This document shows positions 1 to 46,212 of a DNA stretch of 46,212 nucleotides, one piece after another (the stretch's first letter is position 1; each line of letters opens with the position of its first letter). Origin of the DNA: Phycisphaerae bacterium (lineage in GTDB: Bacteria; Planctomycetota; Phycisphaerae; Sedimentisphaerales; Anaerobacaceae); assembly GCA_030619925.1 (NCBI GenBank), contig JAUXAL010000025.1, positions 1 through 46,212 on the forward strand. Reading direction: 5' to 3'. A program made the translations under genes and the position numbers. The notes under the pieces are model-generated. The model had not been told where the DNA came from and did not search any database. It worked only from the letters and a program-made list of their open reading frames with translations.

Positions 1-440
1 CTTTCCTTTCTGCTGAAAATGACCATCCTATTCGCCACCAACGCAGCAGCGAAAAACGGTTCATTTTCGCAGAAATTGCTTGGAAGTGCCGCAGTTTCTC
101 TCCGCCTATACACCCGCCGCGATTTTGCTCTGCCCTTTACACTGGAACAGGTTTCGAACGGAGTGTGGTTTCCGAGCGCAGGTTCTCTAAAACTGGTTAA
201 GAAAAACCTAACCAATGCCACGGCAGCACCGTTGGGTGAGTAGGCAGTAACGGCGTTTGTTTTATCCTGTTGCTGCAATTCTAACAAAAAAGACAACCTC
301 CGCCAACAATTAAAGTCGTGTCTGTATAATCAGCGACCGGGACATTACTAGCAGTGCATATTTGGAAGACGAAGCGTGAAGCATTCGAAACTGTGATTTT
401 GAGCTGAAAAATGGGTCTGGATTTTATCTCCAGGGGTTAA
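1..440. other. Window edge with no recognisable gene
   Basis: About 440 bases lie downstream of the minus-strand initiator tRNA. A 74-codon open frame on the plus strand (19-243) has no recognisable domain, no ribosome-binding site and no conserved context, so I do not call it. No RNA family was recognised on either strand. Near 408-437 the minus strand has a short CTGGA/TCCAG hairpin followed by a T-rich run, listed separately as a weak terminator candidate. Confidence 0.5.
408..437 (-). terminator. Weak terminator candidate after tRNA-fMet
   Basis: On the minus strand, just past the 3' end of the initiator tRNA, CTGGA and TCCAG can pair around a seven-base A-rich loop. ACCC and a short run of T follow. 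The stem is only 5 bp, so this is a marginal intrinsic terminator. Its position at the end of the long minus-strand gene block is the main argument for it. Confidence 0.3.
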
Positions 441-514
441 TAGCGGGGGCAGGATTCGAACCTGCGACCTCCGGGTTATGGGCCCGACGAGCTACCAGAC
501 TGCTCTACCCCGCG
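441..514 (-). tRNA. Initiator tRNA-fMet (anticodon CAU)
   Basis: A full 74-nt cloverleaf can be drawn. The acceptor stem is CGCGGGG/CCCCGCT with a C1xU72 mismatch, the D stem has A11:U24, and three G-C pairs stack at 29-31/39-41. All are hallmarks of bacterial initiator tRNA. The T arm is GCAGG-TTCGAAT-CCTGC and the discriminator is A73. CCA is not encoded. The anticodon loop reads CCCATAA, so position 33 is C where bacterial tRNAs almost always have U; the 27:43 pair is U.G. It lies 118 nt downstream of the HIT gene, at the end of the minus-strand block. Confidence 0.95.
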
Positions 515-632
515 ATCATTAGTCCGTGATTCGTGGCTCGTAGTCTGTAACCTACCAGCCGACAACTACCAAAAGCTGCCAAAGGCTAAAATACCATAAA
601 AAGCATTCCTTATCAAGGGCCGCGCGTGTAAA

Positions 633-1049
633 TCATAAATTCCTGCGAATTTCGGCGGCGACGGTCTCGATTTTCCCGGCCTGATATTCATAAGAAGGCC
701 AGCGGTCGAATAGGCCATCGCCGGTATTGCGACCGATTATATGAAAATGCAAATGCTCAATAAGTTGCCCGGCTGCTCTGCCATTATTGCACAATACATT
801 GTAGCCGTCAGAATTCATTGCGGCAGCTACAGCTCCGGTGATTTTGCCGAGACACGAACCGATCCGGCTGAGAAGCTGCGGGGGACAATCGTGCAATTTC
901 TCAAAATGCTGCTTTGGAATCACCAACGTGTGGCCGTCGCTTATGGGGCCAATATCCAGAAAAGCGAGAACCACTTCGTCTTCGTAAATCTTTGTAACCG
1001 GAATCTGTCCAGCTACCATCTTACAAAAAAGACAATCATCCGCACTCAT
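633..1049 (-). CDS. HIT-family (histidine triad) nucleotide hydrolase
   Basis: A 138-residue protein of the HIT superfamily (HinT/FHIT-like), whose members hydrolyse nucleoside phosphoramidates or dinucleoside polyphosphates in the cytoplasm. The catalytic triad motif HLHFHI puts His at 99, 101 and 103. An N-terminal CLFC pair (Cys6, Cys9) with His40 fits the zinc-binding HIT subgroup. The ATG at 1049 is chosen over a longer frame because upstream codons only translate the intergenic ACGAGATA-type repeat. It is the last protein gene of the block, after rplQ. The exact substrate cannot be read from the sequence. Confidence 0.9.
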   Translation of the reverse strand: MSADDCLFCKMVAGQIPVTKIYEDEVVLAFLDIGPISDGHTLVIPKQHFEKLHDCPPQLLSRIGSCLGKITGAVAAAMNSDGYNVLCNNGRAAGQLIEHLHFHIIGRNTGDGLFDRWPSYEYQAGKIETVAAEIRRNL

Positions 1050-1052
1050 TTT

Positions 1053-1079
1053 ATCGTATCTCGTATTGCGCTCAGCGTA
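1053..1079. repeat. ACGAGATA-type box upstream of the HIT gene
   Basis: In the sense of the HIT mRNA this reads as a GCAATACGAGATA unit ending a few bases before the ATG. No Shine-Dalgarno is present. It belongs to a degenerate family found upstream of more than 20 starts in this window. Confidence 0.7.
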
Positions 1080-1294
1080 CAACTTAAAAGCTAAAAATTA
1101 TTGATGTTCGCAAAATAAACGTAACTATCTGGCTACGGCGAACTCCGCCACGACGAGTTGTGAAACCGAGAAGCACAAAAGCATGCATCTCCGCACCCGG
1201 TGTTGCTTTAACTCGCTACTTCCTATCCGCTATCAGCCACCCATTATTATTGGTTAGCTTGGTCTGCCTCTTGAGCTTCGGTGGTCTGTTCGAT
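1080..1294. other. rplQ-HIT intergenic region
   Basis: No gene is seen. On the minus strand the rplQ frame continues past its TAA for 15 sense codons (IEQTTEAQEADQANQ) to a double TAA at about 1241-1246, which looks like a lost C-terminal tail. Further along, a GGCG-GAGTT-CGCC mini-hairpin occurs near 1137-1149. Neither a promoter nor a strong terminator is evident. Confidence 0.5.
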
Positions 1295-1768
1295 TTAGAC
1301 AGTCTCCTTTGCCTTTTTACGAGAGCGTTTTTTGGCAGTGGTTTTGGTCTGCTTTTTTGAGCTCTCGTCGGCGCCTATGAGCTGCAGCAAGACGAGCTGG
1401 CCGTTATCACCCAATCTTCTCAATGACAGAGGGATAATTCTTGTATAACCGCCTGGTCTGTCAAGGTATCTGGGGGCAAGTTCGCTAAACAATTTTCCAA
1501 TTATCGTGCCCTTTCTGACTACTGTGCCGTCTTCGTAATCTACGATGTCGCGATTTCCAAGCAGGGCAATGGCCCGACGCCTGCTCTGTAATGTGCCTTT
1601 CTTGGCCAGCGTAATCAGCTTTTCGGCAAATGGTTTTACCTCTTTAGCCTTTTCGATTGTGGTTGAAACCGTTTCATGCTCGATGAGCGAAGCGACCAAA
1701 TTTCGTCGCATGGCCAGACGGTGCTCCTTTGTTCGACTCAACCGACGTCCTGCTACTCTATGACGCAT
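1295..1768 (-). CDS. rplQ: 50S ribosomal protein L17
   Basis: L17 binds 23S rRNA near the exit tunnel. The 157-residue product has the family N-terminus MRHRVAGRRLSRTKEHRLAM and the RPGGYTRI motif. A Lys/Arg-rich tail covers about 137-157. The start at 1768 is fixed by an AAGGGAG Shine-Dalgarno about 8 nt upstream. It follows rpoA, as in the alpha operon of many bacteria, but a 226-nt spacer holds a large palindromic element. The frame continues with plausible charged codons after the stop. Confidence 0.96.
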   Translation of the reverse strand: MRHRVAGRRLSRTKEHRLAMRRNLVASLIEHETVSTTIEKAKEVKPFAEKLITLAKKGTLQSRRRAIALLGNRDIVDYEDGTVVRKGTIIGKLFSELAPRYLDRPGGYTRIIPLSLRRLGDNGQLVLLQLIGADESSKKQTKTTAKKRSRKKAKETV

Positions 1769-1809
1769 ATACTTAAACTCCCTTATTAGCGTTTCGTATA
1801 CGGTGAATA

Positions 1810-1975
1810 AATTCGAATATCGAATTTCGAAATCCGAAACAATATCGAAATTCAAATTTTCAAATGTTCAAAACGTGCTGTTTCGAATTTTGTATTTTTG
1901 TCATTTGAACTTGTTTCGAATTTCGGATTTTGGATTTCGTGTTTTTCATGGTTTCAGACTTCAGATTTCGAATAT
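1810..1975. repeat. Palindromic AATTTCGAAATC element (rpoA-rplQ)
   Basis: Roughly 165 bp built from degenerate units such as TTCGAAATCCGAAAC. The left arm matches the reverse complement of the right arm (CGAAATTCGAAACAAG and related words) around a centre near 1870-1885 with AAAACGTGCTGTTTCG. The arms contain imperfect short tandem units, so the RNA could fold into a long imperfect hairpin. The centre resembles the elements at 21235 and 44828. Confidence 0.75.
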
Positions 1976-1994
1976 CATATCGACTATCCGCTAT

Positions 1995-2993
1995 CTATAT
2001 ATCCGTCATTCCCAAAGACAAGCCTATGTCGGCAAGTTTTCTCTTGATTTCCCGCAGAGAAGTTTTGCCAAAGCTGCGAATTTTCAGCAAATCAGCATCT
2101 GTCATTTTCGCCAACTGGCCAACTGTTTCCACTTTCTCTGATTCAAGACAATTGCCTGCTCTTACCGAAAGCTCCAACTCCTGAATCGGTATACTCAGTT
2201 TTTTGGCTAATTCCTCATCCATTGCTTGTTCTTGCGACGCTGCCTCAGCAATCTGACCGGCAACGGTCTGCTCTCCAAGCTCGAAATACTGTACGAACGG
2301 ATTGACATGCTTGCGTAAAATTTTGGCGGCCTCTACCAGTGCCATTTCAGGCGTGATTGTTCCGTTGGTCCAAATCTCCAGAATCAGCTTGTCATAGTTG
2401 GTCCGCTGGCCTACGCGGGTGTCTTCGGTTGTGTAGCGTACTCTTGTAACCGGCGAATATACGGCATCGAGCATTACTCTTCCGAGTTCCTGGTCGAACC
2501 TATCTGCGGCGGCAATTCGCTCGGAAGCCGGCACATAACCACGGCCGTTCTCAACTACCATTTCCATTTCAAACTTTACTTTTTCCGTCAAAGTAGCTAA
2601 CACCATATCTTTGTTTACCACTTCAATAGCCGGGTCGGCAACTATATTAGCTGCCGTTATAACACCGGCTTTGTTTGCCGAGACATTCATTGTCTTGGGG
2701 GCATGGCCCTGGAGCCGAATGACAAGACTCTTGACATTCAAGACGATATCAGTGACGTCTTCCATCACGCCGCTTATCGAGCTGAATTCATGGTCGATGC
2801 CTGCTATTTTGATGGATGTTACGGCACTGCCTTCCAAAGAGGAAAGCAATATGCGTCTTAGGCTGTTACCAATAGTGGTGCCGAAACCACGTTCGAAAGG
2901 CTCGATAAAGAACCGGCCATACTTATCGCTCGATACCATCGTGTCTCGTTCAACACGAGTCGGCAACTCCAAACCACGCCATGTAACTCGCAT
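1995..2993 (-). CDS. rpoA: DNA-directed RNA polymerase subunit alpha
   Basis: The 332-residue alpha subunit nucleates core polymerase assembly as a dimer. The N-terminal domain spans about 1-230, with FIEPFERGFGTTIGNSLRR near the start. The C-terminal domain has LELSVRAGNCLESE and SFGKTSLREIKRKL, the helix-hairpin-helix region contacting UP elements and activators. The ATG at 2993 is preceded by GGGAGG at good spacing; a longer frame exists but is rejected. It lies after rpsD, matching the alpha operon order. Confidence 0.98.
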   Translation of the reverse strand: MRVTWRGLELPTRVERDTMVSSDKYGRFFIEPFERGFGTTIGNSLRRILLSSLEGSAVTSIKIAGIDHEFSSISGVMEDVTDIVLNVKSLVIRLQGHAPKTMNVSANKAGVITAANIVADPAIEVVNKDMVLATLTEKVKFEMEMVVENGRGYVPASERIAAADRFDQELGRVMLDAVYSPVTRVRYTTEDTRVGQRTNYDKLILEIWTNGTITPEMALVEAAKILRKHVNPFVQYFELGEQTVAGQIAEAASQEQAMDEELAKKLSIPIQELELSVRAGNCLESEKVETVGQLAKMTDADLLKIRSFGKTSLREIKRKLADIGLSLGMTDI

Positions 2994-3092
2994 ATAAACC
3001 TCCCATATAAGTTTTGAGTTTTGGATTTTTACCTCTGCTTGCCGCTGGCAGGGGTCGAAACTCAACACTAAAAGCGTAAAACTATTTTGTAG

Positions 3093-3725
3093 CTACCTCG
3101 AACAGAACTCTACAACCAACTGCTCCTCAACAGGAATTTGGACATCATCTCGAGCGGGTAATGCAACAATAGTGGCTTCGGGTTTTTCCCGGGCCAACTG
3201 CAGCCAACTCTGCGTGGTAAAATTCGGGTTGCTTTCCAACTGTTCCTTTACTTTTTTGACGCTTTTTTCGGAACCTTTGACCGTTATCCTGTCACCGACT
3301 TTTGTAGTATAATCGCTGATGTCGACTTTGCGTCCGTTCACAGAAATATGGCCGTGAGCAATTATTTGTCTTGCGGCCTTGCGTGACGGTGCAAAATTCA
3401 ACTTATACACCACATTATCCAAACGTCTCTCCAACAACTGCAGCAGGGTCTCGCCGGTATTGCCCTTTATCCGCTCGGCTTTGTGGAAATACCTCATAAA
3501 CTGCCGCTCCAGAAGTCCGTAGTATCTCTTGACCTTTTGCTTTTCACGCAGCCGGACAGCGTACTCGCTTGTCCTGCCTCTGCGCCAGCCGTGCATACCG
3601 GGAGCCAAATTACGCTGTTTCTTTTCGACCGGACACTTAGCCGTTTCACATCTGATGCCCTTAAGCATCAGTTTCACTCCTTCACGACGACAAAGTTTAC
3701 AAGATGAATCCAGATAACGTCCCAT
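3093..3725 (-). CDS. rpsD: 30S ribosomal protein S4 (zinc-binding form)
   Basis: S4 is a primary 16S rRNA-binding assembly protein. The 210-residue product retains Cys9, Cys12, Cys26 and Cys31, the C+ zinc-binding N-terminal form. The S4 RNA-binding domain RLDNVVYKLNFAPSRKAARQ lies in the middle. In E. coli, S4 represses the alpha operon; whether this holds here cannot be read from the leader. It is 43 nt downstream of rpsK. Confidence 0.97.
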   Translation of the reverse strand: MGRYLDSSCKLCRREGVKLMLKGIRCETAKCPVEKKQRNLAPGMHGWRRGRTSEYAVRLREKQKVKRYYGLLERQFMRYFHKAERIKGNTGETLLQLLERRLDNVVYKLNFAPSRKAARQIIAHGHISVNGRKVDISDYTTKVGDRITVKGSEKSVKKVKEQLESNPNFTTQSWLQLAREKPEATIVALPARDDVQIPVEEQLVVEFCSR

Positions 3726-3768
3726 CCTTTTTGCTCATCTCCAAAAAAAGTTCTCGGGTATCGGCGTT

Positions 3769-4149
3769 TTATACTCTCCTTCTCTTCGGCGGCCTACAGC
3801 CATTGTGCGGCAGGGGGGTAACATCTTCTATCGAGGCGATGCGTAATCCCGCCTGCTGCAGGGCTGAGATGGCGGATTCACGACCCGAACCAGGTCCCTT
3901 AACCCTGATTTCAACCTCACGTACGCCGTTACGCATAGCGGTATTGGCGCAACGCTGCGCAGCCTGCTGAGCGGCAAAAGGCGTACTTTTGCGAGAGCCT
4001 TTGAAACCTACAGAGCCCCCTGAACGCGAGCAAACCGTATTACCATCTAAATCCGTAACCGTAATCAACGTATTGTTGAATGTCGCCTTTATGTGCACAA
4101 TAGCACGAACGACGTTTTTTCTAACTTTCCGCTTTGTCCCTTTTGCCAT
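3769..4149 (-). CDS. rpsK: 30S ribosomal protein S11
   Basis: S11 lies on the 30S platform near the mRNA exit path. The 126-residue product contains [16 protein letters not shown] and the C-terminal [18 protein letters not shown] signature, full length for the family. The ATG at 4149 is preceded by AATACGAGACAAATA rather than a Shine-Dalgarno. Neighbours rpsM and rpsD give canonical alpha operon order. Confidence 0.97.
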
Positions 4150-4249
4150 TATTTGTCTCGTATTGTGTAGTTTCCTTGACGCTGATTGCTTCTTATTTTT
4201 AATCCACCTTGTTTCGTATCAGTTCGTGGTTAATATTCTTTTTGGGCTT

Positions 4250-4633
4250 TTAGCGTTTTTCCTTTACACCCTTCTTGCCCGCGACTGTTTTTCTTGGGCC
4301 TTTACGAGTGCGCGCGTTACTTTGAGTGCACTGGCCCCGGACAGGCAACCCCTTTCTGTGGCGAATGCCTTTATAACAGTTTATATCGCGCAAGCGAGCT
4401 ATATTTTGAGCAACCTGCCTGCGAAGCCGGCCTCCCACGATGTAATTACGGTCGATGATCTGCGTTATCCGGCTAAGCTCGTCTTCGCTGAGCTTGCCGG
4501 CCTTTGCGATTTTTTCGATCCCGGCTTCTTTTAAAACCTGTTCCGAGGTGTACCTGCCTATACCGGCAATATAGGTCAGCGAAATCCATATTGATTTGTC
4601 ATTGGGAATATCAACACCAACTATACGCGGCAT
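4250..4633 (-). CDS. rpsM: 30S ribosomal protein S13
   Basis: S13 sits in the 30S head and forms bridges to the 50S subunit. The 127-residue product has [19 protein letters not shown] at the N-terminus, a helix-hairpin-helix TYIAGIG, and the basic tail [16 protein letters not shown] that approaches the P site. The usual GQRTH here reads GQCTQ. The start at 4633 has a strong AAGGAGCTG Shine-Dalgarno. First large gene of the alpha operon segment, after rpmJ. Confidence 0.97.
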
Positions 4634-4689
4634 ATCAGCTCCTTCCCGTATTTCGTATCACGCTTGATGCTTGGTCCTTTAAGATAAAA

Positions 4690-4803
4690 TTAACCCTGTC
4701 GTTGTTTATGTCGCGGGTTTGTACAAATCACCCGCACGACGCCTTTGCGACGAACAATCTTGCAGTTCTCACATATACGTTTTACAGAACTTCTAACTTT
4801 CAT
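4690..4803 (-). CDS. rpmJ: 50S ribosomal protein L36 (zinc-binding)
   Basis: A 37-residue protein beginning [20 protein letters not shown] and ending RHKQRQG. Cys11, Cys14, Cys27 and His32 form the canonical L36 CCCH zinc site, so this is the C+ form. It lies between infA and rpsM, the standard position. The ATG at 4803 gives the normal family length; another ATG 9 nt upstream is out of frame. Confidence 0.96.
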
Positions 4804-4874
4804 TTTTCATGTCCGCCTTCACATCTGTAGTTCGCAGCTCATAACCGGTTCGGTTCACAGCCCGGGAGCCACGA

Positions 4875-5090
4875 CTAATGCCGAAGGACTATTCGGCCTC
4901 TATTTAAGTCATACGGTGACATTTCAACTATGACCGTATCGCCCGGCAAAATCCGAATAAAATTCATTCGCATCTTGCCCGAAACGTGCGCCAAAACCTT
5001 GTGGCCGTTCTCCAGCTCCACTCTAAACATCGCGTTCGGCAGAGCATCGGTCACCTTGGCCTGCAATCTTATTGTATCCTTCTTTGCCAT
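4875..5090 (-). CDS. infA: Translation initiation factor IF-1
   Basis: A 71-residue OB-fold protein that occupies the 30S A site during initiation. The family pattern [20 protein letters not shown], followed by [12 protein letters not shown] and [15 protein letters not shown], is intact, and length is normal. The ATG at 5090 is preceded by CACGAAAA, without a Shine-Dalgarno. The 40-nt gap to map holds a TCGTGACTC palindrome. Confidence 0.97.
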
Positions 5091-5091
5091 T

Positions 5092-5133
5092 TTTCGTGGC
5101 TCGTGACTCGTTCGAGAGTCGATTCACGATTCA
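5092..5133. repeat. TCGTGACTC palindrome between map and infA
   Basis: TCGTGACTC and GAGTCGATTCACGA pair around GTTCGA, giving a short palindrome made of the same CGTGAATCG/ACGAG vocabulary as other spacers. It fills the whole gap between the map stop and the infA start and reaches close to the infA ATG, so it would lie in the infA translation initiation region. Confidence 0.65.
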
Positions 5134-5916
5134 CCGCCTTTTTACAGTCAACACCTCACAACCATTTTTCATTATCACAATTGTATGTTCAAAATGAGCC
5201 GAGCATTTTCCATCTCTTGTTACCACTGTCCATCCATTTTTCAGCGTTCGCACAGCGCTGGAACCGGCGTTAATCATCGGCTCAACAGCCAAAACCATTC
5301 CTTCGGCCAAAATAATGTCGTTTGCCAGCAGTTCATCGCTGACAAAGTTGGGCACTCTCGGCTCTTCATGCATTTTTCTGCCAATGCCGTGTCCAACAAA
5401 ATCTTTTACTACCGAAAAGCCGGCGGCTTCAGCATATTGCTGTATCTCGGCGGCTATCTGGCTCCACCTAACAGCCGGTGCAGATTTTGCTATTGCTATA
5501 TCCAGAACACGCTTCGTAACGTCCAATAGTCTGCGTTTGTTCTCAGGAACCTCACCTATGGCAATCGTAACTGCGGCATCTCCACAATAGCCGTCAAGCC
5601 TGACGCCAAAATCAACGCTGAGGATATCGCCGTCCTTAAGTTTTGTATTCTCTGAAGGAATCCCGTGAACAACCTGCTTATTTATCGAGGCGCAAATTGC
5701 GCCCGGAAACGGAATCCGAGACAACGGGCTGCGGACACCCTTAAACAAGGCCTCTGCTCCGGCATCAGCAGTCATCTGCGAGGCTATGGCGTCTAATTGA
5801 CCGGTAGTCACTCCCGGCTCTGCAATCTCCTTTAGTTTTGAAAGAACATCTGCTACAACAGCACCTGCTCTACGTATTAACTCAATTTCTCTTCTGCTGC
5901 GGAGCGTTATAGCCAT
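5131..5916 (-). CDS. map: Methionine aminopeptidase, type I
   Basis: Removes the N-terminal Met from nascent proteins in the cytoplasm. All five dimetal ligands are visible: Asp102 and Asp113 (SVDFGVRLDGYCGD), His176 (GHGIGRKMHEEP), Glu212 (VEPMIN) and Glu243 (FEHTIVI). His84 is the expected substrate-contacting residue. The 261-residue length fits the plain type Ia form with no N-terminal zinc domain. It sits between adk and infA in spc operon order. The start at 5916 follows an ACGAGATACGAAATTAA box. Confidence 0.97.
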   Translation of the reverse strand: MAITLRSRREIELIRRAGAVVADVLSKLKEIAEPGVTTGQLDAIASQMTADAGAEALFKGVRSPLSRIPFPGAICASINKQVVHGIPSENTKLKDGDILSVDFGVRLDGYCGDAAVTIAIGEVPENKRRLLDVTKRVLDIAIAKSAPAVRWSQIAAEIQQYAEAAGFSVVKDFVGHGIGRKMHEEPRVPNFVSDELLANDIILAEGMVLAVEPMINAGSSAVRTLKNGWTVVTRDGKCSAHFEHTIVIMKNGCEVLTVKRR

Positions 5917-5969
5917 TTAATTTCGTATCTCGTGGTTCGTACCTCGTGATTCGATATACAATCGGCGTT

Positions 5970-6623
5970 TCACGCTTTGACGAGGGCGTCCAAGTTCTCA
6001 AAAACACAAGCCCTTACCTCGTCGACGTCCCTGTCAGCATCAATATCATAAACAGTGCTGTTGTTCCTATAGTAATCCACCAGCGGTTCTATCTGCTCGT
6101 GGTAGGTTCTAAGGCGATTGGCCACCACCTCTGGGCTATCATCAGGCCGTTGAACAAGCTCGGTACCGTCGTTATCGCATATGCCTTCGACTTTCGGCTT
6201 TAAGTTTTCAATGTGGTAAACGGCTCCACAGCGAGGACAGCTTCTCCTTCCGGTTATTCGCTTTGCCGCTGTCCTGTCATCTATCTTCAAGTTCAAAACA
6301 GCGTCTATTTCGTGCCGGCGGCAAGCCAATGATTTATCAAGCTCGACGGCCTGGTTAACGGTTCTGGGGAAACCATCCAGTATGAAACCGACAGCAGGGG
6401 CCTTATCGATGGCTTTAGTCATCATCTCAATTATAATTTCATCCGGCACAAGTGCACCTGAGTCCATATAACTTTGGGCTTTTTTCCCCAGTTCGGTGCC
6501 TGCAGCTCTTTGGTGCCGTAAGATATCCCCGCTGGACAAATGGAGCAGACCATATTGAGTAGCAATGCTCTTACACTGCGTTCCCTTGCCCGCAGCCGGG
6601 GCGCCCAACAAAACTATTCTCAT
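5970..6623 (-). CDS. adk: Adenylate kinase with zinc-binding LID
   Basis: Catalyses ATP + AMP to 2 ADP. The P-loop GAPAAGKGTQ spans residues 7-16, and FPRTVNQA marks the AMP-binding region. The LID carries Cys129, Cys132, Cys149 and Asp152, the Cys3-Asp zinc variant known from Gram-positive and other adenylate kinases. The 217-residue length is typical of the long-LID form. Its ATG overlaps the secY TGA as ATGA (6620-6623), implying translational coupling. Confidence 0.97.
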   Translation of the reverse strand: MRIVLLGAPAAGKGTQCKSIATQYGLLHLSSGDILRHQRAAGTELGKKAQSYMDSGALVPDEIIIEMMTKAIDKAPAVGFILDGFPRTVNQAVELDKSLACRRHEIDAVLNLKIDDRTAAKRITGRRSCPRCGAVYHIENLKPKVEGICDNDGTELVQRPDDSPEVVANRLRTYHEQIEPLVDYYRNNSTVYDIDADRDVDEVRACVFENLDALVKA

Positions 6624-7981
6624 CCATACGCTCCTTTTATTCTGCCGGCTCCACTGAAACCCTCATAGCTGCGCATCAAGAGGTTGGCTTCGATTTTCTG
6701 AACCAGATCGAGCGAAACACTGACAACTATCAATAAACCTGTGCCGCCCAAGAACATTGCTACTCGCCAGTCAATTCCCAATGAAACTGAAACCACGGTC
6801 GGCACAACGGCAATTATGGCTAAAAATGAGGCTCCAAAATAAGTGATTCTGGTCATTACCGTTTCCAGGTAGTCAGCGGTTCTGCGTCCAGGCCGAAGTC
6901 CGGGGATGAAGCTTCCTGAATCCCTCAGGTTTTTGGCCATCTCCTTGGGCTGAAACTGCACCGTTACCCAGAAATAAGCGAATAAAAATATCAACAACAT
7001 ATACAAGAGATTGTAAGTAAAAGCACGGGGAGTTAGAGCCTCGTTTATAGTCTGAAGAACTACCGAATTCATCAACCTTGGGATTTTTGACAACTCACCG
7101 ACTATTACCGGCGGGAACATCATAAAACTCGATGCGAAAATTATCGGCATCACCCCACCGTGGTTCACACGCAGCGGCAAATAATGTCTCTGTCCACCAT
7201 ACATTCGTCGGCCTCGCATATGCTTTGCCTGCTGAATCGGTATTCTGCGCTGGCCTTGGGTTATTAATATGGCACCGGCAACAACGAATACAAACGCCCC
7301 TGCCAGGAACAATAACTTTGCCGGTCCTACGGTGCCGATGGGTGCATCGAATCTTAAGTCGACAATCTCCCAAAGGCTTGTAATTGCCCAGGGCATTCTG
7401 GATATGATGCCGGCCATAATTATCAAACTAATACCGTTGCCTATGCCATATTCATCTATCTGCTCGCCGAGCCACATCAGAAAGACGGTGCCTGCCGTCA
7501 TACCGACAATACCCATTATCATGGCCTGACGCTCCATACCCGCATAGGTCAATCCTCCCCCTCCCAACAACTTCATAAACATTATCGATTGAAGAACGCA
7601 TATCAGCACGGTCAAGTAGCGCGTGTACTCCTGTATCTTTTTGTGGCCGGTCTGGCCTTCCTGGCGTAGCTTCTTCAAGCTCGGGATGACCTCGCCCAGC
7701 AGCATAAGGATAATCGATGAGGTAATATAGGGCATAATCCCCAGGCCAAATAAGCTGCTTTTTTCCAGGGTTCCACCAGTGAACATCTGCATGTATTCAG
7801 CAGCTCTACCCAAGGGACTTTCCGTGTCTCTTGATTTGGTGACATCAGCAATCTTCGACTGGTCGAAGCAGGGCACCGGTATATGAAAACCGACCCTGTA
7901 TATTATCAGCAGCGCCAAAGTAAAAAGAATCTTGTTGCGCAGGTCCTGAATTCTGAATATGTTAACTACTGTTGCAAACAT
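6620..7981 (-). CDS. secY: Protein translocase subunit SecY
   Basis: The 453-residue channel of the Sec translocon, an inner-membrane protein with about ten transmembrane helices. Recognisable segments include KILFTLALLIIYRVGFHIPVP in the first helix region, ALGIMPYI-like LGIMPYITSSIILMLL, and the cytoplasmic loop RRIPIQQAKHMRGRRMYGGQ. It follows rplO and overlaps adk by four bases. The ATG at 7981 lies after GAGGTACGAAATA, a weak site. Confidence 0.97.
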   Translation of the reverse strand: MFATVVNIFRIQDLRNKILFTLALLIIYRVGFHIPVPCFDQSKIADVTKSRDTESPLGRAAEYMQMFTGGTLEKSSLFGLGIMPYITSSIILMLLGEVIPSLKKLRQEGQTGHKKIQEYTRYLTVLICVLQSIMFMKLLGGGGLTYAGMERQAMIMGIVGMTAGTVFLMWLGEQIDEYGIGNGISLIIMAGIISRMPWAITSLWEIVDLRFDAPIGTVGPAKLLFLAGAFVFVVAGAILITQGQRRIPIQQAKHMRGRRMYGGQRHYLPLRVNHGGVMPIIFASSFMMFPPVIVGELSKIPRLMNSVVLQTINEALTPRAFTYNLLYMLLIFLFAYFWVTVQFQPKEMAKNLRDSGSFIPGLRPGRRTADYLETVMTRITYFGASFLAIIAVVPTVVSVSLGIDWRVAMFLGGTGLLIVVSVSLDLVQKIEANLLMRSYEGFSGAGRIKGAYG

Positions 7982-8045
7982 TATTTCGTACCTCGTGTCC
8001 TGTATCTCATATTTGTTTTCATGTGATACAGCACAGGGACAATAA

Positions 8046-8489
8046 TCAAATAACTTTTGCTATGCCGCCGGAAGCCACAATCTTCTGCTCCGCAGTTCTG
8101 CTGAATTTGTGAGCTGTTACCTGCAGCTTTTTTGTCAGTTCTCCTTTTCCGAGGATCTTGACTTTGCTTTTGGCACCACCAATCAGTCCGACATCGGATA
8201 ATTGCTCTATACCAACAGCAGCGCCATCGTCAAATCTTTCCAACTGTGAGACATTGACAATTTCACAGCGTGTTGCGTAACTTTTGTTACTAAAGCCGCG
8301 TTTAGGCAATCGTCGAAATAAAGGCATCTGGCCGCCTTCATAGAGGGAGATAGAGGTCGAGCCGGCCCTGCTGCCACCACCTTTGTGGCCTCGGCCACAG
8401 GTTTTGCCGCGGCCGGTGCCGGTGCCCCTACCAACACGGCGGCGACGCGTATGTTTACCTGCGATAGAAGTTATTTCATGATTCAACAT
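8046..8489 (-). CDS. rplO: 50S ribosomal protein L15
   Basis: A late-assembly 23S rRNA-binding protein of 147 residues. The family glycine/arginine-rich N-terminal segment RRRRVGRGTGTGRGKTCGRG (about 16-35) is clear, and GGQMPLFRRLPKRGF follows. It is only 30 nt downstream of rpsE, so the usual intervening rpmD (L30) is missing. Confidence 0.96.
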   Translation of the reverse strand: MLNHEITSIAGKHTRRRRVGRGTGTGRGKTCGRGHKGGGSRAGSTSISLYEGGQMPLFRRLPKRGFSNKSYATRCEIVNVSQLERFDDGAAVGIEQLSDVGLIGGAKSKVKILGKGELTKKLQVTAHKFSRTAEQKIVASGGIAKVI

Positions 8490-8527
8490 TCAAACCACCC
8501 AATTGTCAATCGGCAATTGTCAACCGT
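8489..8527. repeat. CAATTGTC/GTCAATTG tandem words (rpsE-rplO)
   Basis: Three imperfect copies of an ATTGTCAATCGGCA-like unit fill the short gap and run into the last codons of rpsE. They use the same vocabulary as the elements at 9454 and 18077, here without the second arm. Confidence 0.6.
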
Positions 8528-9038
8528 CAATTGCCACTCCACGAAGAGATTCAACCATTTCTTTGTTGCGTAATTTCAATAACCCGTCCAGCGTAGCTTT
8601 GACCACATTTTTAGCAGAAGTGCTTCCGTAAACTTTTGTAAGAACATCCTGCACACCGGCAAATTCGAGCACTGCTCGAGCACTGGAGCCGGCGATAACT
8701 CCGGTGCCGGGGCTGGCGGGGATCAACGCTATCTTTGTAGCCCTGTATTTGCCATTTATCCGGTGTGGGATCGTTCGGCTGACCAAAGCTATCTTGTGCA
8801 AAGATTTCTTGGCGTCCTTTATACCTTTCTCAACCGCCAGCGGGACTTCCTTGGCCTTGCCATAGCCAACACCCACCGTGCCTGCGTGGTCACCAATTAC
8901 GACCAATGCCGCAAAGCTGAACCGCCGACCACCTTTGACCACTTTGGAACAGCGGAATATTTTTACGACCGTATCCTCCAACGGCCTCTCTTCCTGCTCG
9001 GATAGTCTAACCGCTTCCTCTGCCAATTTTTTCTCCAA
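8520..9038 (-). CDS. rpsE: 30S ribosomal protein S5
   Basis: S5 acts in decoding fidelity. The 172-residue product has the double-stranded RNA-binding region with ALVVIGDHAGTVGVGYGKAK and the C-terminal GTGVIAGSSARAVLEFAGV motif. No in-frame ATG lies near the expected N-terminus; the best start is TTG at 9038 (TTG GAG AAA AAA), just after GCAATACGAGATTGTT. This is the only non-ATG start I prefer in the block. An ATT 6 nt upstream is an unlikely alternative. Confidence 0.94.
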   Translation of the reverse strand: MEKKLAEEAVRLSEQEERPLEDTVVKIFRCSKVVKGGRRFSFAALVVIGDHAGTVGVGYGKAKEVPLAVEKGIKDAKKSLHKIALVSRTIPHRINGKYRATKIALIPASPGTGVIAGSSARAVLEFAGVQDVLTKVYGSTSAKNVVKATLDGLLKLRNKEMVESLRGVAIDG

Positions 9039-9062
9039 AACAATCTCGTATTGCGTATAGCG

Positions 9063-9428
9063 TTAAAAGACCAGCCCGGTTTTTCTCGCCGCTTCGGCAA
9101 GAGCCCTGACTCTGCCATGAAACTTATATCGGTTTCTATCAAAGCAAACACACTTAATGCCGACGCCAAGAGCCTGTTTTGCGACCGCTTCACCTACGAT
9201 TTCAGCAGCTTTTTTATCGCCGGCATTGGTCAATTGGTCCCGCAGCCCTCTTGCTCTTGTACTTGCCGAAGCAAGTGTCGCCCCTGCGGCATCATCTATA
9301 ATCTGGGCGTAAATATGCCTGTTCGAACGAAATACCAATAGCCGGGGCCTGTCCGGTGTTCCAGAAACAGTTTTTCGCACGTGATATTTGCGCCTCAGTG
9401 CCGCTTTTTTTATCCTGTCAGTTTTCAT
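9063..9428 (-). CDS. rplR: 50S ribosomal protein L18
   Basis: L18 binds 5S rRNA in the central protuberance. The 121-residue product shows [20 protein letters not shown] and [19 protein letters not shown], then GVCFDRN-like [20 protein letters not shown] at the C-terminus. Length is normal. Neighbours rplF and rpsE give spc operon order. Confidence 0.96.
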
Positions 9429-9453
9429 AAAACCCGAATCTCAACCGCCATTT

Positions 9454-9519
9454 ACTGATGACTATTTACTATTTTATTGATTCGGAATTGCGACTTCTTC
9501 AATAGTCAATCGTCAATTC
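9454..9519. repeat. GACTATT/AATAGTC palindrome (rplF-rplR)
   Basis: The left arm GATGACTATTTACTATT and the right arm AATAGTCAATCGTCAATT are imperfect reverse complements around a 28-nt centre. The element fills most of the gap between rplF and rplR. Its arms use the same words as the larger element at 18077 in the rpsJ leader. Confidence 0.7.
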
Positions 9520-9524
9520 TTATC

Positions 9525-10106
9525 CTATACTGTTCCCGAAGTAAATGCTTTGCCGGCCTTGCGTCGTACGTGTTCGTCGGCATAACGGATGCCCTTTCCC
9601 TTATAAGGTTCCGGCGGCCTTATTTTTCGTATATCGGCAGCGAATTGTCCCAGGAGACATTTGTCTATTCCCGAAAGCGTGAACCTTGACGGAACTTCAT
9701 TGCCCCTGGTTGCGCCGGTCTGGATGTTCACTTTTATACCCTTTGGTATTACCCGCTCTACCGGATGGCAAAAGCCAACCTGGAAAGTCAGCTTTCCGCC
9801 CTGCTCTTTGACACTAAAGCCGGTGCCGTATATTTCCATTTTCTTCTCAAAACCTTTGCTGACACCGGTGAGCATGTTGGCAATCAGGGCACGCATTGTG
9901 CCATGTAGCTGCCTGTTCTGACGGTTTTGTGGATGTTTATTTTCAACCAATATTTTCCCCTCGGAATCGTCAATCTTTACTTTTATCCGGGGGTGACAGT
10001 CCATCTGGAGCTGGCCGAGCGGACCTGAGGCCTTGATGCACCGGTCCTTTTTCTCGACCGTAACTGCCTGAGGGATAATAACAGGTTTTTTCCCAATACG
10101 ACTCAT
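9525..10106 (-). CDS. rplF: 50S ribosomal protein L6
   Basis: L6 lies near the factor-binding site of the 50S subunit. The 193-residue product begins MSRIGKKPVIIPQAV and ends with the family segment IRKIRPPEPYKGKGIRYADE. It is slightly longer than the common 175-180 residues because of its C-terminal tail. Its ATG shares one base with the rpsH TGA (TGATG), so translation is probably coupled. Confidence 0.96.
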   Translation of the reverse strand: MSRIGKKPVIIPQAVTVEKKDRCIKASGPLGQLQMDCHPRIKVKIDDSEGKILVENKHPQNRQNRQLHGTMRALIANMLTGVSKGFEKKMEIYGTGFSVKEQGGKLTFQVGFCHPVERVIPKGIKVNIQTGATRGNEVPSRFTLSGIDKCLLGQFAADIRKIRPPEPYKGKGIRYADEHVRRKAGKAFTSGTV

Positions 10107-10504
10107 CAGTTAACCGTACAAAGTATCTCGCCGCCGACGTTGGCCTGGCGACAGTCTCTGTCACTCATTACACCTTTACTTGTCGAAACGATTGCTGTAC
10201 CCATACCGGCTAAAATGTGCGGCAATTTGTCAACAGGTGAATAGATTCTGCAGCCCGGTTTACTTGTCCTTGCTATTTCATTAATAATAGAACGGCCTTC
10301 CTGGTTATACTTTAACGTAATCCTCAATATTCCCTGCTTGCTGTCATCGATTCGGTCGAAATCTTCAATATAACCTTCCTTTTTTAAAACAGCCGCTATT
10401 CCTTCGCAGATATTCGATGCCTTAATATTAACCTGGTCTTTATTTATTCGCACAGCGTTGCGAATTCTCGTCAGCATATCAGCTATTGGATCGCTCAAAC
10501 TCAT
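10106..10504 (-). CDS. rpsH: 30S ribosomal protein S8
   Basis: S8 binds helix 21 of 16S rRNA. The 132-residue product starts MSLSDPIADMLTRIRNA and ends with the family TDRxA-like MSDRDCRQANVGGEILCTVN, where a Cys replaces a usual hydrophobic or Ala position. The ATG at 10504 is chosen because the longer frame translates a CGTGCC/CACGAA repeat. In E. coli, S8 represses the spc operon; no target site was identified here. Confidence 0.96.
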   Translation of the reverse strand: MSLSDPIADMLTRIRNAVRINKDQVNIKASNICEGIAAVLKKEGYIEDFDRIDDSKQGILRITLKYNQEGRSIINEIARTSKPGCRIYSPVDKLPHILAGMGTAIVSTSKGVMSDRDCRQANVGGEILCTVN

Positions 10505-10552
10505 AATTTCGTGCCTTGTGTTTGGGGGCCCTTTCGTGGTTAGACTCACGAA
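10505..10552. repeat. TTCGTG/CACGAA hairpin between rpsN and rpsH
   Basis: TTCGTG-GTTAGACT-CACGAA forms a small hairpin, with GGGGGCCC beside it. It fills the gap and directly abuts the rpsH translation initiation region. It has the same vocabulary as the ACGAGATA boxes. Confidence 0.55.
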
Positions 10553-10738
10553 TTACCAACTGGCTTTTTTTACTCCCGGTATTTTTCCTTCGTTGGCTAA
10601 TGTTCTAAAACAAATCCGGCAAATTTTGAACTTGCGATAAACAGCTTTGGATCTCCCACAAAGCTGGCAGCGCGTATATTGTCTAACGCGAAATTTTTGT
10701 TTCTTTTCTGCCTTGTTTTCCAGTGCTTTGGTTGACAT
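10553..10738 (-). CDS. rpsN: 30S ribosomal protein S14, short zinc type
   Basis: The 61-residue zinc-ribbon form of S14, with Cys24, Cys27, Cys40 and Cys43 (CQLC and CRIC) and the C-terminal [14 protein letters not shown] signature. The ATG at 10738 has GGAG at proper spacing; the frame upstream contains no family sequence. It lies between rplE and rpsH as expected. Confidence 0.96.
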
Positions 10739-10772
10739 CCATACTCTCCAATCTCGCATTCAGCCTGACGCG

Positions 10773-11336
10773 TTATGCTTGCTGTTCCATCGTTGCCGAG
10801 CCTCTGAAGGGCATACCAAAGAGCTGAAGCAATTTTCTTGCTTCTCGGTCAGTCTTTGCTGTCGTTACAAAAGTTATGTTCATACCCTGCTGAAACTCCA
10901 TCTTTGCGGTGTTGATTTCCGGAAAAACACTCTGTTCGGCCAAGCCCATCGAGTAATTGCCTCTGCCATCAAAGCTGTTTGGGTCAAGGCCTCGAAAGTC
11001 TCTTACGCGCGGGATTGCAAGATTGATGAGTCTATCCATAAATTCATACATTCTCACTCCGCGGACCGTAACCTTTAGGCCGGTTTCCATGCCTTCACGA
11101 AGCTTGAAATTCGAGACACTTTTCTTAGCTTTACAGACTACGGGCATTTGGCCGGTAATCATCATCAAATCCTTTTTAGCCGATTCCAGAAATTTCTTGT
11201 CCTGCGTTGCTCTGCCTACACCCATAGAGATAATGACCTTTTCCATCTGCGGCACAGCCATAGGATTTTTGTAGCCAAATTCCCCGGTCAGCTCCGGAAC
11301 CATCTTGGACTTATATAAATCTTTTAAACGCGCCAT
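10773..11336 (-). CDS. rplE: 50S ribosomal protein L5
   Basis: L5 binds 5S rRNA and contacts the P-site tRNA. The 187-residue product includes VPQMEKVIISMGVGRATQD, the GLKVTVRGVRMYEFMDRLI segment and FVTTAKTDREARKLLQLFGMPF at the C-terminus. Length is typical (about 180). Spc operon position between rplX and rpsN. Confidence 0.97.
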   Translation of the reverse strand: MARLKDLYKSKMVPELTGEFGYKNPMAVPQMEKVIISMGVGRATQDKKFLESAKKDLMMITGQMPVVCKAKKSVSNFKLREGMETGLKVTVRGVRMYEFMDRLINLAIPRVRDFRGLDPNSFDGRGNYSMGLAEQSVFPEINTAKMEFQQGMNITFVTTAKTDREARKLLQLFGMPFRGSATMEQQA

Positions 11337-11387
11337 TTTGTGTTTCGTAACCGGTTAATCACTACTGCCCAATTAACCACTCACCAT

Positions 11388-11723
11388 TTACTCTTTTACC
11401 CTTTTAACAATGCCAATTTCGGAGCCGTCGATGGCAACTCGTTTTTTACTGCCATCGGCGTTTACTTGATAACGGACTTTACTGCCCTTTGAGCTTTTCG
11501 GGTTTACCGGCAAAACATTACTTATATGGATCGGCCGTTCAACGTTGATCCGGCCTCCCTGGGGATTTTTGCGTGAGGGCCGAACGTGCTTTTTTGCTAT
11601 ATTCTGACCCTGAACCACTACACCCTGCTTTTGGGGTATCACGCGCAGCACTCTGCCGGTAGCACCTTTGCAGGCACCAGCTATAATCTCTACTATATCA
11701 CCTTTTTTTATATGCGAAGCCAT
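11388..11723 (-). CDS. rplX: 50S ribosomal protein L24
   Basis: An assembly-initiator protein with a KOW domain. The 111-residue product starts MASHIKKGDIVEIIAGACKG (KOW core), followed by GRVLRVIPQKQGVVVQGQNI and RPSRKNPQGGRINVERPIH. The ATG at 11723 follows GCAATGTGAGATTGAA. Codons farther upstream only translate repeat sequence (KRNTQCEIE). It lies after rplN. Confidence 0.96.
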   Translation of the reverse strand: MASHIKKGDIVEIIAGACKGATGRVLRVIPQKQGVVVQGQNIAKKHVRPSRKNPQGGRINVERPIHISNVLPVNPKSSKGSKVRYQVNADGSKKRVAIDGSEIGIVKRVKE

Positions 11724-11783
11724 TTCAATCTCACATTGCGTATTTCTCTTCACGCAATACGCATCACGCACAACGCACGACGT
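11724..11783. repeat. ATTGCGT/ACGCAAT tandem boxes (rplN-rplX)
   Basis: ATTGCGT and ACGCAAT pair around a 10-nt loop, then ACGCATCACGCACAACGCACGACG repeats the CACGCA unit several times. The spacer is completely made of box-family words. In the mRNA sense it ends beside the rplX ATG. Confidence 0.65.
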
Positions 11784-12170
11784 TCATACCACCTCGCTCG
11801 CCAGCGAGATAATTTTCATATAGTTTTTTTCACGAAGCTCACGAGCGACCGCACCAAAAATTCTGGTTCCTATCGGATTACCTTCGTTATCAATCATCAC
11901 TGCGGCATTGCTATCGAACCTTACATAGCTGCCGTCAGGGCGTTTCACGGGGCTCTTAGTGCGAATAATAACACATTTATGGACCTTCTTGTCATCCAAC
12001 TGGCAACTCGGCAGCGACTTTTTTATAGCAACACAGACAACATCTCCCACGCCGGCGACGGGTCGGGTTTTCTTGTGGCGGGATCCGCCTCTTCCAAGAA
12101 CCTTAATGCACAACGCCAACCTGACACCCGAGTTGTCGGCTATATCCAACATTGTTTCCTGCTGAATCAT
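11784..12170 (-). CDS. rplN: 50S ribosomal protein L14
   Basis: L14 forms intersubunit bridges. The product begins [20 protein letters not shown], contains [20 protein letters not shown] and [11 protein letters not shown], and ends [24 protein letters not shown], 128 residues against the usual 122. The ATG at 12170 follows GAATCGAGATACGAGATA with no Shine-Dalgarno. It lies 16 nt downstream of rpsQ. Confidence 0.97.
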
Positions 12171-12186
12171 TATCTCGTATCTCGAT

Positions 12187-12447
12187 TCACCTCTGGTCTG
12201 CTTTTTCCACAACCCTCACAAGACGCCAATTCTTGGTTTTGCTATGAGGCCTGCATTCAGCAATTTCAACGACGTCACCGGTACCTGCCTGGTTGTGTTC
12301 GTCGTGAACGCCGAGTTTTGTTCTACGCTTGACGTATTTGCCGTATTTTGGATGCCTGACCTTGAAGTCAATGGCGACTTTGACGCTTTTGTCGCCACTG
12401 TTGCTTATTACCACGGCAGTTAAGGTTTTTAATTTTCGGTCCCGCAT
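12187..12447 (-). CDS. rpsQ: 30S ribosomal protein S17
   Basis: S17 is an early 16S rRNA-binding OB-fold protein. The family core [20 protein letters not shown] and [20 protein letters not shown] is intact. The ATG at 12447 gives 86 residues aligning with the family N-terminus and has GGA 9 nt upstream. An earlier ATG at 12465 overlaps the rpmC TGA as TGATG and would add six residues, so the start is not certain. Confidence 0.94.
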
Positions 12448-12464
12448 TTTCGATTTTCCAATCA

Positions 12465-12671
12465 TCAATCGCCCGAGGCTAAGCGTTGCTTGGTCTGACG
12501 CATTATCGTTTTAATCCTGGCAATATCACGCCTGACATTAGCCACGGCTTTGGAATTCTCCAGTTTTTCCGTAACCGCCTGCGAGCGCAAATCAAACAGA
12601 TGTTTCTGGAACTCTTCCAGCTTGCTCTCTACCTCATCCTGACTCATCTCACGGTAATGCTGCGCTTTCAT
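12465..12671 (-). CDS. rpmC: 50S ribosomal protein L29
   Basis: L29 lies at the tunnel exit and helps dock SRP and trigger factor. The 68-residue product has the family helices, [20 protein letters not shown] followed by [20 protein letters not shown]. It starts four residues into MKAQHYREM at 12671; an internal Met at position 9 is less likely. It lies between rplP and rpsQ. Confidence 0.94.
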
Positions 12672-12722
12672 CTCAAAGTTCTCTCTTACAGGGACCCCAT
12701 TTTGTCCAGCAAAACGGCAACC

Positions 12723-13142
12723 CTACAATGAATGCCTTCGCCTAACGAACCTGCACTTGATCGGCATTTTATGAGCGACCCTGACCAACGCCTGCTTTGC
12801 CACGACTTCGTTTACTCCGCCGATCTCAAAACAAACCTGGCCGGGCCTGACTATGGCGACCCAAAATTCGGGCTCACCCTTACCTTTGCCCATTCGCGTT
12901 TCCAACGGCTTGGAACTTACCGGCTTATGCGGAAACAGCCTAATATAAACTTTGCCCTCACGATGCAGAAAGTGAGTTGCTGCAACTCGGCCGGCTTCAA
13001 TGGTCCTTGCGGTTATCCAGCTGCCTTCCAGGGCCTGCAATCCGTATTCACCAAACGCTACGAAATTGCTTCTTGAGGCATTGCCCTTCATTGTGCCGCG
13101 TTGGCTCTTACGAAACTTAACTCTTTTCGGCATCATTGCCAT
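12723..13142 (-). CDS. rplP: 50S ribosomal protein L16
   Basis: L16 shapes the A-site tRNA-binding region. The 139-residue product contains [19 protein letters not shown] and [20 protein letters not shown]. The ATG at 13142 is supported by AGGTG about six bases upstream; Met codons three and four residues later are alternatives. The first 26 bases overlap the 3' end of rpsC in another frame. Confidence 0.95.
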
Positions 13143-13974
13143 TTTTTACACCTGCCTTTGTATTGTTTGATTCACCGGAATCAGGTTCTGCCGGCGAGGC
13201 CGCCGCATGAGCTTTGGCAGTGCTTTGGCTGTCTTGTACCGGCACAGTTTTTTTAACCCCACCTTTGTCCCTCGGCCCTGTGCTGATACGCCTCGGTGGG
13301 CGACGTCGGCGGGTAGGCCTGCTTTGCTCAATTTCTTCGCCGAATTTGCCTTTATAAATCCATGCTTTAACACCAATCGCTCCGTACGTTGTTCTTGAGG
13401 TTGCTACGGCGTAATCTACATTGGCGTCCAAGGTATGCAGCGGGATACTACCGAGCTTCTGCGTTTCCCTCCGTGCCATTTCCGAGCCTGCCAACCGTCC
13501 GGCACAGATAATCTTCACGCCTTTAGCGCCGGCATTCATTGCCAATTCGCAATACTGCTTCATTGTACGCCTAAACGAGGCCCGCTTACTTAATTGCTCT
13601 GCGATTGATTCGGCCACCAAAGTAGCATTCAAGTCCGGCTCTTTTATCTCAATAACATTGACGGCCACCTTTCGGCCTGTCATCTCTTCAAGCTCTTCTC
13701 GCAACCTATCGACTTCACCGCCCCTTGGACCGATGACCACGCCGGGCCGAGCGCTGTGCAGTGTTACTTTTACTTCGTTGCGCGTTCGGATTACTTCAAT
13801 CTTTGCCACCGCACCTTTGGGCATACGACGGTTAAATCTACTATCGACATACCGACGAATCTTCTGGTCCTCGACAAGAAAATTACCGTAATCAGCTTTG
13901 GTAGCAAACCATGTGCTCTGCCATCCAAGCGTTATGCCTGTTCTAAAACCTATTGGCGATACTTTCTGCCCCAT
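13117..13974 (-). CDS. rpsC: 30S ribosomal protein S3 with extended C-terminus
   Basis: S3 lines the mRNA entry tunnel. The 285-residue product begins [20 protein letters not shown] and contains the KH-domain loop [14 protein letters not shown] and the family segment [20 protein letters not shown]. The last 65-70 residues are an unusual tail: RRRRPPRR, then an Ala/Ser/Asn/Lys low-complexity stretch. The tail runs 26 nt into rplP. The ATG at 13974 follows GCAATACGAGATACGAGATT. Confidence 0.97.
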
Positions 13975-13975
13975 A

Positions 13976-14003
13976 ATCTCGTATCTCGTATTGCGTTTTA
14001 CGC
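13976..14003. repeat. Double ACGAGATA box upstream of rpsC
   Basis: In mRNA sense the spacer reads GCAATACGAGATACGAGATT directly before the rpsC ATG, two tandem copies of TACGAGA and no Shine-Dalgarno. It covers the entire gap to rplV. This is the clearest tandem copy of the family. Confidence 0.75.
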
Positions 14004-14546
14004 TTGTGTTACTGTTATATGTATGTGACAAGCCGTTTTGCGAATAGGATGCGCTCTGCCTCTGTCCTTTGGCATCCATCTTTTTGTGCCGATGCGGATT
14101 CCTGCATCATCAACACGGGCGCAGCTTACGTAGAGATTATCAACGTCGGCGTGCTGCTCATCGGCATCTGCAACGGCACTTCTCAGGACTTTGTCAATCA
14201 TCGTTGCGGCACGTTTTCTTGTGAACTTCAAGGTATCCATTGCGTCCTGAACGCTTCGACCGGTTATCAATTGCGCAACCAATCTGGCTTTGCGTGCTGA
14301 AATCGGAGCGTAGCGACAAGACGAGCGCCAGTCAACCAAATCATTTACCTCAACAGATAGAGCAGCTGCCAGGCGGCGAATATCATCTGCTCGCGGTTTA
14401 AGCTTGAAGAGACCTTTTTGCCAGTTTTTAACAGCCACTATTGCTTGCTTTTTATCAAGCCCCGGTCTGGCAAGCTGGCTGGCCAACTGCTCTATATCCG
14501 TCTTGCGCTCCTGGCAAAGCTCTTTTAACTTATCAGCACTTAACAT
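13998..14546 (-). CDS. rplV: 50S ribosomal protein L22 fused to an N-terminal HTH-like extension
   Basis: The L22 core, lining the exit tunnel, starts around residue 78 (CRYAPISARKARLVAQLITG) and ends GRAHPIRKTACHIHITV; it includes the expected tunnel hairpin region. Before it lies an extra segment of about 77 residues. Residues 6-20, 41-48 and 53-72 (ADDIRRLAAALSVEVNDLVD) follow the pattern of an XRE-type helix-turn-helix (LKEL..ER, NWQKGLFKLKP, LA.AL.V....L). The ATG at 14546 is preceded by GCGAGATACGAAAT. The extension is in continuous frame, and no ATG lies at the core boundary, so it is very likely translated. Total length is 182 against about 110-120 for ordinary L22. Confidence 0.93.
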   Translation of the reverse strand: MLSADKLKELCQERKTDIEQLASQLARPGLDKKQAIVAVKNWQKGLFKLKPRADDIRRLAAALSVEVNDLVDWRSSCRYAPISARKARLVAQLITGRSVQDAMDTLKFTRKRAATMIDKVLRSAVADADEQHADVDNLYVSCARVDDAGIRIGTKRWMPKDRGRAHPIRKTACHIHITVTQA

Positions 14547-14566
14547 ATTTCGTATCTCGCCGCTCG

Positions 14567-14592
14567 CCCCGCTCCTTTCCAAGGAGCCGGGG
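14567..14592. repeat. CCCCGCTCCTT/AAGGAGCCGGGG hairpin (rpsS-rplV)
   Basis: A strong hairpin with an 11-bp stem, one bulged base and a TCC loop in the 85-nt gap between rpsS and rplV. No T-run follows on the minus strand, so it is not a classical terminator. Flanking CTCGCCGCTCGCC and GCTCGTGCCTCGTCAC words belong to the box family. Confidence 0.6.
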
Positions 14593-14631
14593 CTCGTGCC
14601 TCGTCACCCGGGTCTGGGTCACGCATTATTA

Positions 14632-14901
14632 TCATCTTATTTTCTTGCTTGAATGACCCTTAAATGTCCTTGTGGGCGAAAATTCACCCAGCTTATGCCC
14701 CACCATATCCTCGGTAACAAAAACCTTATGAAATATTTTACCGTTGTGGACCAGAAACGTGAAACCCACGAACTCCGGAATTATTGTGCATCTTCTTGCC
14801 CAGGTCTTTATTGGCTCACGAGAGCTGGAAACAGTTCGTTTGTTGACCTTGATAAACAGCTTCTCGTCAACGTATGGTCCTTTTTTAAGAGATCTTCCCA
14901 T
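14632..14901 (-). CDS. rpsS: 30S ribosomal protein S19
   Basis: S19 partners S13 in the 30S head. The 89-residue product begins [20 protein letters not shown] and contains [20 protein letters not shown] and [17 protein letters not shown], all family signatures. The ATG at 14901 follows GCAATACGAGATACCAAAG. S10 operon position between rplB and rplV. Confidence 0.97.
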
Positions 14902-14942
14902 CTTTGGTATCTCGTATTGCGTGCCTTTTTCGCACGACGAAA

Positions 14943-15794
14943 TTATAGGGCTAATTGTTTTTGCCTTTTACTTTTGCGTCTTCGGATAATCCTCTTGTTA
15001 CTCGGGTTTCGGGGATTTCTGGTTTTTCCACCTTTCGCCAGCACACCGGTGGGCGAACAGGGATGCCGCCCACCGCTTCGATGGCCTTCTCCGCCGCCCA
15101 TCGGGTGAGCAACCGGGTTCATCGCACAGCCCCTTACGTGTGGCCTGCGGCCCATATGGCGCTTTCGCCCGGCCTTGCCGATGCGTACATTCTGATGGTC
15201 CGGGTTACTCAGCCGGCCAATTGTTGCCCGGCACTCCTTACGAACCATCCGCATTTCACCGCTCGGCAGAATGATGGTGACCCAATTGCCTTCTTTTGCC
15301 ATAATTCTTGCGGCACTGCCGGCACCTCTGACCAGCTTTCCGCCCTGGCCGACCCTCATCTCGATATTATGAATCTCAAGGCCGGCAGGAATCGCCCCCA
15401 GCGACATCGCATTACCAATCTTAGGCTCACAAGCCGAACCACTTTCTACAAGGTCTCCGGTCTTTATACTCTGTGGTGCTAATATATACCTTTTTTCGCC
15501 ATCGGCGTAGTGCAGCAGAGATATAAAACAATTCCTGTTAGGGTCGTATTCAATCGTTGCCACTTTCGCGGGGATACCATCCTTATTACGTTTGAAATCG
15601 ATAATACGGTAAATTTTTCTTGCGCCGCCGCCTCTGAACCGGCTGGTAGTAACGCCATGATGATTTCTTCCGCCGTTCTTCTTTATCCTCTTGCAAAGCG
15701 ACTTCTCCGGCCTGTCGGTCGTCAGCTCAGCGTAATCGTTGACCGAACTGTTTCTACGTCCGGCACTTGTTGGTTTATAAACTCGAATACCCAT
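14943..15794 (-). CDS. rplB: 50S ribosomal protein L2
   Basis: L2 supports the peptidyl-transferase centre and subunit association. The 283-residue product has [20 protein letters not shown] and the C-terminal [20 protein letters not shown]. In most bacteria the last motif reads NPVDHPHGGGEG; here Asp becomes Ala229 and the second His becomes Met232, while His230 is kept. The tail is basic (RRRKSKRQK). The ATG at 15794 follows GAGGTACGAGTT. Confidence 0.97.
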
Positions 15795-15817
15795 AACTCG
15801 TACCTCGTATCCAGCGT

Positions 15818-16096
15818 TTAGAACAAATCTATATGGAACTCAGGATTCAAAAATACAACGGCTTTCTTCCAACTCGGTGTGCGACCAGCGGTTCTGCCTC
15901 TGCGGCGATGCTTGCCCTTGTAGTTAGCTGTTCTTACCTTTTGTACTTTGACGTTGTATATTTTTTCCACAGCGTTTTTTATCTGGGCCTTATTAGCCCT
16001 TCTATTGACCTCAAATGAGTACGCACCTTTCACATTCGCAAAGTGCATTCCCTGCTCCGTAATCAAGGGCCGAATTATTACATGATAGTCGTCCAT
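15818..16096 (-). CDS. rplW: 50S ribosomal protein L23
   Basis: L23 at the tunnel exit docks trigger factor and SRP. The 92-residue product has the family start [20 protein letters not shown] and [20 protein letters not shown], then a basic [19 protein letters not shown] segment. Standard length. It lies between rplD and rplB. Confidence 0.96.
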
Positions 16097-16124
16097 TTTC
16101 GTATCGCGTATATCGTATTGCCTC
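16097..16124. repeat. GATACGCGATACGA boxes upstream of rplW
   Basis: The whole rplD-rplW gap consists of box-family words (in mRNA sense GCAATACGATATACGCGATACGAAA before the rplW ATG, given here only as a description of the spacing of three units). No Shine-Dalgarno is seen. Confidence 0.6.
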
Positions 16125-16757
16125 TTACGTCTGGTGCTGGTCTCTATTCAAAAAAGATAAAAGCGCCTCCTTAGTGAACAGCATTTTGCGGTAGTTGCAG
16201 ATCTCGCCGGCGTTCAATTCGTCTACGGGCATAACAGCTACTTTCGGAATATTCTTAGCTGATTTGTAAAGATTTACGTCTTCGGCGCTAATCGTTACGA
16301 GGCAGCTGCGTTCAATTTTTAAATTATTCAGAATGCCTACAAAATCTTTGGTTTTAGGCCTCTCGAAATTCAGTCCGTCCACCACCACAACATTGTTACT
16401 CAAAAGCTTTGCCAGTATTGCTGAGTCCCTGGCTAATTTTCTTTGCTTTTTAGGCATACGTTTACCAAAATCTCTAAGGCCCTTAGCGAAGGTAACGCCA
16501 CCGCCGACACGTTTGCCGGTTCTGCGGTTACCGACCCGGGCATTTCCCGTACCCTTTTGCCTGAAGAGCTTTCTGCCTGAGCCGGCTCCCATACTTCTGC
16601 CTTTGGTTGCGGCTGTTCCCACACGCCTGTTAGCGTGATACATAACAACGGCCTGCTTAAGCAACGGGTATCTGACCGAGCTACCCAAAGCCGACTCGTC
16701 GACCTTTAAGCTGTCAATTTCCCGGCCATCTGTGTTGTAAACAGCCAAATCAATCAT
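16125..16757 (-). CDS. rplD: 50S ribosomal protein L4
   Basis: L4 reaches into the exit tunnel and, in gammaproteobacteria, represses the S10 operon. The 210-residue product starts MIDLAVYNTDGREIDSLKVD and has GSGRKLFRQKGTGNARVGNR and VGGGVTFAKG in the tunnel loop. The start at 16757 is preferred over a longer frame that would translate repeats and overlap rplC; it follows AACGAGATACGAGAAG. Confidence 0.96.
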   Translation of the reverse strand: MIDLAVYNTDGREIDSLKVDESALGSSVRYPLLKQAVVMYHANRRVGTAATKGRSMGAGSGRKLFRQKGTGNARVGNRRTGKRVGGGVTFAKGLRDFGKRMPKKQRKLARDSAILAKLLSNNVVVVDGLNFERPKTKDFVGILNNLKIERSCLVTISAEDVNLYKSAKNIPKVAVMPVDELNAGEICNYRKMLFTKEALLSFLNRDQHQT

Positions 16758-16821
16758 CTTCTCGTATCTCGTTGCTGCTTTCGCAGAAATGGCATCTCTG
16801 CCCGCAGAAGCGGGGGTCGCT
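16758..16821. repeat. Hairpin and box spacer (rplC-rplD)
   Basis: The 64-nt gap holds CCCGC-TTCT-GCGGG (5-bp stem, UUCU-type loop), a CTGC/GCAG mini-hairpin, and an AACGAGATACGAGA double box next to the rplD ATG. Confidence 0.55.
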
Positions 16822-17487
16822 TCATGCTTTTTGCTCCACGCCTGCCTTTTTGGCACTACGGACAATACAATAGCCACCGGCTGGGCCTGGTACAGGACCT
16901 TTGACGACTAATAAGTTTTTCTCTTCGTCTATTGCGACCAGCTTATGGTTTTTCGTTGTAACACGGCGGTTGCCCATATGTCCTGCCATTTTCTTGCCTC
17001 TTTTAGGGCCTCCGCCATGGCCGGCATCGGAGGCGAAACTCGATATTGAGCCGGGTGCTCTGTGTTTCCGCTCTGTGCCGTGCGAGGCCGGGAAACCGCT
17101 AAAGCCGTGGCGCTTCATCACGCCGGCGAATCCTTTGCCTTTACTGGTACCAATAACATCGACGAATTCATTTTCCGCAAAGACCGAGACCGTGATGGAA
17201 TCTCCAACTTTGTGCTGCTGCTCAGCGTCGTCCGGCAGCCGCATCTCCTTGACGAATTTCTTCGCGGTCGTATCGGCTTTCTGAGCATGTCCGATTTGCG
17301 GGTTCTTCCTGCGCAAGGGCTTTACCTCATCAAAACCAACCTGAACGGCGTTGTAGCCGTCAGTCTCAGCCGTTTTTACCTGCATAACAACACAAGGGCC
17401 GGCTTGAATGACCGTAACGGGCACTAACTTGCCCAGTTCGTCATAGACCTGAGTCATTCCAACTTTTTTTCCCAATAACATTGCCAT
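16822..17487 (-). CDS. rplC: 50S ribosomal protein L3
   Basis: L3 initiates 50S assembly and touches the peptidyl-transferase centre. The 221-residue product has MAMLLGKKVGMTQVYDELGK at the N-terminus and the loop RHGFSGFPASHGTERKHRAP, with MAGHMGNRRVTTKNHKLVAI near the C-terminus. The start at 17487 follows ACGAGCGACGAGAA, another box variant. Second gene of the S10 segment. Confidence 0.97.
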   Translation of the reverse strand: MAMLLGKKVGMTQVYDELGKLVPVTVIQAGPCVVMQVKTAETDGYNAVQVGFDEVKPLRRKNPQIGHAQKADTTAKKFVKEMRLPDDAEQQHKVGDSITVSVFAENEFVDVIGTSKGKGFAGVMKRHGFSGFPASHGTERKHRAPGSISSFASDAGHGGGPKRGKKMAGHMGNRRVTTKNHKLVAIDEEKNLLVVKGPVPGPAGGYCIVRSAKKAGVEQKA

Positions 17488-17545
17488 TTCTCGTCGCTCG
17501 TCGCTCGTGACCTGTTGCTCGCCGTTCGAGTCACGAAATCGCGAT
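17488..17545. repeat. CGTCGCTCGTCGCTCGTGAC tandem boxes (rpsJ-rplC)
   Basis: The entire gap is built from TCGTCGC/TCGTGAC units ending in CGAGTCACGAAATCGCGATT. ATCGCGAT and GTCACGA/TCGTGAC are self-complementary, so a short stem is possible immediately before the rplC start. Confidence 0.65.
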
Positions 17546-17860
17546 TTACGCCTTTATCCTTACAAAGACCCCAGCCGGTACCACTAAACGGTTCAATACT
17601 TCGACCGTTCGCGCGTTGGCCTCGTGAATATCAATCAGACGTTTATGAGTCCTTAACTCGAACTGCTCACGCGATTTTTTATCGATGTGGGGACTTCGCA
17701 AAACAGTATATCTTTCAATACGCGTAGGCAACGGCACCGGACCACTGACACGGGCATTGGTCTTTCGAGCGTGCTCCACTATCTCCTTAGCAGAGGCATC
17801 AAGGGCCCTGTGATCGTAGGCCTCCATTCTAATTCTTATTCTTTCGGTTTCAGCAGCCAT
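17546..17860 (-). CDS. rpsJ: 30S ribosomal protein S10 (NusE)
   Basis: S10 acts in the 30S head and, as NusE, in transcription antitermination with NusB and NusG. The 104-residue product contains [20 protein letters not shown] and [20 protein letters not shown], family signatures. The ATG at 17860 has AGAGGAAA at good spacing. It is the first gene after a promoter and a leader of about 545 nt. Confidence 0.97.
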
Positions 17861-18405
17861 AGCTTTCCTCTGTGCCACCGGCTTTGGCGGGAATAAGTCA
17901 ATCTCCTGCAAAAGCAGCAGCTTTTTATTTCAAATCCACACCTTAAAATCTATAAAACCCTAAAGTATATCAACTTATAAAGCAAAAAACAAAGTAAAAA
18001 ATCCGCTCTTAGCCTACAGTTTCTCTACTATCCGTCAAACCTATGTTGCTTGATTGCGGCAGGAAGGGCCTTTCTCATTGACTATTGACTATTTTCTATT
18101 TCCTATTGATATTGATTTGGAATCCCCATCCGTCTTTGGGCCCCGATTTTGCCTTGCCTGACAAAATCAGCCTCTTCTCAATAGTCAATATTCAATTGTC
18201 AATAGTCAATCACAGAATCTGCCTTCCTTAAGAGTTGGGGTTCGGACCGGCTACAGTCCTTCCAAAGCCATTTTACCGGCTTTTGGTAGACCCCTGAATC
18301 TAACAGAGTACCAAGTTAATCATCCCTGACCACAAAATCACAGATATGCCACAGCGCAACTAAATTTACGCAAAGTCATCCTTGACAATGCTCGCCACAG
18401 CTGAA
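17861..18405 (-). promoter_or_regulatory. Long untranslated leader of the S10 segment
   Basis: About 545 nt separate the predicted start site near 18406 from rpsJ. No open frame is credible inside. It contains the GACTATT palindrome (18077-18211) with a GATTTTG/CAAAATC centre, and an AAGCC-ATTTTACC-GGCTT hairpin near 18267-18283. S10 leaders elsewhere mediate L4 autoregulation; I cannot show an L4 site here. Confidence 0.5.
18077..18211. repeat. Large TTGACTATTGACTATT palindrome in the rpsJ leader
   Basis: The left arm (ATTGACTATTGACTATTTTC and similar) pairs with the right arm (CAATAGTCAATATTCAATTG and similar). Between them GATTTTG (18145-18151) pairs with CAAAATC (18162-18168). The structure is the same as in other spacers: tandem-word arms and a central hairpin. 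It would form part of the S10 mRNA leader. Confidence 0.75.
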
Positions 18406-18413
18406 AACCACTG

Positions 18414-18442
18414 AGAATATCACATAAATCAATTATTGTCAA
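18414..18442 (-). promoter_or_regulatory. Sigma70-like promoter for the S10 segment
   Basis: On the minus strand TTGACA (18437-18442) is a perfect -35 box, then 17 nt, then TATTCT (18414-18419), matching four of six -10 bases. The predicted start is near 18406. It lies between the fusA stop and rpsJ. Confidence 0.65.
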
Positions 18443-18493
18443 TAAGATGTCGACAAAAATCTTAGCTAAAATATAAAAAAATGGCATTATTTT

Positions 18494-20569
18494 TTAAAAG
18501 GCAATCTGCTTGGCAAGCTGCTCAGGGATCTTCTCATAGGTCAACGGCTCCATAGTAAAGGTCCCTCTGCCGCCCGTGGCACTCCTAATTTCACTGGAAT
18601 ACCCAAACATCTCCACCAAAGGGACCTTGGCGTCAATTACCTGCATATTTCCATGCACCCGGCAACCTGTGATTACCCCCCTTTTTGCAAGGAAATTACC
18701 CTGAATTGCCCCAAAATTGGCTTGCGGGACTACCACTTGAAGCCGCATTACCGGCTCAAGTAAAACCGGTCCTGCGTCTTTAACCGCCTTTTCGACCGCA
18801 ATTGCAGCGGCCTGTTCAAAAGCCAGAGGGGACGAATCCACAGAATGGAATGAGCCATCGATCAACGTAACTTTAATTCCCACAACGGGATAGCCTGCTA
18901 ATACGCCACAGCCCAGGGCGTCTTTGCTGCCCCTTTCCACATTAGGGATATACTCTCTCGGCACTACATTACCAGGGGCGTTGTTCTCAAACTCAATATC
19001 GCGGCTCCAATGGCCGTCCTCGGTAAACAAAGGCTCAACGGTCAAAACAACATGGCCGTATTGCCCATGACCGCCTGTTTGGCGTATGAATTTACCCTCC
19101 GCCTGTGCCGAGTTCGTGATAGCTTCCTTGTAGGCGACCCGCGGTTTACCGATTCTGACATTGACCCCTTTTTCTTTTACCAGTTTGTGCTGCAGTATTT
19201 CCAAATGCAGCTCGCCCATTCCGCTAATGATTGTTTGGCCTGTTTCGCCGTCTATTTTACATTCAAAAGTCGGGTCTTCACGCCTCAAGTCGGCCAGTGC
19301 ATCCGCCAATTTTGCCTTCTCTGCGGTGGTTCTGGGTTCTATCGACATATTAATAACCGTCTGGGGAAATGTAATGCTCGGCAGGCAGACGGGTTTTTTA
19401 GGGTCACAAATGGTATCGCCTGTAAGTGTTTGTTTTAGTCCTACAACTGCGACAATATCACCGGCACCGGCTGAGTCCAAAATTTCTCGCTCGTTGGCGT
19501 GCATCTCAAATATTCTGGTAATATTCTCCCGCCGATTGCGATTTACATTTAAGACTCTTCTGCCGGGCTTCAATTTGCCTTGATAAATCCGTAGAAAGTT
19601 CAAATCGCCATGCACATCGCTGGTAATCTTAAATGCAAGTGCCACCAGGCTGGCATCGCGGTCGCACTTGATGGATATTTTTTTATTTTTATCAGTCGGT
19701 TTGTGCCCTGTCAGGACAGGCTTGTCCAACGGAGAAGGCAGATACGTCACGACGCCATCAAGCAGCCTTTGGACGCCGATATACTTCAAGGCTGAGCCAA
19801 CAAATACCGGATGAAGCTTGTTGCTCAAAGTTCCTTTTCTAATCGCTCTATCAATCATTTCAACATTGATTGGCTTGTCGTGGACGTAGATGTCCATCAG
19901 CTCTTCGTCATGTTCAGCTGCAAGCTCGATCATCTGGTTTCTTTGCTGCTGAGCAGTTTGTTTCAACTCGGAGGGAATTTCAGTTTCTTCAAAAGTCGCT
20001 CCCATCTTTTCGGTCTTATAGAAAACCGCTTGCATCTTTATCAGGTCTATCACACCGGCGAAAGAATTCTCGGCGCCAATAGGAATCTGCATTAAAATCG
20101 GATTGGCGAGGAGTTTATCGCGAATACTTTCAATGGTCATCTCAAAATCGGCGCCTATTTTGTCCATCTTGTTCACAAAGCAAAGGCAGGGCAGGTGGTA
20201 TTTTTGTCCCTGTCTCCAGACGGTCTCGCTCTGGGCCTGCACACCTTCACTGCCGTCAAAGACCGCTACAGCGCCATCGAGAACACGCAAGGACCTTTCA
20301 ACTTCAGCGGTAAAGTCAATATGCCCCGGCGTATCGATAAGGTTGATTTCAAAGTCCTTCCAGGGACATTTTGTCGCGGCTGAAGTGATAGTAATGCCTC
20401 TTCTTTGCTCCTCTTGCAGGTAGTCCATAACCGCGGTGCCTTCATGGACTTCCCCCATTTTGTAGGTTTTGCCGGTATAATAGAGTATGCGCTCGGTTAC
20501 CGTTGTTTTGCCGGCGTCGATATGAGCCATAATTCCAATATTGCGTAATTTTTCCAGAGTGCTCGACAT
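18494..20569 (-). CDS. fusA: Elongation factor G
   Basis: The translocation GTPase, 691 residues. G1 AHIDAGKTT, G3 DTPGHIDFT and G4 NKMD are intact, and the effector region RGITITSAAT is present. Domain IV contains GGHGQYGHVVL. The ATG at 20569 begins MSSTLEKLRNIGIMAHIDAG; upstream codons cross a repeat and are rejected. It follows rpsG but after an intrinsic terminator, and tuf does not follow it. Confidence 0.97.
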   Translation of the reverse strand: MSSTLEKLRNIGIMAHIDAGKTTVTERILYYTGKTYKMGEVHEGTAVMDYLQEEQRRGITITSAATKCPWKDFEINLIDTPGHIDFTAEVERSLRVLDGAVAVFDGSEGVQAQSETVWRQGQKYHLPCLCFVNKMDKIGADFEMTIESIRDKLLANPILMQIPIGAENSFAGVIDLIKMQAVFYKTEKMGATFEETEIPSELKQTAQQQRNQMIELAAEHDEELMDIYVHDKPINVEMIDRAIRKGTLSNKLHPVFVGSALKYIGVQRLLDGVVTYLPSPLDKPVLTGHKPTDKNKKISIKCDRDASLVALAFKITSDVHGDLNFLRIYQGKLKPGRRVLNVNRNRRENITRIFEMHANEREILDSAGAGDIVAVVGLKQTLTGDTICDPKKPVCLPSITFPQTVINMSIEPRTTAEKAKLADALADLRREDPTFECKIDGETGQTIISGMGELHLEILQHKLVKEKGVNVRIGKPRVAYKEAITNSAQAEGKFIRQTGGHGQYGHVVLTVEPLFTEDGHWSRDIEFENNAPGNVVPREYIPNVERGSKDALGCGVLAGYPVVGIKVTLIDGSFHSVDSSPLAFEQAAAIAVEKAVKDAGPVLLEPVMRLQVVVPQANFGAIQGNFLAKRGVITGCRVHGNMQVIDAKVPLVEMFGYSSEIRSATGGRGTFTMEPLTYEKIPEQLAKQIAF

Positions 20570-20590
20570 AATTCGTATCTCGTCTCTCAT

Positions 20591-20645
20591 GTAGGGGCAA
20601 CCCAATGTGGCTGCCCTGGGCAGGCACATAGGCCTGCCCCTATAC
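20591..20645. repeat. GTAGGGGCA...TGCCCCTATAC palindromic repeat
   Basis: GTAGGGGCA and TGCCCCTATAC are inverted, with CTGCCC/GGGCAG and further pairing in the centre. It lies between rpsG and fusA. Similar GTAGGGGC palindromes occur in spacers of several phyla, so this looks like a separate dispersed repeat class. Confidence 0.7.
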
Positions 20646-20672
20646 GGCAATATACACGCCGCGATACGATAT

Positions 20673-20716
20673 AAAAAAACTGCCACAGTCATTTTTATAA
20701 ACACACCGTGGCAGTT
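20673..20716 (-). terminator. Rho-independent terminator between rpsG and fusA
   Basis: On the minus strand AACTGCCAC (20708-20716) pairs perfectly with GTGGCAGTT (20678-20686). About 21 nt of loop lies between, and a run of seven T follows. This is the clearest intrinsic terminator in the window. It starts 14 nt after the rpsG stop, and separates EF-G from rpsL-rpsG. Confidence 0.75.
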
Positions 20717-20730
20717 ATAAACGACAACTA

Positions 20731-21213
20731 TTACCAGGCAAAGTGGGCAAATGCCTTGTTTGCCTCTGCCATTCTGTGGATATTCTCCCGGGTAGTCATT
20801 GCGCCGCCGTGTCCATTGTAAGCATCTGTCAATTCGGAGGCCAGGCGCTGGCACATAGGCTTTCCTTTCTTGCCCCTGGCTGAGTCCAATATCCACCTGA
20901 AGGCAAGTGACTGCCGGCGCGCGGCGCTTACCTGTGTCGGCACCTGATAACTGGCTCCGCCGATACGTCGGCTGCGAACTTCGATCAATGGTTTTACGTT
21001 ATTTATCGCTGTTTCGAATACCTCAAGAGGGCTGGTGTCCTCTACGTTTTTGGCTATAATATCCATAGCATCATAAAAGACCCGCTGGGCAACACTTTTC
21101 TTGCCGCCCCACATCAAACAGTTAATGAACTTCGCGACCAGCTTGCTATTATATTTGGGGTCACCGCCCTGGCGGGCCAATTGTTGACTCGAAGCGGTAA
21201 ACTTTTTAGCCAT
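20731..21213 (-). CDS. rpsG: 30S ribosomal protein S7
   Basis: S7 initiates assembly of the 30S head. The 160-residue product has KFINCLMWGGKKSVAQRVFY and the family segment IEVRSRRIGGASYQVPTQVS, with RENIHRMAEANKAFAHFAW at the end. The ATG at 21213 follows GAGGTACGAGGAAATTT, which could serve as GAGG. It follows rpsL. Confidence 0.97.
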   Translation of the reverse strand: MAKKFTASSQQLARQGGDPKYNSKLVAKFINCLMWGGKKSVAQRVFYDAMDIIAKNVEDTSPLEVFETAINNVKPLIEVRSRRIGGASYQVPTQVSAARRQSLAFRWILDSARGKKGKPMCQRLASELTDAYNGHGGAMTTRENIHRMAEANKAFAHFAW

Positions 21214-21234
21214 AAATTTCCTCGTACCTCGTAT

Positions 21235-21371
21235 AAATCCTAATATCTAAATCCGAAATACTAAACAAATACGAAATTCAAATGTTCGAATTTTCAAAAC
21301 TTACTGTTTTGGTAATTTGAATCTTGGTAATTTGAATTTGTTTAGTGCTTAGAGATTAGGATTTAGGATTT
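21235..21371. repeat. Palindromic AAATCCTAA element (rpsL-rpsG)
   Basis: The left arm (AAATCCTAATATCTAAATCC, then TACTAAACAAATACGAAATT) mirrors the right arm (GAATTTGTTTAGTGCTTAGA, then GATTAGGATTTAGGATTT). The centre is CAAAACTTACTGTTTTG. The arms contain tandem 7-mer-like words. It ends 10 nt from the rpsL stop. The arm words are shared with the element at 44828. Confidence 0.8.
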
Positions 21372-21381
21372 ACTCTTTTAA

Positions 21382-21753
21382 CTACTTTGCTTTTTTTGCA
21401 CCATATTTACTTCTGCCTTGTTTTCGATTAGCCACGCCGGCACAGTCGAGCACACCACGGATGATATGATACCGTACTCCCGGCAGGTCCCTGACTCGGC
21501 CACCGCGAATAGTAACAGTGCTGTGCTCCTGAAGGTTGTGGTCGATGCCCGGTATGTAAGCTGTAATTTCTTTGCCGTTGGTCAATCTGACACGTGCGAT
21601 TTTTCGTAGAGCCGAGTTCGGCTTCTTCGGCGTTTGGGTCCTTACGATCAGACACACCCCTCGCTTTTGCGGCGAACCGCTAATTTCGGATAGCCGTTTT
21701 CGACCTTTCGATTTCGCCCGTGGGCGTCTAACTAACTGATTTTTTGTTGGCAT
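21382..21753 (-). CDS. rpsL: 30S ribosomal protein S12 with Arg88
   Basis: S12 controls decoding accuracy. The 123-residue product starts [20 protein letters not shown] and contains [20 protein letters not shown] with the Lys42/43-equivalent intact. The second fidelity loop reads [14 protein letters not shown], with Arg at position 88 (codon AGG) where nearly all bacteria have Lys; Lys88Arg is a classical streptomycin-resistance change. The start at 21753 gives the normal length. Confidence 0.97.
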
Positions 21754-21800
21754 AATTCTTACCCGGGTTCGGGTCCCATTTTGTTGTGTATTGCAAAACC

Positions 21801-21839
21801 GGAACCCTCCCAAACGCACTTTACCGCGTTTGGGGTTCC
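21801..21839. repeat. Strong GGAACCC hairpin between rpoC and rpsL
   Basis: GGAACCC and CAAACGC pair with GCGTTTG and GGGTTCC, giving a 14-bp stem with a three-base bulge and an 8-base loop. It begins 5 nt after the rpoC stop. On the minus strand it is followed by GGTTTTGC, only four T, so termination would be weak at best. GGGACCCGAACCC words lie beside it. Confidence 0.65.
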
Positions 21840-21843
21840 TGAA

Positions 21844-26166
<4,323 letters not shown>

Positions 26167-26215
26167 TTAAGGCCCCTTACCATTGACACTTGATAATTGG
26201 TAATTCACTAATCAC

Positions 26216-29200
26216 TTAAAGTGCGGTGCTTCCAAGCCGTTTCTTTTCAAGCTGAATATTCAACCCTAATCCTCTTATTTCATTACACAATACGTCAAAG
26301 GACAGAGGCGTCCCGGCTTCAAGAGTATTTTGTCCTTTGACCATCGATTCATAGATTTTTGTTCGTCCCTCGACATCATCACTTTTGACGGTGAGCATTT
26401 CCTGCAGCGTATAAGCTGCCCCGTATCCTTCCAGTGCCCAGACTTCCATTTCACCGAATCTTTGTCCACCGGTTCTTGCCTTACCACCTAATGGCTGCTG
26501 GGTAATCAGGCTATACGGTCCGGTTGCCCTTGCGTGAATCTTGTCATCGACGAGATGATGCAGTTTCATCATATAGATGTATCCGATAGTTGCAGACTGG
26601 TCAAAAGGCTTACCTGTCCTGCCGTCATACAATTGCGTCTTGAGGGTCTTCGGCACATCAATGAAAAATTCATCAGCCGGCGGTACTTCTTTTTCCTCTT
26701 CGAGCTGTGCTTTTCGTTTGCTCATAAGCTCGTTCGCTTCTTCGGTCAATTCATGGATGTCACTTTCGGTAGCCCCATCAAACACCGGTGTAATAACCTT
26801 AAAGCCCAACACCTTCGCCACCCAGCCGAGATGCGTTTCGAGAATCTGGCCAACATTCATTCGGCTCGGGACGCCGAGAGGATTCAGCAATATGTCAAGA
26901 GTCGTGCCGTCTTCGAGAAACGGCATATCCTCTTCGGGCATGATCTTGGCGATAACACCCTTGTTGCCGTGGCGTCCGGCCATTTTGTCGCCAATTGACA
27001 ACGCCCTTTTAATTGCGACGTAAACTTTTACCATTTGCAGCACGCCGCTGGGCAGCTCATCGCCGTGTTTCAAACTCTCAATCTTGTGCTTCTTTTCTTC
27101 CTGAATTTCGGTAATCCTGACCCAGAATTTGTCCTTGATTTTCTCGACATTGTCCCGGAGCGAGGCGGGTCTGACCCACTTGATATTAAAGTTTTCTATC
27201 TGTTCATAAATAACCTCATCATTAGTACTGGCGCCGACTTTCTGACGTGTGGATGGATCGACGATATTAACCTCGAACTTTTTATGGATCGCTTCGATCA
27301 TCTGCCTGAATATCACACACTCTTTGGTCCTCATCTGCTTTTTATATTCTTTTATCTGGGCCGTCAGCGCCTCTTTCTGTTCTTCGGTGCCAGCTCCACG
27401 TCTGGTGAATCGTTCCGTTTTTATTACCACTCCCTCATATCCACTGGGCAGTTCAAGCGAGTCATTTTTGACCTCTTCGCCGGCCCTGCCGAATATGGCA
27501 TGCAGCAGCTTTTCCTCAGGTGTCAGTTCCGTCTTGCTCTTTGGCACCACCTTGCCTACCAGGGTATCGCCGGTACAGACCCTTGTTCCTTCGCGGACTA
27601 CTCCGTGTTCATCAAGGTTCCGCAGTGCCCTTTCGCTTACATTGGGAATATCACAGGTAAATTCTTCCTTGCCGAGGCGGGTCTCGCGCACTTCGGCGGT
27701 AAATTCGTCGATGTGAATGCTCGTAAAGCTATCGTCCCTGCAGAGTTTTTCACTGACAATAATCGCGTCCTCAAAGTTAAAACCATCAAAAGAAACAAAC
27801 CCCACAAGGACATTTTTGCCGAGAGCCAACACGCCGTTGGCGGTCCCCCCGCCGTCTGCTATGATCTGGCCGCTCTTTACCTTGTCGCCGAGCTTGACGG
27901 TGGGTTTTTGATTAAGGCAGGTTCTTTCGTTCAACCCAATAAATTTGGCGAGCCTATATTCATCGGTGTGGTCAATGACTATCTTGGTTGCGTCCACTGT
28001 AGTAACGACGCCGCTGCTTTTGGCACGGACGACCATACTTGAGTTTTGGCCAACCACTTTTTCCATACCGGTGCCAACCAAAGGCGGTTCTGTCTTTAGC
28101 AGCGGAACCGCCTGTCGCTGCATATTCGAACCCATCAAGGCCCGGTTTGCGTCATCGTGCTCCAGGAACGGAATAAGTGAAGCTGAAACGCCGACAATCT
28201 GCTTGGCGGAAATATCAACATAGTCAACTTCGTCATTGGAAACTTGGGTCAGCTCACCGCCTTTTCTTGCAAGAACGAATCCTTCAGTGAGTTTGCCACT
28301 GTCTGGATTAACCGCGCTTGGAGGTGCGAATATTGCCTTCATCTCCTCATCAGCCCGCAAATATTCGACCTCGTTTGTAACCTTAGCTCTTTTGACTTTG
28401 CGATATGGCGTAAGCAAAAATCCATACTCGTCAACCGCGGCAAATATTGCCAAGGAAGCAATCAATCCGATATTTGTTCCTTCAGGCGTTTCAATCGGAC
28501 ATATTCTGCCGTAATGGCTGATATGCACGTCGCGCACTTCAAAGCCGGCCCGCCTTCTATTCAAACCGCCCGGCCCAAGAGCAGACAGGCGCCTTTCATG
28601 CGTCAACTGGCTCAATGCGTTGGTCTGGTCAACCACCTGGCTCAACTCACCACGACCAAAGAAATAGTTGATACTGCTCGAAACGCTCTTGGAATTAACC
28701 AAATCTGCAATGCGCGGCGGCTCTTCGGGGTCTCTTTTGAAACTCATCCGTTCCTGAACGGTCCTGCGCAGCTTAAGCAGCCCTTTTCTGATTTCATCTC
28801 CTGCGAGCTCATCGATTGTGCGCAGCCTCCTGTTACCCAGATGGTCGATATCATCAACCTGGCCCTCGTTGTTACGCAAAGCCATTATGTATTTCATCGT
28901 GTTGAGGAAATCTTCGGGCCGAAGAGTCATCTCTTCCTCGCCCACTGTCTGGTCGAATTTCCGATTTAATCTGAACCTGCCGACCTTGCCCAGACGATAA
29001 CGGTTGGAATCAAAAAATTTCTCCTTAAAGAAAGTTTTTGCTTTTTCTTTATTGGGCGGATTACCGGGTCTCAACCTCACATAAAACTTTAACAACGACT
29101 GTTCGTGGCTCTGACAATCATCCTCAGCAAGGGTGTTTAAAATGATGGTATCTCGGACCTCATCGATAACTTCAAACTCGACCGAAGATCGTTTCGACTT

Positions 29201-30046
29201 TTTGGTTTTTGCCTTTGACTTGGCTTTTTTGGTTTTGTGCCCCGCGTACGCAGCTTGTATTAAAGAGAGTCTATCGCTGATTTGGGCGGCGGGTTCTACT
29301 ATGATTTCACCGGAATCTTTGTCCACGATGGGTTCGACGGCCCACATAGCTGGGCTCAGTTTAGTTATGGGCACGGTCTTTGTTGGATAAAATAGTCGGA
29401 GAATTTGTTGCGTAGAGCTGTATTGTGGGTCCATTGCCCGCAGCAAAATGGTTGCCGGTATCTTGCTGGACTGGTCAATTTTAACAATTAAGATGTCCTT
29501 GTGCGTAACACCTATCTCTATCCAGCTGCCCCTTTCCGGTATGATTCTGCCGCCGTGCAGCACTCTATCGCCTTCTTTGCTCTCGATAAGAAAATCAACG
29601 CCCGGACTTCGGTGCAACTGGCTTACTATGACTCGCACGGCACCGTTGATAATAAACTCTCCGCCACCTATCATAACCGGTATTTCACCAAGGTACATTG
29701 CCTGCTCGGCCAAATCTTCGCCATCCTTGATACGTAGTCTACACCATATCTTCAACGGGCGGCCGTACGTCAGCCGTAATTGCCGGCACTGAATAGGCGT
29801 ATAATGCGGCTTCTCCAGTTCGTAGCAGAGATATTCCAGAAGCATTTTCTTGTCATAGCTTTCAATAGGGAATATCTCCTGAAAGAGGGCTTCGAGTCCG
29901 ATGCATTTTCTTTTCGTTGGTGCCACGTCCTTTTGCAGAAAGTGCTCGTAACTTCTCCTCTGTATTGCTACCAGGTCCGGGATTTCAACGGCATCACTGA
30001 CTTTGCCAAAATCACGAACGGTTTGTTCTGCACCAATCTCACACAT
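26216..30046 (-). CDS. rpoB: DNA-directed RNA polymerase subunit beta
   Basis: The 1276-residue beta subunit. [12 protein letters not shown] (141-152), the rifampicin region [19 protein letters not shown], then [20 protein letters not shown], and the C-terminal [20 protein letters not shown] are present. Key rifampicin-contact residues (Gln513, Asp516, His526, Arg529, Ser531 equivalents) are wild type. A lysine-rich stretch at 270-287 ([19 protein letters not shown]) looks inserted. The ATG at 30046 has GGAG 8 nt upstream. Confidence 0.98.
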
Positions 30047-30183
30047 TACTAATCTCCAGCATTAATGCCCCAACTGCTTTTCCAGCACCAAAGACTGGTG
30101 CCGGACTATCTGGCACTGCCATAAATTGCGTATCTCGTATCCTAATGAAGTGCACCTCAAAAATTCGAATATCATGCTTTGCT
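30047..30183. other. rplL-rpoB intergenic region
   Basis: Holds a GCACCA-AAGAC-TGGTGC hairpin near 30097-30113 and an ACGAGATACGCAATTTA box near 30124-30140. A partial attenuator between rplL and rpoB is common in bacteria, but no T-run follows this hairpin. Confidence 0.4.
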
Positions 30184-30672
30184 TTACGTTAATTCAACTA
30201 CCGCACCGACAGCTTCGAGCTTCTCTCGGGCGGCTTCGGCATCTTCCTTACTCAGTCCTTCTTTGACCGGCTTGGGAACGCCGTCAACGAGGTCCTTGGC
30301 TTCTTTCAATCCCAGCCCCGTTAAAGCTCTTACCTCCTTGATAACCTGAATCTTTTTATCACCGAATTCCTTGAGGATTACATCGAAGCTGGTTTTCTCT
30401 TCCTTCTCCTCAGCCTCACCTTGTGCAGCGGGGCCTGCCACCATAACAGCGCCGCCGGCGGCAGGCTCAATACCATATTCGTCCTTGAGATAGTCGCCGA
30501 GCTCTTTGGCCTGCATCAACGTCAGACTCATTATATCGTCACCAAGCTTCTTAACCTTACTGGCCCACTTGCCTGTCTCTTTAGCTTCCTGTGTCTTTTT
30601 CGTTTCCTTGGTCTGTTTCGTTGCCTTGGCTTCTTTTGTTTTCTTAGCTTCTTTCGTTTGTTCTTCTGCCAT
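30184..30672 (-). CDS. rplL: 50S ribosomal protein L7/L12 with Lys/Thr/Glu N-terminal extension
   Basis: L7/L12 forms the stalk that recruits translational GTPases. The 162-residue product is about 35-40 longer than usual. Residues 6-35 are a tandem-like [20 protein letters not shown] tract. The normal dimerisation domain follows ([20 protein letters not shown]), then an Ala/Gly hinge, then the C-terminal domain [25 protein letters not shown] lies 9-10 nt before the ATG at 30672, so the extension is almost certainly translated. Confidence 0.96.
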
Positions 30673-30730
30673 CTCTATTAACTCCTGTTACATAGCGCCT
30701 GGTGGTAGCCGAAACTCCGCTGTTTCGTTT

Positions 30731-30765
30731 AACCCCGTTACTAAAATCAGGGACAGCCACGCAGG
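30731..30765. repeat. ACCCC...AATCAGGGACAGCCAC repeat (rplJ-rplL)
   Basis: Shares AATCAGGG-CAGCCA and ACCCC words with the perfect hairpin at 38301, and looks like a diverged copy with a weakened stem. It lies in the 110-nt rplJ-rplL gap, close to the rplL leader. Confidence 0.45.
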
Positions 30766-30782
30766 CAATTTCATATTTCGTT

Positions 30783-31316
30783 TCACGCTGCTTGTTTTTC
30801 GCTGCTCTGAGCGATAGTTTCCATACAACCTGCAATAATTCCTGCAGGGGCACTAATGGTTGAGGCCAGTTTCCCGACAGCCGACTGTATCAAGCCGGCA
30901 ATCTTGTTGAGCAACTCTGCCCGTGTCGGCATCTTTGAAAGCTCCTCTGCTGCTTCGGCGTCCAAAGCCAAACCATCAAGAAAGGCGCCTTTAATCTCTA
31001 TCACCGGAGCCTTCTTGACCCATTCGGCCAGGGCTTTTGCGATGTCAACGATGCTATCGCCGCCATAAGCAATAGTGCAAGGGCCGCTGAACAGTACTGC
31101 TGCCGGTTCCATTTGTTGGTTACGCAGCGCTTTTCTAAACAGCGAATTCCTGACTACCGATAATCTGATGCCTTTTTCTTTAAACTCGCCGCGCATCAGG
31201 TTATTGTCAACTCCGTCGAGTCCTCTGGTACTGACAACCAGGAAATCTTTGATGTTTTCGTTGACAATTTTCTTCTCCAGCTCCGCCTGCAGCAACTCTT
31301 TTACGTACTTGCTCAT
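30783..31316 (-). CDS. rplJ: 50S ribosomal protein L10
   Basis: L10 anchors L7/L12 to the ribosome. The 177-residue product has [38 protein letters not shown], then [20 protein letters not shown], and ends with helices binding L12. The gap to rplA is only 39 nt, so the long L10-L12 autoregulatory leader of E. coli is absent. The ATG at 31316 follows GCGATACGAGATACGAAAA. Confidence 0.96.
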
Positions 31317-31317
31317 T

Positions 31318-31345
31318 TTTCGTATCTCGTATCGCGTTAATCGGT
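31318..31345. repeat. ACGAGATACGAAAA box upstream of rplJ
   Basis: The mRNA sense reads GCGATACGAGATACGAAAA before the rplJ ATG, a two-unit box, with a GATAATTC/TCAATAATCAATTG tract behind it. No Shine-Dalgarno is present. Confidence 0.65.
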
Positions 31346-31355
31346 AATCGATAAT

Positions 31356-32033
31356 TCAATAATCAATTGTTATGGCGGGGCTCATCGTCGCAGATATACA
31401 CATTTTCTTGATATACGTACCTTTTGCCGCCGCCGGTTTGATCTTCTTTATATGCGAGACAAACGCATCGATATTATCTACCAGTTTTTCGGTCTCAAAG
31501 CTTTGCTTGCCGACTACTACATGGATATTGCCGCCGGCATCGTTTCTAAACTCGACTTTGCCTGCAGCAAATTCAGCCACTGCGGTCGCAACATTACCGG
31601 TAACCGTGCCATTTTTGGGTGAGGGCATCTTCCCTTGTGGCCCGAGGACCCGGCCGAGCTTGCCTACCTTGCTCATCACCTTCGGCGATGCGATAGCCAC
31701 ATCGAAATCCATCCAGCCGTCCGAGATCTTTTTTATCAGCTCATCGCACCCGGCCTCAATGGCACCAGCGCTTTTGGCTGCCTCAACATCCGCATCCTCG
31801 CAGAAAGCGACGACTTTTTTCTGCTTACCTATCCCGTTAGGCAAAGATATTGAGCCTCGAACCAACTGGTCGGCCTGCTTCGGGTCGATCCCCAGTTGCA
31901 ACACACATTCTATGCTCTGGTCGAATTTTGCCGAGTTAAACGATTTGACTTTTTCGACCGCCTCAGCTATGTTCATCGGCTCTTTGTTTAGCTGCTGCGT
32001 CTCTTTTTTATATCTTTTGCTTCTGAATACCAT
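31356..32033 (-). CDS. rplA: 50S ribosomal protein L1
   Basis: L1 forms the mobile L1 stalk. The 225-residue product begins MVFRSKRYKKETQQLNKEPM and includes SIECVLQLGIDPKQADQLVR and the RNA-binding GRVLGPQGKMPSPKNGTVTG. An upstream GTG at 32045 overlaps the rplK TGA (GTGA) and would add four residues; the ATG at 32033 is preferred because GTG is weaker. Confidence 0.95.
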   Translation of the reverse strand: MVFRSKRYKKETQQLNKEPMNIAEAVEKVKSFNSAKFDQSIECVLQLGIDPKQADQLVRGSISLPNGIGKQKKVVAFCEDADVEAAKSAGAIEAGCDELIKKISDGWMDFDVAIASPKVMSKVGKLGRVLGPQGKMPSPKNGTVTGNVATAVAEFAAGKVEFRNDAGGNIHVVVGKQSFETEKLVDNIDAFVSHIKKIKPAAAKGTYIKKMCISATMSPAITIDY

Positions 32034-32041
32034 ATCTCGTT

Positions 32042-32476
32042 TCACGATTTATGAGGTACGATTTCTATACCCATACTTCGGGCGGTACCTCTGATAATTT
32101 TTTCAGCCTGTTCCAAATCGTAAGCGTTCAAATCCTTGAACTTGGTCTTCGTGATTTTACGCAGTTGCTCGGCGCTGATTTCTCCGACCATCTCTTTATT
32201 TGGGACGCCACTGCCCTTTGCGATTTCAGCGGCCTGCTTCAGCAGGACCGCCGCCGGAGGGCTTTTGACCTCAAATGTAAAACTTTTGTCCTTAAAGACC
32301 GTTATCACGACCGGCACAATTGTCCCGTTAAGTTCCTTTGTTCGTTCATTGAACTGCGAAACAAACTGGCCTATGTTAACGCCATTCTGACCTAAAGCAG
32401 GTCCTATCGGCGGGGCCGGCGTTGCCTGTCCGCCCGGCGCCTGCAATTTAATCTTTACTGCTATCTCTTTAGCCAT
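32042..32476 (-). CDS. rplK: 50S ribosomal protein L11
   Basis: L11 builds the GTPase-associated centre and binds RelA in stringent response. The 144-residue product has [20 protein letters not shown] and the family [20 protein letters not shown] and [26 protein letters not shown] lies upstream of the ATG at 32476. Followed directly by rplA. Confidence 0.97.
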
Positions 32477-32563
32477 AGTTGACCTTTAATTCTTGGTTCG
32501 CAGTCTATGAAGTGGGTTGTCATTTTGCGATAAGTGGCAAAATAGGGCCCACTGCCAACTCGA

Positions 32564-33106
32564 TTACAATTTCTCGATCTGCCAATACTCTATGTCCAGC
32601 GGTGTGCTTCGACCAAATATCGTAACAATTACCTTTACAACGCCGCGCTCAGAATCAATCGAATCGACGATGCCTTCGAAGTTCTCAAACGCACCTTCTC
32701 GAATTTTAATCTGATCACCTTTCTCAAACTCGACTTTTATGCTCGGTGCCTCCTCAGGCTTTTCGGCCTCCAAAAGCATCTTTGCCACATCTGTATCCCG
32801 CATCGGGGTTGGAAATCCTTCTGTTCCGATAAAATCCCCGACGCCAGGTGTTGCTTTGATCATAAACCAGGCCTTTTCCTGTACCCGGCCATCATCGGTC
32901 GGTTCCATCTCCATAAAAACATATCCGGGATACAGTTTTCGCTTATGCACTGTTTGTTTGTTGCCACGAATGCGCTTAATCCGCTCTACAGGAACCTCTA
33001 TTCTACCGATAATTTCGGCTACACCCTCCCTCTCTACCTTCTGCGCAAGAGCTTCTTTGACCTGCACTTCTTTATTTGCCGCAACTCGTAAAACGTACCA
33101 CTGCAT
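32564..33106 (-). CDS. nusG: Transcription termination/antitermination factor NusG
   Basis: NusG binds RNA polymerase and bridges it to Rho or S10. The 180-residue product starts MQWYVLRVAANKEVQVKEAL (NGN domain) and has KRKLYPGYVFMEM, with the KOW motif FEKGDQIKIREGAFENFEGI at about 127-146. The ATG at 33106 is preferred over a Met 12 codons earlier, which precedes the family N-terminus. 38 nt after secE. Confidence 0.96.
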   Translation of the reverse strand: MQWYVLRVAANKEVQVKEALAQKVEREGVAEIIGRIEVPVERIKRIRGNKQTVHKRKLYPGYVFMEMEPTDDGRVQEKAWFMIKATPGVGDFIGTEGFPTPMRDTDVAKMLLEAEKPEEAPSIKVEFEKGDQIKIREGAFENFEGIVDSIDSERGVVKVIVTIFGRSTPLDIEYWQIEKL

Positions 33107-33144
33107 ATTAGCACCCTGTCTCGCATCCCGTTCGAGATACAATA

Positions 33145-33528
33145 TTAAAGCAGGATCCAGGTAAAGAACCTGTTAAAACCGATATCCGTAGCTCCAAGAA
33201 GCACAGCCATAATAATCACAACCGCAATAACGATAAATGTCGAAACAGCTATTTCCTGCTTGCTTGACCAGCTGACCTTCTTCATTTCGCCCTCAGCGGC
33301 AATCATAAAATCTGCAACTGACGGTTTATTTGCCAACCAAAAAATCAAAAGGGCGGAGACAGCAAACAAGCCGGCGGGCACCATAGTTTCGACCCACAAT
33401 CCCAGGTCCGTTGCCTGTAATTTCTCGTAAAGCCGCCAACAGCCCAATCCCGCAATTATTGCTGTGGCAAAAGCACTACAGAGCCTTGTGTATTTGCCCT
33501 GTCCGCGTTTATAAATACCAAAAACCAT
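33145..33528 (-). CDS. secE: Preprotein translocase subunit SecE
   Basis: SecE clamps SecY in the inner membrane. The 127-residue product has three transmembrane segments (about 14-34, 48-66 and 94-117), and the cytoplasmic amphipathic motif EGEMKKVSWSSKQE before the last one; the usual Pro of SWPS is Ser. The three-helix form is like E. coli. It lies between tRNA-Trp and nusG. Confidence 0.95.
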   Translation of the reverse strand: MVFGIYKRGQGKYTRLCSAFATAIIAGLGCWRLYEKLQATDLGLWVETMVPAGLFAVSALLIFWLANKPSVADFMIAAEGEMKKVSWSSKQEIAVSTFIVIAVVIIMAVLLGATDIGFNRFFTWILL

Positions 33529-33574
33529 GTCGACTCCGTATCTCGTGAAGCGTATCCCTTATCTCGCTCCGAAG
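33529..33574. repeat. CGTATCTCGT/ATCTCGCTCC boxes (secE-tRNA-Trp)
   Basis: Two box units with a CGTATCCCTTATC tract lie between tRNA-Trp and the secE start. In the secE mRNA sense the last unit is GAGATACGGAGTCGAC before ATG; GGAG may act as a partial Shine-Dalgarno. Confidence 0.55.
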
Positions 33575-33647
33575 CAGGCCAGGAGGGAATCGAACCCCCA
33601 ACCTTCGGTTTTGGAGACCGACGCTCTGCCAATTGAGCTACTGGCCT
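33575..33647 (-). tRNA. tRNA-Trp (anticodon CCA)
   Basis: A 73-nt cloverleaf with acceptor AGGCCAG/CTGGCCT, D stem GCTC/GAGC, anticodon stem TCGGT/ACCGA with loop CTCCAAA, T stem GGGGG/CCCTC with one G.U pair, and discriminator G73, as expected for bacterial tRNA-Trp. U33 is present. CCA is not encoded. Its position between rpmG and secE is the conserved tRNA-Trp-secE arrangement. Confidence 0.97.
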
Positions 33648-33650
33648 ATC

Positions 33651-33736
33651 CAATTGATTATTGATTATTTGTAATTACTTGAAACGCCGAAGCCCGTGTC
33701 TTCCAATAATCGATTATCAATCATCAATAATCAATT
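33651..33736. repeat. TTGATTATTGATTATT palindrome (rpmG-tRNA-Trp)
   Basis: The left arm AATTGATTATTGATTATTTG pairs imperfectly with the right arm (AATAATCGATTATCAATC, then AATAATCAATT) around a GAAACGCCGAAGCCCGTG centre. It ends within the rpmG stop codon. It has the same architecture as the elements at 9454 and 18077. Confidence 0.75.
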
Positions 33737-33905
33737 ACTTGCGTCGTATCTTATGAACAGTATGCTTACGTTCCTTCTTACAAAATTTTTTGAGCTGTAA
33801 TTTCGGCGTACCCTCTGCTACACTAACACTTGTACGATAGTTTCTGTTGCTGCACTGGCTGCACTCAAGCCAGACATACTCCCTTTTGCTCTTCTTTTTA
33901 GCCAT
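33735..33905 (-). CDS. rpmG: 50S ribosomal protein L33 with degenerate zinc ribbon
   Basis: A 56-residue protein starting MAKKKSKREYVWLECSQCSN and ending RKHTVHKIRRK. The family CxxC...CxxC zinc ribbon has only three cysteines: Cys15, Cys18 and Cys42, with Glu45 replacing the fourth (FCKKERKH). RNYRTS is conserved. It lies between tuf and tRNA-Trp, a conserved position. Whether it still binds zinc is unclear. Confidence 0.95.
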   Translation of the reverse strand: MAKKKSKREYVWLECSQCSNRNYRTSVSVAEGTPKLQLKKFCKKERKHTVHKIRRK

Positions 33906-34041
33906 AAGGTTCGTCCCCGCCAGACAGACTTACTTAAGAAACATCTGGTTGTCCCGCAGATGCCCGCCTGGATACACTTGGCCGGCCCGAACGCCCTGGT
34001 CTTGTGGCGCTCGCAGTTCCCAGACAGCTACTCAGAGATGT
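33906..34041. other. tuf-rpmG intergenic region
   Basis: 136 nt with no gene. CATCTG-CGGGACAAC-CAGATG forms a small hairpin (about 33937-33957). No terminator with a T-run is visible, so read-through from tuf to rpmG and tRNA-Trp is likely. Confidence 0.4.
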
Positions 34042-35256
34042 TCAGGCAAGAATCTTAGTTACCACACCAGCACCGACTGTCCGACCGCCCTCACGAATAG
34101 CAAAGCGAAGGCCTTCTTCCATAGCGATTGGGGAAATAATCTCCACCTCCATCGTTATATTATCACCGGGTATGCACATCTCTGCACTCTTGCCTTCCCT
34201 GCTCTTTAGCGCAAGAACCGAACCGGTAACATCGGTTGTTCTGAAATAAAATTGTGGTTTGTAGCCTGGGAAGAACGGTGTATGACGACCACCTTCTTCC
34301 TTGGTTAGAACATAGACTTCAGCGTCAAACTTCGTATGTGGAGTAATACTGCGGGGTGCCGCGGCAACCTGTCCTCGCTCAAGTTCTTTCTTTTCCACGC
34401 CGCGCAAGAGCAAACCAATGTTATCACCGGCCTGACCTTCATCGAGCGTCTTGTTAAACATCTCCACGCCGGTTACAACGGTCTTGCGTGTCTCCTTCGC
34501 AAGCCCGACGATTTCGACCTCCTCGCCAACACGGACTTTGCCTCGCTCGACCCGGCCTGTGCCGACCGTGCCACGGCCTTTGATGCTGAAAACGTCCTCA
34601 ACCGGCATGAGAAACGGCTTGTCAACATCCCGCTCAGGAAGCGGGAAATAATCGTCGACCGCTACCATCAGTTCGTCGACGCACTTGCAGGCTTCATCAT
34701 CTTTACCTTCGCTTTCCATTGCCGCCAGAGCCGAACCTTTAATAATAGGTATGTCGTCGCCCGGGAATTCGTATTTGTTCAACAGATCTCGTGTTTCCAG
34801 TTCGACCAAATCCAGCAGCTCAGGGTCATCAACCATGTCCACCTTGTTCAGGAACACTACAATCCTCGGCACATTGACCTGACGAGCCAGAAGGATGTGC
34901 TCACGAGTCTGTGGCATAGGTCCATCATTGGCTGCCACTACCAAAATAGCCCCGTCCATTTGGGCTGCTCCGGTAATCATATTCTTGATATAATCGGCGT
35001 GTCCCGGACAATCAACGTGGGCATAGTGGCGCTTGTTCGTCTCATACTCCACGTGCGCGGTGTTTATTGTAAGGCCACGCGTTTTCTCTTCCGGGGCATT
35101 GTCTATATCTTCAAACTTCTTGATAGTACCCTTGCCGGATTTTTGTACCAGTCGCATTGTGATTGCAGACGTCAGTGTCGTTTTGCCGTGGTCGACATGA
35201 CCGATAGTTCCAATATTGATATGTGGTTTTGTCCGTTCGAATACCGCCTTAGCCAT
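34042..35256 (-). CDS. tuf: Elongation factor Tu
   Basis: Delivers aminoacyl-tRNA to the ribosome. The 404-residue product has the P-loop GHVDHGKT (19-26), [20 protein letters not shown] (G3) and NKVD (G4). A short acidic loop [15 protein letters not shown] makes it some ten residues longer than E. coli. The ATG at 35256 is chosen over a TTG that is really part of the GGAGG Shine-Dalgarno. It is the only tuf in the window, at the tRNA-Thr/secE end as in tufB. Confidence 0.98.
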
Positions 35257-35439
35257 CTTGATATAAACCTCCAATGTGCTGGGTTAGTATTTATTTACTC
35301 CCTATCTGATTCCCGAAAAACCGCTTTCAAACCTCTATAATCAACTCACAGCCAAGATTACTTGTATCCAGCGCCCAAAGAGCTTTCTGGCGTCGTTTTG
35401 GTGCCGGAAACGCTATCTCAGCTTGACCCGCATGCATTT
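35257..35439. other. tRNA-Thr to tuf spacer
   Basis: 183 nt. Contains the tuf GGAGG at 35267-35271, and no further gene or clear promoter. tRNA-Thr is probably processed from the tuf transcript. Confidence 0.4.
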
Positions 35440-35511
<72 letters not shown>

Positions 35512-35837
35512 AATACCCAATTTGCCGCTCTGGCGGTGACCGGAGTAAGAAACAACGATCTTACCCGCCTTGCAAGCCGGAAAATACGAACATTCCCTTT
35601 TTCCCGGTTCATAAATCTATACCGTGAATGCAGGAACTCCTAATCTAAGTTTTTAATATAAACTCAATAATCTACGTGAATAATCGTAAAACTGCAAACA
35701 TAAAAAACCGAAAAATGCAAAAAAAGTGAAAAAAAACAAAAAATATTTAGATTTTTTGCAAAAAATCCTGTTCAAGCCGCTCTCGCACCAACACAACATT
35801 ATATAAGTACCTGCCCCAATTGCAAAACAAATCGTGG
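35512..35837 (-). promoter_or_regulatory. Leader region of the tRNA-Thr/tuf/rpoBC block
   Basis: 326 nt with no gene. Starting near the HEAT-repeat gene stop, the minus strand has a promoter candidate (35798-35825), a perfect palindrome GATTTTTTGCAAAAAATC (about 35751-35768), and a T-rich tract. The rest to the tRNA has no recognised structure. The AT-rich palindrome may also end the HEAT-repeat gene transcript. Confidence 0.45.
35798..35825 (-). promoter_or_regulatory. Promoter candidate for tRNA-Thr/tuf block
   Basis: On the minus strand TTGCAA (35820-35825), a 16-nt spacer and a perfect TATAAT (35798-35803). The -35 matches four of six. The start would be near 35791, 280 nt upstream of tRNA-Thr. 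It fits the need for a strong promoter at the head of the block. Confidence 0.5.
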
Positions 35838-38111
35838 TTAATTACCACCTTCTTTGGGCTTGTCCGAGCCTTTGGCCTTACCAAGGCGGTCAGCCCAGCG
35901 TTTCTTCTGTTCGGCCCACTTCGGCCTGTTCCTGGTGGCCTTTATTTTAGTGATAACTGCCTGCAAGACTGCGTTAGGGTCAGCTCCAGCGGGGGGTTTG
36001 CTTAGATAATTGTCAATTGAGCGTACAACAACATCGTTGGGGTCTAAGTCCTCTGCCAGTAAGCGATTTTGTACTAATTTGGCCGCAAGTTCTGCGTTCG
36101 GCCATCTCAAATACGCATCCAATAAGTCCGGTAAAATCGCCTCTTTTTCTTTAGTGGTCGGGGCAGCTTCATACAACCTGCCTGAATAGTCTGCCGCTCG
36201 TTCATACTGGCCTATTTTATAATAAAGCTCAGCCAACCTCTCTCTAACGTTTTTGAGCATTTTTGATTTGTTTTCGCTGACGGCCTTTCCGTCCGCCATT
36301 TCAAGAAAAGCGATTTTCTGCTCATCAGATAACTTGGTTTTGCTACTTTGGGAGGTGAATTTGTCTGTCCAATTGTCCAGGACGCCGACATCGGAGCTAT
36401 CGAATATTTTGAGCATCGCCTGCCAGGCCAGCTTGCTTTCAGAGTTTGAACCTATTTTTTCCACCAGCCAGGTCAAATCTTCCCTGCCGCCGATTTTACC
36501 AGCGAGGTCTATCAGTTTCTCTCTTACCTTGCTACTGGGGTCATTGACAAAATCATTTCTCAATATTTTCAGTGCGTTTGTCTTGTCGATATGGATAAGC
36601 CCAGCTACTGCTGCTTCCCGGACGAAATCTGCTTCGTCACGCAAGGCTGCTTCAAACAAAGGTTTAAAAAGCTTAGCTGCCTTGGCCTTGCAGGCGCTGC
36701 CCTGTGCGCACAAACCGGCCATTGCACTGAGCAATTCCCCGCGCAGGGCCCCGTTGGGCTTATTTTTTTCCCGGTTATATCTTTCTGCAAGCAAACCAAG
36801 ATGTCTGTCAACCTCTTCGGGCTCTAATCCGTCCTGCTCAAGCAGTTTTTTCATGACTTCGGCACCGGTTTGTGCCCCTTTCGGCTCCTGCCCAGACAGA
36901 TACTTTACCGCCCATTCCAAGGTCTGTGTTCTTGTCTCGTTGGGAATCTTGACCGGTGAGTCGGGCAAAAAGGCGTAGTAACACGCTCCACCTAATGCTA
37001 CGAACAACTCCGTTTTGACTTGGTCGTTCTGTTCGGTTTCGAGCTGGGCCAGCAGGCGCTGAGCTGAATTCAACTCCCCCATCAAAGACAACAGCTTGGC
37101 TGTTTTTAGCCGAACGGCTGTGTCTTGATCCGAAATCAAATTGACCAAAATAGGTTCGAGTTTAGGTGGCAGTTTGGAGGTCCCCGGAGCTACTCGCCAT
37201 TGGCGAACCTTTTCCAACGCCCACAATCTCACAGCCGCTTCCGTATCGCGCAAATACTTGTCTAAGAACTGGCCTCTGGCTGCGTCATCACTGATGCCGT
37301 TGTACATCTTATCCAATGCTGAGAGATATCTGTCTTGCCACGACTTCGATTCGCTCTGCATCTCGCGCATCTGCGCTTCCTGGCGAATCAGCCATTCCCG
37401 CAGGAATTCGTCTCTACCTTTGCGTTCGAGCTCATAGATGTTTTGCCTGCGCATTTCGGCGTCTGTGCCTACAGGTATGCCCAGAGAATGCAGGGCCTTT
37501 TCTGCCTCGGCAGCTACTTGTTTTTCCGGGTCGTCAACCAGCTTTATAAGTCTAATCGTCGCCATCATGTCCGGTCGAAGTTTCAATGCATGTATGGCAT
37601 TTAATCTTGTTTTGACCGGCTTTGAGCCATCTGTTACTACCTTTTCGAGCGACTCTCCTATTTTCTCATACTCAAAAATCAAGGTTGCCTCCGCAGCCAG
37701 CTGGGCCTCGGCAGCAATCTCAGTGGCAAAGATACCGAGCAGAGGCTGGATAAAATCTTCCTTATTTTTTACAGATTCCTTTGACGATCTGGCTTGAATC
37801 AATGCCTTGCAGACGGCCATACGTGCGGCGCTGTTTTCTGTCTGCTTTAGTGCATCAAGTAGAAACTTTCTGGCGAGGGGATTTTCACCAAACAACATCA
37901 CAGTTGCCGCTTTTATGCGTATCTCTTCGCTGGGGCCTTTGAGCAGGGCGTTTCTGTTGATTTCCAATTGCTCGTCAGGCTTGGCCTCTGCGGGCGCTCC
38001 ATTTGCATTAGCCGGCAAGGCTGGGCTGTTCTGACCAACGCTCCCGATAATTCGGGACTGGCATCCTATCACCAACACCAGCATTACCAGATATAGCCGT
38101 TTTGTGCTCAT
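35838..38111 (-). CDS. HEAT-repeat lipoprotein
   Basis: A 757-residue secreted lipoprotein: signal sequence MSTKRLYLVMLVLVIGC with the lipobox Cys17. Several HEAT-like helical repeats follow (for example QDTAVRLKTAKLLSLMGELN, DEADFVREAAVAGLIHID, SKVREKLIDLAGKIGG). The C-terminal part looks TPR-like (KIGQYERAADYSGRLYEAAP), and a basic tail ends it. It is likely a scaffold at the outer membrane or periplasm. The start at 38111 is set by the lipobox. The specific role is unknown to me. It is followed by the ribosomal block promoter and preceded by the recombinase. Confidence 0.8.
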   Translation of the reverse strand: MSTKRLYLVMLVLVIGCQSRIIGSVGQNSPALPANANGAPAEAKPDEQLEINRNALLKGPSEEIRIKAATVMLFGENPLARKFLLDALKQTENSAARMAVCKALIQARSSKESVKNKEDFIQPLLGIFATEIAAEAQLAAEATLIFEYEKIGESLEKVVTDGSKPVKTRLNAIHALKLRPDMMATIRLIKLVDDPEKQVAAEAEKALHSLGIPVGTDAEMRRQNIYELERKGRDEFLREWLIRQEAQMREMQSESKSWQDRYLSALDKMYNGISDDAARGQFLDKYLRDTEAAVRLWALEKVRQWRVAPGTSKLPPKLEPILVNLISDQDTAVRLKTAKLLSLMGELNSAQRLLAQLETEQNDQVKTELFVALGGACYYAFLPDSPVKIPNETRTQTLEWAVKYLSGQEPKGAQTGAEVMKKLLEQDGLEPEEVDRHLGLLAERYNREKNKPNGALRGELLSAMAGLCAQGSACKAKAAKLFKPLFEAALRDEADFVREAAVAGLIHIDKTNALKILRNDFVNDPSSKVREKLIDLAGKIGGREDLTWLVEKIGSNSESKLAWQAMLKIFDSSDVGVLDNWTDKFTSQSSKTKLSDEQKIAFLEMADGKAVSENKSKMLKNVRERLAELYYKIGQYERAADYSGRLYEAAPTTKEKEAILPDLLDAYLRWPNAELAAKLVQNRLLAEDLDPNDVVVRSIDNYLSKPPAGADPNAVLQAVITKIKATRNRPKWAEQKKRWADRLGKAKGSDKPKEGGN

Positions 38112-38300
38112 TCGGATGACCTTGAAGAACCTGCTGGGTTCCCGCTTTGCGGTGTCCCTACCCGTCAATTCGCCTGCGCTTACGCACGCTTCTAACAGCC
38201 GCATTAGAGGTCCGCTTATGGCGGATATCCATTCCGCTATCATAATAATCCCAAAATCCATCCAAGTCAATCCATTTGATTTACAATTTTCGATTTTCAA

Positions 38301-38319
38301 CCCCTGATTTAATCAGGGG
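38301..38319. repeat. CCCCTGATTTAATCAGGGG perfect hairpin
   Basis: A 9-bp perfect stem with a one-base centre, flanked by GATTTTCGATTTTC/GAAATCGAAAATC arms. It lies between the xer stop and the HEAT-repeat gene. No T-run follows on the minus strand, so it is not a standard terminator. Confidence 0.65.
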
Positions 38320-38351
38320 CAGCCAGCAGTCGGAAATCGAAAATCATTTCT

Positions 38352-39329
38352 TTACGGTCTTGGGTGGAATTCTTTGTGAATCTTTCTTAACCTTTCATAG
38401 TCAACGTGCGTGTAAATCTGAGTAGTGGCTATGTCCACGTGGCCGAGCATTTCCTGGATGCTTCGCAAGTCAGCTCCACCGGCTAAAAGATGCGTTGCGA
38501 AGCAATGCCTCAATGTGTGCACAGTTAAGTTTCTGGGCATACCAGCCCGAACCGCGTATTTTTTGACCAATCTCCAAATCTCAATACGGCTCATAGGCCG
38601 ACCTGTTCGAGAAAGCAGCAGAGAATCGGCACTGAACGGCCTGACCAATCTGGGTCGCAGATTCGTCAGGTACTCGACTGCGGCTGCGATGGCAACTTTT
38701 CCAATTGGGATAACACGTTCTCTATTACCTTTGCCAAGGCAGCGCAGGTAACCGATATTAAGGTTTAAATCCGAGGTCTTCAAGCCCGCTAACTCGCCGG
38801 CACGTATTCCGGTGGCATAGAGCAGCTCCAGCATTGCCTTGTCACGAAGGTAAAAAGGCTCGTCAGGACAAGGAGAATTTAAGAGAGTAATAACCTGTTG
38901 TTTGCTGCAAACACAGGGCAGTTTCTGCCAGATTTTTGGGCTTTCAAGGATTGTGGTCAAGTCGTCTTCGATAAGGCCGGTAAGCTTGGCGAACCGCAGG
39001 AACATTCTTATAGCGACTAAGGAGCGCTTAATCGAGCTGCCTGCTTTGGCAGTGGTAAGTTCACTCCCGCGCGAAGAGGTGTCTTTTGGGTCTTGAGCGA
39101 GGGTTCGCAGATAGTTTTGGATAAGGGGCGGCTTTATCTGTTGTAGCTGGCTGATTTTGTTGGATTTGCAGTATTTCAGGAAGCCTTTCAAATCGCGACC
39201 ATAGGCCAAAACGGTATTGTTGGATAGACCCGCCTCGACAATCAAATAGTCCAGAAACTGCTTGACGCTCCGGCCCAAGGGTAAAGAAGGTAATTCTTGG
39301 CTAATAGACTGTATTTGCGTCGAGGGCAT
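38352..39329 (-). CDS. xerD: XerC/XerD-like tyrosine recombinase
   Basis: A 325-residue site-specific recombinase. Catalytic residues are visible: Arg176 (ATGIRAGEL), Lys200 (CLGKGNRE), His271 and Arg274 (HTLRH), His297 (GHVD) and nucleophile Tyr306 (TQIYTHVD). An N-terminal SAM-like core-binding domain precedes them. Size and sequence suit XerC/XerD, which resolve chromosome dimers at dif; the C or D type is inferred. The ATG at 39329 is preferred since the longer frame reads through the nested hairpin. No att-like direct repeats were found. Confidence 0.9.
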   Translation of the reverse strand: MPSTQIQSISQELPSLPLGRSVKQFLDYLIVEAGLSNNTVLAYGRDLKGFLKYCKSNKISQLQQIKPPLIQNYLRTLAQDPKDTSSRGSELTTAKAGSSIKRSLVAIRMFLRFAKLTGLIEDDLTTILESPKIWQKLPCVCSKQQVITLLNSPCPDEPFYLRDKAMLELLYATGIRAGELAGLKTSDLNLNIGYLRCLGKGNRERVIPIGKVAIAAAVEYLTNLRPRLVRPFSADSLLLSRTGRPMSRIEIWRLVKKYAVRAGMPRNLTVHTLRHCFATHLLAGGADLRSIQEMLGHVDIATTQIYTHVDYERLRKIHKEFHPRP

Positions 39330-39395
39330 TTCTCGTGACTCGTGGCTCGGGACCCCGCCGCTTCGATTTGCGAAGCAAAACGGCGGGTTCACGAA
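39330..39395. repeat. Nested hairpin with box-family arms upstream of xerD
   Basis: CCCCGCCG pairs with CGGCGGG, and inside CTTCG pairs with CGAAG, so two stems are nested. Outer flanks CGTGACTCGTGGCTCG and TTCACGAA belong to the box family and can extend the stem. It lies directly before the xerD start. Confidence 0.65.
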
Positions 39396-39425
39396 TGACG
39401 GCTTACTATTTGATACACGCTATCC

Positions 39426-39431
39426 ATTATA
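39426..39431 (-). promoter_or_regulatory. Possible -10 box for xerD
   Basis: A perfect TATAAT on the minus strand, followed by a 90-nt leader to the xerD ATG. No convincing -35 at proper spacing, so the call is tentative. Confidence 0.35.
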
Positions 39432-39518
39432 ATATCATCGGCATTAACACAATTAACCTTTAGCTGCGAAGCTGGAAGCTCAAAACCTGTGAAAAAAACG
39501 AACAAAATGCTCTTTTAC

Positions 39519-39547
39519 TTGAATTTGTGCTCTCTTTACGGTAAAAT
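39519..39547 (+). promoter_or_regulatory. Sigma70-like promoter for the DUF3160 gene
   Basis: TTGAAT (39519-39524), 17 nt, TAAAAT (39542-39547), matching four and five of six. The start site would be near 39554, about 30 nt before the ATG at 39584, with GGAGG in the leader. Confidence 0.6.
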
Positions 39548-39583
39548 ATTAGGTAAGAGGCGCTTTTCTTGGAGGATATTCAG

Positions 39584-42500
39584 ATGAAGAAGCTGGTTGT
39601 TGCCTTGACCATAATTTTGACAGGGTTCCCGCCTTACGGGGTCCCAACCACTACCCTCGTAGCCAACCCGATTCCAATGCCCCTGCCGGCAAGTATGCCC
39701 TTGGAAGATATGCACGTGGAGATCAAGCCATGCCCCGCCGGACTTGGCGCTGTGTTCACTGGGGAATTCACGTTTACATACATCCCCGAAGATGTCAGCT
39801 CAATGATGTTTCCGGTACCGCCTGATGCAAACAACATCCGTGTTTGGCAGAATGATGTCGAGCTGACGTGGACTTGGAGCAGCCAGGAGTATCCGACCAT
39901 CCTGCCGGAGATGCCCGGGCCGGCCAAAGGCCGGTACGATCCAGTCCAGAGCTTCGCTCTGGCCATGATCCAGTGGCAGGGACCTTTCCCAGCTGATGGT
40001 GCTGTCTTTCGCGTTGATTATGACCATAACCTTATCAAACGGCCCCAAGAGTTCGTCTTTTTCTATGCGTTGGGAACGGGCAAGTATTTCCCAACCTACG
40101 AGAAGACGACCACAGCTTACTTCGACATTGTGCTTGCCCCCGGGTTCGAGGTGGCAGGGGTCTGGCTGGACGATGTGCCCCACGAATACCAGGTAATTGG
40201 TCGACATCTGATGGTGACCGTGCAGTCTGATTTTAGTCCAATCACCAATGACCTTATAGTCTCGCTTGTTCCCGGCTATTTCGACGGCTGCGGCGTGCTC
40301 GTACAGGGGGTCGAGTGCGTACTGTTTCAAGCTGACGCGGGCGGGTTGTACGTGCTGGACAACCTGGAGCACTTCGAGGTTGGCGAGCGTGTTCGGGTTC
40401 GTGGAGTATTGGATCCTTATTGTTTCACGATCTGTATGCAAGGCAACGGGTGCATTGAGTGCGATACCATCTGGCCGTATCTCCGATGCGACTTAGACGC
40501 CGACGGCGATGTGGACACCGCTGATTTTGTGATATTCACCTCACATTGGCTCGAGACCGGCTGTGGCGAGCCAGACTGGTGTGGTGGCGCCGACCTGAGC
40601 CGCGACGGCGTTGTGGACACAAACGATCTTAAGCAGTTCCTCGGCAATTGCCTAAAATGCGAGGTAGATGAAGCTGATAAACCGGCATTAGGCAAGCACT
40701 ACGTCGCGTTTGAGAATCTCGTTGAGCCGAACGCTCCGGGTTACACCCTTCCGCTTGACCTGACAGATGTAGAGAACTACGCCGCTATGGACTCCCGGTT
40801 CGGCCTAAACAGCGTTGCGCCGCTGCTTGAACAAAACGGTTTTGCCATCATCGAACACGACTTCCATGTGCCTGATTCCAATGGCGATGATATCGTCAAA
40901 CCCTACGAGTACCTGGGTAGGGTGGATGTGCCCTTGTTTGTGACAGCCGATACGCTACTACATCTTTATCACATCCAGTTTGATGAAACGTTGAAGGAAG
41001 TGGAGGAGCGTGAGTTTTACGGAGACATCCACGGCTTGACCGCGGCGCTGCTGGATGATGCACTGGCCGCTTATGAAAAATATACGGGCGACCTGCAGGA
41101 GGCGGCCAAGCGCAATGTGGCCTATCTTGCTGTGGCGCAAAAGCTCATCGACCCGAATGCTCAGATTCCTGCACTTGTAACCGAGCTGGTCACCAACGAG
41201 CTGGCCAAGATAGATGCTCATGCCGGGTTCGCTCCGAGCGACATCTTTATCTACCAGGAAGACTACTCACAGTATGTGCCGAGGGGTCATTACACCCGAA
41301 GCCAAGAGCTCAGACGCTATTTCAGGACGTTAATGTGGTATGGGCGGATGGCCTTCCTTCTAAAAGGCGCCGAGCTTTGGGGGCCGATGGGCGAGGCCCT
41401 TATCAGTGCCTACGACGCGAAGATTCAGACTACGCAGGCGGTGCTGCTGGCAAGGTCAATCGAGAAAGTCCAGGTGGGCCAACGCAGCGGACGCCGGATT
41501 TGGGACCGGCTGTACGCTGTTACATCATTTTATGTAGGTCTGGCCGACGATCTTACGCCCTATGAGTATCTCGGCGCAGTGGATAAGGTTTTTGGCAGCA
41601 GCTTCGTACCGGCCGACCTGGAGGATGAGAACAATTTGTTCGCGCTGAAGGTCGAGCTGGCCCTGCTGCGGTCGCCGAAGATATTCGGCGGCACGGGCGA
41701 CGTGTTTGTGACGCCGCCGGTCACGCCAGAGTCGCTCGATGAGGTGCTCGACAAGACCAAAGGCATGCGGTTTATGGGCCAGCGGTTCATCCCGGACTCG
41801 TATATGTTCCAGCATCTGGTATTTCCCGAAGTGCTGGACTATACCGGTGATGGGAATCCTATACCGTTCACGTACGGCGACACACCAATAGGCCCACAAC
41901 GCTGTTACCCACGCGGGCTGGACGTCATGGCCATTTTAGGCTCAACTCAGGCCAAGACCATCCTTGTTGAACAGGGCGATACGGATTACACTGATTACGA
42001 CTTGCGATTCAATGAGCTCAAGGCCGAGTTCGACGCCTTTGACCTCTCCGACTGGAACCGCAATCTCTACTGGAGCTGGCTGTATTCGCTCCGGGCCCTG
42101 GTCGATAAATTTCCCGAAGGATACCCGAACTTTATGCGGAGCGAGGCCTGGGAGAAAAAGGAGCTCAACGCAGCTCTGGCATCGTGGACGCAGCTCAGGC
42201 ACGACACCATCCTCTACGCAAAACAGAGCTACACACCGCGCCCGACAGCCGCCCCGACTGTTATCCCCGGCTATGTCGAGCCTGTGCCCGAATTCTATGG
42301 CCGGCTTCTGGCGCTGACCCGCATGACCAGAGAGGGCTTGAGCGATTTCGATGCGCTGTCGGCCCAGGCAACAGCGCGGCTTGTGAACCTTGAGAACATA
42401 CTGAGCAGATTGATTGAAATCGCCAATAAAGAACTGACGAATCAGCAGCTTTCAGGCGAGGACTACTGGTATATCAAGGGATTTGCCGAGAGGCTCGAAG

Positions 42501-42841
42501 GTGCTATCATCGGCGTTGAGGAAAAAGGCATCAAGACGACGCTCGTAGCCGACGTTCATACGCACGGTCTTGAAGGCAAGGTCGTCGAGGAAGGCGTGGG
42601 GTATGTGGACTTGATCATCATAGTCTGTCCGCGTCCTGACGGCTCGGTCTTCCTCGCGGCGGGCCCTGTACTGTCGTACTATGAGTTCAAGCATCCAATG
42701 GATGATAGACTTACTGACGAGGCCTGGCGTGAGCTGCTTGATTCACCCGACAGACCCGACAGGCCCAAATGGTTCCAACCGCTTATGCGCACTGAAGACT
42801 CAAGGGGTCTGGAGTTAGGGCAGGGATATGGACGACACTAA
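39584..42841 (+). CDS. Secreted DUF3160 protein with dockerin-like insert
   Basis: A 1085-residue exported protein. It starts with a signal peptide (MKKLVVALTIILTGFPPYG), then an N-terminal beta-rich region. A Cys-containing segment (VECVLFQADAGGLYVLDNLE) precedes a dockerin-like part at about 303-357 (DLDADGDVDTADFVIFTSHW and LSRDGVVDTNDLKQFLGN), with two Asp-rich Ca-binding loops. A long C-terminal DUF3160 domain follows, with the family signatures LFVTADTLLHLYHIQFDE and LASWTQLRHDTILYAKQSY. The ATG at 39584 has GGAGG at 8-nt spacing; the TTG 15 nt upstream is rejected. It overlaps the next gene by 14 nt. Enzymatic activity is unknown. Confidence 0.85.
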   Translation: MKKLVVALTIILTGFPPYGVPTTTLVANPIPMPLPASMPLEDMHVEIKPCPAGLGAVFTGEFTFTYIPEDVSSMMFPVPPDANNIRVWQNDVELTWTWSSQEYPTILPEMPGPAKGRYDPVQSFALAMIQWQGPFPADGAVFRVDYDHNLIKRPQEFVFFYALGTGKYFPTYEKTTTAYFDIVLAPGFEVAGVWLDDVPHEYQVIGRHLMVTVQSDFSPITNDLIVSLVPGYFDGCGVLVQGVECVLFQADAGGLYVLDNLEHFEVGERVRVRGVLDPYCFTICMQGNGCIECDTIWPYLRCDLDADGDVDTADFVIFTSHWLETGCGEPDWCGGADLSRDGVVDTNDLKQFLGNCLKCEVDEADKPALGKHYVAFENLVEPNAPGYTLPLDLTDVENYAAMDSRFGLNSVAPLLEQNGFAIIEHDFHVPDSNGDDIVKPYEYLGRVDVPLFVTADTLLHLYHIQFDETLKEVEEREFYGDIHGLTAALLDDALAAYEKYTGDLQEAAKRNVAYLAVAQKLIDPNAQIPALVTELVTNELAKIDAHAGFAPSDIFIYQEDYSQYVPRGHYTRSQELRRYFRTLMWYGRMAFLLKGAELWGPMGEALISAYDAKIQTTQAVLLARSIEKVQVGQRSGRRIWDRLYAVTSFYVGLADDLTPYEYLGAVDKVFGSSFVPADLEDENNLFALKVELALLRSPKIFGGTGDVFVTPPVTPESLDEVLDKTKGMRFMGQRFIPDSYMFQHLVFPEVLDYTGDGNPIPFTYGDTPIGPQRCYPRGLDVMAILGSTQAKTILVEQGDTDYTDYDLRFNELKAEFDAFDLSDWNRNLYWSWLYSLRALVDKFPEGYPNFMRSEAWEKKELNAALASWTQLRHDTILYAKQSYTPRPTAAPTVIPGYVEPVPEFYGRLLALTRMTREGLSDFDALSAQATARLVNLENILSRLIEIANKELTNQQLSGEDYWYIKGFAERLEGAIIGVEEKGIKTTLVADVHTHGLEGKVVEEGVGYVDLIIIVCPRPDGSVFLAAGPVLSYYEFKHPMDDRLTDEAWRELLDSPDRPDRPKWFQPLMRTEDSRGLELGQGYGRH

Positions 42842-44093
42842 ACTGACCCGCCGTGAATTGCTGCAATATGCTGCTCCAGCAGCGTTGGCGCTGACAGGTT
42901 TACCTTGCCTGACAGCGGGAGCTGATTCAAAACTCAAAAACTTACCTCCAGTCCGGACTATCACTCGCGGCCCGAAATTCCACTGGTTCGGCTATTACGA
43001 CAAACTACAATTTGACCCTTCCTGCCGTTATGTGCTCGGTATGGAGGTTGACTTCGAGCATCGCAGCCCCAAACCCGACGACGTTATCAAAATCGGGATG
43101 GTGGATTTGAAAGATAATGACCGCTGGATAGAATTAGGTCAATCACGCTCATGGTGCTGGCAGCAGGGTTGCATGCTGCAGTGGCTGCCCGGTTCGAAAA
43201 GTGACATTATCTGGAACGACAGGCAGGGCGACCGGTTCGTCTGCCACATACTTGACGTCTTGGCCCACAAAAAACGGACGCTGCCGTATCCGATCTACAC
43301 CATCAGCCCGGATGGCCGAACCGCAGTGGCGCCGGACTTTCGCCGTGTTCAGGACATGCGGCCAGGCTATGGTTACCCAGGTCTGCCCGACCCATATACC
43401 GATAAGCCGGCACCGAAGGACTCAGGTATTTTCCGAATCGACATTGAGACTGGCAGGCGGGATTTGATAATCTCCATCGCGGACGTCGCAAAGATTCCCA
43501 GTCCCCACATAAACACCACCGGCGCAAAACATTATTTTAATCATCTGCTATTCAATCCTAACGGCTCTCGATTTATATTTCTGCACCGCCGTCTCGGGCC
43601 GGGCCTGGAAGGCAAAGGCACGCGAATGCTCACCGCTAAACCTGACGGCTCGGACATTCGCGTCGTGGACGGCTACGGACGGACCTCACACTTTATCTGG
43701 CGCGACGAGCGTCATATCCTCGCCTGGGCCTGGCACCCTTCACACGGAAACGCCTTTTATCTCTATGAAGACGGCACGGACAAGGTCGAAGTGGTCGGCA
43801 AAGACGTTATGACGCAAAACGGACATTGTACATACCTGCCGGGCAATAAATGGATTCTCAATGACAGCTACCCGCACAAAGAGCGAAAACAAAATGTTTA
43901 TCTCTACAACGCAGCGACCGGCAAAAAAGTTCCGCTTGGCTACTTCTATTCGCCGCCGCAATATAAAGGCGAATGGCGCTGCGATACGCATCCGCGTTTT
44001 AGCCCCGACGGCCAGAGTGTAGTCATCGATTCGCCGCATGGAGGTAACGGCCGACAAATGTACCTAATTGACATAGGTGCAATTGTTGGCTGA
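42828..44093 (+). CDS. Tat-exported beta-propeller (PD40/TolB-like) protein
   Basis: A 421-residue protein with a twin-arginine signal (LTRRELLQYAAPAALALTG, Arg8-Arg9). The rest shows repeated blades typical of WD40-like/TolB propellers (YTISPDGRTAVAPD, FNPNGSRFIFLHRR, PRFSPDGQSVVIDS), resembling oligogalacturonide lyase-type or PD40 proteins. Its start lies inside the DUF3160 gene (14-nt overlap), so the two are co-translated and probably act in the same extracytoplasmic process. No catalytic site is evident. Confidence 0.8.
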   Translation: MDDTKLTRRELLQYAAPAALALTGLPCLTAGADSKLKNLPPVRTITRGPKFHWFGYYDKLQFDPSCRYVLGMEVDFEHRSPKPDDVIKIGMVDLKDNDRWIELGQSRSWCWQQGCMLQWLPGSKSDIIWNDRQGDRFVCHILDVLAHKKRTLPYPIYTISPDGRTAVAPDFRRVQDMRPGYGYPGLPDPYTDKPAPKDSGIFRIDIETGRRDLIISIADVAKIPSPHINTTGAKHYFNHLLFNPNGSRFIFLHRRLGPGLEGKGTRMLTAKPDGSDIRVVDGYGRTSHFIWRDERHILAWAWHPSHGNAFYLYEDGTDKVEVVGKDVMTQNGHCTYLPGNKWILNDSYPHKERKQNVYLYNAATGKKVPLGYFYSPPQYKGEWRCDTHPRFSPDGQSVVIDSPHGGNGRQMYLIDIGAIVG

Positions 44094-44155
44094 GCTCATT
44101 TTTGGTTGTATTTTCTGTGCAGACCTGTCCCCGCTAAAAAAAGTCTCTAACGGCC

Positions 44156-44184
44156 TTGAGTTAAAGGCTAACCACGTATATAAT
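44156..44184 (+). promoter_or_regulatory. Near-consensus promoter for the small lipoprotein gene
   Basis: TTGAGT (44156-44161), 17 nt, and a perfect TATAAT (44179-44184). The start would be near 44191, 63 nt before the lipoprotein ATG. One of the best promoter matches in the window. Confidence 0.65.
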
Positions 44185-44253
44185 CAGCCGAAGTTTATGA
44201 AAAATTCAAAATTGATAGATTTGCTTCTAACAGGCAGAATAAATGGGTGCGAA

Positions 44254-44829
44254 ATGAGCAAAGTCAAACTATTATTGTTGATGGTCTGTGCGGCACTATT
44301 GTTTTTGGCAGGCTGTGCAGAAACACAGCGCTATGAAGCGGCCGAGCAAATCTGCACGGAAGATATCGATAAAGTGCAGGCGATGCAGATAGCCGAAGAC
44401 GTGCTGGCTAAAATGCGCTTTACTATCGAAAAGGCGGATGCTGAAAGCGGCCTCATAAGAACCAGACCATTGCCGGGGGCGCAATTCTTCGAATTCTGGC
44501 GCAGCGATAATGTCGGGGCCTTCAACTGTGCTGAAGCAAACCTGCACAGTATCAGAAGAATTGCAGAATTGAACATAAAGCAGCAGGATGAAGGATTGTC
44601 TATCGGCTGCGATGTGAAAGTATACAGGCTATCTCTGCCTGAGCGCCAGGTCAGCAGCAGCGCACGGGCATACGAGATGTTTTCAGAAAGCAGTTTATTA
44701 CTGCAGAGAATAAGACTTAACCCTGAGCAAAAAGCTGGTATGGCCTGGGTCAATTTGGGCAGGGATAGGCGGCTTGAAGCTGAAATTTTGAAAAGGATTT
44801 CTTCGATGCTCGATAAAGTTAAATTCTAA
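44254..44829 (+). CDS. Small hypothetical lipoprotein
   Basis: A 191-residue lipoprotein: signal MSKVKLLLLMVCAALLFLAG then lipobox Cys21. The mature part has a soluble alpha/beta pattern (LAKMRFTIEKADAESGLIRT, LSIGCDVKVYRLSLPERQ) reminiscent of small planctomycete lipoproteins that add a single domain. No named family is recognised. The ATG at 44254 lies after GGGTGCGAA, a weak site. A longer frame upstream is rejected because the promoter lies in it. Confidence 0.75.
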   Translation: MSKVKLLLLMVCAALLFLAGCAETQRYEAAEQICTEDIDKVQAMQIAEDVLAKMRFTIEKADAESGLIRTRPLPGAQFFEFWRSDNVGAFNCAEANLHSIRRIAELNIKQQDEGLSIGCDVKVYRLSLPERQVSSSARAYEMFSESSLLLQRIRLNPEQKAGMAWVNLGRDRRLEAEILKRISSMLDKVKF

Positions 44830-44957
44830 ACCCTAAATACTAAATCCTAAACAAATTCTAATGACCTAATATTCCAAATCCCAAACAACGGCGTTTTGAA
44901 CATTAGGATTTTGAGATTTGAGATTGTTTAGAGTTTAGAGATTAGAATTTAGGATTT
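44828..44957. repeat. Palindromic AAATCCTAAAC element (lipoprotein-galE)
   Basis: The left arm (AAACCCTAAATACTAAATCC, then TAAACAAATTCTAATG) mirrors the right arm (GAGATTGTTTAGAGTTTAGA, then GATTAGAATTTAGGATTT). The centre is near CAAACAACGGCGTTTTGAAC. Arm words match the element at 21235, about 23.5 kb away, so these are two copies of one dispersed family. Its outer part overlaps the lipoprotein stop. Confidence 0.8.
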
Positions 44958-44982
44958 ATTCTTTTTTGGGAGTAACGAGATT

Positions 44983-45966
44983 ATGAGAGTACTGGTTTGC
45001 GGCGGAGCAGGATACATCGGCAGTAATATGACAGCGATGCTTAACACCGAGGGGTATGAGCCGGTGGTTTTTGACAATCTCAGCACAGGCCATAGGTCGG
45101 CTGTCAGGCACACCGAATTCGTCGAAGGTGATTTAGCCGATTACGAATTGCTTGTCAAGACGCTCAAGAAATACAAAATCGAAGCGATAATGCACTTTGC
45201 CGCCTTTATTGAAGTTGGCGAATCGGTTCAGGAGCCGCTTAAATACTACCGCAACAATCTTTCCGGCACGGAGAATCTATTGAGTGCGGCCGAAGCAGTC
45301 GGCGTAGAAAAGTTTGTCTTCAGCAGCACTGCGGCAGTATACGGCATGCCTAAACAAGTGCCGGTTACCGAGGACTCACCGGCCGAGCCAATCAACCCTT
45401 ATGGCCAAACGAAATGGGCGGCTGAAAGGATGTGTCACTACCAAAGTCAGGCGGGAAAACTGCGGTATGCGTCGCTAAGATATTTCAACGCCTGCGGTGC
45501 AGGAAACAACGCGGCCCTTGGTGAAGACCATCGGCCTGAATCACATTTGATTCCGCTGACCATCCGGACGGCAATGGGAAAACGCAATGAAGTCAAAATC
45601 TACGGGACCGATTACGAGACGCCGGACGGAACCTGCATCCGCGACTACATCCACATCGACGATTTGTGCAGGGCACATCTGCTGGCATTGGACAAATTGG
45701 ACCAGCGCTGCGAGCTGGTTTATAACTTAGGTACCGAAAAGGGTTATTCGGTTAAGGAAGTAATAGAAACGGTTAAGAAAGTTTCTGGTAAAAATTTTAG
45801 CGTTGTAGCCGCGGACCGTCGGCCGGGTGATGCGCCCATATTAACTTGTGACGCCACCAAGGCCAGGAATGAACTGGGCTGGAAGGCCGAAAAGCCCGAG
45901 CTGGAAGAAATGGTTTCCACCGCCTGGCAATGGCATAACGAACACCCCGACGGCTACCCGGATTAA
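44983..45966 (+). CDS. galE: UDP-glucose 4-epimerase
   Basis: Interconverts UDP-glucose and UDP-galactose for polysaccharide synthesis. The 327-residue short-chain dehydrogenase has the NAD motif GGAGYIGSN (7-15), catalytic Ser/Thr at 115-116 and Tyr140-x3-Lys144 (NPYGQTK). RYFNACGA and RDYIHIDDL are GalE signatures. GGGAG lies about 10 nt upstream of the ATG and is followed by TAACGAGATT, a box-family variant. Confidence 0.96.
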   Translation: MRVLVCGGAGYIGSNMTAMLNTEGYEPVVFDNLSTGHRSAVRHTEFVEGDLADYELLVKTLKKYKIEAIMHFAAFIEVGESVQEPLKYYRNNLSGTENLLSAAEAVGVEKFVFSSTAAVYGMPKQVPVTEDSPAEPINPYGQTKWAAERMCHYQSQAGKLRYASLRYFNACGAGNNAALGEDHRPESHLIPLTIRTAMGKRNEVKIYGTDYETPDGTCIRDYIHIDDLCRAHLLALDKLDQRCELVYNLGTEKGYSVKEVIETVKKVSGKNFSVVAADRRPGDAPILTCDATKARNELGWKAEKPELEEMVSTAWQWHNEHPDGYPD

Positions 45967-45974
45967 CTAAAAAA

Positions 45975-46170
45975 ATGTAGTGAGCTAAAGTGAGCTAAAG
46001 TTGCCCAGTTGTAGAAGCTTGTTTGTCGGTGTCGAAGCTGGTATCGGACTGGAAGCTCGACGTTGGATGCTCGAGGAAAAGCGACCCAGCAACGCTGGGT
46101 TCCGATTGAAACCCGCCGTTGGCGGGTCAAGCTTCTATGACAAGCATCGATACGAGCATCGACAACCTTA
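45975..46170. repeat. Compound palindromic element after galE
   Basis: Contains AGTGAGCTAA tandem units, then GTAGAAGCTTG/CAAGCTTCTATGAC arms enclosing GAAGCTCGACG/GATGCTCGAGG units. The centre has CCCAGC-AAC-GCTGGG and ACCCGCC-GTT-GGCGGGT, two strong hairpins. It has the same layout as other spacers, with different words. It may also end galE transcription. The window ends 42 nt later with TAGGCACTTAAGGCAC units. Confidence 0.7.
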
Positions 46171-46212
46171 AACGATGGCCATGAACATTTTAGGCACTTA
46201 AGGCACTCCAAA

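Follow-up and report, generated by a model that had tools for sequence, protein, structure and literature searches.

In a Phycisphaerae bacterium, ribosomal protein L22 carries at its N-terminus an additional domain which, judged by sequence comparison, descends from XRE-type helix-turn-helix (HTH) proteins. The fusion recurs across the order Sedimentisphaerales and in a second, Phycisphaeraceae-like clade. We favour, with modest confidence, the interpretation that the HTH fold has been co-opted as a permanent part of the ribosome, close to the tunnel exit, and no longer reads operators.

An in-frame domain ahead of the L22 core

The window, by which we mean the whole stretch of 46,212 nucleotides that was analysed, contains rplV between S19 (14901..14632) and S3 (ending at 13117), all three on the minus strand. 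Its frame opens with an ATG at 14546 and closes with a stop codon at 14000..13998 (Table 1). The Pfam Ribosomal_L22 profile (PF00237) matched residues 78–179 (E = 8.6e-31; 106.7 bits against a cut-off of 28), which leaves 77 residues ahead of a complete core, and TIGR01044 gave 94.9 against a cut-off of 73.65. The following in-frame ATG is residue 103, within the core. We then searched 61 genomes of the family and order, our own included, four of which gave no L22 match. In all 57 others, the L22 frame spanned at least 183 codons, and an ATG with the same motif was located (start pattern ML[SN] or MII, chosen by us); the protein was exactly 182 amino acids long in 46 of the 57. The first-pass annotation had described about 77 residues in continuous frame with the L22 core, and these results bear it out. 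An artefact of assembly or frame is ruled out by the presence of the extension in 57/57 order genomes with L22 and in all 28 confirmed loci of the contig scan described below.

Table 1 Coordinates of the features discussed in the text
Feature	Position	Strand	Basis
rplV, ribosomal protein L22 (uL22) with N-terminal HTH extension	13998..14546	minus	ATG start, 182 aa
N-terminal extension, residues 1-77, XRE-like helix-turn-helix domain	14316..14546	minus	sequence comparison
Presumed recognition helix region, residues 31-44	14415..14456	minus	presumed from alignment to XRE domains
NWxKG motif, residues 41-45	14412..14426	minus	N41 and W42 invariant in 62/62 aligned extensions
L22 core, residues 78-182	14001..14315	minus	PF00237; TIGR01044 above cut-off
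Three-residue L22 hairpin insertion	14082-14114	minus	L22 residues ~145-155
Conserved RNA element, presumed 5' end of S10 operon transcript	18340..18408	minus	covariation model
Promoter-like TTGACA-17-TATTCT directly before leader RNA	18414..18442	minus	consensus match only
CGTATCTCGTATTGCG repeat	13980, 14906, 16100, 16752, 12165, 14545 and others		pattern match

Purifying selection acts on the protein sequence of the extension, though less strongly than on the core. Among the 14 closest pairs, two of which lay between distant clades and were set aside as saturated, dN/dS ranged from 0.05 to 0.29 in the extension and from 0 to 0.15 in the core. The extension evolved faster than the core throughout, with a higher dN/dS in 12 of 12 pairs and a mean pN of 0.378 versus 0.229. 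Such selection bears on whether the extension reaches the mature protein at all. A TTG at residue 70 of the window sequence with GAGG 8 nt upstream, together with the finding that only 34 of 61 sequences carry an AGG-type Shine-Dalgarno sequence ahead of the long start, would fit internal initiation or proteolysis that yields an ordinary short L22. However, starts at the domain boundary were not conserved: 10 of the 61 sequences had none from −20 to +8, and a boundary start with a Shine-Dalgarno-like sequence was present in only 14. With the protein-level selection added, loss of the extension from the mature protein seems extremely unlikely.

Separately, the L22 hairpin region contained three additional residues in all eight order genomes of a 53-genome set and in none of the 45 others. 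We take this insertion to lie near the tunnel-lining part of L22.

XRE ancestry and distribution of the extension

The first-pass annotation had likened the N-terminal domain to XRE repressors. Sequence comparison supports XRE (Cro/C1-type) HTH ancestry, firmly only once relatives are included. The window protein alone gave a weak HTH_26 match (E = 0.016; 15.9 bits, below the cut-off of 22), and phmmer found no PDB match better than E = 0.1. A profile of the extension produced borderline partial matches in the PDB, the best being TniQ (E = 0.0019) and an HTH protein (E = 0.0054). When 62 extensions were scanned singly at E up to 0.1, 33 matched HTH_31, 30 HTH_26, 24 HTH_3 and 21 HTH_19; this loose scan reached 52 families overall, most by few members. 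From ten whole relatives of our own selection, four passed Pfam HTH cut-offs, L067 barely, with the best at 32.2 bits against 30.2 and 30.4 against 23. The profile of the order's extensions scored 41.7 in hhalign against 27 XRE domains, taken from 27 of 30 loci in the same genomes (L188, L179 and L184 left out), whereas 200 column shuffles reached at most 16.0. A five-member profile of extensions from the Phycisphaeraceae-like family f8 scored only 16.7 against the XRE domains.

The extension shares with XRE repressors (HTH_3, HTH_19, HTH_26, HTH_31) the sequence family, the order of segments and a W/G/P pattern; in our reading, the L080 stretch S-A-I-K-N-W-E-K-G-K-F-K-P aligns with the XRE pattern I..iErG..kP. 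It differs in its greater length ahead of and inside the presumed recognition helix, in altered base-reading positions, in its fusion to L22 and in that no operator was found. Across 62 aligned extensions from the two clades, N41, W42 and A60 were invariant. A basic residue occupied position 40 in 55, position 44 in 49 and position 48 in 51 of 61 extensions, and the mean net charge was +4.5 in 57 order extensions versus +2.0 in the 27 XRE domains.

We analysed the distribution of the extension in 299 genomes of the class, using a profile to which f110 genomes contributed nothing. It matched 90 genomes, namely 61 of the 63 from Sedimentisphaerales, 27 from f8 (the number matched, not a share of all f8) and two from f110. 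The fusion that the first-pass annotation had proposed to seek in other Phycisphaerae is thus present there. The eight f8 genomes of a separate L22 survey were all among the 27. Matches occupied one place per genome, bar one weak additional match in G010, and the two order genomes without a match were G416 and G514, the former also without any L22 match. In the extension-free genomes of the 53-genome set, a start codon lay within about 20 residues of the L22 core. In 392 genomes of the phylum, the profile matched 22 that belong to this class; outside the class it gave a single match, short and marginal (E = 9.6e-4). A contig scan with the pattern SA[VI][KR]NWx[KAH]G[LR], which the window sequence itself does not fit, yielded 67 stretches. 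Of these, 28 were confirmed as relatives, all labelled as Planctomycetota or its subgroups, including Sedimentisphaerales and Phycisphaeraceae, and all 28 continued into L22.

The profiles of the order and f8 extensions matched each other strongly (hhalign 88). With the set size fixed at 10000, the order-only profile detected the five f8 extensions with E-values from 1.1e-15 to 1.2e-14, and because of this a common origin of the two appears likely. The genomes themselves are not close: in a tree of concatenated ribosomal proteins from the 53 genomes, the order and f8 lay far apart. With the 11 other ribosomal proteins concatenated (a quick tree under a simple model), a single clade of all extended genomes was rejected (p-AU = 1.2e-37), whereas f8 and f110 as one clade were not (p = 0.29). 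In a tree of the L22 core, built from 102 columns, which are few for 53 rows, the order formed a separate starred clade, and the f8 and f110 cores grouped with those of f9, f10 and f11 in a starred set. As far as this short alignment tells, L22 cores follow the species. Transfer of the whole gene between the two extended clades is unsupported, the L22-core tree keeping the order apart from f8 and f110. One ancestral gain would imply six losses on the ribosomal protein tree, some forks of which are weak, and unordered parsimony required three changes. One ancient gain with about six losses and transfer of the extension alone are both possible. Since families without the domain separate the extended clades, it must be dispensable or replaceable over long times.

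A search for DNA operators, and a leader RNA, upstream of S10

XRE domains are typically DNA-binding repressors, and the first-pass annotation had suggested that this one might autoregulate the S10 segment. An L22 that bound an operator near the S10 promoter and repressed transcription would agree with the XRE family resemblance and with the basic residues retained in helix 3. The putative base-reading positions point elsewhere. We take positions 36 and 37 to be those of the base-reading Gln28 and Gln29 of the 434 repressor, and N41 to be that of Gln33. Positions 36 (V, A, I, T) and 37 (S, A, T, V) are mostly small and variable, so two of the three vary and only N41 is invariant. The invariant N41-W42, the basic positions 40, 44 and 48 and the variable positions 36 and 37 together are more in keeping with a constant partner than with an operator that drifts. 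Three palindromic half-sites, two of them A/T-rich, each occurred in 3 of 21 S10-upstream regions of the order and no half-site in more than 3, whereas 40 simple shuffles gave 2 at most. The test is a weak one: dinucleotide composition was not preserved in the shuffling, and one sequence accounts for two of the 21 regions. With two of the three presumed base-reading positions variable and no clear common operator, the proposed operator binding was not borne out, and we consider DNA-level autoregulation very unlikely.

A degenerate repeat, CGTATCTCGTATTGCG (reverse ATACGAGATACGAG), lies directly before the starts of several ribosomal genes. The window contains 11 matches at up to 3 mismatches, against 0.37 expected, and the genome 10 exact 14-mers, against 0 for the reversed control. 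We rejected ATACGAGATACGAG as an operator, because its 10 exact copies lie on 9 contigs (reversed control 0) and the repeat is therefore not operon-specific.

Sedimentisphaerales also possess a conserved leader RNA before S10, a new element. In the window it is located between EF-G and S10, and further copies include L136:2546-2614 and L222:8877-8945. It contains a conserved motif, AGCGAGC-hairpin-GCG-AGUU, within the helix CAGCC/GGCUG, and in Rfam it had no match above a gathering score. Among 35 sequences, changes on both sides were observed in 9 of 14 pairs. The covariation score of 0.244 was reached by none of 500 shuffles, and slid versions scored 0.064–0.115; the structure was defined from the same sequences that were used for this test. 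The support comes mainly from the inner helix, although two pairs there are mostly unpaired; the outer helix showed double changes at two pairs only, in one sequence per pair. Four single sequences folded no better than shuffled ones (z from −0.74 to 0.55). Under strict filters at E up to 0.01, the leader model matched 52 of the 63 genomes in the order and, outside it, 4 of 236; of these four weak matches, the two inspected (G585 and G473) overlap long open reading frames. In G416, only 478 bases separate the leader RNA from the end of a contig. The model found no match in the Phycisphaeraceae-like loci, which share the extension, and the leader motif was absent from 18 f8-type S10-upstream regions (two from one genome) and from two of f110. 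Comparison with the 23S rRNA of four class genomes and with E. coli 16S and 23S rRNA gave only chance-level matches (best E = 0.64), and we rejected the leader as an rRNA mimic.

In three loci labelled Phycisphaerales (L154, L156 and L157), the region upstream of S10 contains a common conserved promoter-like block (TTGAC ... TATGCT), and no relative of the order's leader RNA was detected there.

The element is probably the leader of the S10 operon and the target of a protein encoded in that operon; an action of the L22 domain on it is only a possibility. The E. coli S10 operon is under feedback through a structured 5' leader, exerted by uL4, according to a passage of PMC10931766. By analogy, free L22 might bind the leader through its HTH domain and repress the operon, which would agree with the covarying leader in most order genomes and with the extension carried by all 57 order L22 genes read. 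The ligand, however, could be any protein of the operon, and co-occurrence within one order amounts to one evolutionary event. The Phycisphaeraceae-like genomes, moreover, have the extension, yet no leader was found there. We regard such RNA-level feedback as distinctly unlikely. We think it improbable, too, that a permanent ribosomal HTH domain also recognises the leader in Sedimentisphaerales, allowing free L22 to shut down the operon that encodes it; if true, this would be an RNA-reading XRE domain built into the ribosome. Overall, the extension is conserved in the manner of a constant ribosomal component, and we found no evidence for gene regulation by it.

The extension as a putative ribosomal part

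In the interpretation that we favour, an XRE-type domain became fused to the start of the L22 core, giving one protein in Sedimentisphaerales and in the Phycisphaeraceae-like genomes. As a single L22 was detected in the source genome (92.76% complete), every ribosome should carry the domain. The domain would have lost operator reading, and the basic face of helix 3 (K40, K44 and K48 with the invariant N41-W42) would contact rRNA or an adjacent protein close to the polypeptide tunnel exit, where the domain may help assembly or shape the exit. We infer this permanent contact from the Asn41-Trp42 pattern, the precedents for HTH domains on ribosomes and the position of uL22 at the exit. A passage of PMC5071890 describes uL22 as adjoining the tunnel exit. 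N-terminal extensions of uL22m and uL24m obstruct an alternative tunnel path in a fungal mitoribosome, in an extract of PMC7560712, and uL22 takes part in the first step of 50S assembly, as stated in part of PMC10931766. The first-pass annotation had also raised reuse of the fold for RNA binding, which agrees with the evidence and is unproven.

The same location would suit a docking platform at the exit site that recruits or excludes a nascent-chain factor, such as SRP, trigger factor or processing enzymes. In chloroplast ribosomes, differences in three other exit-site proteins, uL23c, uL24c and uL29c, were proposed to mean that factors are recruited in another way (a passage of PMC5071890). 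Because the basic conservation centred on N-W fits RNA at least equally well, we consider a docking platform unlikely.

We looked for a partner of the proposed ribosomal extension in rRNA and ribosomal proteins. No 23S rRNA segment length separated 8 extended from 7 non-extended genomes; the comparison excludes any second 23S copy, three genomes that were fragmented and two that gave no match. In 12 ribosomal protein alignments, which include the L22 core and leave out S3, no insertion or deletion was common to both extended clades and absent elsewhere, and one L4 column was the sole feature common to both and rare elsewhere. With no such difference in rRNA length or ribosomal protein indels, we name no partner.

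The 23S rRNA of L270 (G039) and L285 (G404) contains insertions near E. coli positions 1860-1890 (317 versus 30 nt) and 1164-1183 (473 versus 19 nt), perhaps intervening sequences or introns.

The closest precedent is EDF1/Mbf1, likewise a Cro/C1-type HTH on the ribosome, where the HTH lies between rRNA helices; archaeal MBF1 is a weaker one (both from a portion of PMC7486125). These are separate factors of the small subunit in eukaryotes and archaea, whereas the L22 extension is fused to a core protein of the bacterial large subunit, and EDF1, unlike the fused extension, is recruited to collided ribosomes. Yeast Mbf1 works with uS3 in reading-frame maintenance, according to PMC6301793. MBF1/EDF1 proteins carry an N-terminal MBF1 domain or an archaeal zinc ribbon ahead of the HTH (the same portion of PMC7486125); the L22 fusion instead has its HTH at the extreme N-terminus with L22 directly after, and does not belong among them.

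Chloroplast and mitochondrial uL22 are also enlarged at the N- or C-terminus, but their additions, in the excerpts that describe them, are extended stretches or helical elements rather than an HTH domain. PRK12279 (NCBIfam NF008917), a fusion of L22 with an unknown domain, likewise joins an additional domain to L22; the window protein matched only its L22 part (residues 80-179 to profile positions 10-108 of 311), at 48.8 bits against a cut-off of 526. Of 53 distinct L22 sequences matched in the PDB (E up to 1e-5), 51 had a match that started no later than chain residue 28; in the other two, one of them carrying the name chloroplastic, it started at residue 40. A domain as large as the L22 extension would therefore fit ahead of the core in none of these chains. 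No L22-HTH fusion was mentioned in the titles or abstracts of the papers retrieved.

These findings describe a core bacterial ribosomal protein remodelled by the fusion of a whole domain, apparently repressor-derived, that has been kept across an order; a second clade has a homologous extension. Alongside EDF1/Mbf1 of eukaryotes and archaea, the L22 fusion would offer a direct case for how DNA-binding folds become ribosomal parts, and bacterial tunnel exits may vary more than solved structures show.
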